NCBI GenBank assembly: GCA_001899805.1
Contig: MKWP01000009.1
Location: 124,001-188,000 of the forward strand
DNA length: 64,000 bases
Reading direction: 5' to 3'
Source of the DNA: Lysobacterales bacterium 66-474
GTDB lineage: Bacteria; Pseudomonadota; Gammaproteobacteria; Xanthomonadales; Rhodanobacteraceae
Shown here: positions 1 through 64,000 of the stretch, one piece after another
Numbering within the stretch: position 1 is the stretch's first letter
Layout of the letters: each line of letters begins with the position of its first letter
Notes under the pieces: generated by a model
What the model saw: only the letters and a program-made list of their open reading frames with translations
What the model was told of the DNA's origin: nothing
Database searches by the model: none
Program-made: the position numbers and the translations under genes

Positions 1-594
1 TTCCGCACCGCGACACCGGTCGACGTGATCGAACGCATGACCATGAGTTCGCGCCCGGCCAGCCGCCGCAGCATGCGCGGCGTGGAGGATCTGCGCGCGA
101 TCCCGTGGGTGTTCTCGTGGACGCAGATGCGCTCGATCCTGCCCGGCTGGTACGGGTTCGGCAGCGCGCTCGAACGCGGCATCGAAACGTTCGGCGAAGC
201 ACCGATGGTGGAAATGGCGCGCGACTGGGCGTTCCTCGGCCCCCTGATCGACGACATCGAAATGATGCTCGCCAAGGCCGACCTCGACATCGCCGCGGCG
301 TTCTCGCGCTTGTCGGGCGATCTGCACGCGAAATTCTTCCCGCGCATCGATGAGGAATTCCGGCGCACCCGCGATGCGATCCTGCGCATCAGGGGCAGCG
401 ACGAACTGCTGGCCGCCGATCCGCGCCTCGCGCAGTCGATCAGGTTGCGCAATCCCTACATCGATCCGATGAGCGTGCTGCAGGTGGACTTGCTGCGGCG
501 CTGGCGCGAGGGCGGCAGCCGCGACGAGGCGTTGTTGAACAGTCTGGTTGCCTGCGTCAACGGCGTCGCGCGCGGTTTGCAGAACACGGGCTGA
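1..594 (+). CDS. ppc: Phosphoenolpyruvate carboxylase, C-terminal part (5' end outside window)
   Basis: The frame is open from the first base, so this is the last 197 residues of a longer protein. It carries the family signature SRPASRR near the start, then the conserved DLRAIPWVFSWTQ and LPGWYGFGSAL blocks, the ADLDIAA stretch, the RNPYIDPMSVLQ block, and the typical C-terminus ending in NTG. PEP carboxylase adds bicarbonate to phosphoenolpyruvate to make oxaloacetate and so refills the TCA cycle in the cytoplasm. Identification is secure; the start and N-terminal catalytic His lie upstream of the window. The next gene is on the opposite strand and converges on it. Confidence 0.97.
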   Translation, partial: FRTATPVDVIERMTMSSRPASRRSMRGVEDLRAIPWVFSWTQMRSILPGWYGFGSALERGIETFGEAPMVEMARDWAFLGPLIDDIEMMLAKADLDIAAAFSRLSGDLHAKFFPRIDEEFRRTRDAILRIRGSDELLAADPRLAQSIRLRNPYIDPMSVLQVDLLRRWREGGSRDEALLNSLVACVNGVARGLQNTG

Positions 595-664
595 AGCGGG
601 CAGGGCGTCTCGAACGCAAGCGGGCGCGGAGCACGTGGCTGGCTCCGCGCCGCATGGCTCGCGC

Positions 665-1156
665 TTACGGATTCGAATCGATGGGAACCCGCACCCCTTG
701 CGAGGTGCCGCAGACTTCCCCGCGAACGCTTCCGTCCTTGTTGAGCGCGATGGCATGGATGGACGACGTGAACGCGTTGCCGCGCCAGTCCATCGTCGTC
801 TCCTGGTAAATGTCCTGGAGGCCATCCCAGGTGCCGTCGTGCAGGAAGTGGTAGAACTGGAAGTGCGCGCTGTACCGGCCGAGCCCGCGATATTCCCAGA
901 TGCCCTGGGCGGGACCATTGCCGGGCTGCGGGGTGTTGTCGGTGCTGGTCAGCGTGCCGCCGGTATGGAACGTGTTGAGCGCGATGAAGGAATGGGCCGG
1001 GCCGCCGGCGCATGAGGCCAGCGTCACCGACACATGCCAGGTGCCGACGATGCGGTTTTCGCCGAGGGGCGGAAGGCGCCCGGTTGCTGCAGACGCCAGC
1101 GGCAGGCCGCAGGTGGCGGCCAGTGCAAACACGGCGAATGTGTGCTTGATCTTCAT
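665..1156 (-). CDS. Small secreted protein of unknown function, tandem paralogue 1
   Basis: A 163-residue protein with an N-terminal signal peptide (MKIKHTFAVFALAATCGLPL, cleavage probably after ASA). The mature part begins with a GENRIVGTWHV block, reminiscent of small lipocalin-like beta-barrel proteins, and holds two cysteines (ASCAGG, EVCGTSQG) that could form a disulfide; it ends GVRVPIDSNP. The next gene upstream is a paralogue of exactly equal length with about 60% identical residues over the mature part. The start is fixed by a strong GGGAGGG ribosome-binding site. I do not recognise the family and assign no function. Confidence 0.85.
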   Translation of the reverse strand: MKIKHTFAVFALAATCGLPLASAATGRLPPLGENRIVGTWHVSVTLASCAGGPAHSFIALNTFHTGGTLTSTDNTPQPGNGPAQGIWEYRGLGRYSAHFQFYHFLHDGTWDGLQDIYQETTMDWRGNAFTSSIHAIALNKDGSVRGEVCGTSQGVRVPIDSNP

Positions 1157-1163
1157 GGTGAAC

Positions 1164-1253
1164 CCTCCCGTTGATGGTTGATGCGAACACGGCAGCCGCC
1201 CGCCCGGGCACTGCATGGGTTGTCTTCGGCAACGGGGCTGCACGATTACCGGA
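1164..1253 (-). promoter_or_regulatory. Conserved 90-nt leader, copy 1
   Basis: A 90-bp block directly upstream of the first paralogue that matches the block upstream of the second one (1990-2079) at 89 of 90 positions. It includes the GGGAGG ribosome-binding site and short complementary segments (GCAGCC with GGCTGC; GTTG with CAAC around a short loop) that could fold in RNA. It is much better conserved than the two coding regions it serves, so it is probably a promoter, 5' UTR or other regulatory leader, or the product of recent gene conversion. The remaining 1254-1488 up to the next stop codon shows nothing I can identify. Confidence 0.6.
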
Positions 1254-1488
1254 CGCCTGCGCCTTTCGGCGCTTCAACCAACGGGTCGTCTTTCGCCGGC
1301 CGACATGCCGACAGGTCGGCACGGGCTTTTCGCGGCTGCCATCGGTCACGGGCCGATGGCCGTCAGCCCTGTCTCCATCTACGTGGATTCCGGATCCAGG
1401 GGGCTGGGCTTGGGTTCCCCTGCACAGCAACCCGCCGCTACGCGCGTCACCTTGCGCAGCAGGGTATCGGGATGCAACGCGGTTCCTG

Positions 1489-1980
1489 TCAGGGGTTCGA
1501 GTCGATCGGCACGCGTACACCTTGCGCCGCGCCGCAAAGTTCGACGCGCAGGCTGCCGTCGACGTTGAGCACGCGTGAGTAGATGGCGGAGGTGTAGGAC
1601 ATGCCGTTGCGGTCCAGGGTGAGGTCCTGGTAGATGTCGCGAAGTCCGTCGTAGGTGCCGTCGGCCAGGAAACCATTGAACTGCGTGTGGCTGCTGTACC
1701 GGTTGTGCCCTTCGTATTCCCAGATGCCCTGCGCCGGGCCGCTCACAGGCGGAGGGGTGGCATCGGTGCTGGTCAGCGTGCCGCCGGCATGGAACGTATT
1801 GAGCGACAGGATGGATAGCGACGGGCCGCCCGCGCAGGGGGCGAAGGTCACCACCAGATGCCACATTCCCACGATGCGGTTTTCGCCGGGGGGCGGAAAG
1901 CGATGTGCAGGAGACGATGCCAGTGCCTGGCCGCAGCTTGCGGTCAGCGCGAGCGCAAGAAGTGTGTGCCGGATATTCAT
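1489..1980 (-). CDS. Small secreted protein of unknown function, tandem paralogue 2
   Basis: 163 residues, the same length as its downstream neighbour. It has a signal peptide (MNIRHTLLALALTASCGQAL, cleavage near ALASS), then GENRIVGMWHL, a conserved cysteine pair (APCAGG, ELCGAAQG), the shared block GGTLTSTD and the same GVRVPIDSNP ending. The start is supported by GGAGGAAGG upstream. The pair clearly arose by tandem duplication. The exported location is a prediction from the signal peptide; the function is unknown. Confidence 0.85.
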   Translation of the reverse strand: MNIRHTLLALALTASCGQALASSPAHRFPPPGENRIVGMWHLVVTFAPCAGGPSLSILSLNTFHAGGTLTSTDATPPPVSGPAQGIWEYEGHNRYSSHTQFNGFLADGTYDGLRDIYQDLTLDRNGMSYTSAIYSRVLNVDGSLRVELCGAAQGVRVPIDSNP

Positions 1981-1989
1981 GTTGACCTT

Positions 1990-2079
1990 CCTCCCGTTGA
2001 TGGTTGATGCGAACGCGGCAGCCGCCCGCCCGGGCACTGCATGGGTTGTCTTCGGCAACGGGGCTGCACGATTACCGGA
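1990..2079 (-). promoter_or_regulatory. Conserved 90-nt leader, copy 2
   Basis: Second copy of the 90-bp leader at 1164-1253, with a single base difference. It ends in the ribosome-binding site CGGGAGG before the second paralogue and begins about 50 bp from the metK terminator. Both copies sit at nearly the same distance from their start codon, as expected if each drives or controls its own gene. Confidence 0.6.
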
Positions 2080-2125
2080 GCGCAGCCGTCCGGCGTTTCG
2101 ATCGGTGCGGGTCGTTTTCGCAGGC

Positions 2126-2160
2126 GGAAACGAAAACGGGCTGCGCAAGGCAGCCCGTTC
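2126..2160 (-). terminator. Rho-independent terminator of metK
   Basis: Read on the minus strand, a perfect 10-bp stem (AACGGGCTGC paired with GCAGCCCGTT, arms at 2150-2159 and 2135-2144) with a 5-nt loop is followed by a T-rich tract TTTTCGTTT. It starts 25 bp after the metK stop codon. Stem, loop and T-tract match an intrinsic terminator. Confidence 0.85.
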
Positions 2161-2184
2161 GGGATGTCGCCCGGGTACAGGCTC

Positions 2185-3417
2185 TTACAGTTTCGCGGCC
2201 TTGCGCAGGGCCTCGGCGCGGTCGGTCGCTTCCCACGAGAACGCGGTCGCGGTTTCCGATTTCTTCACCAGCTTGCCGTTCTCGCGGTCTCCCCACTTGT
2301 AGGTGTGCTGGAACGGCTTGCGGCCGAAGTGGCCGTAGGACGCAGTGGACTGGTAGATCGGGTGGATCAGGTCCAGCATCTTGATGATGCCGTACGGACG
2401 CAGGTCGAAGTGGGCGCGGATCAGCTTCTCGATCTTGTCGTCGCTGATCTTGCCGGTGCCGAACGTCGTCACCGAAATGGAAGTGGGTTCGGCCACGCCG
2501 ATCGCGTAGGAGATCTGCACCTCGCAGCGATCCGCGATGCCGGCCGCGACGATGTTCTTGGCGACGTAGCGCGCGGCATACGTTGCGGAACGATCGACCT
2601 TGGACGGGTCCTTGCCCGAGAACGCGCCGCCGCCGTGGCGGGCCATGCCGCCGTAGGTGTCGACGATGATCTTGCGTCCGGTCAGGCCGCAATCACCCAC
2701 CGGACCACCGATCACGAACTTGCCGGTCGGATTGATGTGCACCTTGTTCTTCGGCAGTGCGTCGTACCACTTCTTCGGCAGCACGGGTTTCAAAATGAAT
2801 TCGCGCACGCCGTCCACGAGGTCGGCGTACTTCACTTCCGGATCGTGCTGGGTCGAGAGCACCACCGCGTCGAGTCCGGCGACGGTGTGGTTGTCGTTGT
2901 AGTGCAGGGTGACCTGCGATTTCGCGTCCGGGCGCAGCCACTTCAGCTTGCCGGCCTTGCGGATTTTCGCCTGCTGCTCGACCAGCCGGTGCGAGTAGTA
3001 GATCGGCGCGGGCATGAATTCCGGCGCTTCGTTGCAGGCGTAGCCGAACATCAGGCCCTGGTCGCCGGCGCCCTGTTCCTCGGGCTTCTTGCGCGCGACG
3101 CCCTGGTTGATGTCGGGGGACTGCTTGCCGATCAGGTTCAACACGCCGCAGGTGGCGCCGTCGAAACCGACCACCGACGAGTCGTAGCCGATGCCCAGGA
3201 TCACCTTGCGTGCCAGCGCTTCGATGTCGACCCACGCATCGGTGGTCACTTCGCCCGACACGATCGCGACGCCGGTCTTGACCATGGTTTCGCAGGCCAC
3301 GTGCGCGCGCTTGTCCTGCGCCAGGATCGCGTCCAGCACGGCATCGGAAATCTGGTCGGCGACCTTGTCCGGGTGGCCTTCGGAGACCGATTCGGAGGTG
3401 AACAGGTAACGGCTCAT
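2185..3417 (-). CDS. metK: S-adenosylmethionine synthetase
   Basis: 410 residues. Makes S-adenosylmethionine from methionine and ATP in the cytoplasm, the methyl donor of the cell. The ATP/methionine-binding GHPDK motif is at residues 14-18, the [12 protein letters not shown] block near residue 120 and the phosphate-binding [16 protein letters not shown] loop near 270. The full length agrees with the long bacterial form of the family. The start follows an AAAGGA site; an intrinsic terminator lies downstream. I looked for a known SAM-sensing riboswitch in the 275-bp upstream gap (3418-3692) and could not recognise one. Confidence 0.98.
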
Positions 3418-3692
3418 CGTGGGTTATATCCTTTGATACGGATGGAGAGATGCCAAGCCGCAAATGATACATGGGATGCCGCGTGCGTGCAGCACGCGCC
3501 GCCGGGCGTTAATGCACGGTCAAGCGGGCGCGGAACGCCGGCGTCGGGCGCCGCGAACAACGACAAGACACGAGCGCCGACACGATGGCCAGCGCCCGGT
3601 ACCGCATGGCGGGTTGTCGACCACCGCGTGCAGCTCGATCGACGCGCCACCCGGGATCTCGTGACGCTTCGCGCCGGATCGCACGGACAGCG

Positions 3693-5687
3693 TCAACCGG
3701 TTGCGTTCATCTCCGCAAGCGCCGGACCGACGACCTCGACGACCTCGACCGTACCGGAGTGCGCCGCCGCGATGCCCCCGTCGAAGCCTGTCTTCCCGGC
3801 CGGCTCGTCCAGCATGACCACGCAGGCTGCGCGGTTGCGTCCATGGCGCTTGGCCCGGTACATCAAGGTGTCGGCAAGACGCAGGGCCGAGTCCCAGGAA
3901 CTGCCGGACTCGAGCGGGTGCACCACGCATCCGGCCGACACGCTGACGCGCAGTTGCCGGTCGCCGACCTGGATCGGGGTTCCGGCCACCGCGTCGAGCA
4001 GGCGCCTGGCCATTTGCGGCAGGCCCTGCGGGGTGGCGCCGGGCAGCACCAGCACGAACTCCTCGCCGCCCCAGCGCACCACGTGGTCGTGTGCACGCAC
4101 CAGTGCTTGCAGCCGGCGCGCCACCTCCGTCAGCACAAGGTCGCCGGCGTCGTGGCCGAGGTTGTCGTTGACCCGCTTGAAGTGGTCGACGTCGACCATC
4201 ACCAACCCGACCCGCGCCTCGGGATCGTGTTCGTAGGGCTGCATCATGCCCGCGAAATGGCGCCGGTTGAACACCCCGGTCAACTCGTCCAGCGCGGATT
4301 GTTCGGTCAGGCTGGCCACGTCCTGCGTCAACCGCCGGTTGGCACGGCGCGCGTGCAGCAGCCACAACACCATCAGCAGCGCGGACAGCACGGCGGCCGT
4401 CGCCAGCGTGGTCCACAGGCGCTGTTGCCAGAGCCGCGCGGAGGCCTGGGCCTCGGTCAGCCGTGCCTGCGTGGAGAGTTGCTCGATCTGGCGATTCTTG
4501 CGCTCGTCGTCGTACCTGGCCTGCAGCTCCAGTACCGCGGTGTCGCGCTTCTGTTCGGTGATCTTCTGGTTGACCTCGTCCATGGATTCCAGCAACTGCA
4601 GCGCATCCTTGTAGCGTCCGACCGCCTGGAGCTGCTTCACCAGTTCCTGACTGACGATCGACTGGGCGCGCAGGTTGCCCGAGCGACGCGCGAACTCCAT
4701 GGATTCCTGCAACGTGTCCAGGGCCATTTGCGCGCGCCCCATCCCGGCCGCGGCGAGCCCCTGGTTGGCCAGCGCCACGGCCACGAGATACGCGTCGTTG
4801 TCGGCCTTCGCCAGCGCCGCGCCTTCCTGCCCGTATTCCAGCGCGTCGTCGTAGCCTCCCTGGTGCAGGTAGTAATCGGACAGGTTGATGCGGACCGCGG
4901 CTTCCACGTGCCGCAGCCCCGGAACATTCTTCGAAACTTCCAGGGCCTGCTGCAGGGCGCGCAGTTGCGCGGGACGCTCGTCGAGTTGCGAGTAGACATA
5001 GCCCTGGTTGATGTACGCCTGCGCAAGGGCGGCCGTGAAGCCGATGGATCGCGCCTGCGCGATGACTTCCGGTGCCATGGCCGCGGCGCGCGGCAGGTAG
5101 CCGAGATCGGCGTCGATCACCGTGAGGTCGAGCTGGAGTTTGACGCGGGCGGCCGGGTCGCCCAGCCTGGCGGCCAGCTCCAAACCCTTCATTGCGTGGT
5201 CGAAGGCCACGTTCATGGCGCCTTGCTGGCGTTCCAGGTGTACCTGGGCGAGGATGAGCTCCAACTGCATGGCGTCGTCGTTCGCGGCGATCAATGTCGC
5301 CGCTTGCCGCAGATCGGCTCGCGCCGAGGTCACGTCGCGCCGGGACATCGCCGCCTGCGCCTCGCCGATCAGCCATGTGGCCTGGCATGGCTTGCAGTGT
5401 TCGCGCTGCGCCATCTGCTGCAGGCTGGCCAGCGCCTGTTGCAGCAGGTGCGTGTTGCGGTCGGGGATGGACAGCGCGATCAGCTGCGCGCAATAGCTGC
5501 GGCGCTGCTCGATCGGTGCCCGCGGGTCCGCGGCATCGCTGGCCGCCTGCAGGCGCGCCGCCGCCGCGGACGGCGACACGTAGCCGTGCGTCCTCAGGTC
5601 GGTGAGGACGTCCGCGACCCGTTCCGGCGCGGCCAGCAACGACGGCGATGCAAGCGCCAGGACGATGGAGAGAACCCAATGTTTCAT
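3693..5687 (-). CDS. TPR-containing membrane diguanylate cyclase (GGDEF)
   Basis: 664 residues from the chosen start. A signal peptide or N-terminal membrane segment (MKHWVLSIVLALASPSLLAA) is followed by roughly 380 residues of helical TPR-like repeats (periplasmic by prediction), a coiled region, a transmembrane helix (WTTLATAAVLSALLMVLWLL) and a C-terminal GGDEF domain. The active-site signature is GGEEF near residue 540, so cyclic-di-GMP synthesis from two GTP is expected. An inhibitory I-site motif RAHD lies just before it, suggesting product feedback. An upstream in-frame ATG (5747) adds 20 non-signal residues and is less likely. The ligand is unknown; the same architecture recurs at 7006-8880. 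Confidence 0.9.
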   Translation of the reverse strand: MKHWVLSIVLALASPSLLAAPERVADVLTDLRTHGYVSPSAAAARLQAASDAADPRAPIEQRRSYCAQLIALSIPDRNTHLLQQALASLQQMAQREHCKPCQATWLIGEAQAAMSRRDVTSARADLRQAATLIAANDDAMQLELILAQVHLERQQGAMNVAFDHAMKGLELAARLGDPAARVKLQLDLTVIDADLGYLPRAAAMAPEVIAQARSIGFTAALAQAYINQGYVYSQLDERPAQLRALQQALEVSKNVPGLRHVEAAVRINLSDYYLHQGGYDDALEYGQEGAALAKADNDAYLVAVALANQGLAAAGMGRAQMALDTLQESMEFARRSGNLRAQSIVSQELVKQLQAVGRYKDALQLLESMDEVNQKITEQKRDTAVLELQARYDDERKNRQIEQLSTQARLTEAQASARLWQQRLWTTLATAAVLSALLMVLWLLHARRANRRLTQDVASLTEQSALDELTGVFNRRHFAGMMQPYEHDPEARVGLVMVDVDHFKRVNDNLGHDAGDLVLTEVARRLQALVRAHDHVVRWGGEEFVLVLPGATPQGLPQMARRLLDAVAGTPIQVGDRQLRVSVSAGCVVHPLESGSSWDSALRLADTLMYRAKRHGRNRAACVVMLDEPAGKTGFDGGIAAAHSGTVEVVEVVGPALAEMNATG

Positions 5688-5945
5688 GCCGACTTTTTCG
5701 GCCGTCGGGATCGCGTCTGGAGCGGAATGCGCGGCATTTCCTGTCAACTTTCATGACGTGATTTGAAAGCGTTTCAGGGGGCGAAAGGGCCGCGCCTCGG
5801 GTTGTCGCCATCGTTCAGGTTGGTGCGTGAAAACGATGGCCGGCGAAACGCCGCACTGGGTTGCGAAATCCAGACTCCGCGAAGCACGTGGCGCGCCGGC
5901 TACGTGGTGCGAACATCGCGCCGCGGATGAAGGATGTCCGCCGGA

Positions 5946-6932
<987 letters not shown>

Positions 6933-7005
6933 TCCGCCAGTTTACTGGCCCGCTCCTTGCAACGGCATGGTTCGGGTTTGATCATTGAGGCTCCAGGAGG
7001 AGCTG

Positions 7006-8880
7006 ATGCGGAAGCCGTGGCCGGGATGGATGCTTTGCGGCGCGATGTCGATCGGTGCGATGTCGACCGGCCTGCTGTCGACCGGGGTGTCGTCGATCGC
7101 TTGCGCGGCTGCGACGCCGTTGTCCCGAGTGGAGATGCGCACGCTTTCCGCCGGCGACCCGCGCGGCTTGATCGACAAGGTCAGGGGGGCGCTCGACGCC
7201 GGCATGTATGCCAACGATCCGGCCGGCGAACGCGAAGCGCTGTGGTGGATGGGCCATGCGGGCATCAACGTGTCCGACGATGCGGCGGTGACCGAGGCGG
7301 TTGCGCGCCTGAAAAGTCTCGGCAGCGTGGGCCACGACACGCTCGCGGCGTCCTACGCGGGCTTCCTCACCGCCGACCTGCGCATCGCCCACGGCGACGG
7401 CGGCGGTGTCGGCGATGCCTTGCAGGCGGCCGCGCTGCAACTGGACAGCCCCGATCCCGCGCGTCGCGCGCTGGCCAAGTTCCAGTTGTGCGATGCCTAC
7501 AGCATGGCCGGCCAGGCACGGCATTCGCAGCCGTTGTGCGCGGAAGCCGATGCGGCATTCGGCGCCTTGCACGACGACTGGAACCAGGCGCAGGCGAAAA
7601 ACGACGAAGGCAACAACGCCTATGCACTCGACCGATACGCCGAGGCGGGGAAGTTCTACGGGGAGGCGCGCGCCTTGTATCGCAAGGTGGGCGACCGTGC
7701 GCAGGAACTCATGGTGGGCGACAACCTGGCGCAGGTGTACCTGAAGCAGGGCAAGCCCGGGCAGGCATTGGCCTTGTCGCAGGCCTCGCTGGCCAACGAG
7801 CGCGCCGCGGGACGCGAGTCCGATGCCCTGATCTCGCAACACGACATCGTGCGCGCGCTGGATGCGTTGGGGCGGCGCCGCGAAGCGGTGGCGCTGATCG
7901 CTTCGACGGTGGCGGAAGCACGCAAGGCGGGGTTGGGTTCGTTGTTGCCGGACCTGCTGGAACAGCAGTCGCAGCTGGCCGAACGCGACGGCAACCTCGA
8001 ATTGGCCTTGAGCGCCGAACGTGAGGCCCTGGCGGCTTCGCGCAAGCGCTGGTCGAACAGCCTGGGTTCGCAGCAGGCGGAACTCGCGGCGCGCTATGCG
8101 GCACGCGAGAAGGAACTCCGCATCCAGGAACTGGAACGCACCGACCAGATCAAGAACCTCAAGTTGCGCGCCGCCGAAGCCGATGCCGCGCGCAACGCGA
8201 TGCAGGTGCGGCGCCAGCGCGGCAGCCTGCTGGCCGCACTGGTGGCGGCATCGGGCCTGCTGGCGGGCATCGTCTCGTTGCTGTTGCTGCTGCGTTCGCA
8301 GCGGCGCCACGCCGGCGAGTTGCGCCGGCAGGCGCTGGAAGATCCGCTGACCGGCGTCGACAACCGGCGCGGTTTCTTCCGGCGCGCGCATGCGTTGCTG
8401 GAAAAACGCGGCACGGGCGAGGCGCCCTTGCATGCGTTGCTGTTGTTCGATTTCGACTATTTCAAGCTGGTGAACGATCGCTACGGGCATCCGTTCGGCG
8501 ACATCGTGCTGAACATCTCGCTGCAGCGCCTGCGCGAGGTGGTCGGCACGCGCGGGCACCTCGCGCGGCTGGGTGGCGAGGAGTTCATCGTGTTGTGCCC
8601 ACACATCGGCGGCGCGCAAGCCCTGCAGCTTGCCGAGGCGATGCGCGCGGCGGTGGGCGGGCTGGTGTTTCCGAACGCACCGAACGCACTCGATGTCACC
8701 ATCAGCATCGGCGTGGCGCTGTTCGATGGCAATCGTTCCCACGACGTCGGCAGCTGGCTGCGCAGCGCCGACAATGCGATGTACGCAGCCAAGGCGCGCG
8801 GACGCGACCAGATCGTGGTCGCGCAGGCGGTCAGCGACTTGTTGTCGCAGGCCGGCGCGGGACCGCAGCCGGCGGTTTGA
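7006..8880 (+). CDS. TPR-containing membrane diguanylate cyclase (GGDEF), second copy of architecture
   Basis: 624 residues. Layout parallels the 3693-5687 protein: exported N-terminus, helical TPR-like region (residues about 40-370), coiled coil, transmembrane helix (LLAALVAASGLLAGIVSLLLLL) and GGDEF domain with LGGEEF near residue 524. The metal/GTP-binding FDFDYFKLVND segment is intact, so the cyclase should be active. Unlike its neighbour it lacks an RxxD I-site (RGHL at that place). The start follows a strong GGAGGAG site; an upstream in-frame TTG (6985) is rejected. The 3' end overlaps the convergent globin gene by 50 bp. Confidence 0.9.
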   Translation: MRKPWPGWMLCGAMSIGAMSTGLLSTGVSSIACAAATPLSRVEMRTLSAGDPRGLIDKVRGALDAGMYANDPAGEREALWWMGHAGINVSDDAAVTEAVARLKSLGSVGHDTLAASYAGFLTADLRIAHGDGGGVGDALQAAALQLDSPDPARRALAKFQLCDAYSMAGQARHSQPLCAEADAAFGALHDDWNQAQAKNDEGNNAYALDRYAEAGKFYGEARALYRKVGDRAQELMVGDNLAQVYLKQGKPGQALALSQASLANERAAGRESDALISQHDIVRALDALGRRREAVALIASTVAEARKAGLGSLLPDLLEQQSQLAERDGNLELALSAEREALAASRKRWSNSLGSQQAELAARYAAREKELRIQELERTDQIKNLKLRAAEADAARNAMQVRRQRGSLLAALVAASGLLAGIVSLLLLLRSQRRHAGELRRQALEDPLTGVDNRRGFFRRAHALLEKRGTGEAPLHALLLFDFDYFKLVNDRYGHPFGDIVLNISLQRLREVVGTRGHLARLGGEEFIVLCPHIGGAQALQLAEAMRAAVGGLVFPNAPNALDVTISIGVALFDGNRSHDVGSWLRSADNAMYAAKARGRDQIVVAQAVSDLLSQAGAGPQPAV

Positions 8881-9307
8881 CGGGCTGCGCCGACTGGAGC
8901 GCGCGGATCGGGATACCCGACTCGCGTCCGCGCAGGTGTCCGGTCAGCCCCATGCCCACCCGCATGCCGTAACCGATGCGTTCGGCATAGCCGATCAGCA
9001 ACGCGGCCGATTCCGGTTCCAGTTCCGCGCGCGCGGTTTCGCGCCACAACGCCAGCCAGCGCTGGAAATGCGCGGCCCCGATCGGCAGGGGCTGGTGCTT
9101 GGCCAACGGGTTGCCGCGGTAATGGCCGCTGCGCAGCGCGACCGTCGACCAGAATGAAGTCAGCAACACCTTGTGCACGTCCCAGTCATCGACCATCGCA
9201 TTGAACACCGGACCGAGCAGGGGGTCGACCCGGACTTTTTCGTAGAAACGGTCCACCTGGCGCGCGAGGCAGGCTTCGTCCAGCCCAGCGGGAATGGCGT
9301 TCGGCAT
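8831..9307 (-). CDS. Group 3 truncated haemoglobin
   Basis: About 158 residues. It shows the group 3 (CtrHb-type) signature: FYEKVRVDPLLGPVF, then DWDVHKVLLTSFWS, GNPLAKH, and HFQRWLALWRET where the histidine is the proximal haem ligand. These proteins bind haem and are linked to NO or oxygen chemistry in other bacteria; the role here is unknown. The start is uncertain: ATG at 9307 gives the usual short lead, while 9343, 9352 or GTG 9361 would extend it. A proline/arginine-rich tail makes the stop overlap the end of the convergent GGDEF gene by 50 bp. Divergent from the ferredoxin gene. Confidence 0.85.
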   Translation of the reverse strand: MPNAIPAGLDEACLARQVDRFYEKVRVDPLLGPVFNAMVDDWDVHKVLLTSFWSTVALRSGHYRGNPLAKHQPLPIGAAHFQRWLALWRETARAELEPESAALLIGYAERIGYGMRVGMGLTGHLRGRESGIPIRALQSAQPVKPPAAVPRRPATTSR

Positions 9308-9426
9308 GCGGCCAGCGTCGCGTGTGGCGGCGCAGTGGGCCATGACCTGCATCAATGACACGCATCAATGCCGCGCAAGGTGCATCGGCGCAAAGTGCAC
9401 GACATGCCCGCCACGGAAGCGCCGTC

Positions 9427-9798
9427 ATGACCCACGTCGTCACCGACAACTGCATCAACTGCAAGTACACCGATTGCGTGGAAGTGTGCCCGGTCGATTG
9501 CTTCCATGAGGGTCCGAACTTCCTGGTGATCGATCCCGACGAGTGCATCGACTGCACGCTGTGCGTGGCCGAATGCCCGGTCAATGCCATTTTCCCCGAG
9601 ATGGACGTGCCGGCGGGGCAGGAGCATTACCTCGGCATCAATGCCGAACTCGCGAAAATCTGGCCGGTGATCGCCAGCAAGATCCCGGCGATGGATGGTG
9701 CCGACCTGTGGGACGGCATGCCCGACAAGTTGCCGCTGCTCGATCGCGGCGGTGGCAAGCCGGTTGATGAACCGCTCGCATCGCCCCACGCCCCATGA
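9427..9798 (+). CDS. fdxA: 7Fe ferredoxin (3Fe-4S / 4Fe-4S)
   Basis: 123 residues. The N-terminal half carries two cysteine clusters, [17 protein letters not shown] and [16 protein letters not shown], the pattern of FdxA-type seven-iron ferredoxins like Azotobacter ferredoxin I. The C-terminal helical extension ([17 protein letters not shown]) is also typical. A soluble electron carrier. The start MTHVVTDNC matches the conserved N-terminus of the family; upstream codons in frame are not conserved sequence. Followed 88 bp later by tpx. Confidence 0.95.
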
Positions 9799-9886
9799 CG
9801 CGGCCTTGATCCCCGTCGGCTAGACTGGCTGGACGGCGGCAACAGCGGCCACGCATTTCCCGTACGCAATCCCGAGGAGCCACGTC

Positions 9887-10387
9887 ATGTCCGGCACCAA
9901 ATTCAAGGGCAACCCCGTCCACGTCGACGGTCATTTTCCGAAGGTCGGCGACAAGGCGCCGGCATTCAAGTTGATTGCGGGCGATCTGTCCGAAAAGTCG
10001 CTGGCCGACTTCACGGGCAAGCGCAAGGTGTTGAACATCTTCCCGAGCGTGGACACCGGCGTGTGTGCGGCGTCGGTCCGGCATTTCAACAAGGACGCGG
10101 CGGGGCTGAAGAACGCCGTGGTGCTGTGCATTTCCGCCGACCTGCCGTTCGCACAGGCTCGCTTCTGCGGCGCCGAAGGCATCGAGAACGTCGTCATGCT
10201 GTCGATGATGCGCGGCCGCGAATTCCTGAAGGACTATGGCGTCGCCATGACCGACGGTCCGCTGGCCGGCCTCGCCGCGCGCGCCGTGGTGGTGCTGGAC
10301 GAACACGACAAGGTGGTCTACACGCAGATGGTGGACGACATCACCCACGAACCCGATTACGCGGCGGCGCTGAAAGCGCTCGGCTGA
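9887..10387 (+). CDS. tpx: Thiol peroxidase (atypical 2-Cys peroxiredoxin)
   Basis: 166 residues. Reduces hydrogen peroxide and alkyl hydroperoxides using thioredoxin. The peroxidatic cysteine is C60 in [13 protein letters not shown] and the resolving cysteine is C94 in ARFCGAEG, the same spacing as Escherichia coli Tpx. A GAGGAG ribosome-binding site precedes the ATG. The region after the stop codon is occupied by a large repeat. Identification is secure. Confidence 0.97.
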
Positions 10388-10470
10388 CTCATTCGCGTTT
10401 GCTGTTCTCCCTTGTGGAGATGGTTTACGTGGCGGATGGGTGAGGGCACGTAATCGCGAGCCATTCATCA

Positions 10471-11065
10471 CTCGACATTCCTGTCATTTTCCGCCTGCCT
10501 CCCTGGCAGGCGTGTGACTTTCTCTTGCGTGGCCAAGAGAAAGTCACCAAAGAGAAGGCCACCCCGGTGCCGCGTCTTTCGTCCGTCCGTGGACGAAAGG
10601 TGCGTTCGACCCGGCCGGGCTTGCCGACGCGCCATCCCTGGCGCGACGGCAAGTGGGCGCAATCCCTTGCGCCCACCCTGCGGGCCTGATCGTCCGGTCC
10701 TCACCGCAGCACAGGGGCCCCGTTGGCGCGCTTCCTGCGCGCCGTTGTGTCGACGCCAATCGCTTGGTCTTGCTTCGAACGAGGCCATGGATGGCCGCGA
10801 GCAAAGTAGAGCTCCCAGGCGCCGTTGGCGGTGCCGCAGCCATGCCGCCGAGCGCGCGGGAAAGGCGCGTGTGTTTGAGGGCAGGATGCCCGAGTTCGCG
10901 CCGGCGCGCGCGAGGCAAGTGGCAAGGGCAGTCGAACGAACACGATGTTCGTTTGACCGCCGCCTCCGGCGCCATGGTCTTTGGTAACTTTCTGCCGAAA
11001 CAGAAAGTTACCCGCTCGCCGCAGAGGCGAGCGGAACCCAATCAGGACGGTGCGTACTTGCGAGA
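10471..11065 (+). repeat. Long hairpin-array repeat element, copy A
   Basis: Fills most of the 739-bp gap between tpx and gap; no plausible gene is seen inside. It is a string of near-perfect inverted repeats: stems at 10492-10512, 10514-10547 (14 bp, loop CGTGGC), 10620-10653, 10653-10676 (10 bp, loop TCCC), 10725-10743, about 10931-10957, 10983-11012 (12 bp, loop CCGAAA) and 11012-11034. The same order of hairpins recurs at 52134-52812, with changed stems and conserved loops. Short peptides encoded by it look like translation artefacts. The bases 10388-10470 show nothing clear. Confidence 0.85.
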
Positions 11066-11126
11066 AGCAGAGATCTCGGCCTGCGTCAGGATGATCGCGA
11101 CCGACACGTCGAAGACTGCGACGCGC

Positions 11127-12137
11127 TCAGCGCGCGTTCGCGAACGCCTCGGTCATGTCCAGCATGCGGTTCGAGAAGCCCCACTCGTTGTCGTACCAGC
11201 CCAGCACTTTCACGAAGGTGCCTTCCATCACGCGGGTCTGGGTGGCGTCGTAGGTGCAGGACGCCGGGTTGTGGTTGAAGTCGATCGACACCAGCGGTTT
11301 GGTGTTGACCGCCATCACGCCCTTCAGCTTGCCGTTGGCGGCTTCGTTGATCACGGCGTCGATCTCGTCCTTGCTGGTCGCGCGCTTGGCGACGAAGGTC
11401 AGGTCCACGCACGACACGTTGATGGTGGGAATGCGCATCGAGAAGCCGTCCAGGCGGCCATTCAACTCCGGAAGCACCAGGCCGACCGCGACCGCGGCGC
11501 CGGTCTTGGTCGGGATCTGGCTGTGGGTCGCGGAACGCGCGCGGCGCAGGTCCTTGTGGAACACGTCGGTCAGCACCTGGTCGTTGGTGTAGGCGTGGAT
11601 CGTGGTCATCAGGCCGTGCACGATGCCGATCTTTTCGTGCAGCACCTTGGCCAACGGCGCCAGGCAGTTGGTGGTGCACGACGCGTTCGAAATGATGGTG
11701 TCGCTCGGCTTGATCTTGTCCTCGTTGACGCCGAACACGAAGGTGCCATCGACGCCCTCGCCGGGCGCGGAGATGATCACCTTCTTCGCACCGGCAGCAA
11801 GGTGCGCCGCGGCCTTGTCGCGCTTGGTGAACAGGCCGGTCGATTCGATCACGACGTCGACGCCGAGGTCCTTCCACGGCAATTTCGACGGGTCGCGCTC
11901 GGCACACACCTTGATGCGGTCGCCATTGACGACGAGATCGCCGCCCTCGACGCCGACGGTGCCGGGGAACTTGCCGTGCGCGGTGTCGTATTGCGTCAGG
12001 TGCGCGTTGGTGTTCGCGTCGCCCAGGTCGTTGATCGCGACGATCTTCATCGCGCCGGTACGGTTGGATTCGTACAGCGCACGCAGGATGTTGCGGCCGA
12101 TGCGGCCATAGCCGTTGATCGCGACCTTGATCGCCAT
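11127..12137 (-). CDS. gap: Glyceraldehyde-3-phosphate dehydrogenase, type I
   Basis: 336 residues. Converts glyceraldehyde 3-phosphate, phosphate and NAD+ into 1,3-bisphosphoglycerate in glycolysis. The Rossmann motif INGYGRIGR is at the N-terminus, the catalytic cysteine is C154 in [12 protein letters not shown], the catalytic histidine follows in [10 protein letters not shown], and the C-terminal [12 protein letters not shown] block is intact. The IPTKTGAA segment differs slightly from the common IPTSTGAA. The ATG is preceded by AAAGGAC. Monocistronic by context, with large repeat A beyond its 3' end. Confidence 0.98.
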
Positions 12138-12256
12138 GGTGTCGTCCTTTGCAGAGCGGTGTGGGAGAAACGCTCATTTTAGCCTGTTTGCGACGTGACT
12201 TCATGGTCAAGGACGGCGCCGGGCGTGGCACACTGAGGCTTTGCAGGAATGACGTC

Positions 12257-13072
12257 ATGCAGTGGACTTCGCACGCGTGGTGCCGCGCGGGAGTGCTGGC
12301 GACAGCGTTTGCCGCCACGCTGCTGTGTGCGCCGCCGGCATTCGCGTGGGGGCCGTTGGGACACCGCATCGTGGCGCGATTGGCCGAGGCGCAACTGACG
12401 CCACGGGCGTGGGCGGAGGCGCAGCAACTGTTGGCCTTGCGCGGCGCGCATCACCTTGCGGACATCGCTGTCTGGGCCGACGATCTGCGCGATACCGATC
12501 CCGCGTTGTTCCAGCGGACCAAGCGAATGCACTTCGTCAATTTTCATTCGGGCAAGTGCGTCTACGATCCGCCACGCGATTGCCGCAACGGCGAATGCGT
12601 GGTCGCGGTCATCGAAAAGTATTCCGCGATCCTCGCCGACCGTTCGAACAGCCCGGCCACACGCGCCGAGGCGCTGGCGTTCGTGGTGCACTTCGTCGGC
12701 GATATCCACCAGCCGCTGCATGCGGATTACCGTCACGACGCGGGTGGCAATGATTTCCAGGTGCGCTGGCATGGCCGCGGCACCAACCTGCACCACGTGT
12801 GGGACTCACTGATGCTGGACTCGACACACCTGTCGGTGGCGCAATTCACGGACCAGCTTGCGGCCCAACGCACGCGGATCGCGATCGGTGGCACACCTGC
12901 TCGATGGGCCGAAGAGAGCTGCCGGATCGATCGCGACGATGGTGTGTATCCGCGCTCGCACTTCATCGACCAGACTTATGTCGAGCGCGAATTGCCGATC
13001 GCCGAGCAACGCCTGCGGCAGGCGGGCGCGCGGCTGGCGGAATTATTGAATCGCGACCTCGCGAGCGGGTAG
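12257..13072 (+). CDS. Secreted S1/P1-type nuclease
   Basis: 271 residues with a signal peptide cleaved after AFA, so the mature protein starts W-G-P-L-G-H; this N-terminal Trp and the following His are zinc ligands in the S1/P1 family. Further ligand motifs are visible: HHLADIAVWADDLR, MHFVNF, the HFVGDIHQPLHADY block and NLHHVWDS. These zinc enzymes cleave single-stranded nucleic acids and 3'-nucleotides; export to periplasm or medium is expected. The start has AGGA upstream. The TAG stop codon lies within the GTAGG start of a dispersed repeat. Confidence 0.93.
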   Translation: MQWTSHAWCRAGVLATAFAATLLCAPPAFAWGPLGHRIVARLAEAQLTPRAWAEAQQLLALRGAHHLADIAVWADDLRDTDPALFQRTKRMHFVNFHSGKCVYDPPRDCRNGECVVAVIEKYSAILADRSNSPATRAEALAFVVHFVGDIHQPLHADYRHDAGGNDFQVRWHGRGTNLHHVWDSLMLDSTHLSVAQFTDQLAAQRTRIAIGGTPARWAEESCRIDRDDGVYPRSHFIDQTYVERELPIAEQRLRQAGARLAELLNRDLASG

Positions 13073-13198
13073 GTTGGGCTGACGCCGGCTTCATCGGCGG
13101 AAGCCCAACGGCATCGGTGCACAGCCCCATTGACACGTCGCTGCGACGTTGGGCTTCTTCCGGATAAATCCGGAATCAGCCAACCTACATCGATGTGG
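13069..13198. repeat. REP/MITE-like element with GTAGGTTGG ends
   Basis: A 130-bp block with inverted ends (GTAGGTTGGGCT at the left, AGCCAACCTAC at the right) and inner copies of AGCCCAACG / CGTTGGGCTTC. It fills the whole gap between two convergent genes and supplies the TAG stop of the nuclease gene. Similar AGCCCAACCTAC palindromes are common in intergenic regions of this bacterial order. Confidence 0.75.
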
Positions 13199-13200
13199 CA

Positions 13201-13668
13201 TCAATACGCGATGCCGAGCCTGCGCATCAGCTTGCCCATCAGCCATGCCGGGCCGATCAGCAGCTGCACGATGTTGGTGAGGAACGCCGGGCGGCGGCCC
13301 TCGATGGCGTGGCCGATGAACTGGCCGATCCACGCGAGCACGAACAGCACGGCAGCGAGGATCAGCAGGTTGCGCGGACCGAGCGCGCCATACAGCGCCC
13401 ACGCGATCGCGCCGCTCGCGATGAACACCAGTGCCATCGCATAGGCGAGGTTGCGCGACAGCCGTCGGTAGAACAGGAACGTCGCGAACATCGCCAGCAC
13501 CGCCCACAGCCCCGGCCTGAACCATTGCGGTGGCATCGGTGGGATCGTCCACAGCGCCGCGATCACCGCCCACATGATCACCGGCACGCACACCCAGTGG
13601 ATCGCGCGGTTGGTCGGGTTCTGGTGGTCGGCGGCGTAGCTGCCGAACCAGTCGTTGACGCTGCGCAT
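13201..13668 (-). CDS. DUF962 / Mpo1-like integral membrane protein
   Basis: 155 residues. The N-terminal SYAADHQNPTNRAIHWVCVP block with its His residues, four hydrophobic segments, and the motif WIGQFIGHAIEGRRPA are diagnostic of the DUF962/YGL010w family. The yeast member Mpo1 is an iron-dependent dioxygenase acting on 2-hydroxy fatty acids; whether this bacterial protein has that activity is not known. The start MRSVNDWFGSYAADH was chosen because the conserved block begins there; an upstream in-frame start would add 27 unrelated residues. Confidence 0.88.
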   Translation of the reverse strand: MRSVNDWFGSYAADHQNPTNRAIHWVCVPVIMWAVIAALWTIPPMPPQWFRPGLWAVLAMFATFLFYRRLSRNLAYAMALVFIASGAIAWALYGALGPRNLLILAAVLFVLAWIGQFIGHAIEGRRPAFLTNIVQLLIGPAWLMGKLMRRLGIAY

Positions 13669-13858
13669 CGCTTGCCCTCGGCCGTTGCGGGAATGCCCAA
13701 TGTACGCTGATCGAATCATGCTGAACAGTTCAGGCGATCGCCTCGACAAGCCAGGCCCGAGCTTGAATCAAATTGAATACTTGCTTGAAATTTGGTCCCT
13801 GGTGGACGTGTTTGCGCTGGTTACACTGGGAACCGTGCCCGAACGAAGGTGAGGATTG

Positions 13859-14194
13859 ATGACGCATCATTTTGTGTTCCAGCCGGACGCGCATCGTGCG
13901 ATGCGCATCGACGAGGTCGATGCCATCGAGGTCGGGCCTGGTTGCCTGCGCCGCGATTTGCCCAGCAATTCGGGTGCGCGGGTGTGGATCGTCGAGATGG
14001 AGCCCGGCAGCCAATGGCCGCAGGTCGATCGGCACGATGAAAACGGCGAGGAGTATTACGTGATCAGCGGCGAGGTCATCGAAGGCGGGCGGCGCTACCC
14101 GGCAGGCACTTACGTGACGTTTGCACCGGGGAGCCGACATCGTCCTCGAACCGAAACGGGCGTGCGGTTGTTCGGGATCAATCTCACCCAGTAA
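13859..14194 (+). CDS. Small cupin-domain protein
   Basis: 111 residues forming a single cupin barrel. Motif-like segments are seen: HDENGEEYYVISGEV (metal-ligand region of cupin motif 1) and YPAGTYVTFAPGSRHRPRTE (motif 2 with a His). It resembles the ChrR/anti-sigma-type or generic dioxygenase-like cupins; substrate unknown. AAGGTGAGG precedes an ATG at 13859. The 190 bp upstream are more AT-rich than the surroundings, consistent with a promoter region, but I cannot place boxes with confidence. Confidence 0.8.
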   Translation: MTHHFVFQPDAHRAMRIDEVDAIEVGPGCLRRDLPSNSGARVWIVEMEPGSQWPQVDRHDENGEEYYVISGEVIEGGRRYPAGTYVTFAPGSRHRPRTETGVRLFGINLTQ

Positions 14195-14209
14195 GGTCCG
14201 GCCCCGAGT

Positions 14210-15124
14210 TCAAGCGAGCGTGATCCCCGCGAGTTTTTTCAATGCCTCGGCGTATTTTGCCGCGGTGCCGTCGATCACTTCGTGCGGCAGCTTCGGGCCC
14301 GGTGCGCGCTTGTTCCAGTCCAGGGTTTCCAGGTAATCGCGCACGAACTGCTTGTCGTACGAGGGCGGGCTGATGCCGACCTTGTATTGGTCGGCGGGCC
14401 AGAATCGCGAGGAGTCGGGCGTCAGCATCTCGTCCATCACGTACAGCTTGCCGCCCGCGTCGGTGCCGAACTCGAACTTGGTGTCGGCGATGATGATGCC
14501 GCGCCCGGCCGCATACGCCGCCGCGAACCTGTAGATCGCAAGCGTGGCATCGCGCACCTGTGCCGCGAGGTCGGCGCCGACCAGCTTCACCACTTCATCG
14601 AAGCCGATGTTCTCGTCGTGGGTGCCCTTGGGCGCCTTGGTCGAAGGTGTGAAGATGGGTTGCGGCAGCTGTTGTGCCTGTTGCAGTCCCTTGGGCAACG
14701 TGATGCCGCACAGCGATCCATTCGCCTGATAGTCCTTCCAGCCCGAGCCGATGAGGTACCCGCGCGCGATGGCCTCGACCGGCACCGGCTTCAGGCGCTT
14801 CACCACCACCGCGCGCTTCGCGTACAAGTTTGCATCCACGCCTGCGGGCAGCACCGAGGCGACGTCGATGCCGGTCAAATGGTTCGGCACCAGGTGTGCG
14901 GTCTTGTCGAACCAGAAATTGGAAATCTGGCACAGCATCTCGCCCTTGCCGGGGATCGGGTCGGGCAGCACCACGTCGAACGCCGACAGCCGGTCGGTTG
15001 CGACAATCAGCAGGTGATCGTCCGCGAGCCCGTAGACGTCGCGCACCTTGCCGCGGTGCAGGAGCTCGAGGCCGGGCAGGTCCGACTGCAGCAGGGTGGT
15101 GGGCACGACGGCGCTCCGAGGCAT
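14210..15124 (-). CDS. purC: Phosphoribosylaminoimidazole-succinocarboxamide synthase (SAICAR synthetase)
   Basis: 304 residues, the length of the longer fungal/proteobacterial-type PurC. It joins CAIR and aspartate with ATP hydrolysis in purine synthesis. Visible motifs: [11 protein letters not shown] (ATP-binding), [43 protein letters not shown] and [14 protein letters not shown]. An ATG 24 bp further upstream (15148) is in frame and also possible. The 3' end faces the cupin gene. Confidence 0.97.
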
Positions 15125-15192
15125 GAAACGACCATTGTAGCGAGGCATGCAATCCGCGGCGGGGCCGGCGTGGCCGCTGATAAACTGCGCGG

Positions 15193-15528
15193 ATGCGCAG
15201 ATTGCTTTCGACATGCATGCTGCTCGCGGCCGCGCCGTTCGCGATCGCGCGGGCAGCCGACGCGTTGCCGCCGCAACCGGCGCAGCTCGGTTTGTGCGCG
15301 GCCTGCCATGGCGAGGACGGGCAGGCGCGCATCCCCGGCGCGCCCAATCTCGCGGGACAACCCTATCAATATCTGCTCGGGGCATTGCACGAATACCGCG
15401 ACGGCGGTCGCAAGGTGGCGGTGATGCGGGCGGCGGCGGGCCCCTTGACCGAAAAAGACATGCAGGCGCTGGCGCACTGGTATGCGGCGCAAACACCGTG
15501 CAAGCCGGCGCAGGCGGAAAGCCCATGA
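15193..15528 (+). CDS. Small periplasmic c-type cytochrome
   Basis: 111 residues with a signal peptide ([19 protein letters not shown]) and one haem-binding CAACHG motif. Later methionines such as VAVMRAAAG could supply the distal ligand, as in cytochrome c4/c5-like single domains (GxPNLAGQ block). An electron carrier in the periplasm; partners unknown. Its TGA overlaps the ATG of the next gene (ATGA), suggesting translational coupling. Confidence 0.9.
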
Positions 15529-16340
15529 GGATTTGGGGAAAGCTGATCGGCTTCGTGATCGGCTTGGTGGTGACGCGCGGCGATTTCGGTGCCGCCTTGC
15601 TGGGCATGGTGGTCGGACACCTGGCGCTGGACAGTGGTTGGTTGTCCGGACTCACCCACAGTGGCGGCAAGGACGGTTATGTCGAACCGCTGTTCGCCCT
15701 GATGGGGGCGTTGGCCAAGAGCGACGGACGGGTGTCCGAGGCCGAGGTCGCGATCGCCGAGAAACTGATGTCGCGGCTGGAACTCGATCCGCTATGGCGG
15801 CGCCGGGCGATCGATGCCTTCAACAAGGGCAAGGCGCCGGGTTTCGACCTGGCCCGCACGCTGGTGGACCTGCGCACCTGGTGCCTGCCGCGGCGCAGCT
15901 CGGTGATGCCGTTCCTCGACATGCTGTGCGACGTGGCGCTCGCCGACGGCCCGCTCAGCGACGACAAGCTGCAGGTGCTGAAGCGGGTGGCGTTCGCGTT
16001 GCGCATAAGCGAAATCCAGCTGGTGGCGCTGCTGGCGATGAAAGGGTTTGCCTGGAACGCCGGCCCGCGCGCCGGCGATTGGGCGCATGCCGGCGCGTAT
16101 GCTCCCGGCGGCAACCGCGCCGCACCGCGCAGCAACGGCCCCGATCCGTACGCGGTGCTGGGCGTGGCGCGCGATGCCGACGAGCGCACCATCAAGCGCG
16201 CGTATCGCAAGCTGATCAGCGAATTCCACCCGGACCGTCTCGGCAACATGCCCGAGGACCTGCGCCGCCGTGCCGAAGCGCGCGCCAGCGAGATCAACGC
16301 GGCGTGGGAACGCATACAATCCGAGAGAGGTTTTCGCTAG
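15525..16340 (+). CDS. DjlA-like membrane-anchored J-domain co-chaperone
   Basis: 271 residues. A hydrophobic N-terminal segment ([13 protein letters not shown], then [12 protein letters not shown]) is followed by a TerB/DjlA-like helical domain ([37 protein letters not shown]) and a C-terminal J domain with [19 protein letters not shown] and the DnaK-stimulating HPD tripeptide in FHPDRLG. The layout is that of DjlA, which modulates DnaK at the inner membrane. Starts within the stop of the cytochrome c gene. Confidence 0.9.
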
Positions 16341-16355
16341 CCTGCTGCGTTTTTT

Positions 16356-16458
16356 CCCTCTCCCTCCGGGAGAGGGCGGCGCGCAGCGCCGGGTGAGGGT
16401 CCGGGTCACGCGCAAGGCTCGTACCCTCACCCCTGCCCCTCTCCGGGTGGGAGAGGGG
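16356..16458. repeat. REP-like CTCTCCC palindrome pair
   Basis: Two palindromes (CCCTCTCCC-tcc-GGGAGAGGG at 16356-16376 and CCCCTCTCC...GGGAGAGGGG ending at 16458) flanking inverted GCGCAGCGCCGGGTGAGGG and CCCTCACCC segments. The same family is seen at 22254-22299 and, in frame, inside valS at about 49985-50057. Lies between the J-domain gene and rpe. Confidence 0.8.
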
Positions 16459-16498
16459 TTCAGGCAGCCGTCCTTTGCGCGCATCCGGAACAGGTGTC

Positions 16499-17164
16499 AT
16501 GAAACAACCCTGCGTGATCGCCCCATCCATCCTCTCGGCGAACTTCGCCAGGCTCGGCGCGGAAGTCGATGCCGTGATCGACGCCGGCGCGGACTGGATC
16601 CATTTCGACGTGATGGACAACCACTACGTGCCCAACCTCACCATCGGCCCGATGGTGCTGAAGGCGTTGCGCGACTACGGCATCACCGCGCCGATGGACG
16701 TGCACCTGATGGTCGAACCGGTGGACCGGATCGTGCCGGATTTCGCCAAGGCCGGCGCCACCTCGATCAGCTTCCATCCCGAGGCCACGCGGCACGTGGA
16801 TCGCACGTTGTCTTTGATCCGCGAGCACGGTTGCAAGGCCGGGCTGGTGTTCAATCCGGCGACACCGCTCGATTGGCTGGACTACGTGCTCGACAAGGTC
16901 GACATCGTGCTGGTGATGTCGGTGAATCCCGGCTTCGGCGGACAGTCGTTCATCCCGTCTGCGTTGGAGAAGCTGAAACGCGCGCGCGAGATCATCGATC
17001 GCAGCGGCCGGCCGGTTCATCTGGAAGTCGACGGCGGCGTCAAGACCGACAACATCGGCGACATCGCGCGCGCCGGCGCGGACACTTTCGTCGCCGGCTC
17101 CGCCATTTTCGGCAGCGATGATTACAGGGCCACGATTGCCGCGATGCGCAAAGCGGCTAGTTGA
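16499..17164 (+). CDS. rpe: Ribulose-phosphate 3-epimerase
   Basis: 221 residues. Interconverts ribulose 5-phosphate and xylulose 5-phosphate in the pentose phosphate pathway. The (beta/alpha)8 barrel motifs are all visible: [30 protein letters not shown] with metal-binding residues, [44 protein letters not shown] and AGSAIFG. The ATG at 16499 matches the family N-terminus; an upstream TTG is not needed. Confidence 0.98.
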
Positions 17165-17176
17165 GCAAAGAAACAT

Positions 17177-17258
17177 GTAGCCCGGATAGAGCGCAGCGTA
17201 ATCCGGGTCTTTCTTGACTATCCCGGATTGCACCGCTACGCGGCTCCATCCGGGCTAC
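17177..17258. repeat. REP-like GTAGCCCGGAT inverted repeat
   Basis: An 82-bp block that starts GTAGCCCGGATAGAGCGCAG and ends ATCCGGGCTAC, with an inner AATCCGGG / CCCGGATTG pair. It begins 13 bp after the rpe stop. Palindromes starting GTAGCCCGGAT are widespread extragenic repeats in gammaproteobacteria. Confidence 0.75.
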
Positions 17259-17679
17259 GTCGCTGATCGAAGCAACGTTCATGGATGAACGCATGAATAC
17301 GCCCCCAAGACCAACGGCCCCGGTGCTTGCGCACCGAGACCGCGGCCGACCAGGAGAGGAATGAAACCGAGCCGAAGTGCCGAGCGGTTGGGCTCGTCGT
17401 GGTGGTCCACCGCGCTGGACGCCTTCCGGTGTCAGTGGCCGGCGCGTCTCCGGCGCCAGCGCGGGGGTGTTCCACGGTCGACATCCACGGCAGGAGTACC
17501 GACGGGGTCCATTTAGCGTCCGCGGCCCGCCCGCCCGGGGGCGGGTCAATGGCGGGTCGCGGGCAATTTGTGGCAAAACGCGGGCAGCCCTGTCCCGCGG
17601 GTTGCGCGTCACGCCCGCATGTCGCACGCTCGTGCTGACAGGGTCCCGGCGAAGGGGCCACATTGACAAGGAGATTGGA
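17259..17679 (+). other. Untranslated region upstream of the response regulator, with a possible short ORF
   Basis: A 421-bp stretch without a recognised gene. It holds a 51-codon reading frame (17361-17516) with AGGAG four bases before its ATG and two adjacent Trp codons at 17400-17405, followed by GC-rich sequence that can form alternative stems (for example GCGCTGG with CCAGCGC, about 17410-17463). No U-run follows, so a terminator-type attenuator is not supported. A good AAGGAG site lies just before the response regulator. No clear promoter boxes were found. Confidence 0.3.
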
Positions 17680-18369
17680 ATGGCTCGCGCCATCGCCATC
17701 GTGGAGGACGAGCCGTCCATCCGCGCCAATTACGTCGAGGCGCTTTCGCGCATCGGTTACGACGTGCGCGGCTTCGCCTCGCGCGGGGAAGCCTCCGGTG
17801 CGTTCGCGAACCGGATGCCGGAACTGGTCATCATCGACATCGGCCTCGGCGATGAACCCGAAGGCGGCTTCGACCTCTGCCGCGAGCTGCGCGCACGATC
17901 GGCGACCCTGCCGATCATTTTCCTGACCGCGCGCGATTCGGATTTCGACGTGATCTCGGGGTTGCGCCTGGGCGCCGACGATTACCTCAGCAAGGACACC
18001 AGCTTCCACCAGCTCGCCGCGCGGATCGGGGCATTGTTCCGGCGCGCTGAGTCGCAGAAGGCGCCGGCCGCGGCCGAAACGGTGATCGAGCACGGCCCGC
18101 TGAAACTGGAAGCCGAACGCATGCGGGTGACCTGGAACGACGTCGACGTGCCGTTGACCGTCACCGAGTTCTGGATGGTGCACACGCTGGTGCGCTTCCC
18201 CGGCCACGTGAAGAACCGCGACCAGTTGATGCGCGACGCCGAACTGGTGGTGGACGACGCGACCATCACTTCGCACATCAAGCGCATCCGCAAGAAGTTC
18301 CTCGCCGTCGACCCCGCCTTCGATGCGGTCGAGACGGTGCATGGGGTGGGGTATCGGTGGAAACCCTGA
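17680..18369 (+). CDS. OmpR-family response regulator, PdsR-like
   Basis: 229 residues. The receiver domain has the acidic pair E9-D10, a phosphoacceptor at D53 (VIIDIGLG) and the conserved Lys in DDYLSKD; the C-terminal winged-helix domain has DDATITSHIKRIRKKF and ends GVGYRWKP. The sequence, including LPIIFLTARDSDFD and LTVTEFWMVH, closely resembles what I recall of the response regulator of the proteobacterial dedicated sortase system (PdsR). No sortase gene is in this window. It presumably takes phosphate from the kinase encoded 244 bp downstream. Confidence 0.9.
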   Translation: MARAIAIVEDEPSIRANYVEALSRIGYDVRGFASRGEASGAFANRMPELVIIDIGLGDEPEGGFDLCRELRARSATLPIIFLTARDSDFDVISGLRLGADDYLSKDTSFHQLAARIGALFRRAESQKAPAAAETVIEHGPLKLEAERMRVTWNDVDVPLTVTEFWMVHTLVRFPGHVKNRDQLMRDAELVVDDATITSHIKRIRKKFLAVDPAFDAVETVHGVGYRWKP

Positions 18370-18383
18370 GCGTTGGGACCGGG

Positions 18384-18432
18384 GACTCGGGACTCGGGAC
18401 TCGGGACTCGGGACTCGGGACTCGGGACTCGG
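18384..18432. repeat. Tandem repeat, seven copies of a 7-bp unit (GACTCGG)
   Basis: Seven perfect head-to-tail copies of GACTCGG directly after the response-regulator stop codon. A reverse-complement run (CCGAGTC units) lies at 18577-18607 just before the kinase start, so the 144 bp between could be looped out. A related degenerate run occurs at 39323-39352. Confidence 0.95.
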
Positions 18433-18576
18433 TTGGCTCGACAATTTGATGTCTGAGCGGTTCAGTTTCTGATTCTTTCCGGCTTGCCTCGACATTTCGC
18501 TTGCGCACCCATGAGACGCTTGCGTCAATCCGGCTGAGCTATTCGAATGTGCCCATGAAATCCGGCACCGCTTTTT

Positions 18577-18607
18577 CGAGTCCCGGGTCCCGAGTCCCGA
18601 GTCCCGG
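18577..18607. repeat. Inverted partner of the GACTCGG tandem repeat
   Basis: Three to four degenerate CCGAGTC/CCGGGTC units, reverse complementary to 18384-18432. It ends 6 bp before the ATG of the sensor kinase, so a hairpin with the upstream run would hide or shape the translation start. No Shine-Dalgarno sequence is visible at that ATG. Confidence 0.85.
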
Positions 18608-18613
18608 CTCTTC

Positions 18614-20617
18614 ATGACCCTTCGCCGCAAACTGCTGCTGGTCGCGCTGTCCACGCTGGCCTTGCCGTGGGCGGGCTGGCTGTACGTGCGCCAGATGGAA
18701 CACCTGCTGCGCAACAGCCAGGAGCAGGCCTTGCTGGCGATCGCGTTCGCGCTCGACCGCGGGCTGGTGGCGGTGGGCGCGGATCTGCCGAACACCGGGC
18801 AGAACTGGTACGTGCAGCACGCCACGCAGTCGATCGTGATCGACGGCAGCGAGCGCGACTGGGGGCCGATGACACGCTGGGCGCAGCATCCGTGGCCCGG
18901 CGTCGAAGTGCAGCTGGCCGATGATCCGGCCTGGCTGTACATGCGCATCAACGTCGACGATGCGACCCACACGCGGCTGGATGCCCGGGATGCCGCGGCG
19001 GTCGAAGCCGATCACGTGGTGCTGCAACTGGTGCGTGGCACGCGCCAGCGCAGTTACCTGCTGGCCAGCGCGAACTCCGGTGCGATCCTCGCGCATCCGC
19101 TGGACCCGCGCGTGCACGGCTTTCCGGACCAGATCAGCGCGCAATGGCTGGATACCGGCAAAACCTACCAGATCGAGCTTCGGATCCCGCGCGCGCAGGC
19201 GCCGGACGAGCTGGGCATCGGCGTGTTCGATGCCGATGCGCCCACCCGCTTCGACGGCGGCAAGCCGGACGTCCGCGCGTTGCTCAACCTGTCGCCGGCA
19301 TTGTCGAACGACCTGACCCAGCTCGCGCCGAGTGGCGTGCGGGTGCGGCTGCTCAGCGCCGACGGCTGGGTGATCGGCGAGGGCGGCAGCATGCTGGAAG
19401 CCCCCAGGCCCCGGCGCGACCGCTTCCCCTGGTTGCAGCGGGTGCTTTCCGACCTGCTGGTGGTGCCTTCACTGGACCAGCGCCAGCACCTGCCGCGCGA
19501 CATCCCGCGCCTGTCCGAGCCCGACGTGCAGCAGGCGCTGGATGGACAGGCTACCGCCAACTGGCGCGGCGGCGACACGCCGGGCAGCGTGGTGTTGACC
19601 GTCGCGGTACCGCTGGACGTGCGCGGCCAGAACCGCGGCGCGCTGGTGCTGGAACAATCCAGCCAGGCCTTGCCGCTGTTGACCAACCGCGCGCTGCTCG
19701 GCCTGATGCTGGCCAGCGTGGCGGTGTTGCTGATCGCGGGCGCGGTGTTGTTCGCGTTCGCGACCTGGTTGTCGGTCAGGATCGGGCGTCTGCGCGATGC
19801 CGCGGAGCAGGCGCAGCACCACGAGGGCCTCGAATTGGCGCAGTTGCCGCTGGTCGAAGACCGCGACGAACTCGGCGACCTCGCGCGCAGCCTGTCGCGC
19901 CTGCTGGAGTCCATCGGCACCTACACCGAATACCTGCGCAAGCTGGCATCGAACCTGTCGCACGAACTCAACACGCCGCTGGCGATCGTGCGCTCGTCGC
20001 TGGAGAACCTGGAGCACGCGGAGTTGCCGCACGCCGCGCTGCCGTATCTGGCGCGTGCGCGCGACGGCACCGCACGCATCGGCACCATCGTGCGCGCGAT
20101 GAGCGAAGCCAGCCGCATGGAGCGTGCGATGGCGTCCGCCGACGGCGAGGACATGGACCTCGCGCAAGTGGTGCGCGGTTGCGCGGAGGCCTACCGTCCG
20201 CTGGCCGGGACGCGCGAGCTGCGCTGCACGATCCCGGCGCATCCGGTGCCGCTGTACGGCGCGCCGGAGCTGATCGCGCAGGCGCTGGACAAGTTGTTCG
20301 ACAACGCGCTGTCGTTCACCGCGGCGGACGGCTGGATCGGGATCTCGCTGGACTCCGCCGACGACGGTGCGGCGCGGGTCGTGGTGTCCAATCGCGGCCC
20401 GCACCTGCCCGAGTCGATGCAGGGCCAGTTGTTCGATTCGCTGGTCAGCGTGCGTGGCGCGGGTGCACGCGCCGGTGCGCCGCACCTCGGGCTTGGCCTC
20501 TACGTGGTGCGCCTGGTCGCGGAACTGCACCAGGGCAAGGTGTCCGCGCGCAACGACGAGGACGGCGTCACCTTCGAAATGGAACTGCGCGGGATGCGGC
20601 GTCCCGGCGACGAATAG
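18614..20617 (+). CDS. Membrane sensor histidine kinase, PdsS-like, with CBM9/DOMON-like sensor domain
   Basis: 667 residues. An N-terminal transmembrane helix (LLLVALSTLALPWAGWLYV) leads into a periplasmic region whose IVIDGSERDWGPMTRW and AWLYMRINVDDATH segments resemble a carbohydrate-binding family 9/DOMON-like fold. A second helix (LLGLMLASVAVLLIAGAVLF, about residue 365), a HAMP-like linker, a HisKA domain with the phospho-His near residue 450 in NLSHELNTPLAI, and an ATPase domain (DKLFDNALSFT, GLGLYVVRL) follow. It pairs with the upstream response regulator. The name PdsS-like is from memory of that family; the signal it senses is unknown. Confidence 0.88.
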   Translation: MTLRRKLLLVALSTLALPWAGWLYVRQMEHLLRNSQEQALLAIAFALDRGLVAVGADLPNTGQNWYVQHATQSIVIDGSERDWGPMTRWAQHPWPGVEVQLADDPAWLYMRINVDDATHTRLDARDAAAVEADHVVLQLVRGTRQRSYLLASANSGAILAHPLDPRVHGFPDQISAQWLDTGKTYQIELRIPRAQAPDELGIGVFDADAPTRFDGGKPDVRALLNLSPALSNDLTQLAPSGVRVRLLSADGWVIGEGGSMLEAPRPRRDRFPWLQRVLSDLLVVPSLDQRQHLPRDIPRLSEPDVQQALDGQATANWRGGDTPGSVVLTVAVPLDVRGQNRGALVLEQSSQALPLLTNRALLGLMLASVAVLLIAGAVLFAFATWLSVRIGRLRDAAEQAQHHEGLELAQLPLVEDRDELGDLARSLSRLLESIGTYTEYLRKLASNLSHELNTPLAIVRSSLENLEHAELPHAALPYLARARDGTARIGTIVRAMSEASRMERAMASADGEDMDLAQVVRGCAEAYRPLAGTRELRCTIPAHPVPLYGAPELIAQALDKLFDNALSFTAADGWIGISLDSADDGAARVVVSNRGPHLPESMQGQLFDSLVSVRGAGARAGAPHLGLGLYVVRLVAELHQGKVSARNDEDGVTFEMELRGMRRPGDE

Positions 20618-20627
20618 ACGGAAATTC

Positions 20628-20741
20628 TTTTGCGTTCATCCTTGAACGCAGCACAATGCGTCTTCCGTGATGGATCATCCTCCGCGGGATGAAACACCAG
20701 AACGGACATCCGTGTCCTGACTTTCCACGACAGCCGCTCCG
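20628..20741 (+). repeat. Short hairpin repeat (family 2), copy upstream of trpE
   Basis: Begins with a perfect hairpin TGCGTTCA-TCC-TTGAACGCA (20630-20649), holds a further stem GGACA-TCCG-TGTCC (20703-20716) and ends in the block CCTGACTTTCCACGACAG plus CCGCTCCG. The closing block recurs with few changes at 61331-61363 (plus) and about 57497-57526 (minus). It forms most of the 154-bp leader of trpE. Confidence 0.65.
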
Positions 20742-20771
20742 CATGCGGGGTCTTTTCCGAGGGAATTGCCG

Positions 20772-22247
20772 GTGCTCGACCAGACCCGATTCGACGCCCT
20801 TGTCCGCGAGGGCCACAACCGCATCCCGCTGGTGCGCGAGGTGCTGTCGGACCTCGACACGCCGCTGTCGGTGTACCTGAAGCTCGCCGACGGCCCGTAC
20901 ACCTTCCTGCTGGAATCGGTCGAAGGCGGCGCGAATTGGGGCCGCTATTCGATCATCGGCCTGCCGGCGCGGCGAGTTTTCGGTTTTCGCGCGCACACGC
21001 TGACCGTGATCGAGGATGGCGCGGTGGTCGAAACGCGCGAGGTCGCCGATCCGCTTGCGGAAGTCGAGCGCCTGCGCGCGCAATACCGCGTCCCGCACCT
21101 GCCCGACCTGCCCGCGTTCACCGGCGGACTGGTCGGCTATTTCGGGTTCGACTCCGTCGGTTACGCCGAACCGCGTTTGGCGAACTGGAACCGGCCCGAC
21201 GAACTCGGCACGCCCGACATCCTGCTGGTGCTGGCCGAGGAAGTCGCGGTGTTCGACAATCTGAAAGGCCGCCTGTACCTGATCGTGCACGCCGATCCTG
21301 CGCGCCCGCATGCCTATGCGCGCGCGCAACGGCGGCTGGATGCGCTGGCGCACCGCTTGCGCCAGGGCGGTGCGGCCTATCCGCAACCCACCCATGGCGC
21401 GGTGCTGGATGAGCGCGATTTCAAATCCTCGTTCACCAGGGATGCGTTCGAGGCGATGGTGGAACGCTGCAAGGAATACATCCGCGCCGGCGACGTGTTC
21501 CAGGTGGTGCCCTCGCAACGCCTCAGCATCGGCTTCAACGCGCGGCCGGTGGATGTGTACCGGGCGCTGCGCGCGCTGAATCCGTCGCCGTACATGTATT
21601 TCTTCGACCTGGGCGAAACCCAGATCGTGGGCTCGTCGCCGGAGATCCTGGCGCGGATGAAGGACGGCAAGGTCATCGTGCGACCGCTCGCGGGCACCCG
21701 CAAGCGCGGCGCGACGCCGGAGGAAGACGCGGCGCTCGAAAGGGAACTGCTGGCCGATCCCAAGGAACGCGCCGAGCACCTGATGCTGATCGACCTCGGC
21801 CGCAACGACATCGGCCGCATCAGCGAAACCGGCAGCGTCGAGGTCAGCGCTTCATTCGCGATCGAACGCTACTCGCACGTGATGCACATCGTTTCGCAGG
21901 TCGAGGGCAAACTGCGTCCCGGCACCAGCTACATGGACGTGCTGCGCGCGACGTTCCCCGCCGGCACACTGTCCGGCGCGCCCAAGATCCGCGCCATCGA
22001 AATCATCCAGGAACTGGAACCGTTCAAGCGCAATATCTATTCCGGCGCGATCGGCTGGATCGGCTGGTGGGGCGACGCCGACACCGCGATCGCGATCCGC
22101 ACCGCGGTGATCCAGGACGGACGGCTGCACGTGCAGGCCGGCGCCGGCATCGTGTACGACTCCGATCCCGCGTCCGAATACGAAGAGACGATGAACAAGG
22201 GACGCGCGCTGTTCCGCGCGGTGGCGCAGGCGGTGCGTGGGCTCTGA
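20772..22247 (+). CDS. trpE: Anthranilate synthase component I
   Basis: 491 residues from the GTG at 20772; a TTG at 20766 is also in frame, but GAGGGA sits six bases before the GTG. Makes anthranilate from chorismate, the first step of tryptophan synthesis, with the glutamine amidotransferase TrpG. It has the chorismate-binding motifs IGSSPEIL-type [52 protein letters not shown] and [11 protein letters not shown]. An N-terminal LLES segment fits the feedback tryptophan-binding site. trpG and the rest of the pathway are not in the window. Confidence 0.97.
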
Positions 22248-22253
22248 CAATCG

Positions 22254-22299
22254 CTCCCTCTCCGACAGGAGGGGGTGGCCCGCAGCGCCGGGTGAGGGT
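22254..22299. repeat. REP-like CTCTCC repeat after trpE
   Basis: CTCCCTCTCC-gacaggaggggg followed by GCAGCGCCGGGTGAGGG, the same family as 16356-16458 and the valS insertion. It starts 7 bp after the trpE stop codon. Confidence 0.7.
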
Positions 22300-22314
22300 T
22301 CGCACTCGCCTGAT

Positions 22315-22356
22315 CGTCATTCCGGGGCCGTGCGTAGCACGGAACCCGGAACCGGT
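22315..22356. repeat. REP-like CGTCATTCCGGGG repeat, single copy
   Basis: CGTCATTCCGGGGC, a small stem GTGCGTAGCAC, then GGAACCCGGAACC. Half of the paired elements at 26424-26619, 34631-34764 and 39377-39467. It abuts the truncated hairpin-array copy C. Confidence 0.75.
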
Positions 22357-22372
22357 TGGATTTTTTTCGCAA

Positions 22373-22545
22373 GCACGCCACGATCGGACCGGGTTCCGCT
22401 CACCTCGGCGGCGAGCGGGCTACTTTCTGTTTCGGCAGAAAGTAGCCAAAGACCATTGCGCCTGGCATGCCGGTTTCGGCAACATCGTGTTGCCGAAACT
22501 TCCCTGTGCTTCTCACGCCGAGCGGGCCGGCGCGGGAAAAGACAA
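22373..22545 (-). repeat. Long hairpin-array repeat element, truncated copy C
   Basis: Reading the minus strand, the 3' part of the element seen at 10471 and 52134: a stem at 22473-22499 (12 bp, GTTTCGGCAACA / TGTTGCCGAAAC), GGCGCAATGGTCTTTGG, the 12-bp stem at 22418-22447 with loop CCGAAA, and the CCGCTCGCC / GGTGAGCGG stem at 22396-22418, then GGAACCC and TGCTTGCG. The 5' half with TCC loops is missing. Up to 22594 a small stem GGGCCTA-acc-TAGGCCC overlaps the lptG stop. Confidence 0.8.
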
Positions 22546-22594
22546 TAACGTGGTTGCCAAGACAAACTGTGCTCGCGCGCGCAGCGGGCCTAAC

Positions 22595-23692
22595 CTAGGC
22601 CCGCCGGTAATACCACACCGCGATCGCCAGCAACAGCAGCGCCGGGATGAGGTTGATCACGAACGGGGGTGCGCCCAGCACCGTGCCGGTGCTGATGATC
22701 GCGCGTTGGATGAAGTACCACGCGATCGCGACGATCACGCCCAGGAACAGGCGTTTGCCGAGTCCGCCCGAGCGCAGCGCGCCGAAGCCGAACGGCAGCG
22801 CGCACAGCACCAGCAACACGGTGTTGGCGGGGTAGAACACGCGCGTCCACCAGGCGTTGAGGTAGACGCCCGGGTTCTGGCGGTTGGCTCGCAGGTAGTC
22901 GATGCTGCGCGAAAGATCGCGCAGCGAGAGGTATTCCGGGTGCGCGACCGAGGCCTGCAGCACGTCGGGATCGAGCGAGGTTTTCCATGCCTGTTGCGCG
23001 GAGGTGACGCTGACCACGCCGTCCGGCGACACCCTGGTCTCGCGCACGTCGTGCAGCATCCACGACTTGCCGTCCTGCGTGGCCAGCTTGGCGCGGCGAA
23101 ACGAGGTCAGCTCGCCGGCGTCGTTGAAACCGAACACCCGCACGTCGGCGAGTTCGACCTCGCGCCGGCCACGCTCGATCCTCGCCAGCGCCGCCTTGGC
23201 GTTGATGATGTCGTTGCCGTCGCGTTCCCACAGGCCGCTGCCCTGGCGCACGCGCAGTTGCCCGGAGCTGCGCTGCAGCTGGATTTCCTGGGCATGCTGT
23301 TCGCCCGCGGGCGCGACGGTTTCGCCCAGCACGAACACGCCCGCCATCAGCACCGCGACCAGCCCGGTGACCGACAGGCTGATCCTGAGCCTGGACATGC
23401 CCGCCGCGCGCAAGGCGGTGAGCTCGCCGGTGGTGGCCAGCGCGCCGACGCCGACCAGGCTGCCGATCAGCGCGGCGAACACGAACCACTGGTAGGCGCG
23501 GCGCGGCACGGTCAGCAGGATGTAGGCGACCGCCTTGCCGAGCGAATAGCCGTTGTGGCCGATGCCGCCGATCTGCTTGGCGAATTCCATGAAGGTGTCG
23601 AGCCCGGTCAACACCAGCCAGGTCAGCAACAGCCCGCCCAGCACCGTTGTCGCGATCAGGAGATCGGCGCGCTTGATCCGGAAGCGTTGCAT
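22595..23692 (-). CDS. lptG: LPS export ABC transporter permease LptG
   Basis: 365 residues. With LptF it forms the inner-membrane part of the LptB2FG machine that extracts lipopolysaccharide for transport to the outer membrane. Transmembrane helices are visible near residues 10-32, 60-82, 100-122, then a periplasmic jellyroll-like domain (about 130-260) and further C-terminal helices (TVLLVLCALPFGF, LFLGVIVAIAWYFIQ, LIPALLLLAIAVWYY). The ATG was chosen at MQRFRIKRADLL, 11 bp after the lptF stop codon. Confidence 0.96.
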   Translation of the reverse strand: MQRFRIKRADLLIATTVLGGLLLTWLVLTGLDTFMEFAKQIGGIGHNGYSLGKAVAYILLTVPRRAYQWFVFAALIGSLVGVGALATTGELTALRAAGMSRLRISLSVTGLVAVLMAGVFVLGETVAPAGEQHAQEIQLQRSSGQLRVRQGSGLWERDGNDIINAKAALARIERGRREVELADVRVFGFNDAGELTSFRRAKLATQDGKSWMLHDVRETRVSPDGVVSVTSAQQAWKTSLDPDVLQASVAHPEYLSLRDLSRSIDYLRANRQNPGVYLNAWWTRVFYPANTVLLVLCALPFGFGALRSGGLGKRLFLGVIVAIAWYFIQRAIISTGTVLGAPPFVINLIPALLLLAIAVWYYRRA

Positions 23693-23703
23693 GGAACCGC
23701 CCG

Positions 23704-24822
23704 TCACGGGGCCGCCCCGGCCGTGCGCGGCTTGCGCGCCGCGTATTGCCGCGCGAATACCCAGACCGCGCCGACGAACACCGGCAGCAACACCCACCAC
23801 ATGCCGATCGGCGCCGCGAGTTTGCCGCTGGTGATGAGGATACGCGCCAGGTTCATCAGGTTCATGATGATGAGATACGCCAGCACCGCGATCAGGATGC
23901 GCCCGACCGGCGAGCTGCGCGGCCCCTGGCGCGCCATCGGCAGCGCCAGCATCGCCAGCACCAGCGGCCCGAACGGAATCGCGATCCGCCATTGCAATTC
24001 GGCGCGCGCGGAAGGGTCGTCGTCGCCGATCAGCGAAGCGGTGGTGCGCAGGCCGTCCGGATCGTCGTCGCCGTCGCCGTTCGCGGGCGGCGACAGCGCG
24101 ATGTCGTTGCGCCGGAATTTCATCAACCGCCAGTTGTCCTGGTCGAGGCGGATGTCGTAACGGTGGCCGTCGTGCAGCGCGATGAAGCGGTTGTCCTCGC
24201 TGCCTTCATGGAACAGGTCGCCGCGCTCGGCCACGATCACGCTGATGCCGACCTCGCCGTCCTTGCCCTCGCGTTCGCTTTCGACGAACAGCTTGCCGAG
24301 CCTGGTGCCGTCGGGGCTCACCGTGTTCGCGAACAGGATGCCGCCGCGCCCGGCCAGGCTGGTGAAGCGGCCGGGTTCGAGGCCCGCCGCGATCACCGAG
24401 CGGTTGGCCTGCTCGACTTCGGCGTTCGACGCGCGCGCGGCCAGCGGGCCCAACCACAGCGCCACCAGCGCCACCACGATGCCCGAGCCGATCCCGAAGA
24501 TCGCGGCGGGCTTGAGCAGGCCTCGTGGGCCGAAACCGGATGCCGACAACACGTGCATCTCGCTGTCGCGGTACATCCGCCCGAGCGCCAGCAGCATGCC
24601 GAGGAACATCGCCATCGGCAGCAGCGCCTGCAGGGTGTTGACCAGGTTCAACCCCAGCACCGTGAACATCACGCCGCCCGGCAGGCGTCCGGTCGCGACC
24701 TTGTTCACCACGTCGGCGAAGGTGCTGCCCGTGAAGATCACCAGCAGCACCACCACCGCCGCCAGCGTGCCCCACAGGAATTCGCGCAGGATGTATCGAT
24801 CGAGGATGGAAAGACGCGGCAT
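23704..24822 (-). CDS. lptF: LPS export ABC transporter permease LptF
   Basis: 372 residues. Begins LSILDRYILREFLWGTLAAV as in the YjgP/YjgQ family; six transmembrane helices around a periplasmic domain (residues about 125-270). Partner of LptG encoded directly downstream. An acidic insert (GDGDDDPDGLRT) lies in the periplasmic domain. It is divergent from pepA with a 73-bp gap, the usual arrangement in gammaproteobacteria. Confidence 0.96.
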   Translation of the reverse strand: MPRLSILDRYILREFLWGTLAAVVVLLVIFTGSTFADVVNKVATGRLPGGVMFTVLGLNLVNTLQALLPMAMFLGMLLALGRMYRDSEMHVLSASGFGPRGLLKPAAIFGIGSGIVVALVALWLGPLAARASNAEVEQANRSVIAAGLEPGRFTSLAGRGGILFANTVSPDGTRLGKLFVESEREGKDGEVGISVIVAERGDLFHEGSEDNRFIALHDGHRYDIRLDQDNWRLMKFRRNDIALSPPANGDGDDDPDGLRTTASLIGDDDPSARAELQWRIAIPFGPLVLAMLALPMARQGPRSSPVGRILIAVLAYLIIMNLMNLARILITSGKLAAPIGMWWVLLPVFVGAVWVFARQYAARKPRTAGAAP

Positions 24823-24895
24823 CGGTTAAACTGGAACGCTTTGCGAGCGTGCAGTGTAGTGGCACGCGTGCGTCCAACCCGCATACCAGGAAACC

Positions 24896-26380
24896 ATGCC
24901 CGTGCTCGAATTCAGTCTGGGTTCCACCGCCGCCGACAAGGCCGACACGCCGTGCGTGGTGGCGGGCGTGTTCGACGTCGCGTTCTCCCCTGCCGCCGCG
25001 GCCATCGATGCCGCCAGCGGCGGCGCGTTGACGCGACTGCGGGAATCGGGCGATTTCACCGGCAAGCCCGGCACGACCTTGCTGCTGCATGGCCTGGCGA
25101 ACGTCGCATCGCCGCGCGTGCTGCTGGTGGGACTGGGGGCGCGGCAGGATTTCGATGCGCGCATGTTCGAGCGCGCCTGCGACGAGGTCGGCAAGGCCTT
25201 GAAGGGCATGCCCGTCGCCAGTGCCGGCGTCTGGTTGCCCGAGCTCGACGTGAAGGATCGCGATGCGAACTGGCGCGTGCGCACCTGCGCGCTGGCGATC
25301 GACCACACCTGCTTCCGTTACACCGCCACGCTGAGGACGCCCAACGGCGGCGCCCCGCGATTGTCGAAACTGGACTTGATGGTGGATGCCGACGCGCGCC
25401 GCGGCCTCGACGAGGCGCGCGCGCTGGCACGCGGCGTCGCCTTCGCGCGTGAACTCGGCTGCCTGCCGCCGAACCTGTGCACGCCCACGCACATCGCGGC
25501 GCAGGCCAGGACCATCGCCGACGAACACACCGGTTCGGTCACGCTGGAAGTGCTGGAACGCGAGGACATGCAGAAGCTCGGCATGGGCGCGTTGCTCGCG
25601 GTGTCGTCGGGTTCCGCGACACCGCCCAAGCTGATCGTGCTCGAATACAAGGGCGCGGGCGATGCCAGGCCTTACGCGCTGGTCGGCAAGGGCGTCACCT
25701 TCGACACCGGCGGCATGAACCTCAAGCCGACCGGTTCGATGGAGGAAATGAAGTACGACATGTGCGGCGCCGCGGGGGTGCTGGGCACATTCCTCAGCGC
25801 GGTCGAGCTGAAGTTGCCGATCAACCTGGTGTGCGTGGTGCCTTCGGTCGAGAACATGCCGGACGGCGCGGGTTATCGTCCCAGCGACGTGCTGCAAACC
25901 CACGCCGGGATCACCGTGGAAGTGTTGAACACCGACGCCGAAGGGCGCCTGATCCTGTGCGACGCACTTTCATGGACCTGCAAGCGTTTCCAGCCGCAGG
26001 CCGTGGTCGATGCCGCGACGCTCACCGGCGCCTGCGTGATCGCGCTGGGCGCGCACGCGTCGGGCTTGTTCAGCGCCGACGACGCGCTGGCCGACCAGCT
26101 GCTGGCCGCGGGCAACCAGTCGCTCGACCGCGCGTGGCGGCTGCCGTTGTGGGACGACTATCGCAACCAGCTGGAATCCGCGTTCGCCGACATCGCCAAC
26201 ATCGGTGGCAAGAGTGCCGGCGCGGTGACCGCGGCGCTGTTCCTGTCGCGATTCACCGAGGGTACGCGTTGGGCCCACCTCGACGTCGCCGGCACGGCGT
26301 GGATGCCTGGTCGCAAGGGTTACGCGACCGGCCGCCCGGTGCCGCTGCTCACGCAGTGGCTGATCGACCGCAGCATGTAG
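24896..26380 (+). CDS. pepA: Leucyl aminopeptidase (M17)
   Basis: 494 residues. A hexameric two-metal aminopeptidase that removes N-terminal residues from peptides in the cytoplasm; E. coli PepA also binds DNA. The catalytic block contains VGKGVTFDTGGMNLKP (metal/Lys ligands), NTDAEGRLILCDAL (signature) and GGKSAGAVTAALFLSRF. Length fits the family. The TAG stop lies inside a GTAGGAGCGGC repeat. holC and valS, which follow pepA in many gammaproteobacteria, are not adjacent here. Confidence 0.97.
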   Translation: MPVLEFSLGSTAADKADTPCVVAGVFDVAFSPAAAAIDAASGGALTRLRESGDFTGKPGTTLLLHGLANVASPRVLLVGLGARQDFDARMFERACDEVGKALKGMPVASAGVWLPELDVKDRDANWRVRTCALAIDHTCFRYTATLRTPNGGAPRLSKLDLMVDADARRGLDEARALARGVAFARELGCLPPNLCTPTHIAAQARTIADEHTGSVTLEVLEREDMQKLGMGALLAVSSGSATPPKLIVLEYKGAGDARPYALVGKGVTFDTGGMNLKPTGSMEEMKYDMCGAAGVLGTFLSAVELKLPINLVCVVPSVENMPDGAGYRPSDVLQTHAGITVEVLNTDAEGRLILCDALSWTCKRFQPQAVVDAATLTGACVIALGAHASGLFSADDALADQLLAAGNQSLDRAWRLPLWDDYRNQLESAFADIANIGGKSAGAVTAALFLSRFTEGTRWAHLDVAGTAWMPGRKGYATGRPVPLLTQWLIDRSM

Positions 26381-26399
26381 GAGCGGCCGAAGCCGCGAC
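26377..26399. repeat. REP-like GTAGGAGCGGC palindrome at the pepA stop
   Basis: GTAGGAGCGGC-cgaa-GCCGCGAC; the stem GCGGC/GCCGC begins 3 bp after the stop. The TAG stop of pepA is part of the repeat. This palindrome type is common in Pseudomonas and Xanthomonas relatives. Confidence 0.7.
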
Positions 26400-26423
26400 T
26401 GGCGCAACGCCACAAAACCTTGT

Positions 26424-26619
26424 CGTCATTCCGGGGCATCGCCGGTTTCATCGGCGATGAACCCGGAATCGGTTGCGGACTTGTGCGCACCATGACACCG
26501 ATTGGCTCGCGCCATCCATGACGTGCACTTGTACATATCCTCGTGCGCGTCCTCGTGCGCGGAATCAAAACCGATTCCGGGTTCCGCCGTGATGGAGCTG
26601 CGGCGGCCCCGGAATGACG
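26424..26619. repeat. Paired CGTCATTCCGGGG element (MITE/BIME-like)
   Basis: A 196-bp unit: CGTCATTCCGGGGC ... GAACCCGGAATCGG at the left and the inverted CCGATTCCGGGTTC ... GGCCCCGGAATGACG at the right, separated by about 95 bp. Together they form an inverted repeat. No gene is seen in the 376 bp between pepA and the next gene. Confidence 0.85.
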
Positions 26620-26756
26620 AAGAAAGAAGGCCGTTCGCCGCGCCTGGGATGACGGGCAAGCGAGCGTTGCCCGCCAGTCGACCTGTGTCGCGCCTGTGCC
26701 GGCGATACACTGCGCGCGACTGGAAGCCGGCCTCCACCGGCGGGAAACCGTGAAGC

Positions 26757-28844
26757 GTGGCCACCGACAAGCCCGGCTTCTTCTCCGAGCTGAAGCGCCG
26801 CAATGTGTGGCGCGCGGCGGCGCTGTACGTGGGCGCGGTGTGGGCGCTGGCGCAGGGCATTTCGCAGCTGAGTGGTCCGTTCGGCCTGCCGGACTGGGTA
26901 ACCCGCTGGTTCGTGGCCGCCGCGGCGATCGGTTTCCCATTGTGGATTGCGTTCGCGTGGTTCTACGAGTTCACGCCGCACGGTTTCCGGCGTGATGCCG
27001 AGATCGCCGCGGATGCGCCGATCCGCCATTCCAACGCCCGCAAGCTGGATTTCGCGATCATCGGGGTGATGGCGGTTGCGATCGTGCTGCTGGCATCCGG
27101 CTATTTCATCCATCGCACCGCATCCGCGGACGGCATCCCGGCCAAGTCGATCGCGGTGTTGCCGTTCGAGAACCTGTCCAGCGACAAGCAGAACGATTAT
27201 TTCGTGGCCGGCATGCAGGACCTGATCCTGACCAAGCTGGCCGACGTCGGGGATATCAAGGTCATCGCACGCACCTCGACCGCGAAATACGCAAGCCATC
27301 CGGAGGATCTGAAAACGGTCGGCGCGCAACTCGGGGTTGCAACGATCCTGGAAGGCAGCGTGCAGAAGGCCGGCAACGAAGTGTTGATCAACGTGCAGTT
27401 GATCGACGCGAATACCGACAGCCACATTTGGGCCGAGTCATACACGCGCACGCTGGACAACATCTTCGGCGTCGAGGGTGAGGTTGCCGGCAAGATCGCC
27501 ACGGCGCTGAACGCCAAACTCTCGCCCGCGCAGGATGCACAACTTGCCGCCGCGCCCACCGCCAATCGCGCCGCCTACGATGCCTTCCTGCGCGCCGAGT
27601 ACCAGTTCAGCAAGGGCGACACCAATTACGCCGTGGCCAGTTGGAAGGCCGCCATCCCGTTGTACCGGCAGGCGGTGCAGGCAGACCCGGGCTTTGCGCT
27701 CGCCTGGGCGAGGCTGTCCGAAGTCGAAAGCATGGTCGCGTGGTTTACCCGCAACAGCGAGGACGTGCAGCAGCTCGTACGGCAGGCGCGTGCCGATGCC
27801 GAACAGGCGTTGAAGCTGGTGCCCGATCTCGCCGCCGCGCAGCGCGCCCTTGGTTACACCCAGTATTACGGGCAGCAGGATTACGCGGCCGCACAGAAGA
27901 CCTTCGCCGCGGTGTTGAAGCGGGCGCCCAATGACGCGGGCACATGGGCCGCCCAAGGTTACCTGCAAAGGCGCATGGGCCACTTCGACGCTGCGATCGC
28001 TTCTTTGCAGCAGGCGCTCAAGCTCGACCCGCGCAGTTCCGGTGTGGCCTTCGGCCTTGGTGTCACCTGCGCGATGGATCGCCGCTACGACGAGGCTGCG
28101 CAGGCCTTCCAGCGCGCGCTGGCGATCGACCCGCACAACGACCTCGCAAGGGCCTCGTATCCGTACGCCATCTTCGCCGACACGGGCGACATTCCCCGCG
28201 CGCTGTCGGCGGCGCAAGGCGATGATCCGGACTCGAAAAGCACGCGCGCTTTCCTGCTGGGCATGCAGCGAAAGTTCCCGGAGGCGATCGCACTGGTCGA
28301 GAGCATTCCCGACACACCCGACAATTTCAACCCCGGGGCGTCGAAGGCCAATACGTTGGCCCATGACTTCTGGATGGCGGGCGACAAGGTCCGCGCCCGC
28401 GAACTGTACGCCAACGCGTTGCCGCTGGACCGTGCTGCGCTCCCGCACCTGCGAGGGTCCGGGCTTGCGCAGGCGTGGGTCAACGTGGGCATGGATCTGA
28501 TCGGTACCGGGCAAATCGCGGAAGGGCTGGCCGCGGTCGCGAAGTCGCAGGCGATCCTCGCGGCGTTGCCGGATCCGGTCGACGATCCCGGAGTCGTCGT
28601 GTCCGCTGCGCAAGACTGTGCCATGGCCGCGCGCGCCGACCTTGTCGTGCCGATGCTGGCCAAGGTGCTGGCCACGCGCGGTGCCGGCACAAGCTTCTGG
28701 CCGATCAGGCTGTGGCTGGACCCGGCGTGGGATCCGATACGCGACGATCCGAGCTTCAAGGCGCTGCAGCAGCAATATGCGAAGTACAAGCCCGCCGTCA
28801 CCTACGACAACCCGCACGCTACGTCGTCAGCCGGCGCGCACTGA
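26757..28844 (+). CDS. Membrane protein with FlgO-like domain and TPR repeats
   Basis: 695 residues from a GTG. Three hydrophobic segments in the first 125 residues (AALYVGAVWALAQGI, WFVAAAAIGFPLWIAFAWFY, LDFAIIGVMAVAIVLLASGY) are followed by a FlgO/TolB-N-like domain starting IAVLPFENLSSDKQNDYF (about 125-265) and then a TPR region to the C-terminus with several canonical repeats (AAIASLQQALKLDPRSS, EAAQAFQRALAIDPHN). This layout is common in proteins often labelled as TPR or adenylate-cyclase-like; no cyclase domain is present. A role in protein interaction is an inference. Confidence 0.85.
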   Translation: MATDKPGFFSELKRRNVWRAAALYVGAVWALAQGISQLSGPFGLPDWVTRWFVAAAAIGFPLWIAFAWFYEFTPHGFRRDAEIAADAPIRHSNARKLDFAIIGVMAVAIVLLASGYFIHRTASADGIPAKSIAVLPFENLSSDKQNDYFVAGMQDLILTKLADVGDIKVIARTSTAKYASHPEDLKTVGAQLGVATILEGSVQKAGNEVLINVQLIDANTDSHIWAESYTRTLDNIFGVEGEVAGKIATALNAKLSPAQDAQLAAAPTANRAAYDAFLRAEYQFSKGDTNYAVASWKAAIPLYRQAVQADPGFALAWARLSEVESMVAWFTRNSEDVQQLVRQARADAEQALKLVPDLAAAQRALGYTQYYGQQDYAAAQKTFAAVLKRAPNDAGTWAAQGYLQRRMGHFDAAIASLQQALKLDPRSSGVAFGLGVTCAMDRRYDEAAQAFQRALAIDPHNDLARASYPYAIFADTGDIPRALSAAQGDDPDSKSTRAFLLGMQRKFPEAIALVESIPDTPDNFNPGASKANTLAHDFWMAGDKVRARELYANALPLDRAALPHLRGSGLAQAWVNVGMDLIGTGQIAEGLAAVAKSQAILAALPDPVDDPGVVVSAAQDCAMAARADLVVPMLAKVLATRGAGTSFWPIRLWLDPAWDPIRDDPSFKALQQQYAKYKPAVTYDNPHATSSAGAH

Positions 28845-28863
28845 CGCGTATTCGGGGCGCCGG

Positions 28864-31800
28864 TCATGCCGGGTGCGTGGCGGCTGGCTGCGTGGCTGAC
28901 GAGGCCTGTGATTCGGGTGCCTGCCCGCGGCGCATGGCATCGTCGAATGCTGTGCGCAAGGCTTCCGCCAACGCCGGCTTGCGCAGGAATGCGTCCATGC
29001 CGGCGGCGTGCGCGCGTTGCTCCTCGTCGCCGTGGGCGCTGGCGGTGAGCGCGATGATGGGCGTGGTGTTGCCGCGCTGGCGCAGCAGGGTGGCCAGTTC
29101 GCAGCCGTCCATGCCGGGCAGGTCGAAGTCGAACACCATCGCATCGAAACCGTCACCGGACTCGATTTCCGACAAGGCCGCCAAGGCGTGCGACGCCAGC
29201 GTCACGTCGAAGCCGAAGGTTTCGATCAGGCCGGCGATGGCCTGTCCCGCGACCGGGTCGTCCTCGACCAACAACGCCCGCCGGCGCGGCATGGACGCGG
29301 ATGGCGACGCATCATCCGCGTCGCGGGCCGGCCTGGCGACCGCCGCGGTGCCGGCGCGCGCGGGCGCCGCGTCTTCGCCTTCGGTCGGCGCCACCGTCGG
29401 CAGCGGCAGGTGCACGCCGAAGGTGCTGCCGCGTCCAGGTGTCGAGTGCAACTCGATGCGGCCGCCCATCAGGCTTACCAGTTCACGGCTGATCGCGAGG
29501 CCAAGGCCGCTGCCGCGTTGCAGGCGCCCGTAATCGGCCTGTTCGAAACGCTGGAAGATGCGCGCGCATTCCTCGGGCGTCATGCCCGGGCCATTGTCGG
29601 TCACGCTGTAGACGATGCCGGCGCCGTCGCGCTCGAGTTTCAACGTGATGCCGCCGTGGGTGGTGAACTTCAGCGCGTTGTGGGCAAGGTTGAACAGGAT
29701 CTGCTGGACGCGCAAGGCGTCGCCGCGCACCGCGCGCGGTGCATCCTCCGCGATCGCGATCTCGATCGCGAGTTGTTTCTGCGCGGCGAGTCCGGCTTCG
29801 GCATCCGCGATTTCGCGCAGGATCACCCCGGGATCGAACGGCGCGGCGTTCAGCTCGAGGCGTCCCGCCTCGATGCGCGCCACGTCGAGGGCGTCGTTGA
29901 CCTGCCGCAGCAGCAACGCGCCGGAACGCCGGATCGCGTCCGCGTACTGGTGCTGGCGCTCGTTCATCGAGGTCTTCAGCAACAGCTCGGTCATGCCCAG
30001 CACGCCGGTGAGCGGGGTGCGGATCTCGTGCGCCATGTTGGCGAGGAAGCGCGATTTCGCGGCGTTGGCCTGCTCGGCGATGCGCTGGCGTTCTTCGCTG
30101 AGCGCGAGGCGGTGTTGCTGGTTCAGGCGCCGGCGGATCGCCCACACGATCCATCCGACCAGCAGCAACGCCGCCAGGGTGTACAGGAGCCACGCCCACG
30201 GCGTGTCCCACGGCGCCGCCTTCACCCGCAGCGAAAAGGCTTCCAGCGGCGCGCTCCACGAACCGTCGCCGGTGCGCCCGCTGACCAGCAGGTGGTAGTC
30301 GCCGGGCTCCAGCACGGAGAATTCGCGCACGTTGCGGTGCCCGGTTTCCACCCAGCCCGGATCGAATCCCTGCAGGCGGAAACGGTACTGGTTGCGCGCC
30401 GGGTCGACGAACGACAACACCTGCGTGGTGACGTTGAGTTCGCGGTCGCGCCAGTCCAGTTCGATCGGCTGGCGCGGATCGAGTTCCAGCAGCTTGCCGT
30501 CGCGGCGCACGTTCACCGACTCCAGCGCGACCCGGGGCGTCGCGAGGTGCCATGGCAACTGGTCGATGCGGATGCCGATCACGCCGGCCAGGCTGCCGGC
30601 GAACAATTCACCCTTGCCGGAGGCAAGCAACGCGTCGCCGGTGAAATCGGTGGTCGCCAGTCCTTCCGCGGTGGCGAATGCATGCAGTTGCCGGTTGTGC
30701 GGGTCGTACACCAGCAGGTTGCGGCTGCTGAGCGCGAACACGCGGCCGTCCTTGCCGACCTGCAGGCCGAGGATGCCGGTATCCGGCCAGCCGCGCTTGC
30801 CGTCGATTTCTTCGGTCAGCGTCGCCTCGCCGTGTTCCAGGCGATAGCGCTGCAGGCTGGTGGCGCGTGCCATCCACAGTTCGCCGTCCGGCCCCAGCGC
30901 GAACGCCTGCACGTCGCCGCGCGCCACGCCCGGCACGAACACGAAGGCGTCACTGCCCGCGGCGAGCCGCGCGAGCCCGGCATGGCTCGCGGCCCAGATC
31001 GAACCGTCCGCGGCTTCGCGCAGTTGTCCGATCTCCTGCGCGGTTTCGCCGGTGGCCGGCGGTGCGAGTGGCCGGATCGCGAAGGTTTTCGGATCGACCC
31101 GGAACGCGCCGCTGCCGACGCCGGCGAAATAGATGGTGCCGTCGCGCGCCGCGAGCAGCCGCCACACCCCGTGGCGCAATGCGGCCTCGCCGGTGGCGAT
31201 CTGCTGCAGGTGCTTGCCGTCCCACGTGAACAGGCCGCGCCGGCTGCCGATCCACAGGCGCCCGGACGCGTCCACCGCCAACGAGGAAATCGACATCCGT
31301 TCGAGATCCGGAATCGCCGCATGCCGGACCTTGCCGGTGGCGAGGTCGACCTGGTCGAGCATCCCGGCGCCGGCCGCCCACAACGTGTCGCCGCCGGCCA
31401 GCGCGAGCGCGCGCACGCGATCGCGGGCGAGGCTGTCGGGGTCGCCCGGGACATGCCGGAACATGCTGAAGGCGCGCCATTGCGGCGGCAGGTAGGCCAG
31501 CCCGCCATCCACCATCGCCACCCACAACCCGCCTTCGTGGTCGCGGAACAGGCCGTCGGGAAGATGGCCCGGCAGGCTGCCCGCCACGCCCGGCGTGGGT
31601 TGTTCGAAGCGGGTGCTGCCGTCGGCCCCGACGCGGACGAGTCCGCCGCGTTCGGCGATCCACAGGCTGCCGTCGTTGCCGCGCAGGCTGGCGAGGGTTT
31701 CGTGCGGGGCGCCGATCAGGCGGGCGTTGCCGGCGGCATCGAGGTGATACAGCCCGGCGCTGGTCGCGGCATCCACGCCGGCATCGGTCACCCGGATCTG

Positions 31801-32496
31801 CCAGATGGTCGGCGGGTTCTGGAGCCCGGGAAGGATCACATGGCGGATGCGGCCCGCTGCATCCAGTCGATCGAGCCCGGCATCGGTGCCGACCCACAGG
31901 CCGCCGTCCGCGGCCGGTGCGAGCGCGGTGACGTTGTCCGAAACCAGGCTCGCCGGATCGCCCTTGCGGTGCCGCAGATGGGTGAAGCCGCGTTCGTCCG
32001 CGTCCAGCTTGTTCAAGCCGCCGGCGTACACACCCACCCAGATCGCCCCCGACTTGTCCTCGGCGATCGCCATCAGGTCGTTGGCGGACAGGCTGTCCTT
32101 GCGGTTCGGGTGGTGCAGCCAGTGCCGGAAGCCGCCGATTCCCGGCTCGTACAAATTCAGGCCGGTGTTCTCGCCGCCGGCCCACAGGCGGCCCGTGCGA
32201 TCGACCAGCAACGCCGACACATCGTTGGCGGGCAACGACGCGACCTGGTTGGGATCGTGGCGGAACACCCGGAATTCGCGGCTGTCGTAACGCACCAATC
32301 CGCCATGGGTACCGATCCACAGGTAGCCCGCGTGGTCCTGGGTCACCGTGTAGACGTTGGCGGACGGCAGGCCCTCGGCCACGCCGTAGCTGCGGAATAT
32401 CGGCGTGGGCGGCACGCTGCTGGCCGCGCCGGGCGTCGCGGCGCCCGCCAGAACACTTGCCAGGGCCCATGCTGCCAGCATCGCGTGCTCCCCCAT
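28864..32496 (-). CDS. Giant hybrid sensor histidine kinase with periplasmic beta-propellers
   Basis: 1210 residues. A signal peptide (MLAAWALASVLAGAATPGAA), then two seven-bladed propellers of two-component-regulator type (repeats such as LWIGTHGGLVRYD, LWAGGENTGLNLY, GLWVGTDAGLDRLD), a Y_Y_Y domain (about 690-760, NQYRFRLQGFDPGW), one transmembrane helix (AWLLYTLAALLLVGWIVWAI), HisKA with the phospho-His near 822 in MAHEIRTPL, an ATPase domain (NALKFTTHGG, GSGLGLAISREL) and a receiver domain with the Asp near 1121 (FDFDLPGMDG). It lacks the AraC output of Bacteroidetes relatives. Propeller sensors of this kind often detect glycans, but no ligand can be read from the sequence. Confidence 0.93.
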   Translation of the reverse strand: MGEHAMLAAWALASVLAGAATPGAASSVPPTPIFRSYGVAEGLPSANVYTVTQDHAGYLWIGTHGGLVRYDSREFRVFRHDPNQVASLPANDVSALLVDRTGRLWAGGENTGLNLYEPGIGGFRHWLHHPNRKDSLSANDLMAIAEDKSGAIWVGVYAGGLNKLDADERGFTHLRHRKGDPASLVSDNVTALAPAADGGLWVGTDAGLDRLDAAGRIRHVILPGLQNPPTIWQIRVTDAGVDAATSAGLYHLDAAGNARLIGAPHETLASLRGNDGSLWIAERGGLVRVGADGSTRFEQPTPGVAGSLPGHLPDGLFRDHEGGLWVAMVDGGLAYLPPQWRAFSMFRHVPGDPDSLARDRVRALALAGGDTLWAAGAGMLDQVDLATGKVRHAAIPDLERMSISSLAVDASGRLWIGSRRGLFTWDGKHLQQIATGEAALRHGVWRLLAARDGTIYFAGVGSGAFRVDPKTFAIRPLAPPATGETAQEIGQLREAADGSIWAASHAGLARLAAGSDAFVFVPGVARGDVQAFALGPDGELWMARATSLQRYRLEHGEATLTEEIDGKRGWPDTGILGLQVGKDGRVFALSSRNLLVYDPHNRQLHAFATAEGLATTDFTGDALLASGKGELFAGSLAGVIGIRIDQLPWHLATPRVALESVNVRRDGKLLELDPRQPIELDWRDRELNVTTQVLSFVDPARNQYRFRLQGFDPGWVETGHRNVREFSVLEPGDYHLLVSGRTGDGSWSAPLEAFSLRVKAAPWDTPWAWLLYTLAALLLVGWIVWAIRRRLNQQHRLALSEERQRIAEQANAAKSRFLANMAHEIRTPLTGVLGMTELLLKTSMNERQHQYADAIRRSGALLLRQVNDALDVARIEAGRLELNAAPFDPGVILREIADAEAGLAAQKQLAIEIAIAEDAPRAVRGDALRVQQILFNLAHNALKFTTHGGITLKLERDGAGIVYSVTDNGPGMTPEECARIFQRFEQADYGRLQRGSGLGLAISRELVSLMGGRIELHSTPGRGSTFGVHLPLPTVAPTEGEDAAPARAGTAAVARPARDADDASPSASMPRRRALLVEDDPVAGQAIAGLIETFGFDVTLASHALAALSEIESGDGFDAMVFDFDLPGMDGCELATLLRQRGNTTPIIALTASAHGDEEQRAHAAGMDAFLRKPALAEALRTAFDDAMRRGQAPESQASSATQPAATHPA

Positions 32497-32585
32497 GAAA
32501 CGAAACCTGATGATGCCGCAAAACCGTCGGTGATGCGCGCGGCACTAATCACGTGCGAGTATGGTCCGACAGAATGGAGAAGCGT

Positions 32586-33236
32586 ATGCGTCGATGCCTG
32601 ACCCTGCTGGCGTGGCTTGCGCTGCCGGTTGCCGGCGTCGCGGCCGCGCACCCGCTCGACTACAGCATCGACAGCGTGCACTCGCAGGTGCTGTTCAGCG
32701 CCGACCACGACGGTTATTCGAATCCGGTCGGCCGGTTGGCGATCGCGTGCGGCTGGCTGCGCTTCGATCCCGACGACTGGAGCGCATCGAAAGTGGTGGC
32801 GGACATCGACCTGGCGTCCGCCGACCTGGGCGACAGGTCCTGGAACGATGCCGTGACGGGCCGCAATTTCCTGGACGCGGCGAAGTTTCCGCTGGCGCAT
32901 TTCGAAAGCACGTCGGTGCGCAAGACCGGCGAACAGGCCGGCACGCTCGAGGGCGATCTCACCTTGCACGGCGTGACGTTGCCGGTTTCGGTCGAATTCA
33001 CCGTCAACCGCGTCGGCGCGACCTTGTTCGGCTTCGAGACCATCGCAGGGTTCTCCGGCCACGCGAAGCTGGATCGCACGAAGTTCGGCATGACCGCGTT
33101 CCCGAAGGCGGTCGGCACCGACGTCACGCTGCGTTTCGAGATCGAGGCCAGGCTCGATCGTTCCGCCGAGCAGGACTATCGCGAGGCCGTGGACAAGTTG
33201 ACGAGGAGCAGGGCCGATGCCGCTGCGCAGCACTGA
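32586..33236 (+). CDS. YceI-family periplasmic protein 1
   Basis: 216 residues with a signal peptide (LTLLAWLALPVAGVAAA). The YceI fold motifs are visible: YSIDSVHSQVLFSADH at the N-terminus, NDAVTGRNFLDAAKFPLAHFES in the middle and FGMTAFPKAVGTDVTLRFEIEA near the end. YceI proteins are lipocalin-like barrels that bind isoprenoid quinones or amphiphiles. GGAGA precedes the ATG at 32586; an ATG at 32574 is less well placed. It overlaps the next gene by 20 bp, showing an operon. Confidence 0.92.
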   Translation: MRRCLTLLAWLALPVAGVAAAHPLDYSIDSVHSQVLFSADHDGYSNPVGRLAIACGWLRFDPDDWSASKVVADIDLASADLGDRSWNDAVTGRNFLDAAKFPLAHFESTSVRKTGEQAGTLEGDLTLHGVTLPVSVEFTVNRVGATLFGFETIAGFSGHAKLDRTKFGMTAFPKAVGTDVTLRFEIEARLDRSAEQDYREAVDKLTRSRADAAAQH

Positions 33237-33786
33237 GGCGGGCTGGGGCGCGCTGGTGCGTGTGTTCCACTGGTCGATCGCGCTGCTGATCCTCGTGCAG
33301 GCGGTGATCGGGCTGAGCATGGTGGAGATGGGCCTGACGCCCGCCAAGGTGCGCGTGTTCGCGCTGCACAAGTCGATTGGCATGACCATCCTCGCGTTGG
33401 TGCTGCTGCGGATCGCATGGCGGCTGGGCGAGCGTCGCCCGGCCGATCCGCCCGCGATGCCGCGCTGGCAGGTGCGGGCGGCGCGCGCGACGCACCTGGC
33501 GTTGTATCTCCTGATCCTTGCGATCCCGCTATCGGGCTGGTGGTTCAATTCGGCGTCCAACGCGCCGCTGGTATGGTTCGGCTGGTTCGACCTGCCCAGC
33601 CTGACCGGCGGCCTTGATCCGGTATGGAAACCGCGCGCGCTGCTGCTGCACCAGACGCTTTTCGGGTTGCTGGTCGCCCTGCTGGTGGTCCACGTCGGCG
33701 CGGCCTTGTGGCATCACTTCAAACAGCGCGACGAAGTACTTCGGAGAATGGTCATGGGCCCGCGAAAAAAAACCGGAGGCGGATGA
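33217..33786 (+). CDS. Cytochrome b561
   Basis: 189 residues, four transmembrane helices, with the His ligands expected for two b haems (VFHWSIALLI, ALHKSIGMTIL, ATHLALYLLIL, LLLHQTLFGLL, VVHVGAALWHH). Members move electrons across the inner membrane, often between quinol and superoxide or other acceptors. It sits between two YceI genes, a recurrent arrangement suggesting that the three act together on quinone-type substrates. Overlaps the upstream gene by 20 bp and touches the next by one base. Confidence 0.94.
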   Translation: MPLRSTEAGWGALVRVFHWSIALLILVQAVIGLSMVEMGLTPAKVRVFALHKSIGMTILALVLLRIAWRLGERRPADPPAMPRWQVRAARATHLALYLLILAIPLSGWWFNSASNAPLVWFGWFDLPSLTGGLDPVWKPRALLLHQTLFGLLVALLVVHVGAALWHHFKQRDEVLRRMVMGPRKKTGGG

Positions 33787-34346
33787 TGAAGTTCGTGATC
33801 GGCTGCCTGTGCACGACGCTGCTTGGCTTGACCGCGCCCGCATTCGCGCACGCCTGGAAGGTCGATCCCGCACACAGCACGCTCGCCTTCACCAATACCT
33901 ACCAGAACGTCGCCTACAGCGGGCAGTTCAAGCGTTTCACCGCGAAGATCGATTACGACCCGGCCGACCTCGCGCGCGCCAGGTTCGATGTCGACGTCGA
34001 CATCGCCAGCCTCGACACGCAGAACGGCGAGCGCGACGAGGCCGCGTTGGGTGCGGATTTCTTCGACACCGCGAAATTTCCGCACGCGCATTTCGTGACC
34101 ACGTCGTTCCGCAAGACGGCGGACGGCGAGGTGCAGACGGACGGCCAACTGACCCTGCGCGGCGTCACCAGGCCGGTGACGCTGGTCGTGAAATTCGTGC
34201 CTAATGGCGACAACGCGACACTGGACGTCAGCGCGCAACTGGATCGCCTCGACTTCGGCATCGGCGCGGGTGAGTGGGCGGATCCTTCGATGATCGGCGT
34301 CGGCGTCAAGGTGCACGGGCATCTTGCGTTGCACGCGCAGCCGTAG
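33786..34346 (+). CDS. YceI-family periplasmic protein 2
   Basis: 186 residues with a signal peptide (MKFVIGCLCTTLLGLTAPAFA). The N-terminal WKVDPAHSTLAFTNTY, the middle ALGADFFDTAKFPHAHFVTT and the ADPSMIGVGVKVHGHLAL ending identify YceI. It differs enough from protein 1 to be an old paralogue. GGAGG six bases before ATG 33786 decides the start over the ATG at 33783. Last gene of the operon. Confidence 0.93.
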   Translation: MKFVIGCLCTTLLGLTAPAFAHAWKVDPAHSTLAFTNTYQNVAYSGQFKRFTAKIDYDPADLARARFDVDVDIASLDTQNGERDEAALGADFFDTAKFPHAHFVTTSFRKTADGEVQTDGQLTLRGVTRPVTLVVKFVPNGDNATLDVSAQLDRLDFGIGAGEWADPSMIGVGVKVHGHLALHAQP

Positions 34347-34352
34347 AGCGCC

Positions 34353-34586
34353 TCAGGCGACTCGTGCATCCAGGAATGCGTGTAGCGCCACGGTGTCGAA
34401 CGGCCAGCCGAGTTCGCGCCCGGAATCCCCGTCGCACAACACGGGCACGCGTTCGCCGTAGCGCGCCTCCAGGCCCGCATCGCCGTCGATCCACACGCTC
34501 TCGAATTCCGGCGCGTGTGCGCGCGCCAGCAGCGCGACGGCTTCGTCGCAGAGCTTGCAATCGTCGCGTTGGTAAAGGATCAGCAT
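34353..34586 (-). CDS. Glutaredoxin-like protein (DUF836)
   Basis: 77 residues with a thioredoxin-fold N-terminus MLILYQRDDCKLCDEA; the CKLC pair is the putative redox site. The rest (ESVWIDGDAGLEARYGERVP with cis-Pro in ERVPVL) matches the DUF836 family. Function unproven; probably a thiol-disulfide oxidoreductase. It converges on the YceI operon with a 6-bp gap. Confidence 0.88.
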   Translation of the reverse strand: MLILYQRDDCKLCDEAVALLARAHAPEFESVWIDGDAGLEARYGERVPVLCDGDSGRELGWPFDTVALHAFLDARVA

Positions 34587-34630
34587 GCTTCCGGCGAGGC
34601 AAGAATCGCCAAGGTGCGTGCACACATTGT

Positions 34631-34764
34631 CGTCATTCCGGGGCCGTTCGCAGCTTCATCGCGAACGGAACCCGGAATCTGGTGCCTTTGATCCCACGCT
34701 GGAAACAAGCAACTGGATTCCGGGTTCTGCGTCGGACTTCGTCCGTCGCAGCCCCGGAATGACG
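34631..34764. repeat. Paired CGTCATTCCGGGG element (MITE/BIME-like)
   Basis: 134 bp: CGTCATTCCGGGGC with inner stem CGTTCGC-agcttcat-GCGAACG and GGAACCCGGAATC, a 40-bp spacer, then the inverted GATTCCGGGTT ... GCCCCGGAATGACG. Same organisation as 26424-26619. Lies between the DUF836 gene and sdaA. Confidence 0.85.
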
Positions 34765-34849
34765 AAGTCTTGGCAATGCTTGGTCCATCCGCGGCGATCT
34801 CCAAAGGGCGCGGCGTAGAATAACGAAATACTCCTCCAGGCTCCTGGAA

Positions 34850-36232
34850 ATGGCCGTCAGCGTCTTTGATGTTTTCAAGATCGGCATCGGGCCATCGTCC
34901 TCGCACACCATCGGGCCGATGCGCGCGGCGGCGCGCTTCGTCGAACGCTGGCTGGTGGAAACCGGCGACCTCGCGCGCTGCGTGCGGGTGACAGTCGAAC
35001 TGTACGGCTCGCTCGCGGCGACCGGCCGCGGCCACGGCACCGACAAGGCGGTGCTGTGCGGGTTGGAAGGCAACTGGCCGGACAAGATCGATCCCGATGT
35101 GATCCCGCCGCTGTTGAAACGCATCCGCGGTGACAAGCATATCCGTCTGCACGGCACGCACGAGATCGCGTTCGACGAAAAAACCGACCTCGTCTGGAAC
35201 AAGCGCCAGAAGCTGCCGTACCACGTCAACGGCATGCGCTATACCGCGTATGCCGCGCACGGCGAGGTCATCGTCACGCGCGATTACTACTCGGTGGGCG
35301 GCGGCTTCGTGGTCAACGCCGACGAGGCCGCGGCCGATCGCATCGTCGCCGACACCACGCCGCTGCCTTGTCCGTTCCATTCCGGCGACGAACTGATGGC
35401 GCTGTGCGAGCAGCACGGCATGACGATCGCGCAGTTGATGCTGGAAAACGAGAAGGTCTGGCGCAGCGGATCCGAAATCCGTGCCGGTTTGTTGGACATC
35501 TGGAAGGCGATGCAGGATTGCGTCGCGCGCGGATTGCGCTCGCCCGGGACGCTGCCCGGCGGGCTGCACGTCGCGCGCCGTGCGCCGGCCATGTATTCGG
35601 AACTTCGCGACCGCCCGGAGGCGTCGCTGAAGGATCCACTGACGATCCTCGACTGGGTGAACCTGTACGCGCTGGCGGTGAACGAGGAAAACGCGGCGGG
35701 CGGGCGCGTGGTCACGGCGCCCACCAACGGCGCGGCCGGCATCGTGCCCGCGGTACTGCATTACTACGACCGCTTCTGCCCGAAGTCGGATGAGCAGGGC
35801 GTGATCGACTTCCTGCTCACCGCAGGCGCCATCGGCATCCTCTACAAGGAAAACGCCTCGATCAGCGGTGCCGAAGTCGGTTGCCAGGGCGAAGTGGGCG
35901 TGGCCTGCTCGATGGCCGGTGGTGCGCTGGTCGCGGCACTCGGCGGCAGCGTGCGGCAAGTCGAGAACGCCGCCGAGATTGGCATGGAACACAATTTGGG
36001 GCTCACCTGCGATCCCATCGGCGGGCTGGTGCAGATTCCCTGCATCGAGCGCAACGCCATGGGTTCGGTCAAGGCGATCAATGCGCAGCGCATGGCGATG
36101 CGCAGCGACGGCAAGCACCGCGTGTCGCTGGACAAGGTCATCAAGACCATGCGCGATACCGGCCGCGACATGAAGGACAAGTACAAGGAAACGTCGCGGG
36201 GTGGCCTGGCGGTGAATGTTATTGAGTGCTGA
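34850..36232 (+). CDS. sdaA: L-serine dehydratase (iron-sulfur, single chain)
   Basis: 460 residues. Deaminates L-serine to pyruvate and ammonia using a 4Fe-4S cluster. The N-terminal [16 protein letters not shown] motif and the cluster region with cysteines in [21 protein letters not shown] and IPCIERNA are intact; the C-terminus ends in VIEC, the cysteine tail known to plug the active site in Legionella enzyme. Both the beta and alpha domains are fused as in the SdaA type. Confidence 0.97.
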
Positions 36233-36326
36233 ACCGTTTGGGGAGGAGACGCCGGCCCACTCGCATAGCCGCCTTGGGTGTGCTACCAATGGCGATCTGG
36301 CGATCCATCCGGCGTGAGAACCGTCC

Positions 36327-38066
36327 ATGGCGGCACTGCCCCAGCTCAATTCGGAGCCACCGCGACCCGCCGCGGACGACGCGGAAACACGGGTTTGCGC
36401 GCTGCTGGTCGATCGCGGCCGGCTGAAACAGGACGACCTGGCGCGCGCCGAACGCCTGCTGGCGGAGGCGCCGGAGACCCGCCTGACCGCCTTGCTGGCG
36501 CGGCTGGGCCTGGTGTCCGAACGCGACCTCGCCGAAGCCTGGTCGGCCACGCTGCAGTTGCCGTTGTGGCCGGCCAAGGATGCGCCGGACACGCCGCCGG
36601 AAACCGCGCTCAGCGTGCGCTTCATGAAGCAGTACCACGCGGTGCCGGTGGCCGAATCCGGTTCCGCGTTGCAGGTGGCGACGGCCGATCCGGGCGATCC
36701 TTACATCGCGCACGCGGTGCAGCTTGCCTGCGGGCGACAGGTGAGCCTGGTGGTGGCGGCGCGTTCGGAAATCGACGACTTGATCGAGCGCTGGCACGGC
36801 GCGGGGCGCAGCGCGCTCGGCACCATCGTGGAAGGACTGGAGGGCGAGGGCCGCGAAGCGTCGGGCGATGACGACATCGAACACCTGCGCGACCTTGCGT
36901 CCGAAGCGCCCGTCATTCGCCTGGTGAATCTTTTGATCCAGCGCGCGGTGGAAGCGCGCGCCTCGGACATCCACATCGAGCCGTTCGAGAGTCGCCTGAA
37001 GGTGCGTTACCGCATCGATGGCGTGCTGCACGAGGTCGAGGCGCCGCCCGCGAGTTCCACCGCCGCGGTGATCTCGCGCATCAAGATCATGGCGCGCATG
37101 AACATCGCCGAGCGCCGCCTGCCGCAGGACGGCCGCATCATGTTGCGCGTGCAGGGCAAGGAACTGGACCTGCGGGTGTCGTGCATCCCCACCAGTTTTG
37201 GCGAATCGGTGGTGATGCGCATCCTCGACCGCGGCAGCGTGGTGCTGGACTTCGATTCGCTGGGCTTCGACGAACACACCCTGCCCGCGTTCCTGCGCGT
37301 GCTGGGGCAGCCGCACGGCATCCTTCTGGTCACCGGCCCCACCGGCTCGGGCAAGACCACCACGCTGTACACGGCGTTGGCGAAGATCAACACGCCCGAT
37401 CGCAAGATCATCACGGTCGAGGATCCGGTCGAGTACCAGCTCGAAGGCATCAACCAGATGCAGGTGAAGCCGCAGATCGGGCTGGATTTCGCGGGCGCCC
37501 TGCGCTCGATCGTGCGCCAGGACCCGGACGTGATCATGATCGGCGAGATGCGCGATCTCGAAACCTGCAAGATCGCGATCCAGTCGGCATTGACCGGGCA
37601 CCTGGTGTTGTCGACGCTGCACACCAATTCCGCCGCGGGCGGGTTGACGCGCCTGCTCGACATGGGCGTGGAAGATTACCTGCTGGCGTCGACGGTCAAC
37701 GCGATCCTGGCGCAGCGGCTGGTGCGCAGGCTCGATCCCGCGAGCGCCGAAGCCTACGAACCGCTGCCGGAGCTGGTGGCCGAACTCGGTCTGGACAAGC
37801 TGGCCACGCAACGCCCGATCCGGTTGTACCGTCCGCGCCCTTCGCCCGACAACCCGAGCGGTTATCGCGGGCGCCTGGCGATCATCGAACAGTTGACCAT
37901 GGACGATGCGCTGCGGCGCCTGTTGATGCAGCACGCCGACGCATCCGACATCGAACGCGCCGCGCGCGACAGCGGCATGCGCACGATGTACGAGGACGGC
38001 TTGCGCAAGGCCTTGGCTGGACTCACCACGATAGAGGAAGTCCTGCGCGTGACGCAGGAAGCCTGA
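36327..38066 (+). CDS. gspE: Type II secretion ATPase GspE (XpsE-like)
   Basis: 579 residues. Cytoplasmic hexameric ATPase powering the type II secretion pseudopilus. Walker A is GPTGSGKTTT, the Asp box ITVEDPVEYQLEG, Walker B MIGEMRDLETC (GEMRD instead of the usual GEIRD) and the His box LSTLHTNSAAGGLTRL. The N-terminal N1E-like domain spans about residues 20-150. The four-cysteine zinc motif usually found between LVRxL and GYRGR is absent: that segment contains no CxxC. First gene of an eleven-gene operon. Confidence 0.96.
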   Translation: MAALPQLNSEPPRPAADDAETRVCALLVDRGRLKQDDLARAERLLAEAPETRLTALLARLGLVSERDLAEAWSATLQLPLWPAKDAPDTPPETALSVRFMKQYHAVPVAESGSALQVATADPGDPYIAHAVQLACGRQVSLVVAARSEIDDLIERWHGAGRSALGTIVEGLEGEGREASGDDDIEHLRDLASEAPVIRLVNLLIQRAVEARASDIHIEPFESRLKVRYRIDGVLHEVEAPPASSTAAVISRIKIMARMNIAERRLPQDGRIMLRVQGKELDLRVSCIPTSFGESVVMRILDRGSVVLDFDSLGFDEHTLPAFLRVLGQPHGILLVTGPTGSGKTTTLYTALAKINTPDRKIITVEDPVEYQLEGINQMQVKPQIGLDFAGALRSIVRQDPDVIMIGEMRDLETCKIAIQSALTGHLVLSTLHTNSAAGGLTRLLDMGVEDYLLASTVNAILAQRLVRRLDPASAEAYEPLPELVAELGLDKLATQRPIRLYRPRPSPDNPSGYRGRLAIIEQLTMDDALRRLLMQHADASDIERAARDSGMRTMYEDGLRKALAGLTTIEEVLRVTQEA

Positions 38067-38073
38067 GGCTCCG

Positions 38074-39282
38074 ATGGCTTCGTTCCACTACAAGGCCGTC
38101 ACGCCCGCCGGCGAAACCGTCGAAGGCCGCATGGACGCGGCTTCCGTCGAGGATGTGATCGCGCGCCTGCAGGAACAGGGCAACGTGCCGCTGGAAGCGG
38201 GCGATGCCGCGGGCGGCGGATCGCTGTTCGGCGGCTTGCGCAGGAAAACGCTGGGCGGCGCAGCGCTGGTCGAATTCACCCGCCAGCTCGGCATCCTGCT
38301 GCACGCGGGCCTGCCGCTGGACCGCTCGCTGCAGATGCTGCAGGAACTGCCCGAGGGCGAACGCGCGCGCCACGTGGTGACGCGCATCCGCGACCGGGTG
38401 CGCGGCGGGTCGTCGCTGTCGCGCGCGCTGGAAGAAGAACACGGCGTGTTCCCGAAGCTGTACCTGAGCATGGTCCGCGCGGGCGAGGCCGGCGGCGCGC
38501 TGGACGCGGCGCTGGCGCGCCTGGCCGATTACCTGGAGCGTGCGCGCACGCTGCGCGAAAGCGTGATCGGCGCGCTGGTGTACCCGGCGTTCCTGCTGTT
38601 CGGCGTGCTGGGCTCGCTGGTGTTGCTGCTGGCGTTCGTGCTGCCGCAGTTCGTGCCGATCTTCCACGACATGAACGTGCCGATCCCGTTCATCACGCGC
38701 GCGCTGATGGCGGTTGGCTCGCTCCTGCACGACTGGGGCATGTTGCTGCTGGCCGTCCTGATCGTGCTCGGATTGTGGGTAGCGGCGCGCATGCGCGACC
38801 CGGAAACACGGCGCGCGTTCGACGCCCGCCTGTTGCGCGTGCGCGTGCTGGGTCCGCTGCTGCTCAAGGTCGATACCGCGCGCCTGCTGCGCACGCTGGG
38901 TTCGCTGCTGAAGAACGGGGTGTCGCTGTTGTCCGCGCTCGGCATCGCGCGGCAGGTGGTGTCCAACCGCGAACTGTCCGCGCAGCTCGCGCCCGCGACC
39001 GAAGCGGTCAAGGGCGGCGATTCGCTGTCGCGCGCGTTGGCCACGCACACCGCGTTCCCGAAACTCGCGATCCAGATCACCATGGTGGGCGAGGAGTCAG
39101 GCACGCTTGATAGCATGCTGCTGCGCGCCGCCGATACCTACGACGGCGAGGTGAAATCCGCGATCGACAAGATGCTGGCGGCGTTGGTGCCGGTGCTGAC
39201 CATCGTGATGGCGCTGCTGGTGGCCGGCATCATGCTGTCGATCCTGCTGCCGCTCTTGAGTTTGACCGGCAGCATTCAATGA
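38074..39282 (+). CDS. gspF: Type II secretion inner-membrane platform protein GspF
   Basis: 402 residues. The two repeated GspF domains are visible (LVEFTRQLGILLHAGLPLDR and ARLLRTLGSLLKNGVSLLSA), with three transmembrane segments including LLFGVLGSLVLLLAFVLPQF and VPVLTIVMALLVAGIML. It anchors the GspE ATPase and the pseudopilin assembly. It starts 7 bp after gspE. Confidence 0.97.
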   Translation: MASFHYKAVTPAGETVEGRMDAASVEDVIARLQEQGNVPLEAGDAAGGGSLFGGLRRKTLGGAALVEFTRQLGILLHAGLPLDRSLQMLQELPEGERARHVVTRIRDRVRGGSSLSRALEEEHGVFPKLYLSMVRAGEAGGALDAALARLADYLERARTLRESVIGALVYPAFLLFGVLGSLVLLLAFVLPQFVPIFHDMNVPIPFITRALMAVGSLLHDWGMLLLAVLIVLGLWVAARMRDPETRRAFDARLLRVRVLGPLLLKVDTARLLRTLGSLLKNGVSLLSALGIARQVVSNRELSAQLAPATEAVKGGDSLSRALATHTAFPKLAIQITMVGEESGTLDSMLLRAADTYDGEVKSAIDKMLAALVPVLTIVMALLVAGIMLSILLPLLSLTGSIQ

Positions 39283-39322
39283 TTCCCATCGACGAGGTCT
39301 TCATGCTTGCACCAAATTCATG

Positions 39323-39352
39323 CGGGACCCGGGACCCGGGGCTCGGGACTCG
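39323..39352. repeat. Degenerate GGGACTCGG/GGGACCC run
   Basis: GGGACCCGGGACCCGGGG then CTCGGGACTCG, related to the 7-bp tandem repeat at 18384-18432. Lies in the 203-bp gap between gspF and gspG. Confidence 0.75.
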
Positions 39353-39376
39353 CAAAGAGCGGCAAAAAAAAATCGA

Positions 39377-39467
39377 CGTCATTCCGGGGCCGCCGAAGGC
39401 GGAACCCGGAATCCATTTTGCTCTATCGACGAAATCAAGATGGATTCCGGCTTCCGCCGGAATGACG
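39377..39467. repeat. Paired CGTCATTCCGG element inside the secretion operon
   Basis: CGTCATTCCGGGGC-CGCC-gaa-GGCGGAACCCGGAATCC, a short spacer, then GGATTCCGG-CTTCCG-CCGGAATGACG. A compact relative of 26424-26619. Together with the GGGACC run it separates gspF from gspG, where other junctions in the operon overlap or are under 15 bp except gspN-gspD. Confidence 0.85.
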
Positions 39468-39485
39468 ACATTGAGGCAGGGCGGC

Positions 39486-39908
39486 ATGAATTCGCTGCAC
39501 CGAGCCCCGCAGCGTCGTCGCGGCTTCACGTTGCTCGAAATGCTGGCGGTGATCGTGCTGCTGGGCATCGTGGGCGTGATCGTCGCGCGTTCGGTGTCCG
39601 GGCGCGTGGATACCGGCAAGTGGGATGCGGGCAAGATCGGCGTCACCAAGCTCGACCAGGACGTGCAGGCCTACGCGCTGGACAACGGTTCGCCGCCCAG
39701 GTCGCTGGACGACCTGCTCACCAAGCCGCTGAACGCGCCGTCGTGGAACGGCCCGTATGCGAAGCCCGCCGACCTCAACGATCCGTTCGGGCATCCGTAT
39801 GCCTACGTGTATCCCGGCAAGCATGGGCAGTACGACATCGTCTTCTATGGCCGCGACGGCAAGGCCGGCGGCGAGGGCGTCGATCGTGATTACGGCAACT
39901 GGCAATAG
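39486..39908 (+). CDS. gspG: Major pseudopilin GspG
   Basis: 140 residues. Prepilin peptidase site after RRRG, giving FTLLEMLAVIVLLGIVGV with the conserved Glu at position 5. The C-terminal part (LNAPSWNGPYAKPADLNDPFGHPYAY, YPGKHGQYDIVFYG) is the calcium-binding-type GspG fold. The start follows GGCAGGG; the upstream in-frame sequence is repeat DNA. Confidence 0.95.
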   Translation: MNSLHRAPQRRRGFTLLEMLAVIVLLGIVGVIVARSVSGRVDTGKWDAGKIGVTKLDQDVQAYALDNGSPPRSLDDLLTKPLNAPSWNGPYAKPADLNDPFGHPYAYVYPGKHGQYDIVFYGRDGKAGGEGVDRDYGNWQ

Positions 39909-40356
39909 GGACCATCGGTCGGCGGCGGGGTTCACACTGATCGAAATGCTGGCGGTGATCGTGTTGATCGCGATCGCCGCCAGCGTCACCGCCGTGGCGT
40001 TGCGCGGACGCGCCCATGGCCAACTCGACGCCACGGCGCAGCGCGTGGCGGCGGGGTTGCGCGACACCCGTACCCGCGCGATGGCCACCGGCAAGCCGCA
40101 ATGGTTCAGCGTCGACCTGCGCGCCCGCACCTTCGCCGCGCCGGGGCGGGAACCGCGTGCGTGGCCGAACGGCGCGACCCTCAAGGTCACGTCGGCGGCC
40201 GAGGATGTGCAGCAGGCCGGCGTCGCGCGCATCCGCTATTTTCCGGACGGCAGTTCCAGCGGCGGCAACATCGTGCTCGTCGGCGAACACCGCAGCGTGC
40301 GCGTCGACGTGGATTGGCTGACCGGCGCCGTGACGGTGGACCAGCGCCATGAGTAG
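39886..40356 (+). CDS. gspH: Minor pseudopilin GspH
   Basis: 156 residues from a GTG that overlaps the end of gspG by 23 bp. Prepilin leader ends SAAG before FTLIEMLAVIVLIAIAAS. The C-terminal domain is of the GspH type (AAGLRDTRTRAMATGKPQWFSVDL, IRYFPDGSSSGGNI, VDWLTGAV). The GTG start is inferred from GAGGG upstream and the short leader; no in-frame ATG fits. Confidence 0.9.
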   Translation: MITATGNRDHRSAAGFTLIEMLAVIVLIAIAASVTAVALRGRAHGQLDATAQRVAAGLRDTRTRAMATGKPQWFSVDLRARTFAAPGREPRAWPNGATLKVTSAAEDVQQAGVARIRYFPDGSSSGGNIVLVGEHRSVRVDVDWLTGAVTVDQRHE

Positions 40357-40786
40357 CACGCGCGGCTTCACCCTGATCGAGGTGCTGGCCGCGATCGCGC
40401 TGCTGGCGATCGCCTTCGCGGTGGGTCTCGGCGCGCTCGGCAAGGCTGCGCAGAACGCGGGCCGCAGCGCGGCGCTGTCGACCGCGGTCGAGCGCGCGCA
40501 AAGCCTGTTGGCCGAACAGGGCTTGACGGCGCCGCTGCACAACGAGGCCTTGTCGGGAAACTTCGACGACGGCATGCACTGGACGCTGAAGGTCCACGCG
40601 TTGCCGAAATCCGCATCCGCGCAGGGCGCCGCGGGCGGCGTGGCAGCGCCGCAGCAGGGCGCGTTGCTGGCGCAGGCGTCGGCCATCGACCTGTATCAAC
40701 TCGACATCGCGGTGCAATACGGCGCGGGTCGCAGCCTGCGGTTGTCGACGCAGCGCGCGCAGGCGCCGCCGGACACGCAACCATGA
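40349..40786 (+). CDS. gspI: Minor pseudopilin GspI
   Basis: 145 residues. A very short leader MSSTRG precedes FTLIEVLAAIALLAIAFAVG, the hydrophobic helix with Glu5. The rest is a small pseudopilin domain with an alanine/glutamine-rich insert (QGAAGGVAAPQQG). Position between H and J in the order typical of Xanthomonas supports the call. Overlaps gspH by 8 bp. Confidence 0.92.
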   Translation: MSSTRGFTLIEVLAAIALLAIAFAVGLGALGKAAQNAGRSAALSTAVERAQSLLAEQGLTAPLHNEALSGNFDDGMHWTLKVHALPKSASAQGAAGGVAAPQQGALLAQASAIDLYQLDIAVQYGAGRSLRLSTQRAQAPPDTQP

Positions 40787-41430
40787 AACGCACGCGTCGC
40801 CAGGCCGGCTTCACCCTGCTGGAAATCCTGCTGGCGCTGGCCTTGCTGGCGTTGGTGATGCTCGGCGTGTGGGGCGCGCTGGCCGGCGCCACGCGGGTCC
40901 GCCGTGGCGCGGATGCGGTGATGGCGCAGAGCGAGGAGGTACGCAGCGTGCAGCAGTTCCTGCGCCGCCACGTCGCGGCGGCCGGAATACAACCCTGGGT
41001 TACCGAGACCGGCACACGCGCGCGCATGTTCGAAGGCAATGCCGCGTCGATGAGTTACGTCGCACCCTTGCCGCTGCAGTCGGGACACGCGGGCTTGTAC
41101 CTGCAAACCCTGAGCATCGAACAGGGCGGGCAGGGCATGACGCTGTGGCTGGCGTACCAGCCCTATACCGGCGATGCACCGGCCAGCGGCGAACCCGTGC
41201 GCCACGTGCTGCTGCGGGACCTGCGCGGCGGCAGGTTCCAGTACCTCGCCGCGGCCGCATTCGGCAAGCCGGCGGCGTGGCGCGACGACTGGCTGACCAC
41301 AGGCGGCTTGCCGCTGGCGGTGCGCGTCCACGTCGATCCCGGCTGGCGCGCGCGGGTGCCGTTCCCCGACATGGTCATCCCGCTGCACAGTGGCGAGGGC
41401 TTCGGTGCCCAGATCGGCGGTGCACCGTGA
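40783..41430 (+). CDS. gspJ: Minor pseudopilin GspJ
   Basis: 215 residues. Leader MKRTRRQAG then FTLLEILLALALLALVMLGV. GspJ-type features include QFLRRHVAAAGIQPW and a long beta-rich domain (MTLWLAYQPY, HVLLRDLRGGRFQYL). With GspI and GspK it forms the tip of the pseudopilus. Overlaps gspI by 4 bp and gspK by 4 bp (GTGA). Confidence 0.93.
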   Translation: MKRTRRQAGFTLLEILLALALLALVMLGVWGALAGATRVRRGADAVMAQSEEVRSVQQFLRRHVAAAGIQPWVTETGTRARMFEGNAASMSYVAPLPLQSGHAGLYLQTLSIEQGGQGMTLWLAYQPYTGDAPASGEPVRHVLLRDLRGGRFQYLAAAAFGKPAAWRDDWLTTGGLPLAVRVHVDPGWRARVPFPDMVIPLHSGEGFGAQIGGAP

Positions 41431-42317
41431 GCCGGCGCCACCAGCGCGGCGCCGCATTGCTGCTGGTGTTGTGGGCGACGGTGCTGCTGGCGGCGCTGCT
41501 GGTCGGCGTGGCGGCGGCGTCGCGCAGCCAGAGCGAGGCGGCGCTGTACGGTTCCGAGCGGGTGCGCGCGGAGCTGGCGGCCGAAGCCGGGCTCGCGCAC
41601 GCGGTCGCCGGTTTGCGCGAGCCGGGTTTGCGCGACCAGTGGGTTCCGGACGGGCGTCCCTACGTTTTCGATTTCGGCGGCGCCAGAGTCACGGTGCGGG
41701 TGGTGGATGCGAGCGGCATGCTCGACCTCAACGCCAGCCCGCCCGAGCTGTTGCGCGGCCTGTTCGAGGCGGCCGGCGCGGATCGCACGCGCGCCGACGG
41801 GCTCGCGAATGCGATCGCGGATTGGCGCGGCGGCACCCCGCAGGGGATGGCTGCCGCCGGTATCGCGTCCGCGGCGGCCGGCCAGCCGCATGGGCCGTTC
41901 CGCAGCATCGACCAGTTGGCGCGCCTGCCGGGCATGGACGCTGCGCTGTATGCGAAAGTCGAACCCGCGCTGACGGTGTTTTCCGGACGCAATTTCCCCG
42001 ACGCCTCGTATTCGGGCGCGTTGGCGCTGGCGGCGCTGCGCGGGGGTGGCCTGCAACAGGCCGAGGCCCAGGTGGCCGACCGTCGCCTGCGCGCGGCGCA
42101 ACGCGGCGCGGGCAACGGCCAGGCCTTCGGCACGGTGGCCAACGGCCAGTTGGTGGCGGGCTATGGCGGCGTGGTCGAACGGGTATTCAGCACCGCCACG
42201 CTGCCCGACGGCACCCGTGTCGGGTTGGATGTCACCATCAGGGTGGCGTTGACGGGGACCCAGGCGCGCCCGTACAAAGTGCTCGACTGGCGTGCGGATT
42301 CCGTGGCAGCGCCATGA
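41427..42317 (+). CDS. gspK: Minor pseudopilin GspK
   Basis: 296 residues from a GTG overlapping the gspJ stop. Leader VSRRHQRG precedes AALLLVLWATVLLAALLVGV; position 5 lacks the Glu, as normal for GspK. The SAM-like helical region (SGMLDLNASPPELLRGLFEA, FRSIDQLARLPGMDAALY) identifies the family. It caps the pseudopilus tip. Confidence 0.94.
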   Translation: MSRRHQRGAALLLVLWATVLLAALLVGVAAASRSQSEAALYGSERVRAELAAEAGLAHAVAGLREPGLRDQWVPDGRPYVFDFGGARVTVRVVDASGMLDLNASPPELLRGLFEAAGADRTRADGLANAIADWRGGTPQGMAAAGIASAAAGQPHGPFRSIDQLARLPGMDAALYAKVEPALTVFSGRNFPDASYSGALALAALRGGGLQQAEAQVADRRLRAAQRGAGNGQAFGTVANGQLVAGYGGVVERVFSTATLPDGTRVGLDVTIRVALTGTQARPYKVLDWRADSVAAP

Positions 42318-42330
42318 AGCAGGCGGCCTG

Positions 42331-43458
42331 ATGGCAAGCGCAACCACACAATCCCTGGAACGCGCGAAGCTGGCGTGGCGGCGTTCGCCGCTGCCGGCGT
42401 TCCTGCGCTGGTGGGGCGGGGAGCTGACCGCGGTGCTGCCGGTGCGCCTGCGCGAATGGATACGCCGCGGTCCCGACGTGTTGTGGCTGGCCGCGCATGA
42501 CGGCGTCGCGACGGTGCGACGCGCGCGCAGCGGCGCCACCTTGGCGAACATCGAGTCCGGGCTGCCCGAGGATGCACAGCGTGCGGCCTTCGCCGAGGCC
42601 TGCCGGGGCATCGATCCCGATGACCGCCGGTTGTTGCTGGTGGTGCCCGCGGCTCAAGTATTGGTGCGACGGCTGGTGGTGCCGGCGGCCGCCGCCGCCG
42701 AAGCGCGTCGCGTGGCCGGTTATGAGATCGATCGGCAGACGCCGTTCAAGCCCGACCAGGTGTATTACGCCGTGCGCGTCAGCCGCGACCCGGCGCCTTC
42801 CGGGCATGTCGCGCTGGACCTCGTGGTCGCGCCGAAATCCGGCATCGATCCCTTGCTGGAGCGCTTCGCGGCACTCGGCGCCGCACCCGACGCCATCGAC
42901 GTGCAGGGCGGCGACGGCGCGCTGGCCGGGGTGGATCTGTTGCCGCCCGAACGCCGTCCGCGACGCATCGACGGACGCCGTCGCACGAACTGGATCCTGC
43001 TCGCGGCATGCGTGCTGCTGGTGGTGCTGGTGTTGTCGCAGTGGCTGGACAACCGTCGCGCCGCGCTGGCGGCGATGCAGGCGGACGTCGATGCGATGCG
43101 CGCGAAAGCCACGCAGTCGGAGCAACTGCGCGCGCAGCTCACCGGCGCGATCGCGGCGTCCAGATTCCTGGTCAAGCGCAAGGCGGAGAACCCGTCCGCG
43201 CTCACGGTGCTGGACGACCTGACCCGCCGCCTGCCCGACAGCGCGTGGCTGGACATGCTGACGCTGGACGATTCGGGCGGCCTCGACATCAAGGGCGAAG
43301 CGGCCAAGGCCGCGGCGCTGGTCGACACCCTGGGCAGTTCCGGGGTGTTGCAGGAACCGAAGCTGCAGGGCGTGATCCAGCCCGATCCGGCGACCGGCAA
43401 GGAGCGTTTCGAACTGGTCGCGCGGATACGCCAGACGCAGGCCGCCGATGCCCGCTGA
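42331..43458 (+). CDS. gspL: Type II secretion assembly protein GspL
   Basis: 375 residues. A cytoplasmic actin-like domain (residues about 45-205, LLLVVPAAQVLVRRLVVPAA), one transmembrane helix (WILLAACVLLVVLVLSQWL near 230) and a periplasmic ferredoxin-like/PilN-type domain. Links GspE to the inner-membrane platform. The ATG at 42331 was chosen; upstream codons in frame overlap the end of gspK. Confidence 0.88.
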   Translation: MASATTQSLERAKLAWRRSPLPAFLRWWGGELTAVLPVRLREWIRRGPDVLWLAAHDGVATVRRARSGATLANIESGLPEDAQRAAFAEACRGIDPDDRRLLLVVPAAQVLVRRLVVPAAAAAEARRVAGYEIDRQTPFKPDQVYYAVRVSRDPAPSGHVALDLVVAPKSGIDPLLERFAALGAAPDAIDVQGGDGALAGVDLLPPERRPRRIDGRRRTNWILLAACVLLVVLVLSQWLDNRRAALAAMQADVDAMRAKATQSEQLRAQLTGAIAASRFLVKRKAENPSALTVLDDLTRRLPDSAWLDMLTLDDSGGLDIKGEAAKAAALVDTLGSSGVLQEPKLQGVIQPDPATGKERFELVARIRQTQAADAR

Positions 43459-44044
43459 CGCACGCCAGGGCGGGGTGAAGCGGCTGACGCCCGCGCAATC
43501 GCGGATCGCGGCGATCGCGCTGGCGTTGGTGGTGCTGGCGATGGCGTATTTCGTGTTGCTGCACTGGTGGTTCGTTGCGCCACTGATGAACGTGGACAGC
43601 CAGATGCGGGACCTGCGCGCGATCCACGCCAAATACGCCGCGGCGATCGCCGAGCAGCCGGAACTGGAAAGGCGCGTGGCACGCCTGCAGCAGGGCGGCG
43701 CCACGGTGGGCGCATTCCTTTCGGCCAGCGATCCCAGTGCCGCCGCGGCGAACCTGATCCAGCGCGCCACCGACGTGGTCGCCGCGCACGCGGGCGAAGG
43801 CGCGGGCTGCAACATGCCCTCCAAGATGCCGATCGAACAGGACACCGCCAACGAGCCGTTCCACCGCGTCAGCGTCAGCATCACCCTGGATTGCGGCCTG
43901 CAACCGCTGACGGCGGTCCTGCACGATTTCGATCGCGGCCTGCCGTACCTGTTCGTGAACAATTTGATCCTGGCGCGCTCGCCGTCCGGACGCATGCAGG
44001 CGCAAATCACCCTGTCCGGCTACCTGCGGCCCGCCACGCCATGA
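43448..44044 (+). CDS. gspM: Type II secretion protein GspM
   Basis: 198 residues with one transmembrane helix (IAAIALALVVLAMAYFVLLHWW), a coiled segment and a small periplasmic domain (HRVSVSITLDCGLQPLTAVL, MQAQITLSGYLRP). Position and shape fit XpsM/GspM of the Xps type, which stabilises GspL. Overlaps gspL by 11 bp and gspN by 4 bp. Confidence 0.88.
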   Translation: MPADARQGGVKRLTPAQSRIAAIALALVVLAMAYFVLLHWWFVAPLMNVDSQMRDLRAIHAKYAAAIAEQPELERRVARLQQGGATVGAFLSASDPSAAAANLIQRATDVVAAHAGEGAGCNMPSKMPIEQDTANEPFHRVSVSITLDCGLQPLTAVLHDFDRGLPYLFVNNLILARSPSGRMQAQITLSGYLRPATP

Positions 44045-44727
44045 ACGCCGCCGACCGCCGCCGCCTCGGTCCCGCGCTCGGGGTCGTTGCCGTGCTGCTG
44101 GCCTTGTTGTTGATCGCGCTGTGGGCGGGGCTGGGCCGTGGCGCGCGCTGGCAGGACCACGCGGCGCCGGCGTCATTGCCGCCGGCGGGGAACGCGCTGC
44201 CGGCGCCGGCGGTACCGCCGCTGGATCAATACGCCGAGGTCTGGCAACACCCGCTGTTCAGCCCGACCCGCACGCCCGAGCCCGCCGCGGCGGGCGACGG
44301 CGCGGCCAGCGGCGACCTGCAACTCACCGGCGTGATCATGCTGCCCCACCTCAAGATGGCGATCCTGCACGACAAGGCCAGCGGCAGGGATTACCGCGTG
44401 GTGGAAGGCCAGCCCCCGCGCGACGGACCGGTGCTGGTGGAACTGCATCCGCGCAGCGCAGTGGTCGAGGCTTCCGGTTCGCGCGTGCAATTGCAGTTGA
44501 TTCCCGGGCCGGCGCCGGAGGCGGACAATGCGCCAGAACCCCCGGAAGCCGGGCAACCGGTCCCGATGCAAGACCAGGGGCCCGGTTCTGCTATGGTCAG
44601 CCGCCCCGGGGTGCGGAATCCGCAGCAGGCGTCGGGGCCGGACTCGGCCGAGGCGCGCGCGCGGGCGTTGAAGGCGCGCATCGAGGCCGAACGGCGCAGG
44701 GCGCGGCAAAGGGATGGCGGGCAGTGA
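44041..44727 (+). CDS. gspN: Type II secretion protein GspN (XpsN-like)
   Basis: 228 residues. One transmembrane helix (GPALGVVAVLLALLLIALWA), a proline/alanine-rich linker, a small HR-like domain starting VWQHPLFSPTRTPEP (LTGVIMLPHLKMAILHDKAS) and a charged Arg/Ala-rich C-terminal tail. This matches XpsN from Xanthomonas, a GspC-type link between platform and secretin. No separate gspC is present. Confidence 0.82.
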   Translation: MNAADRRRLGPALGVVAVLLALLLIALWAGLGRGARWQDHAAPASLPPAGNALPAPAVPPLDQYAEVWQHPLFSPTRTPEPAAAGDGAASGDLQLTGVIMLPHLKMAILHDKASGRDYRVVEGQPPRDGPVLVELHPRSAVVEASGSRVQLQLIPGPAPEADNAPEPPEAGQPVPMQDQGPGSAMVSRPGVRNPQQASGPDSAEARARALKARIEAERRRARQRDGGQ

Positions 44728-44774
44728 GCGCCACGCGTCGCCCGGCGGTACGGCCGAATCGTGGAGAGCATGTC

Positions 44775-47495
44775 GTGTACAAGAAGTTGGCCACGCTTGG
44801 GTTGGTCTTCGCGACTGCGATGCTGGCGGGTTGCGCGCCGCAAATCCGGCAGGACAGCGATTACTCGCTGCAGCGCGAGGCGATCGCCGGCACCCACAAG
44901 CCGGTGCCCGAGCCGCTGAACGTCGCGACCGGGCAGGAGAACCAGCCGCTGTCCACCGCGACCGCGCCGGAAACCCATTACGGCACCGGGGTATTCGTCA
45001 ATCCCGCGCCTGCGCGCGGCAGGGTCGGCGGCGCCGCCAACGAAGGCGGCACCATCACCTTCAATTTCGACAACACGCCGGTGCAGGCGGTGGTCAAGGC
45101 CACGCTCGGCGACGTGCTGCACGCCAACTACTCGATCTCGCCCAGCGTCAAGGGCACGGTGACCTTTTCCACCTCGCAGCCGGTGACCGAAAGCCAGGTG
45201 CTGCCGATCCTGCAGATGCTGCTGTCGTGGACCGGCAACGCGCTGGTGCAACAGAACACCGGCTATCTGGTGGTGCCGGTCGAGCAGGCCGCGCCGGGCA
45301 ACCTGGTGCCGGGCCTGGGCGCGGTGTCGCCGGGCGCGGGCTACGCGGCGCAGTTGTTCCCGCTGCACTACGTGTCCGCCGACGCGATGCAGAAATTGCT
45401 GAGGCCGTTCGCCGATCCCAAGGCGTTCCTGCTGGTCGATCCGCTGCGCAACCTGCTGGTGATGGGCGGCACGCCCGACGAGCTGGCCAATTACCAGCGC
45501 ATCGTGGGCACCTTCGACGTGGACTGGCTACGCGGGATGTCGGTGGCGGTGATCCCGCTGCAGCACGTGCAGGCGGAAGACCTGGTCAGCCAACTGAACA
45601 CGGTTTTCAACGAACAGGCCGGCGCCGCAAGGAGCAATGACACGTCCGTCGTGCCGGGAGGCAACGACGTCAAGTCGATCATGGGCAACGCCGGCAGCGG
45701 CGCCGCGGGCAGCCTGTCTGGCATGGTCCGGCTGATCCCCCTGAAGCACAGCAACTCGCTGGTGGTGATCACGCCGCAGCCGTCGTACCTCGACGAAGTA
45801 CGCAAGCTCGTCACCACCATCGACAACGGCGCCGGCAACGCGTCGGGGCTGTACGTGTACAACGTGCTCAACGTGAAGGCGTCCGATCTCGCCAGGCACA
45901 TCAACGAACTGTTCGGCAATCCCGTCGGAAGCCAGCAGACGCCCGCGGGTGCAGTGGCGCCGGGGTTCTCGCCGCTGGAGCAGTCTTCGCAAGGCGGACT
46001 CGGCGCGCAGCAGGGATTCGGCGACTTCACGTCGAACAACAATTACCCCGGGGGCATGGGAGCGAACGGCAGCGGCGAGTTCGGCAGCGGCGACACCGGC
46101 ATCGTCTCGGGGGCGACCCAGAGCCGCCGCCAGCAGCAGGCCGGGCAGGGCAACGTCGCATTCACCACCAGCGAAGGCGTGCGCATCGCGGCGGTCAACG
46201 AGAACAACCAGTTGCTGATCCGCGCCACGCCGGGTCAATGGGAAAAACTGCTGCCGGTGATCCAGCGGCTCGATGAAAAACCGTTGCAGGTGCAGATCGA
46301 GACCCGCGTGCTGGAGGTCAACCTGACCGGCGAATTCCAGTTCGGCGTGCAGTATTACCTGGGCGGCCTGATCGGTACCGAGCCCGGTTCGCCGCCCAAC
46401 ACCAACCAGTCGTTCCGCCGCCACCAGGGCGCGGTGGGGCTGGGTGGGGTCAACTACAACGTCACCAATCCACCCGCGCTGTTCTATTCGTTCGCGGGCA
46501 ACAAGCTGCAATTCGCGATCAGCGCCATGGAAAGCAGCGGCGACGCCAAGGTACTGTCGGCGCCGTCCACGGTGGTGCTCAACAACCAGGAAACCACCTT
46601 CAAGGTCGGCGAGAAGATCCCGGTCGTGCAGACCGCGATCATCCCGGGCCTCGGCACCGGCGGCACCGCCGGCTCGGTCAACGCCACGGCGGTCAATTAC
46701 ATCGATACCGGCGTGCTGCTGGACGTGGTGCCGCGGGTCAGTCCCGGCGGGCTGGTGTACATGGACATCCAGCAGATCGTCAGCAAGCCGACCACCAAGG
46801 ACCAGTACGGCAACTACACCATCACCAACCGCGCGCTCAGTACCGAAGTCGCGGTGCAGAGCGGACAGACCGTGCTGCTGGGCGGCCTGATCCAGCAGAC
46901 CGACACGATCCAGGACAACGGCGTGCCGTTCCTCAACCGCATCCCGGTGCTGGGACGCCTGTTCGGCACCACCGATCGCAACCGGACGCGTACCGAATTG
47001 ATCGTGCTGATCACGCCGCGCATCATCCGCAACCCGGAAGATGCGCGCCGCATCACCGACGAATACCAGACCCAGTTCGAATCGTTGAAGCCGATCCTGC
47101 CCAAGGGCGCTGCCGCGCCTGCCACCGAACCTTCCGGCGGCGAGCCCGCGACCAGTGGGCCCGCGCAACCCCAGGATTCACCGCCGGCACCAGCGACCAT
47201 CCAGCCCGCGCACGCTTCGGCCGCCGCCGCGAGTCCGCCCGCGCCTGCCGCCATCCGATCCGGGGACTGGTCGGTGCAGGTGGCTTCGTTCGGCGAAAGC
47301 AACGCCGCCGAGCGGTTGCGGCAGCGCCTGCAGCGGCTCGGCTATGCGAGCTACGTGCAGGCCGTCTCGACTGATGTCGGCGACCGCTGGCGCGTGTACG
47401 CGGGCCCGGTGGTGGATCGCGTCGCCGCCGAACGCTTGCGCAGCGCGATCGCGGATACCCTTCATATCGAGGGCATGTTGATCGCGCAGCAGTAG
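44775..47495 (+). CDS. gspD: Type II secretion secretin GspD (lipoprotein) with C-terminal SPOR domain
   Basis: 906 residues from a GTG preceded by GGAGAG. Signal peptide with lipobox LAGC, so a lipoprotein. N0 domain (ITFNFDNTPVQAVVKATLG), N1-N3 ring domains with a Gly/Ser/Asn-rich insert (about residues 385-455), and the secretin pore domain (VPFLNRIPVLGRLFG, RTELIVLITPRIIR). After a Pro/Ala-rich linker a SPOR domain (about 829-906, GDWSVQVASFGESNAAERLR ... WRVYAGPVVDRVAAE) ends the protein. SPOR domains bind denuded peptidoglycan at division sites. The fusion is unusual compared with well-studied GspD/XpsD proteins. Confidence 0.95.
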   Translation: MYKKLATLGLVFATAMLAGCAPQIRQDSDYSLQREAIAGTHKPVPEPLNVATGQENQPLSTATAPETHYGTGVFVNPAPARGRVGGAANEGGTITFNFDNTPVQAVVKATLGDVLHANYSISPSVKGTVTFSTSQPVTESQVLPILQMLLSWTGNALVQQNTGYLVVPVEQAAPGNLVPGLGAVSPGAGYAAQLFPLHYVSADAMQKLLRPFADPKAFLLVDPLRNLLVMGGTPDELANYQRIVGTFDVDWLRGMSVAVIPLQHVQAEDLVSQLNTVFNEQAGAARSNDTSVVPGGNDVKSIMGNAGSGAAGSLSGMVRLIPLKHSNSLVVITPQPSYLDEVRKLVTTIDNGAGNASGLYVYNVLNVKASDLARHINELFGNPVGSQQTPAGAVAPGFSPLEQSSQGGLGAQQGFGDFTSNNNYPGGMGANGSGEFGSGDTGIVSGATQSRRQQQAGQGNVAFTTSEGVRIAAVNENNQLLIRATPGQWEKLLPVIQRLDEKPLQVQIETRVLEVNLTGEFQFGVQYYLGGLIGTEPGSPPNTNQSFRRHQGAVGLGGVNYNVTNPPALFYSFAGNKLQFAISAMESSGDAKVLSAPSTVVLNNQETTFKVGEKIPVVQTAIIPGLGTGGTAGSVNATAVNYIDTGVLLDVVPRVSPGGLVYMDIQQIVSKPTTKDQYGNYTITNRALSTEVAVQSGQTVLLGGLIQQTDTIQDNGVPFLNRIPVLGRLFGTTDRNRTRTELIVLITPRIIRNPEDARRITDEYQTQFESLKPILPKGAAAPATEPSGGEPATSGPAQPQDSPPAPATIQPAHASAAAASPPAPAAIRSGDWSVQVASFGESNAAERLRQRLQRLGYASYVQAVSTDVGDRWRVYAGPVVDRVAAERLRSAIADTLHIEGMLIAQQ

Positions 47496-47628
47496 GCATC
47501 TGATACCGCGATACGACAGTTCGCCGGGAAGGCGGATCAAAATGCGGAACGCAGCGAAATGGTTGAACTTCGCGCGGACGCTGACCATCGTGATTTCAAG
47601 TTGAAACTCTTTCGGTAAGACTGCGCGG

Positions 47629-48507
47629 ATGCCTGTTCCCGTTTCTGTCCTGATCGTCGCCGCCGACAGCGGTCCGTCGTTGCGCGAATGCGTGACGCGC
47701 GCGCTGGCGTCGAGCGTTCCGGTCGAGCTGATCATCGTCGACAACGGGTCGCGTGATGGCGTGCCGCAGGCGATCGCGCGCGCGTTCGAGAACGACGGGC
47801 GCGTGCGGGTCCTCTACAACCACGCAAACCTCGGGTTCGGGTCGGCCGCGAACGTCGCTGCGCACGCGGCACGCGGCGATGCGTTGCTGGTGCTGAACCC
47901 GGATTGCCTGCTGGAACCGGATTCGCTGGCGCGCATGCTCGAGGTGCTGCGCGTGCAACATGGCGCGGGCGTGGTCGGCGCGGTGGTGTGCGATGCGGAC
48001 GGTACGCCCGATCCGGCTTCGCGGCGGCGCGATCCGTTGTTGCGGCGGTCGTTGAATGCGCTGACCGGGCGGGACCGTCGCGAAGCGGAAGATCCGTCGC
48101 GCGAAGGTATCAACGTACCCGGTCCCGTTCCGGATGCAGTGGTCGAAACCGAGAACGTGTCCGGCGCGCTGCTGCTGTTGCCGCGCAACGCGTTCGAACG
48201 CCTGCAGGGCTTCGACGAAGGCTATTTCCTGCATTGCGAGGATCTCGACCTGTGCCGGCGCGCGCGTGACGCGGGCTACAAGGTGCTGCTGGCAGGCAAC
48301 GTGCGCGTGCATCACGGCAAGGGCGGGTCCAGCCGGCATCGGCCGGTGTTCGTGAGCTGGCACAAGCACCGCGGCATGTGGCGATGGTTCCGCAAGTTCG
48401 ATCCCGCGGCCCGCCATCCGCTGACGCGCATGTTGGTGTGGTGCGGCATCGGCGCGCACTTCGCGTGGACGGCGCCATCGCTGTGGCTGCGCGCACGGCG
48501 TGCCTGA
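47629..48507 (+). CDS. Glycosyltransferase family 2
   Basis: 292 residues. The GT-A N-terminus VSVLIVAADSGPSLRECV, nucleotide-binding VELIIVDNGSRDG, NLGFGSAANVAAHAARGDAL and the LNPDCLLEPD segment follow the GT2 rhamnosyltransferase-like pattern; ENVSGALLLLPRNAFERLQGFDEGYFLHCEDLDLCRRA is the acceptor/catalytic region with the ED motif. Sugar and acceptor unknown, probably surface polysaccharide. The 133 bp after gspD show no clear terminator. Confidence 0.9.
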   Translation: MPVPVSVLIVAADSGPSLRECVTRALASSVPVELIIVDNGSRDGVPQAIARAFENDGRVRVLYNHANLGFGSAANVAAHAARGDALLVLNPDCLLEPDSLARMLEVLRVQHGAGVVGAVVCDADGTPDPASRRRDPLLRRSLNALTGRDRREAEDPSREGINVPGPVPDAVVETENVSGALLLLPRNAFERLQGFDEGYFLHCEDLDLCRRARDAGYKVLLAGNVRVHHGKGGSSRHRPVFVSWHKHRGMWRWFRKFDPAARHPLTRMLVWCGIGAHFAWTAPSLWLRARRA

Positions 48508-48590
48508 TTCCGCCGCGCCGTGTTCATCGGCCGCTGTGTACACTCCGATTCTGACTGGAGCCAACAAACGACCCGGAGGGGATTGCAGCC

Positions 48591-49127
48591 ATGATCCGTG
48601 AAATCCTCAAGATGGGTGACCCCCGCCTGCTGCGCGTGGCGCCGCCGGTACCGACCACGATGTTCGGCACCGCCGCGTTGAACGAGCTCATCACCGACAT
48701 GTTCGAGACCATGCAGGCGGCCGATGGCGTGGGCCTCGCCGCGCCGCAGATCGGCGTGGACCTGCAACTGGTGGTGTTCGGCTTCGAGCACTCCGACCGC
48801 TATCCCGATGAGCCCGAAGTGCCCCGCACCATCCTGCTGAACCCGTTGATCACGCCGCTGTCGCACGACATGGAGGAGGGCTGGGAAGGGTGCCTGTCGG
48901 TGCCCGGCCTGCGCGGCGTCGTGAACCGGCACTCATTGATCCGTTACCAGGGCGTGGATCCGAGTGGTGTGGCGATCGACCGCACCGCCGAAGGTTTCCA
49001 CGCGCGCGTGGTGCAGCACGAATGCGATCACCTGATCGGGCGGCTGTATCCTTCGCGCATCACCGATTTCACGCGCTTCGGCTTCATCGACGTGTTGTTT
49101 CCGGGCGAAGCCGGGCAGTTGGAGTAG
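48591..49127 (+). CDS. def: Peptide deformylase
   Basis: 178 residues. Removes the formyl group from nascent proteins. All three metal/active-site motifs are present: [18 protein letters not shown] and QHECDHLIG. The start has GGAGGG upstream. fmt, often next to def, is absent here; the gene faces valS with a 9-bp gap. The sequence is that of the shorter type seen as a second deformylase in Xanthomonads, so this may not be the only one in the genome. Confidence 0.95.
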
Positions 49128-49136
49128 CGTGGCGCG

Positions 49137-52001
49137 TCAGGCTTGCAGCCTTTCCACCTGGCCGCGCAACGCATCCAGTTGGGTGTTCCAGTCGGACAAG
49201 CGCGTGCGTTCCTGCTCGACCACTTCGGCGGGCGCGTGGTCCACGAAGTTCGCGTTGCCGAGCTTGCCTTCGGATTTCTTCTTCTCGCCTTCGATGCGCG
49301 CGATCTCCTTCTTGAGGCGTGCGCGCTCGGCGTCGAGGTCGATCAGGCCGGCCAGCGGGATCAGTACGCGCAAGTTGCCGACAATGGCGGCTGCCGCCGC
49401 AGGCTCGGCCTCGTTCGCTGCCAGCCAGCGGGGCACCTCGCAGCGCGCGAGGAATCCGATCTGGGCGGAGAACTTGTCAGCCCGGCGGCGATCGTCCGCA
49501 TCGCCGTCGGCCAGCAACAACGGAATGGTCTTGCCCGGCGCGATGTTCATTTCCGAACGAATCTTGCGCACGCCGGTCAATACCGCCTTGAACCATTCGA
49601 TCTCGGCGCTGGCCGTATCGTCCACCACGAATTCGTCCGCGCGCGGGTAGGGCCGATCAAGAATGCCTGGCGCTTGCAAGCCGAGTTGAGGTGCCACCGA
49701 TTGCCAGATTTCCTCGGTGATGAACGGGATGACCGGGTGCAGTGCGCGCAGCGCGGTTTCCAGCACCACCAGCAAGGTATGGCGCGTGGACGCGGCGGCT
49801 TCGGCATCGTCGCCATTCAACGCGGGTTTCGAAAGTTCCAGGAACCAGTCGCAGTATTCGTTCCACACGAATTCGTAGAGCGCCTGTGCGAGGTGATCGA
49901 AACGGTACGTCGCGAAATGCTGTTCGACTTCCACGAGCGTCGCGTGCAGGCGGGTGAGGATCCAGCGCTCCGCCTCGGTTTGCGGCCCCCCTCCCACTCG
50001 CGCTGCGCGCTCGCCGCCCTCCCCCGCATGCGGGGGAGGGTTGGGGTGGGGGGAGTCCTTCATGTTCATCAACACGAACCGCGCCGCGTTCCACAGCTTG
50101 TTGCAGAACGCCTTGTAGCCGTCGGCGCGTTTCAGGTCGAAGTTGATGGTGCGGCTGTAACTCGCCAGCGCCGCAAAGGTGAAGCGCAACGCGTCGGTGC
50201 CGATCGCGGCGATGCCGTCGGGATAATCCTTGCGGATGCGCTTCTCCACTTTCTCGCGCACCTGCGGGATCAGCAGCGACTTCGTGGATTTTTCGACCAG
50301 CGCGGGCAGGGTGATGCCGTCGATCAGGTCCAGCGGGTCCAGGGTATTGCCCTTGGACTTCGACATCTTCTGGCCTTCCGCGTCGCGCACGATCGCATTG
50401 ATGTAGACCTCGCGAAACGGCACCTGCTTCGTGAAGTACAGGGTCGTCATCACCATCCGCGCGACCCAGAAGAAGATGATGTCGAAGCCGGTGACCAGCA
50501 CCGCGCTCGGCAGGAAGATCTTGTCGGCCGACCAGTTCGCGACGATCTCGCCACGTTCGTTTTTCACCGGCTCGTTCGATGGCCAGCCAAGCGTGGAGAA
50601 GGGCCACAGCGCGGAGGAGAACCACGTGTCCAGCACGTCGTCGTCCTGTTTCAACGCACCGACGGGTTGCACGCTTGCATGCGTGCGCGCGTCCGCCTCG
50701 TCTTCGCCCACGAAAATGTTGCCGGCTTCGTCGTACCACGCGGGAATCCGGTGGCCCCACCACAGCTGGCGCGAAATGCACCAGTCCTGGATGTTGTCCA
50801 GCCATTGCGTGTACGTGGTCGCCCAGTTCTCCGGCACGAACTTGATGTCGCCGTTGCGTACCGCATCCAGCGCTGGCTGCGTGATCGCTGTGCGCCCCTT
50901 GTTTGAAGTCAGGTCCACGAACCACTGGTCGGTGAGCATCGGCTCGATCACCGCGTCCGAGCGTTGGCTTACCGGAACCTGCAGCTTGTGCGGTTTGGTT
51001 TCGACAAGACGATCTTCTGCTTCCAGGTCCGCAAGGATCGCCTTGCGTGCGACATAGCGGTCCATACCGCGGTATTTTTCCGGTGCGTTGTCATTGACCT
51101 TCGCATCCAGCGTCAGGATACCGATCGTGTCCAGCTTGTGTCGCTGTCCGATCGCGTAGTCGTTGAAGTCGTGCGCCGGCGTGATCTTCACGCAGCCGGT
51201 ACCGAATTCGCGGTCCACGTAATCATCGGCGATGACCGGAATCTCGCGATTTGTGAGTGGCAATCGCAGACGCTTGCCGACCAGCTTCGCGTAACGCTCG
51301 TCCTCGGGATGCACCGCCACCGCGACGTCGCCCAGCATGGTTTCCGGGCGCGTGGTCGCGATCACCACGTGATCAGGGGCGCCGGGTTGCGGATCGATCA
51401 CGTCGTAGCGGATCGACCACAGGTGCCCATCGCGCTCGACATTGTTGACTTCGAGGTCGGACACCGCGGTCATCAGCACCGGGTCCCAGTTCACCAGCCG
51501 GTTGCCGCGATAGATCAGGCCGGCGCGGTACCACTCGACGAACACCTTGCGTACCGCGGCGGACAGGCCTTCGTCCATCGTGAAGCGTTCGCGCGACCAG
51601 TCGACGCTTGCGCCCAACCGGCGCATCTGCTTGTAGATGCCATTGCCCGATTCCTGCTTCCACTGCCACACGCGTTCGACGAACTGCTCGCGGCCGAGGT
51701 CATGGCGCGCCTTGCCTTCCGCGGCCAACTGGTTCTCGACGATCTTCTGCGTGGCGATGCCCGCGTGGTCGGTGCCGCCCTGCCACAAGGTGTTCCTGCC
51801 GGACATCCGCGCGTGTCGGATCAGTGCGTCCATGATGGTTTGCTGGAACGCGTGGCCCATGTGCAGCGTGCCGGTGACGTTCGGCGGCGGCAACAGGATC
51901 GAATACGGTTCGCCCTTTCCGGACGGCTTGAAGCAGCCCGCGTCTTCCCAGCGCGCGTACCACTTCGATTCGATCTGCTTGGGGTCGAAACTCTTGTCCA
52001 T
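49137..52001 (-). CDS. valS: Valyl-tRNA synthetase with a repeat-derived insertion
   Basis: 954 residues. Class I synthetase: [13 protein letters not shown] (HIGH-type) at the N-terminus, the editing domain with [28 protein letters not shown] (KMSKS), the anticodon-binding domain and a C-terminal coiled coil. Between catalytic core and anticodon domain, after [12 protein letters not shown], there is a low-complexity insert ([13 protein letters not shown] and VGGGPQ, residues about 649-672) encoded by a REP-like palindrome. Start [11 protein letters not shown] agrees with the family. Confidence 0.96.
49985..50057. repeat. REP-like palindrome lying in frame within valS
   Basis: A perfect 24-bp palindrome (CCCTCCCCCGCA / TGCGGGGGAGGG, 50017-50040) next to GCGCGCAGCGCGAGTGGGAGG, the same family as 16356-16458 and 22254-22299. 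It has no stop codon in the valS frame and encodes residues about 649-672. Confidence 0.85.
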
Positions 52002-52133
52002 CGCGGGTCCTGAGGTGCCGCGCGCAGCGCGGTTTGCAAGGCAAACGCGCATTCTAGCGAGTCAGCGCTGGCGCCTGCGCTCTCACCGATCGAGATGCCT
52101 GCATCCACAGGCGGTTTTGTTCCTGCCGGGTGT

Positions 52134-52812
52134 TTCGACGTCCCTGTCTTTTTCCGCCCGCCACCCGGGCGGGCGTGTGACTTCTCTTTGCGTCGCCAAA
52201 GAGAAGTCACCAAGAGAAAGGCGACCCCGCGAACACGCCCTTCGTCCATCCATGGACTACGGGTTTGCTCGCGGTCGCCGGGGTTCGCCGACGGTACATC
52301 CATGTACCCACGGCGAACTGGCCCGCATCCTGCGGGCCATCCTTCGGACTGATTCGTCGTCCGCTCGCCGTGTTCGAGGGGCCCCTGCTAGCGCGCCTCC
52401 TGCGCGCGGCCATGTCGAGGCTTGCCGTTTGGTCTTGCTTCGCACGAGGCCATGGATGGCCGGCAGCGGAGCGATACGGGCGCCGTTGGCGGTGCCGCAG
52501 CCGCGCCGACGATCGCGCGAGCAAGGCGCGCATGTCCGACTGCAGGGATGCAGGACTAAATCGGCAGGGACTGCCGATTTGAACGCCGAAGGCGGCCCTG
52601 AGCGTCAGCGAAGGGCGAGCCACAGGGATGTGGCGAGTAGTCTCGCGCCGGTGCGCGATCGGTAAGCGGCAAGGGCAATCGAGACAACAGGACGTTGTCG
52701 AGATTACCGCCTCAGGCGCAATGGTTTTTGGGTACTTTTTGCCGAAACAAAAAGTACCCCGCTCGCCGCCGAGGCGAGCGGAACCCAATACGGGCGTGAT
52801 GTGCTTGCGAGC
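52134..52812 (+). repeat. Long hairpin-array repeat element, copy B
   Basis: Fills most of the 861-bp gap between valS and rodA. Hairpins in the same order as copy A: 52155-52175, 52177-52210 (14-bp stem, loop CGTCGC), 52283-52318 (compound stem with inner GGTACA-TCCA-TGTACC), then GGCCCGCA-TCC-TGCGGGCC, GCGCGC-CTCCT-GCGCGC, GGCCAT-GG-ATGGCC, AATCGGCAG-GGA-CTGCCGATT, CCACA-GGGA-TGTGG, 52730-52759 (12 bp, loop CCGAAA) and CCGCTCGCC-GCCGA-GGCGAGCGG. No plausible gene inside. The bases 52002-52133 show nothing identifiable. Confidence 0.85.
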
Positions 52813-52816
52813 AGAT

Positions 52817-52843
52817 GGATCCCGGCCTGCGCCGGGATGACGG
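52817..52843. repeat. REP-like GGATCCCGGC palindrome
   Basis: GGATCCCGGC-ctgc-GCCGGGATGACGG, a single-arm relative of the CGTCATTCCGG family, attached to the end of hairpin-array copy B, 20 bp before the rodA stop codon. Confidence 0.7.
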
Positions 52844-52862
52844 CAATGGCGGGTGGCCCGCG

Positions 52863-53987
52863 CTACGGCGTCCACTTCCTGTGTGCATGGATCGACATCA
52901 CCACCCCGAAACCCGTGAGCAGCGTGATCGCGGAAGTCCCCCCGTAACTCACCAGCGGCAGCGGCACGCCGACCACCGGGAGGAAGCCGGAAACCATGCC
53001 GCCGTTGACGATCACGTACACCATGAAGGCCAGCCCGAGGGCGCCGGCCGTGAGCCGCGACCAGGTGTCGCGCGCGTTGGCCGCGATCCACAGGCAGCGC
53101 CCGACGATGAACACGTACAACGCCAGCAGCACCAGCACGCCGACCAGGCCGAATTCCTCGCCCAGCACCGCGAAGATGAAATCGGTGGTGTGCTCGGGCA
53201 GGAACTCGAGTTTCGATTGGGTGCCCTGGTTGAAGCCCTTGCCGGCCAGGCCGCCCGAACCCACCGCGATCATCGACTGGATGATGTGCCAGCCGGTGCC
53301 GAGCGGGTCGTTCTCGGGGTGCAGGAAGGTCAGCACGCGTTCGCGCTGGTAGTCGTGCAGGAAGTGCCAGGCGATCGGCGCGGCACCCGCGAGCGCGGCC
53401 AGCATCGCGCCGATCTTCCACCACTGCAGGCCGGCCAGGAACAGCACGAACATGCCGGACGCCACCACCAGCAGCGCGGTGCCGAGGTCGGGCTGCTTGA
53501 CGATCAGCAACGCGGGGATGCCGGTGAGGATGCCGACCGCCGCGATGTCGCGCCAGCGTGGCGGCAGCGGACGCGGGTGCAGGTACCACGCGATCATCAT
53601 CGGCATCGCGAGTTTCATCAGTTCGGAGGGCTGGAAGCGGATCACGCCGAGGTCCAGCCAGCGGTCGGCGCCGCGGCCCTCGCCGAGCACCGTCAGCACC
53701 AGCAGCAGGATGCAACTGAGCAGGTAAAACCATGGTGTCCACGCGCGCAGCAGGCTGGGCGGGATGCGCGATACCGCCAGCAGCAGCGCCGCGCCGATCA
53801 GGAACCGCGAGGCCTGTCCGGCCACCATCGAGGTGTTGAGGTTGCTGGCGCTGTACAGCACGGTCAGGCCGGCCAGCGCGAGCGCGAACAGCCCGATCGC
53901 GAGCGGCAGGTCGATGCGCGGGCGCGAGAAGATGCGTCGCGCGATCCGCCGCGCGCGTCCGCCGAAACTGGCGACCAGTTCGTTCAT
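52863..53987 (-). CDS. rodA: Rod-shape peptidoglycan glycosyltransferase RodA
   Basis: 374 residues, about ten transmembrane helices, SEDS family. Polymerises peptidoglycan glycans with PBP2 during elongation. Motifs: GRGADRWLDLGVIRFQPSE, KQPDLGTALLV, EHTTDFIFAVLGEEFGL (catalytic Asp) and PLPLVSYGGTSAI. The start MNELVASFGG overlaps the mrdA stop by 4 bp. Confidence 0.97.
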   Translation of the reverse strand: MNELVASFGGRARRIARRIFSRPRIDLPLAIGLFALALAGLTVLYSASNLNTSMVAGQASRFLIGAALLLAVSRIPPSLLRAWTPWFYLLSCILLLVLTVLGEGRGADRWLDLGVIRFQPSELMKLAMPMMIAWYLHPRPLPPRWRDIAAVGILTGIPALLIVKQPDLGTALLVVASGMFVLFLAGLQWWKIGAMLAALAGAAPIAWHFLHDYQRERVLTFLHPENDPLGTGWHIIQSMIAVGSGGLAGKGFNQGTQSKLEFLPEHTTDFIFAVLGEEFGLVGVLVLLALYVFIVGRCLWIAANARDTWSRLTAGALGLAFMVYVIVNGGMVSGFLPVVGVPLPLVSYGGTSAITLLTGFGVVMSIHAHRKWTP

Positions 53988-55903
53988 GGCGTGATCGGCG
54001 CGGCGGCGGTCTGGGTCGCCGGGGTCGTGATGGGTGGCGGGCGATCGGAGGGCGGCGTGTCGGCCAGCCACTGGTCCAGCATCTTGCGCGCGATCGGCGC
54101 CGCCGCGCTGCCGCCCCATGCGCCACGCTCCAGCACCACCGCGATCGCGATCTGCGGATGGTCGGCGGGCGCGAAACAGATGAACCACGCGCGGTGGCGT
54201 TCGGCGAGGTATTGCGCGTTGCGGTTGGTGTTGTACGCCTCGCTGGTGCGCGAATAGCGCTCGGCGGTGCCGGTCTTGCCCGCGATGAGGTAGGGGAAGT
54301 CCTTGCCGATGCCGGCTTTGTAGGCGGTGCCGAGCGGGCTGTTGACCACGCCCAGCATGCCCTGCATGACCGCGGCGATGTCGGCTGGATCGTGCGTGAG
54401 CTGCCGGGGCGGCGCTTGCGGATAGGGTGTTTCCGGCGTCTCCAGTCCCTCGCTGGTCGCCGCCAGCAGGTGCGGCGTGTACGAGCGCCCGCCGTCGGCC
54501 AGCGATGCCAATGCGTGCGCCATCTGCATGGGCGTCACCATCCAGTAGCCCTGCCCGATGCCCGAGATCACGGTTTCACCCGGGTACCAGGGTTGCTTGA
54601 AGGTCTTGCGCTTCCATTCTGGCGACGGCAGCACGCCGCCGGTTTCGTCGGGCAGGTCGATGCCGGTGGGACTGCCGAAACCGAACTTGGCCATCCACTG
54701 GTCGAGCCTGCCGATGCCCATCTGCAGCGCCAGCGAATAGAAGTACGTGTTGACCGATTGCGTGATCGCCTGCATCAGGTTCACGCGGCCGGCGCCGTAG
54801 CGCTGGTCGTCGCGATAGCCGCGCGCGACGCCGGGAATGTAGAAGGTGCCGGTGGACAACACCGTATCGTCGGGTTTGCGCAAGCCGAGTTCGAGGCCAC
54901 CCAGCCCGATGAACGGCTTGACCGTGGAGCCCGGCGGATAGCCGCCGCGCATCGCGCGGTTCAGCAGCGGTTTTTCCGGGTCGTCCAGCAGCGCGGAGTA
55001 ATCGGCCTGGCTGATGCCGTTGACGAACAGGTTGGGATCGAAGCTCGGCACGGTCACCATCGCCAGCACGTTGCCGTTGCGCGGATCGATCGCGACCGCG
55101 GCGCCGGTCTGGCCCGCGAAGGCCGTGATCGTCGCCCTCTGCAGGCGTTCGTCGATGGTCAGGTAGAGGTTCCTGCCGGGTTTCGCCGGCACGCGTTGCA
55201 GCACGCGCAGCGGACGCTGGTCGGCGTTGACTTCGACCAGTTCGTAACCGGGCGTGCCGTGCAGCAGGTCTTCGTATTGCTTTTCGAGGCCGGTCTTGCC
55301 GACGTGGGTGGTGCCGGCGTAGCGGTCCGGATCGAGCCTCGCCTGCTCCTTCTCGTCGATGCGCCCGACGTAGCCGGTCACGTGCGCGAACTCGGCGCCG
55401 TAGGGATAGTTGCGCGTGAGGTAAGGGTCCACGCTCACGCCCGGGAACTGCCACTGGTCGACCGCGAAGCGGTCGCGCTCGCTTTCGGTGAGGCGGAATT
55501 TCAGCGGCACCTGCTCGAACGTGCGGTGCTGCCTGAGGCCCTGCTTGAAGCGGCGGATGTCGTCGTCGGTCAACGGCACCACCATCGCGAGGCGTTGCAG
55601 CATCGCGTCCATGTGCTGGACCTTGTCGGGGATCACGTCCAGCCGGAACGCCGGTATGTTGTCGGCCAGCAGTTTTCCCTCGCGATCGTAGATCAACCCG
55701 CGTGGCGGCGGCAGGTGGCGGAGGCGCACCCGGTTGGCCTTGGCGCGGGTCGAGTATTCGGCGTGCTCGTGCACCTGCAGGTAAACGAAGCGCCCGGCCA
55801 CCGCCAGCACCAGCGCCAGCATGATCGCGAAGCCGGCCAGCGCGCGGCGTCCGAAGCGCGCGCGCTTGGCGCGTTCGTCCGGCAGCTCGCCGTGGCCGTT
55901 CAT
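53984..55903 (-). CDS. mrdA: Penicillin-binding protein 2 (elongasome transpeptidase)
   Basis: 639 residues. One N-terminal transmembrane helix (ALAGFAIMLALVLAVAGRFVYL), pedestal domain, and a transpeptidase domain with the active-site GYPPGSTVKP (SxxK), the SVN motif in AITQSVNTYFY and KTGTAE (KTG box). Cross-links the cell wall during rod elongation with RodA. Ends in a Pro/Thr/Ala-rich tail. Overlaps both neighbours by 4 bp, an mreD-mrdA-rodA transcription unit. Confidence 0.98.
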   Translation of the reverse strand: MNGHGELPDERAKRARFGRRALAGFAIMLALVLAVAGRFVYLQVHEHAEYSTRAKANRVRLRHLPPPRGLIYDREGKLLADNIPAFRLDVIPDKVQHMDAMLQRLAMVVPLTDDDIRRFKQGLRQHRTFEQVPLKFRLTESERDRFAVDQWQFPGVSVDPYLTRNYPYGAEFAHVTGYVGRIDEKEQARLDPDRYAGTTHVGKTGLEKQYEDLLHGTPGYELVEVNADQRPLRVLQRVPAKPGRNLYLTIDERLQRATITAFAGQTGAAVAIDPRNGNVLAMVTVPSFDPNLFVNGISQADYSALLDDPEKPLLNRAMRGGYPPGSTVKPFIGLGGLELGLRKPDDTVLSTGTFYIPGVARGYRDDQRYGAGRVNLMQAITQSVNTYFYSLALQMGIGRLDQWMAKFGFGSPTGIDLPDETGGVLPSPEWKRKTFKQPWYPGETVISGIGQGYWMVTPMQMAHALASLADGGRSYTPHLLAATSEGLETPETPYPQAPPRQLTHDPADIAAVMQGMLGVVNSPLGTAYKAGIGKDFPYLIAGKTGTAERYSRTSEAYNTNRNAQYLAERHRAWFICFAPADHPQIAIAVVLERGAWGGSAAAPIARKMLDQWLADTPPSDRPPPITTPATQTAAAPITP

Positions 55904-56394
55904 GCCGCCTTGTTCCCGCGCAGGCGCGTGTTCACGTCATCCAGCAGCAGGAACACGAATGGCCAGATCGCCGCGCCCACCGCCGGCGACAGCCACGACA
56001 GCGCGGGCATCGGCGAGTCGCCCGCGAAGGCGCGGATCAGGGCCTGCAGCACCTGGTTGTTGAGCAGCAGCAGCCACACCGCCAGCGCCTGCTGCCACAT
56101 CGGGAAGAAGCGCAGGCGCGAACGGAAACGCAGCACGATGAACACCAGTACCGCGAGGCGCAGCGCCTGGTCGCCGAGCAGCGCACCGTTCAGGAGGTCG
56201 GCAACAATGCCGACGCAGAACGCGAGCCCGACGCTTACGCGATCGGAGGCTTCCAGCGACCAGTACATCAGCACCAGCGCCGGCCAGTACGGTTTGAGCG
56301 GCTGGATCAACGCCGGCAGCGGCATCAGCATCAGCAACAGTGCCAGCGCGATGCCGATCCAGAACGCCCAACCCTGTGCACGCATGCGGTTCAT
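55900..56394 (-). CDS. mreD: Rod-shape-determining membrane protein MreD
   Basis: 164 residues with five to six transmembrane segments (FWIGIALALLLMLMPLP, AVLVFIVLRFRSRL, ALAVWLLLLNNQVLQAL). The VGLAFCVGIVADLLNGALLGDQAL block is the MreD signature. Part of the elongasome with MreC and MreB; overlaps both neighbours by 4 bp. Confidence 0.95.
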   Translation of the reverse strand: MNRMRAQGWAFWIGIALALLLMLMPLPALIQPLKPYWPALVLMYWSLEASDRVSVGLAFCVGIVADLLNGALLGDQALRLAVLVFIVLRFRSRLRFFPMWQQALAVWLLLLNNQVLQALIRAFAGDSPMPALSWLSPAVGAAIWPFVFLLLDDVNTRLRGNKAA

Positions 56395-57380
56395 GGCGTG
56401 GTTCCTGCGGTCGCCGGTTGCGAGGGGACGGAGGGCATTAAATCGCTATTTAATGCCCTCCGTCCCCCTTGTGTCGCGCGTGGCGCCAGCGAATCCGGAG
56501 GGCCGACTTCCGGCGCGGGCGCGGGCGGGCCGACCGGGTCGGGCTGGTCGCGCAGCAGCAGCACCTCGCCGCTGCGCTCGAGTTGCGCCGCGGGCTTCAC
56601 CAGCGCCTCGAGGAACATCCCGGAAGCGTCGCGTTTCAACTGGGTCACGGTGCCGACGGGAAAGCCTGCCGGAAAGCGCCCGCCCAGGCCCGACGTGACC
56701 CATTGGTCGCCGTTCTTCACGTCCGACGACAAAGGCAGGTTCGGCACCACCAACTGGTCTGCGTCGCCGGTGCCATGCGCGATCCCGCGCAGGCCGGTGC
56801 GGCTGGCCATCACCGGCACCGCGTGGTCGGGGTCGATCACCAGCATCGCCACCGAAGCGTGCGGCAGGACCTCGACGATCTGACCCATCACGCCGTGCGA
56901 ATCGATCACGGTCTGGCCCACGTGCACGCCCTCGTCGACGCCGACGTTGAGCATCACGCGGTCGCGGGTAGGCCCGAGTTGCACGTCGATCAAGCGCGCC
57001 AGCTGCGCGTGCATGCCCAACAGTTGCTGCGTATCCAGCAATTGCTTCAGTCGCTCGTTCTGCTGGGTGACCGCATGCATGCGGTTGAGGCGCGCCTCGG
57101 CCAACAGCAGCGCTTCGCGCAGTTGCCGGTTTTCGTCGACCAGCTTGCTGTGCTGGGTGAGCGTGGTGCTGGCGGCGTGGATCCAGTCGGCGGGCGCCGC
57201 CGCCAGTTTGTAGATCGGCACGATCGCCGCCGCGCCGGCATAGCGGGCCCGGTGCAGCCAGCCGTTGCGATGGTCCAGCACCATCAGCACCGCGGCCAGC
57301 GCGAGATACGCAATCAGGCGCAGCGTGCCCGCGGTCGCATCCGAGAAGATCGGAGTGGATTCCTTTTGCGGAAGCGCCAT
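56391..57380 (-). CDS. mreC: Rod-shape-determining protein MreC
   Basis: 329 residues. One transmembrane helix (LRLIAYLALAAVLMVLDH), a coiled coil (residues about 70-115, KLVDENRQLREALLLAEARL) and the periplasmic double-barrel domain (GVDEGVHVGQTVID, GQWVTSGLGGRFPAGFPVG-type). It activates PBP2. The Pro-rich C-terminal tail contains residues about 305-319 encoded by a perfect 44-bp palindrome. The start was set at MALPQKE; an upstream in-frame codon would prepend 30 Cys/His-rich residues unlike the family. Confidence 0.95.
   Translation of the reverse strand: MALPQKESTPIFSDATAGTLRLIAYLALAAVLMVLDHRNGWLHRARYAGAAAIVPIYKLAAAPADWIHAASTTLTQHSKLVDENRQLREALLLAEARLNRMHAVTQQNERLKQLLDTQQLLGMHAQLARLIDVQLGPTRDRVMLNVGVDEGVHVGQTVIDSHGVMGQIVEVLPHASVAMLVIDPDHAVPVMASRTGLRGIAHGTGDADQLVVPNLPLSSDVKNGDQWVTSGLGGRFPAGFPVGTVTQLKRDASGMFLEALVKPAAQLERSGEVLLLRDQPDPVGPPAPAPEVGPPDSLAPRATQGGRRALNSDLMPSVPSQPATAGTTP
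56424..56467. repeat. Perfect 20-bp inverted repeat inside mreC
   Basis: Arms GGGGACGGAGGGCATTAAAT and ATTTAATGCCCTCCGTCCCC around a 4-base loop CGCT. It lies in frame in the 3' part of mreC and is AT-rich at its centre, unlike its surroundings. It looks like an inserted extragenic palindrome. Confidence 0.9.
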
Positions 57381-57490
57381 GGCGGTGCGGGTGGGGTGGA
57401 GCGGAGCTACAGCGTAACAACAATGTCGGCAAGCCGTGGCGGCATGGTCCACGAAAACGCCGCAAGCCAATGAAGCTTTTCAGCGCGCAC

Positions 57491-57682
57491 CTTGATCGAA
57501 GCGGTTGTTGTGGAAAGTCAGGGCGAAGGCGAGCGCTTACGCGATGCCGGGGGCATCGCGTGCCCGACTGAGCGCCCGGCCAAGGATGGCCGGGCCGGCG
57601 CCCGCACCACGGATGGTTGCCCGCCGTCACATCGCAGCGTCTGCGCGACAGTCAACGCAGTGATCAAGGACGATCGCACAAA
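57491..57682 (-). repeat. Short hairpin repeat (family 2), copy between mreB and mreC
   Basis: On the minus strand it begins TTTGTGCGATCGTCCTTGATC, holds stems ACCA-TCCG-TGGT, CCCGGCCA-TCC-TTGGCCGGG and CGCGATGCC-CCC-GGCATCGCG, and ends CCTGACTTTCCACAACAA with CCGCTTCGATCAAGG. Both ends match the copy at 61222-61370. The whole 334-bp mreB-mreC gap (57381-57714) has no gene. Confidence 0.7.
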
Positions 57683-57714
57683 CATGGTCCCGAGCACAGC
57701 AGGTTGTTCAAGGG

Positions 57715-58818
<1,104 letters not shown>

Positions 58819-58960
58819 CTAGTCATGCCACGATGGCCACGCAAGGCCGGAATCGCGGAAAAATGCGGGTTTCGTGAGCTGTTTGGCGACTCGGGTCGAA
58901 ACCGCGTGGCGCGGCCGTTACGATGTCCCGCTTGTGTCCAACCAGAAGGAACCCAGGCGA

Positions 58961-59899
58961 ATGTCCCGTGCCCTGATCTGCGGCTCGATGGCCTACGACA
59001 CCATCATGGTGTTCGAGGACCAGTTCAAGAACCACATCCTGCCGAACAAGGTGCACATGTTGAACGTGTCGTTCCTGGTGCCGCAGATGCGCCGCGAGTT
59101 CGGTGGCTGTGCCGGCAACATCGCCTACAACCTCAAGTTGCTGGGCGGCCATCCGATTCCGATGGCGACGGTGGGGCAGGATTTCGCGCCCTACCGCGAG
59201 TGGTTCCGGAGCCATGCCATCACGCTCGACCACGTGCGCGAAGTCCCCGACACCTTCACCGCGCAGGCCTTCATCACCACCGACCAGGACAACAACCAGA
59301 TCACGGCTTTCCATCCGGGTGCGATGGGTTGCAGCCAGCAGAACAAGGTGGGCGACGTGTCCGGCGTCGCGCTCGGCATCGTCGCGCCGGACGGGCGTGA
59401 CGGCATGTTGCAACACGCACGCGATTTCGCGGCACAGGGCACGCCCTTCATCTTTGATCCCGGCCAGGCCATGCCGCTGTTCAATGGCGAGGAATTCCGC
59501 GCCTTCATCGAACAGGCCGACTACGTGGCCGCCAACAGCTACGAAGCCAGCCTGTTGACCGAGCGCACCGGTTGGTCGGAAATCGAGATCGCGGCGAAGG
59601 TGAAGGCCTACATCGTCACCCGCGGTGCGGATGGCTCGATCATCCATGCCGGCGGCAAGGTGCATGTGATTCCCTCCGCCAGGCCTGCCGCCGTGGTCGA
59701 TCCCACCGGCTGCGGCGATGCGTACCGCGCCGGGCTGCTGCACGGGCTGCTGCAGGGATTCGACTGGCCGACCACCGGACGCATCGCGTCGTTGATGGGC
59801 GCGTTGAAGATCGCACGGCCCGGCACCCAGAACCATGGCTTCACGACGGACGAGTTCGCGGTCGAATACCGGCGGCAATTCGACAGGACGCTGGATTGA
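58961..59899 (+). CDS. PfkB-family carbohydrate/nucleoside kinase
   Basis: 312 residues. Ribokinase-fold kinase with the PfkB signature 2 DPTGCGDAYRAGLL, containing the catalytic Asp, and substrate-lid motif GGCAGNIAYNLKLLGG. Sequence resembles the bacterial adenosine-kinase-like group; the substrate is not proven. The start MSRALICGSMAYDT follows GAAGGA. Divergent from mreB with a 199-bp gap that shows no recognised site. Confidence 0.9.
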   Translation: MSRALICGSMAYDTIMVFEDQFKNHILPNKVHMLNVSFLVPQMRREFGGCAGNIAYNLKLLGGHPIPMATVGQDFAPYREWFRSHAITLDHVREVPDTFTAQAFITTDQDNNQITAFHPGAMGCSQQNKVGDVSGVALGIVAPDGRDGMLQHARDFAAQGTPFIFDPGQAMPLFNGEEFRAFIEQADYVAANSYEASLLTERTGWSEIEIAAKVKAYIVTRGADGSIIHAGGKVHVIPSARPAAVVDPTGCGDAYRAGLLHGLLQGFDWPTTGRIASLMGALKIARPGTQNHGFTTDEFAVEYRRQFDRTLD

Positions 59900-60014
59900 C
59901 TGCTTGCGGATCGCGTGCGTCGCGCCCGGCAGGGCGATGGTCGTGTGTGGCTTCGTTCAGGATCATCGGCAACAATGGTCCGACCGCACCGCAGACATTC
60001 ATACGGAGGCCACC

Positions 60015-60455
60015 ATGCACGTCGCACGCAACCTCATTCTTGCCACCTTGTTCGCCGCGGCACCCCTCGTGTACGCCGGCAGCGCGCAAGCCGCGGGTGA
60101 AATAAGCTGCAAGATGACCTTCGAGCTCCACGGCTGGTCCGCGTTCTACAAGAAGGCCGAGGGAACCGGCAACGTCACCTGCAGCAACGGCCAGTCGATG
60201 AGCGTGCACCTGCGCAGCCGCGGCGGCGGCCTGACCTTCGGCAAGCAGCAGATCGAAGGGATCGGCAAGTTCTCCGGCATCTTCCACATCGACGAGATCC
60301 TCGGGACCTATGCGACCGGTGGCGCGCACGCCGGCGCGGCGGCGTCGGCCAACGGCACGGTGATGACCAAGGGCAACGTGTCGTTGGCCATGAGCGGTAC
60401 CGGCAAGGGCTGGAACCTGGGCGTCGATTTCGGCAAGTTCACCATCAGCAGATAG
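60015..60455 (+). CDS. Small secreted protein of unknown function
   Basis: 146 residues with a signal peptide (ILATLFAAAPLVYAGSAQA, cleavage after AQA). The mature protein is glycine-rich with two cysteines (ISCKMTF, VTCSNG) that may pair, and beta-strand patterns such as HLRSRGGGLTFGKQQIEG. The layout hints at a small EipA/DUF1134-like exported barrel, but I am not certain. CGGAGG precedes the ATG. Confidence 0.75.
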   Translation: MHVARNLILATLFAAAPLVYAGSAQAAGEISCKMTFELHGWSAFYKKAEGTGNVTCSNGQSMSVHLRSRGGGLTFGKQQIEGIGKFSGIFHIDEILGTYATGGAHAGAAASANGTVMTKGNVSLAMSGTGKGWNLGVDFGKFTISR

Positions 60456-60494
60456 CCGCCCGTGCGCTACCATGCTGTTCCAGCGAGGGGCGGC

Positions 60495-61220
60495 ATGGCG
60501 ATACCCATCCTGATGTACCACAACGTGGCGGAAGTGCCGGAAGGGTTGCATCCGGACGGTCGCTGCCTGTACGTGACGCCCGCGGCCTTCACGGCGCAGA
60601 TGCAATTGCTGCGGCGCGCGGGTTATCGCGGCGTGTCGATGAGCCAGGCCATGCCGTACCTGCGCGGCGAAAAGCGCGGCCGGGTCGTGGCGATCACCTT
60701 CGATGACGGCTATCTCGACAACCTCGAGAACGCGATGCCGGTGCTGCAGCGCCACGGGTTCAGTGCGACCTGTTACATCGTCAACGGCTGCATCGGCAGG
60801 CACAACTTGTGGGATGCCGGGAATCTCGGCGTGCAAAAGCCGATGATGACCGTTGCGCAACTGCACGCATGGCGTGACGGCGGCATGGAAATCGGCGCGC
60901 ACAGCCGCACCCATCCGCACCTCACGGCTTGCAGCGATGCCGAACTGCAGGATGAGATCGTGGGTGGCAAGGCAGAGCTTGAGGGGTTGCTCGGCTTCGA
61001 AGTGCCGCAGTTCTGCTATCCGTTCGGCGATGCGGATGTGCGGGTCGCGCGGGTGGCACGCGCAGCGGGATACGCGGCGTCCCCAACGGTGCGGCGCGGA
61101 CGGGCGAAGCGTGGCACGGACCTTTTCATGCTGCCACGCGTCGCCATCGACAATGCCGATTCACTCGCGCATTTCGCGATCCGCACCTTCACGCCGTTCG
61201 AGGATTTCCGCGCTGCATGA
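60495..61220 (+). CDS. Polysaccharide deacetylase (NodB domain)
   Basis: 241 residues. The NodB motifs are ITFDDGYLDN (catalytic Asp and metal Asp) and HSRTHPHL (metal His pair), with CYPFGDAD as the third motif. CE4 enzymes remove acetyl groups from chitin-like or surface glycans. No signal peptide is visible, so it may act in the cytoplasm or at the membrane. GAGGGG precedes the ATG at 60495; a GTG at 60462 would add 11 residues. Confidence 0.9.
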   Translation: MAIPILMYHNVAEVPEGLHPDGRCLYVTPAAFTAQMQLLRRAGYRGVSMSQAMPYLRGEKRGRVVAITFDDGYLDNLENAMPVLQRHGFSATCYIVNGCIGRHNLWDAGNLGVQKPMMTVAQLHAWRDGGMEIGAHSRTHPHLTACSDAELQDEIVGGKAELEGLLGFEVPQFCYPFGDADVRVARVARAAGYAASPTVRRGRAKRGTDLFMLPRVAIDNADSLAHFAIRTFTPFEDFRAA

Positions 61221-61221
61221 T

Positions 61222-61370
61222 TGTGCGATCGTCCCTGATCGGCGCATATCGAACCATTTGACGTGGCATGTGTTGATGTGCTCGGGAACATCAGAACGGC
61301 CATCAAAGCCGCCATCCTTGGCCAAGAGCTCCGTGGCCTGACTTTTCACGACAGCCGCTTCGAGCAAGGC
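61222..61370 (+). repeat. Short hairpin repeat (family 2), copy after the deacetylase gene
   Basis: Begins TTGTGCGATCGTCCCTGATC, has GCCA-TCCT-TGGC, and ends TCCGTGGCCTGACTTTTCAC, GACAGCCGCTTCGAGCAAGG. Ends match 57491-57682 (minus) and the closing block matches 20709-20741. Fills the gap before the convergent DUF885 gene. Confidence 0.7.
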
Positions 61371-61373
61371 GTG

Positions 61374-63188
61374 TCAGCGTGCTTGTTGTGCGGGGATGAA
61401 CTGCTTGGCCACCGCTTCCGCGAGTTGATCCGGCGGCAGCAGGCCCTGCGACAGGATGAAGTCGTTGAACTGCTGCAGGTTGAACCGGTCGCCCAGCGCG
61501 ATTTCGGTGTGCGCGCGCAGTTCGAGGATGCGCGAGTAGCCGTAGAAGTACGCCGTGGCCTGGCCGGGCGAGCGGAACATGAAGCGGTCCAGTTCCTCGC
61601 GTGCAAAGGCCTCGGAAATGCCGACGTCGTTCACGAGGATGTCGTGCGCGCGCTGCCTGGTGATGAGGCCGAGGTTCAACATCGGGTCCAGGAAGGCACG
61701 CGCCGCGCGCAGCAGGCGCAACTGCAGCGCGATCATCTGTCCGCCCGGCGGCTCGTACTGCACCATCATCCATTCCGCGTACAGCGCCCAGCCTTCCACG
61801 TTCACGCTGTTGAACGCGAACAGCGAGCGCGCCAGCGACACCCCGTGCTCGACCATCGCCGAGAATTGCAGCTCGTGGCCGGGCCGGCCTTCGTGCGCGG
61901 TCAGCGTCCAGGCACAGGCCTTGCAGGTGAAGTCGTCGTAGACCTCGTTCTTGCCGTTGCCGCTGGGCGGGTTGCCGAGCGGCAGCACGAACTGCCCGCG
62001 CTCGCCGTGGTTGTTGATGAGCGGCGGCGGATCCATGTGCGGCGCGGGTTGCGCCGCGCTCTCGGCTTCCGAGGCCAGGCGCATGATCATCTTGCGCTGG
62101 GGCAGCGTGACGATGTGGTGTTCGCGGATGATCGCCTCGATCTTGCCGATCACGCCCTCGTAGTAGGGTTCGATGTTGTCGCGGTCGAGCTGCTGTTGCT
62201 TGAGCTGCTTGATGACGTCGCGGTAATCGGTGGCCTTGAAGCCCTCGGCCCTGGCGACGTAGGGTGCCAGCGTTTCCATCTCGGCCTGGATTTCCATGAA
62301 GGATTTCTCGGCCTGCTTGATCAGTTCCTGCGGCGGAATGTCGATGCCGACGTTCTTCAGGTTGTCGGCGTAGATCGCTTCGGGCAGGCGCGCGTCGGTG
62401 CGCGCGCGCGGCAGCACGGTGGATTTCACCCACGCGTCGTAGTCGTCCAATTGTTTCTGCAGGGCGTCCAGCGCCGGGCCGGCGCCCTCGATCTTGTACT
62501 TCGCGTACAGCTTGCGGACGCCGTCGACATAACGCCGGGTGTTGGCGAGGTTCTGTTCGACCTCGGCCTTGTAGGGACCCAGCAACTTCCCGTCGCCGGC
62601 CTTGGCCGCGAACAGCGCCTCGGCTTCCCGGGTGACGGGCGTGCAGCCGGGCGCCATGCCGACGTAGCACTTCAACCGCGCCAGCGCGTGCGGACGGCGT
62701 TCGGCCGACACCTGGTCCTGCAACAGTCCGAATTCGCCCTGGAAGATCGTCTGGCCTACATCGGTGTAGGGCAGCATGTACTGGTCCTGCAACTTGCTGC
62801 TGGCGATGAAGCGGTCCGCCGCGTGGATCATGATCTCCAGATCCTCGCGCACGTTGGCGTCGCCGATTTCGGCGAGGTCCTGCTGCAATGCGTCGCGTGC
62901 CCTGGACAGCGCCGCGCGCGAGCGCTCGCCCACGTTCGGCCGCAAGTCCACGACCTTGTCGTCGTAACCCGGCAGGCCGAACTGCGAGGCGAACTCCGGA
63001 TTGAATTCGGCCAGCACCTTCATCAACACCTGCGCGTAGCCATTGCTCTTCACGACCCACGCGGGCGGCGGCACCGGCGCCTTGTCGGGGCGCAGGTCGG
63101 GTTTGGCCGACGCGGGCGGCGGTGCGGCCAGCGCGGCGGGCGCGCACAGCGCGAAGGCGGCAACGGCGGCAAGGATTCGCGTGAACAT
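61374..63188 (-). CDS. Secreted DUF885-family protein (putative metallopeptidase-like)
   Basis: 604 residues with a signal peptide (RILAAVAAFALCAPAALA). The DUF885 core is clear: GLPGYDDKV near the start, and the conserved AHEGRPGHELQ motif, an HExxxxHE-like metal site, followed by WALYAEWMM and PGQATAYFYG. Members are presumed zinc peptidases of the periplasm; activity is untested. GGAGAA precedes the ATG at 63188. Confidence 0.9.
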   Translation of the reverse strand: MFTRILAAVAAFALCAPAALAAPPPASAKPDLRPDKAPVPPPAWVVKSNGYAQVLMKVLAEFNPEFASQFGLPGYDDKVVDLRPNVGERSRAALSRARDALQQDLAEIGDANVREDLEIMIHAADRFIASSKLQDQYMLPYTDVGQTIFQGEFGLLQDQVSAERRPHALARLKCYVGMAPGCTPVTREAEALFAAKAGDGKLLGPYKAEVEQNLANTRRYVDGVRKLYAKYKIEGAGPALDALQKQLDDYDAWVKSTVLPRARTDARLPEAIYADNLKNVGIDIPPQELIKQAEKSFMEIQAEMETLAPYVARAEGFKATDYRDVIKQLKQQQLDRDNIEPYYEGVIGKIEAIIREHHIVTLPQRKMIMRLASEAESAAQPAPHMDPPPLINNHGERGQFVLPLGNPPSGNGKNEVYDDFTCKACAWTLTAHEGRPGHELQFSAMVEHGVSLARSLFAFNSVNVEGWALYAEWMMVQYEPPGGQMIALQLRLLRAARAFLDPMLNLGLITRQRAHDILVNDVGISEAFAREELDRFMFRSPGQATAYFYGYSRILELRAHTEIALGDRFNLQQFNDFILSQGLLPPDQLAEAVAKQFIPAQQAR

Positions 63189-63310
63189 GCGGGTTCTCCG
63201 TGGCTTGTCTTCGCAAGCTAGCACGGCCGGGCGCGGCCGGGCATGGGCCGGAAGTCAGCAGCCGGAACGCGCCGCTAGAATCGATGCCCGGCTTTGCGGG
63301 AGCGCAGCGC

Positions 63311-63715
63311 GTGTCCGGTTCGGGTTGGGTCTTGCGTGCCGGCGGCTGCCATTGCGGCGCGGTGCGTTTCGAAATCGAAGTGGCGCCGCGGCCGCTGCTG
63401 CAGGAATGCACCTGTTCGATCTGCCGCATGACCGGCTTCGTGCACCTGATCGTGCCGGCCTCCCGCTTTCGTTTGCTGGGCGGTGGCGAGGCGCTGGTCG
63501 AGTATCGCTTCAACACCGGCGTGGCGCGGCACCTGTTCTGCAGGCATTGCGGCGTGAAATCGTTCTACGTGCCGCGCTCGCACCCGCACGGCTACAGCGT
63601 CAACGCGCGTTGCCTCGACGATGACGTGTTGGCGGATTGCGAATGGCTGCCGCCGTTCGACGACGCGGATCGCGACACGGCAACTGCAGCCATCGCGCAC
63701 TTTGCAGACGACTGA
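63311..63715 (+). CDS. GFA-family zinc-binding protein
   Basis: 134 residues from a GTG with GGGAG eight bases upstream; an ATG at 63284 without a ribosome-binding site would add 9 residues. The GFA signature is complete: GGCHCGAVRFE, ECTCSICRMTGF and FCRHCGVKSFY, the cysteines that bind two zinc ions. The founding member was linked to glutathione-formaldehyde adducts; most members have no proven function. Confidence 0.92.
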   Translation: MSGSGWVLRAGGCHCGAVRFEIEVAPRPLLQECTCSICRMTGFVHLIVPASRFRLLGGGEALVEYRFNTGVARHLFCRHCGVKSFYVPRSHPHGYSVNARCLDDDVLADCEWLPPFDDADRDTATAAIAHFADD

Positions 63716-63717
63716 AT

Positions 63718-64000
63718 TCAGCCGGTGAACGCGTTCCTGTATTCCGGCTTCAGGAACTTCGCGAACACGCTGCTCGGCACGTCCACGCTTTGGGTGCCGT
63801 ACACGTAGGCAGCGACCTGGTAGGGCGGAAAGATCAACGTGAGCCCCGGGCTTGCCGAGGTCGCTTGCGCGCCCGCACGCACCACGAACACGGAATAGTT
63901 GACCGTGGTCGGCTTGGTGCCGTCGTTGAGCATCTGGGTCATGTTGGACTGCCACTCGCGCAACGCGTCGGGCGAGCCCTCGCCCGGTTTCGGCGCGGAG
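63718..64000 (-). CDS. DUF3298/RsiV-like protein, C-terminal part (5' end outside window)
   Basis: The minus-strand frame stays open from 63718 to the window edge, about 93 residues. The end contains LTLIFPPYQVAAYVYGTQSV and DVPSSVFAKFL, the pattern of the C-terminal DUF3298 domain (a beta-rich domain found in RsiV and exported proteins). Start, signal peptide and total length lie outside the window. It converges on the GFA gene with a 2-bp gap. Confidence 0.75.
   Translation of the reverse strand, partial: SAPKPGEGSPDALREWQSNMTQMLNDGTKPTTVNYSVFVVRAGAQATSASPGLTLIFPPYQVAAYVYGTQSVDVPSSVFAKFLKPEYRNAFTG

What the first reader, a model, noticed from the sequence alone, without database searches (positions are those of the whole stretch)
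10471..11065. Dispersed 0.6-0.7 kb hairpin-array element with covarying stems (copy A)
Seen directly: this gap and 52134-52812 share the same ordered series of inverted repeats, but the stem bases differ in a paired way. The second stem is GTGACTTTCTCTTG here and GTGACTTCTCTTTG in copy B, each perfectly complementary to its own partner; the stem with loop CCGAAA reads GGTAACTTTCTG here, GGGTACTTTTTG in B and GGCTACTTTCTG (read in element orientation) in copy C, each again perfect. Paired substitutions with conserved loops are the signature of selection on RNA (or cruciform) structure rather than on peptide or primary sequence. No coding frame is conserved. Inference: a structured non-coding RNA gene family or a non-autonomous mobile element whose hairpins are recognised by a protein.
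Basis: partly seen in the sequence, partly recalled or inferred. Interest (0 to 1): 0.82.

Follow-up and report, generated by a model that had tools for sequence, protein, structure and literature searches.

The report
Mobile RNA-arm elements with triple-helix pseudoknots
The repeated stretch is real: it is a dispersed DNA element whose two mirror-image arms, read outwards, look like RNAs with a knotted triple helix at the end and, in many bacteria, a row of docking hairpins for the global regulator CsrA/RsmA, and it sometimes carries a foreign gene in its middle.

Summary
Observation confirmed. Copies A, B and C belong to a family with 28 R-type and 11 L-type ends in this genome. An element is two inverted arms of about 250 bp around a variable centre. 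Each arm, read OUTWARDS, has hairpins with CsrA/RsmA-type GGA loops (109 outward, 2 inward, 14 in shuffles; 30 arms) and, near its 3' end, an H-type pseudoknot whose pyrimidine loop matches the stem's purine strand in parallel, as in a U.A-U / C.G-C triple helix. That three-strand match holds in 157 of 158 L-type ends and 52 of 52 parsed R-type ends, and beats antiparallel pairing in 19 of 27 classes (7 ties, 1 worse). The pseudoknot is in 49 of 249 genomes across the phylum. Arms with two or more GGA hairpins: 21 of 31 in CsrA-bearing genomes, 0 of 27 in CsrA-less ones, though 6 of 12 CsrA-bearing genomes also lack them. Four of 16 paired elements here hold one foreign gene; two of these are absent at syntenic sites of relatives. 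Transcription, CsrA binding and the mobilising enzyme are inferred or unknown.

The parts
10473..11067 (.). Copy A, full L-R element between the convergent genes tpx (9887-10387, +) and gapA (11127-12137, -)
   Evidence: names tpx and gapA by reading the translations, not by a family search
10513..10565 (-). L-end triplex pseudoknot of A (outward strand). S2 stem 10514-10527/10534-10547; S1 pseudoknot 10558-10561/10530-10533; third strand L1 10549-10556
   Evidence: R3 match 80.4 bits; geometry
10474..10485 (-). terminal GGA hairpin of A (GACAGGAATGTC on the outward strand)
10492..10512 (-). outer hairpin hp1 of the L arm (loop also holds GGA)
10576..10599 (-). GGA-loop hairpin, left arm of A
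10628..10645 (-). GGA-loop hairpin, left arm of A (CGCGCCAGGGATGGCGCG)
10653..10676 (-). GGA-loop hairpin, left arm of A
10725..10743 (-). GGA-loop hairpin, left arm of A, next to the centre
10783..10796 (+). innermost GGA hairpin GGCCATGGATGGCC of the right arm
10853..10891 (+). two further GGA hairpins of the right arm (10853-10869, 10879-10891)
10966..11012 (+). R-end triplex pseudoknot of A: L1 10978-10982, S2 10983-10994/11001-11012, loop CCGAAA
   Evidence: R3 match E 5.4e-6; triplex statistics
11013..11033 (+). outer hairpin hp1 of the R arm
52134..52812 (.). Copy B, L-R element; the right arm carries an extra hairpin block (about 52558-52640) also seen in L014
52176..52228 (-). L-end triplex pseudoknot of B; stem and third strand changed together relative to A (UUUCUCUU over AAAGAGAA instead of UUCUCUUU over AAGAGAAA)
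   Evidence: classes
52713..52759 (+). R-end triplex pseudoknot of B (UUUUU over AAAAA)
52244..52407 (-). four GGA hairpins of the left arm of B (52244-52257, 52293-52308, 52319-52339, 52391-52407)
52448..52699 (+). five GGA hairpins of the right arm of B (52448-52461, 52540-52553, 52558-52580, 52619-52634, 52683-52699)
22364..22491 (-). Copy C, truncated element: R end (R1 match 22392-22476, R3 match 22418-22464); no GGA hairpin found in 22340-22600

Best explanation
It is a mobile (or formerly mobile) intergenic element made of two inverted arms. SHOWN: each arm covaries as a folded single strand, and one-strand features mark that strand as the one read from the centre outwards. Its 3' part is an H-type pseudoknot in which a pyrimidine loop (L1) covaries in parallel with the purine strand of the long stem, the signature of a major-groove U.A-U / C.G-C triple helix; upstream of it, in this genome and many others, lies an array of hairpins with GGA loops. 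SHOWN: the family is multicopy, polymorphic in position between congeneric species, and some members carry one foreign gene in the centre. INFERRED: the arms act as RNA. Because both arms point outwards, any transcript leaving the element in either direction (from a cargo gene or by read-through from a neighbour) ends in one arm: the GGA array is bound by CsrA/RsmA, and the triplex pseudoknot gives a compact, nuclease-resistant 3' end. The element would thus be a portable, orientation-independent 3' UTR or CsrA sponge. UNKNOWN: the enzyme that moves it.
For: Strand polarity: GGA hairpins 109 outward, 2 inward, 14 in letter shuffles in 30 own-genome arms; 291, 11 and 50 in 120 arms of other taxa. 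Non-Watson-Crick cells in the L-type stem: 90 G.U-type on the outward strand, 2 on the inward, 6 other. Internal non-WC pairs of hairpins, unique: 30 outward against 11 inward (several are the same stem position as). Pseudoknot and stem covariation. Triple helix: 157 of 158 (shuffle mean 72, max 87), 52 of 52 parsed R-type ends (shuffle mean 24, max 35), parallel better than antiparallel in 19 of 27 classes. In L282/L283 a T-A inversion in the stem is met by G in the third strand (sequences; read by eye; G.T-A as a known triplet is recalled). CsrA: of 18 loci searched, Rfam TwoAYGGAY reaches its cut-off inside elements L162 and L165, and Bacillaceae-1 inside L192; TwoAYGGAY shares clan CL00106 with RsmW, and PMC4333381 (passages) ascribes CsrA sites to TwoAYGGAY and to the reverse complement of Bacillaceae-1, the orientation found. 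GGA arrays: 0 of 27 arms in 7 CsrA-less genomes, 21 of 31 arms in 12 CsrA-bearing ones. Position: 10 of 19 classifiable copies lie between convergent genes, against 5 of 26 window gaps. Mobility. Cargo is foreign-looking: four cargo ORFs fall below the score of a host codon model.
Against: No expression data. No sigma-70-like promoter or intrinsic terminator in copy A. Folding energy shows no strand preference (mean z 0.08; 15 of 30 arms). 86 of the 90 G.U-type cells sit at one stem position, so they are few events. Six of 12 CsrA-bearing genomes have pseudoknots without GGA arrays (G071, G167, G183, G095, G135, G257), so CsrA cannot explain the core. Six of the seven CsrA-less genomes are one family, so the correlation has about two independent points, and the genomes were picked by me. 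In window copies the best clan match is RsmW at 26.4 of 52 bits. The TwoAYGGAY match in L158 lies 3.5 kb from its element. Ends are not always an outward pair: 4 of 21 loci with two strong ends within 3 kb are arranged otherwise, and an ungapped scan found a facing partner in only 19 of 120 loci. For the loci found by pattern, 5 of the 8 triplet positions were fixed by the pattern, so one search tests three. Covariation alone does not separate RNA from single-stranded DNA.
Confidence: 0.6

Rival explanations
1. The arms are the single-stranded DNA ends of a transposition or replication intermediate. The outward strands are the 3'-ending strands of the element, and hairpins plus triplex pseudoknot are recognised by an unknown recombinase or protect a 3' overhang, as the hairpins of Streptomyces telomeres and parvovirus ends do (recalled analogies).
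For: Inverted symmetry of the two ends in 17 of 21 other-genome loci with two strong ends within 3 kb (many were picked for showing pairs) and in 16 own-genome elements; cargo between inverted arms; insertion polymorphism; no strand preference of RNA folding energy.
Against: GGA loops of CsrA type occur almost on one strand only and, as arrays, follow CsrA presence, which DNA recognition does not predict. In L343 and L344 two ends point towards each other yet each keeps its GGA array upstream on its own strand, as expected of an RNA unit. No Y1 transposase in the own genome, and no recurrent protein among the cargo ORFs looked at.
Confidence: 0.22
2. REPIN/BIME-type repeats moved by a RAYT transposase.
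For: Inverted palindromic units, dispersed, intergenic, non-coding.
Against: No PF01797 (Y1_Tnp) in the own genome, 99.96% complete, while the same search rings in E. coli and 4 other controls. Arms of 250 bp with pseudoknots are unlike 20-40 bp REPs. The one RAYT-like ORF met, in Methylomonas L159 (by eye), sits inside an element with separate flanking repeats of its own.
Confidence: 0.04
3. The parallel match of L1 is not a triple helix: L1 competes with the 5' arm for the purine strand in antiparallel pairing (a strand-exchange switch), and looks parallel only because the tracts are near-palindromic.
For: For the commonest classes an antiparallel match of 7 of 8 is also possible, and in one class (CTTTCTTT with AAAGAAAG) antiparallel is longer, 8 against 7.
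Against: Asymmetric classes follow the parallel rule (TTCTTTTT 8 against 6, TTCTTTT 7 against 5, TTTGCTTT 8 against 4); 19 of 27 classes favour parallel, 7 are equal, 1 antiparallel. The register and the side of the groove are those of an H-type pseudoknot.
Confidence: 0.1
4. Ordinary decaying MITE-like repeats or bidirectional terminators with no RNA function; covariation arose only in the active source copies.
For: Some copies have broken stems or are truncated (C; the G003 copy beside gapA). No promoter found.
Against: No intrinsic-terminator match. Three-strand covariation over many genera needs long-lasting selection on structure in the lineage, whatever happens to single copies.
Confidence: 0.12

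Closest known systems
CsrB/RsmX-Y-Z-W family of CsrA/RsmA-sequestering sRNAs, and Rfam TwoAYGGAY (RF01731, clan CL00106)
   Same: Arrays of hairpins with GGA in the loop; elements in two of 18 loci searched (L162, L165) reach the TwoAYGGAY cut-off on the outward strand.
   Different: Dispersed in many copies, two inverted arms, cargo in the centre, triplex pseudoknot at the 3' side, no own promoter or terminator found; window copies do not reach any Rfam cut-off (copy A).
H-type pseudoknots with major-groove triplex (SAM-II/SAM-V and preQ1-II riboswitches, telomerase RNA, ENE-like elements; recalled except SAM-V, whose abstract start was listed)
   Same: S1-L1-S2-S1'-S2' order with a pyrimidine loop 1 in the groove of S2.
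   Different: Longer S2 (12-14 bp) and a loop of up to 8-9 triplets that covaries; sits at the ends of repeat elements; no Rfam 15 match over cut-off to the pseudoknot itself in the loci searched.
BoxC / PIT / TM-ECO intrastrand DNA triplex repeats (PMC4666352; abstract, passages and sections 15-16 read)
   Same: Abundant dispersed bacterial repeats able to form an intrastrand triplex.
   Different: The one characterised there is a G/C-rich purine-motif DNA triplex, CCCTCNCCC..GGGNGAGGG..GGGNGAGGG; here a pyrimidine-motif triplex inside a pseudoknot. BoxC-like hairpins lie separately in the window and around some elements.
REP/BIME/REPIN with RAYT; MITEs
   Same: Non-coding, palindromic, intergenic, dispersed.
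   Different: No RAYT in the genome; much larger structured arms; gene cargo; no target duplication established.
Integron gene cassettes with attC (recalled)
   Same: Single foreign genes next to folded single-strand structures.
   Different: Inverted arms on both sides, scattered singly over the genome; attC/IntI not tested.

Membership tests
CsrA/RsmA-sequestering sRNA (CsrB/RsmZ type) | several hairpins with GGA in the loop on the transcript | tested here: met
   109 outward against 2 inward in 30 arms; context CA(N)GGATG
CsrA/RsmA-sequestering sRNA (CsrB/RsmZ type) | cognate CsrA/RsmA encoded by the host | tested here: met
   PF02599 over cut-off in G000
CsrA/RsmA-sequestering sRNA (CsrB/RsmZ type) | Rfam model of the clan reaches its cut-off | tested here: inconclusive
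   TwoAYGGAY in elements L162, L165 of 18 loci; window: none, RsmW 26.4 of 52 bits in copy A
CsrA/RsmA-sequestering sRNA (CsrB/RsmZ type) | own promoter and intrinsic terminator | tested here: not met
   0 promoter-like and 0 terminator-like sites in 10400-11150; sigma-70 consensus only, copy A only
CsrA/RsmA-sequestering sRNA (CsrB/RsmZ type) | physical binding of CsrA and relief of repression | not testable with these tools
   needs binding assays
H-type pseudoknot with major-groove triplex | two interleaved helices with covariation | tested here: met
   S1 4 of 4 and S2 8 of 14 pairs with two-sided changes
H-type pseudoknot with major-groove triplex | loop 1 matches the S2 purine strand in parallel and covaries | tested here: met
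   157/158 and 52/52 (three of eight positions free in pattern-found L-type loci); against antiparallel 19:7:1
H-type pseudoknot with major-groove triplex | triplex seen by probing or in a structure | not testable with these tools
   none
REPIN/RAYT system | RAYT (Y1 transposase) encoded in the genome | tested here: not met
   0 matches to PF01797 in G000; controls ring
MITE | terminal inverted repeats | tested here: met
   inverted arms, structurally rather than letter-wise repeated
MITE | target-site duplication and a matching autonomous transposon | tested here: inconclusive
   element-free sites found but ends are buried in other repeats; no TSD and no partner found
BoxC/TM-ECO triplex repeat | purine-motif consensus CCCTCNCCC..GGGNGAGGG.. 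| tested here: not met
   the CCCTCNCCC scan of the window has no site within copy A 10473-11067 or copy B 52134-52812

The most novel reading that the evidence does not exclude
A previously undescribed class of mobile gene cassette, spread over Gammaproteobacteria (in the GTDB sense) and at least one further class, whose ends are inverted single-strand structures with a covarying triple-helix pseudoknot, and which has recruited the host's global regulator CsrA/RsmA through GGA arrays in some lineages that own CsrA. The same structure could serve both mobility (as a recognised end) and expression of the cargo (as a protected 3' UTR), turning genomes with dozens of copies into genomes with a distributed CsrA sponge.
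Probability: 0.35. Interest if true: 0.95.

Novelty: categorically new. Interest (0 to 1): 0.85.

Why it matters
If right, a large class of intergenic repeats is not junk but structured nucleic acid. They would add a naturally covarying major-groove triplex pseudoknot, a rich data set for RNA triplex rules. They would mean that the cellular budget of CsrA/RsmA, a master regulator of metabolism, biofilm and virulence, is set partly by mobile DNA. They would also define a new kind of single-gene cassette, seen here with FRG, HEPN and RAMA-like genes. Each step can be tested with RNA-seq, a binding assay and a structure.

Tried and rejected
Coding explanation: four ORFs of copy A against Pfam and NCBIfam, nothing at E<=0.1. 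RAYT/REPIN: no PF01797 in the own genome. Known RNA family in the window: none at gathering; the permissive search of 11 loci gave 13 matches, none at its family's cut-off, mostly queA, RsmW, Bacillaceae-1 and tfoR. Plasmids and phages: copy A no match in plasmids; the G019 element gives 11 plasmid records, each covering only 8-9%, and none in phages; a Pasteurella end gave none in E. coli genomes; the L-type pattern is in one IMG/VR contig (L349, not studied). A promoter/terminator scan found nothing. A folding-energy test of strand polarity gave no signal. The first four cargo proteins had no Pfam match over cut-off and no PADLOC match at E<=0.1, and one of them no tblastn match in plasmids. 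RNAalifold on the raw R-end alignment shows only 2 of 13 pairs with two-sided changes because MAFFT placed gaps inside the stem, so R ends were parsed directly instead. L278 (2.7 kb between ends) may be two separate copies around host genes and is not counted as cargo. Literature: searches (REP/hairpin/Xanthomonas; MITE in Xanthomonadaceae; REPIN/RAYT; TwoAYGGAY; CsrA with repeats; triplex pseudoknots; six literal module sequences, 0 papers; RsmA with repeats): no description of this element was seen in these listings, which cover only the open library; PMC5864184 (passages) describes CsrA-type sRNAs of Alteromonas, not this element.

Rows dropped or chosen before counts: searches count only ends with <=4 mismatches (158 of 174), and those found by the pattern have 5 of the 8 triplet positions fixed by the pattern; one search parsed 52 of 54, and its parser asks for a pyrimidine run and a purine run; one search used 15 of the 16 paired own-genome elements (that of L009 left out); one search used 28 of 39 representatives; one search used 14 of 15 loci for the first site (L310 left out); one search used unique arms of at least 220 bases, 58 with CsrA status plus 2 of G057, whose CsrA status was not searched; its loci were picked by me, those before the answer was seen. 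The 27 classes were listed by hand, with S1 bases trimmed off.

Full report
WHAT WAS CHECKED. Copies A and B share blocks at 77-82% identity and copy C is a truncated, inverted copy. Both A and B fold far better than dinucleotide shuffles (z -9.24 and -8.35). A DNA search of the own genome (3.73 Mb, 16 contigs) gave 34 matches. Covariance models of the two end types, built from 23 R-type and 9 L-type sequences, found 28 R-type ends at 57 bits or more and 11 L-type ends at 63 bits or more; weaker matches in each list are cross-matches of the other type.

ANATOMY. Reading the places together, my tally is 10 full L-R elements of about 550-640 bp, 6 inverted R'-R pairs, 6 single R ends and 1 single L end. 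Two R'-R pairs have little in the middle (L012, L017). Four have a span of about 1.28-1.37 kb with one ORF of 207-255 aa (L008, L010, L015/L016, L019). The four ORFs are unrelated by eye. The centre is poorer in G+C (53-57%) than the arms (61-67%) in these four, and a codon model trained on 25 long window ORFs does not pick the cargo ORFs at its threshold. An end, read from outside to inside, has a small terminal hairpin GACATCCCTGTC (not in all copies), hairpin hp1, hairpin hp2, then a series of hairpins; cargo follows the innermost hairpin GGCCATCCATGGCC.

THE FUNCTIONAL STRAND POINTS OUTWARDS. In 30 arms of 15 own-genome elements the outward strand has 109 hairpins of at least 4 pairs with GGA in the loop; the inward strand has 2; letter shuffles give 14. 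The context is CA(N)GGATG, close to the CsrA SELEX consensus (recalled). In the L-type stem, 90 non-Watson-Crick cells are G.U-type on the outward strand and 2 on the inward one, with 6 other; 86 of the 90 share one stem position, so they are few events. Over all hairpins, unique internal non-Watson-Crick pairs are G.U-type on the outward strand in 30 cases and on the inward strand in 11, partly the same stem position. Against this, RNA folding energy shows no strand preference beyond composition: mean z 0.08, 15 of 30 arms.

PSEUDOKNOT AND TRIPLE HELIX. On the outward strand the end reads S1 (GUGGCC) - L1 (UUCUCUUU) - S2 (GGUGACUUUCUCUU) - S1' (GGCCAC) - GC - S2' (AAGAGAAAGUCACC). On 28 distinct ends (alignment A3) 97.8% of cells are standard pairs; S1 has two-sided changes in 4 of 4 pairs and S2 in 8 of 14; sliding the partners drops pairing to 42-55%; four of five measures exceed all 500 shuffles and one, further pair types, does not. 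L1 is not complementary to S2' in the usual sense: it matches the purine strand in parallel, base for base, as U.A and C.G Hoogsteen pairs. In 158 L-type ends, 157 match over all 8 positions, in six different sequence classes; shuffling L1 among the ends gives a mean of 72 and a maximum of 87 in 2000 trials. For ends found by the search pattern only three of the eight positions were free to vary, so the test rests on those and on the shuffle. In R-type ends 52 of 52 parsed match, and longer L1 goes with longer purine runs; shuffles give a mean of 24 and a maximum of 35. Of 36 ends from other genomes, found with R3 or in a Pasteurella replicon, 33 match over 6-9 positions by script; the other three match by eye, one plainly and two with G opposite a T-A inversion. 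Copies A and B in this very window differ by a concerted change of all three strands. Because the tracts are short and near-palindromic, I tested antiparallel pairing as a rival: parallel is longer in 19 of 27 classes, equal in 7, shorter in 1. R3, built from L-type ends only, also finds the R-type ends of A, B and C on the outward strand (E 5e-6 to 1e-4). H-type geometry puts L1 in the deep groove of S2, parallel to S2' (established knowledge).

DISTRIBUTION. All 16 genomes of the genus have R-type ends, as do 19 of 61 genomes and 4 of 40 genera in a sample of relatives. R3 finds it in 49 of 249 genomes drawn evenly from the phylum, often in many copies; 28 of these 49 are in one family (f40) of another class, with weaker scores, and the three f40 ends read were single. 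A Pasteurella multocida replicon has a pair of ends beside dapF. In other genera of the own family paired ends are both of L type, so the R type looks like a local variant. Of 21 other-genome loci with two strong ends within 3 kb, 17 are outward pairs, many of them picked for that; in L293 and L340 both ends point the same way, and in L343 and L344 they point towards each other. An ungapped scan found a facing partner in only 19 of 120 pattern loci.

LINK TO CsrA. In 18 loci searched, Rfam finds TwoAYGGAY at its cut-off inside elements L162 and L165 and Bacillaceae-1 inside L192; a third TwoAYGGAY match (L158) lies 3.5 kb from the element there. TwoAYGGAY is in clan CL00106 with RsmW. PMC4333381 (passages) reports CsrA-site matches for TwoAYGGAY and for the reverse complement of Bacillaceae-1; the strands found here agree with outward transcripts. 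In 120 arms of other taxa there are 291 outward, 11 inward and about 50 shuffled GGA hairpins; the 6 arms labelled Burkholderiales, Thiobacillus, Sulfuriferula and Desulfobulbus have none. I therefore asked which genomes encode CsrA: 13 of 20 chosen genomes do, and all six of family f16 plus G274 do not. Arms with two or more GGA hairpins are 0 of 27 in the seven CsrA-less genomes (7 hairpins outward, 7 inward, 10 shuffled) and 21 of 31 in CsrA-bearing ones (55 outward, 3 inward, 10 shuffled). This is what a CsrA ligand predicts. The limits: six of the seven are one family, and six of the 12 CsrA-bearing genomes have pseudoknots without arrays (G071, G167, G183, G095, G135, G257). So the pseudoknot is the core and the GGA array a lineage-dependent addition. 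In L343 and L344, where two ends face each other, each still has its GGA hairpins upstream on its own strand, so array plus pseudoknot behaves as one directional unit.

MOBILITY AND CARGO. Between tpx and gapA, where copy A lies, the loci fetched for G004, G014, G010, G002 and G001 show no element by eye, while G003 has a different L-R element at another point of the gap and G006 a single R arm. For the loaded element of L008, the left neighbour is found next to the right neighbour with gaps of 49-471 bp and no cargo in five relatives (G006, G009, G010, G012, G013); for that of L019, in eight relatives with gaps of 34-768 bp. The cargo gene is in none of the other loci searched (13 and 15); two other genomes have arm-like sequence near the L019 site, and the G006 gap at the L008 site holds an hp1-like remnant. 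The ends are often wrapped by other repeats, in mirrored order (BoxC-like, GTCATTCC type, arm, cargo, arm, and back), which blurs the exact ends; no target duplication was established. Of 19 classifiable own-genome copies (20 tried) 10 lie between convergent genes, 7 between codirectional and 2 between divergent ones; gaps of 60 bp or more in the window are 5, 18 and 3, by a simple gene caller of my own. Cargo elsewhere: an FRG-domain protein (PADLOC candidate PDC-S15) in L121, a RAMA/DUF2924-like protein below the Pfam cut-offs in L124, a HEPN protein in L279, a protein without a match in L123, and a 178-aa ORF in L159 that was not searched.

INTERPRETATION. The best reading is a mobile element whose arms work as RNA when transcription leaves the element: both arms face outwards, so a gene in the middle, or a neighbour read through, always ends in an arm. 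The GGA array would hold CsrA/RsmA and the triplex pseudoknot would close the 3' end. Shown: fold, triplex covariation, one-sided GGA arrays, correlation with CsrA, insertion polymorphism, cargo. Inferred: transcription, binding, protection. Unknown: the mobiliser; the own genome has no Y1 transposase of the RAYT type. The main rival is a single-stranded DNA role of the same structures in transposition.

NOVELTY. No Rfam family matches the pseudoknot at its cut-off in the loci searched, and the searches listed under Tried and rejected found no description. Parts are known one by one (CsrA sponges, triplex pseudoknots, dispersed repeats, intrastrand triplex repeats); their union in one mobile, cargo-bearing element was not seen in those searches.

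Noticed in passing
window 26423-26620: A MITE-like repeat of about 198 bp with 52-nt inverted ends starting TCGTCATTCCGGGG; GTCATTCC units also at 22316, 34632-34763 and 39378-39466. The same kind of repeat often sits directly outside the hairpin-array elements.
   Followed up: partly
window 16356-16460 and 50017-50041: BoxC-like CCCTCNCCC..GGGNGAGGG hairpins, resembling the purine-motif intrastrand triplex repeat of PMC4666352.
   Followed up: partly
L008 and L019, outside the arms: Several repeat families are nested in mirrored order around a cargo gene (BoxC-like, GTCATTCC type, hairpin arm, cargo, arm, and back), as if each new repeat had entered the centre of an older inverted pair.
   Followed up: no
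L159:5530-5964: A RAYT-like ORF (by eye) with its own hairpin repeats (GTAGGGTGGGCAC type) nested beside another cargo gene inside a Methylomonas element.
   Followed up: no
window 1164-1253 and 1990-2079: A 90-nt stretch duplicated at 99% identity 826 bp apart, next to a 300-nt repeat at 71%.
   Followed up: no
window 39522-40855: Four similar 49-nt stretches that read like prepilin N-termini, spaced 406-443 bp: probably a pseudopilin gene cluster (by eye).
   Followed up: no
L015:2741-2796, L010:1710-1759: R-type hp2 plus hp1 resemble the Rfam queA motif (27.7 and 26.5 of 52.6 bits, loop GCCGAAAC), a possible distant relation.
   Followed up: no
L233:3250-3520 and L093:1800-1840: Runs of GCCTTT or CTTCGG hexamers fill the centre of some elements in other genera, perhaps a sign of slippage at the centre.
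   Followed up: no
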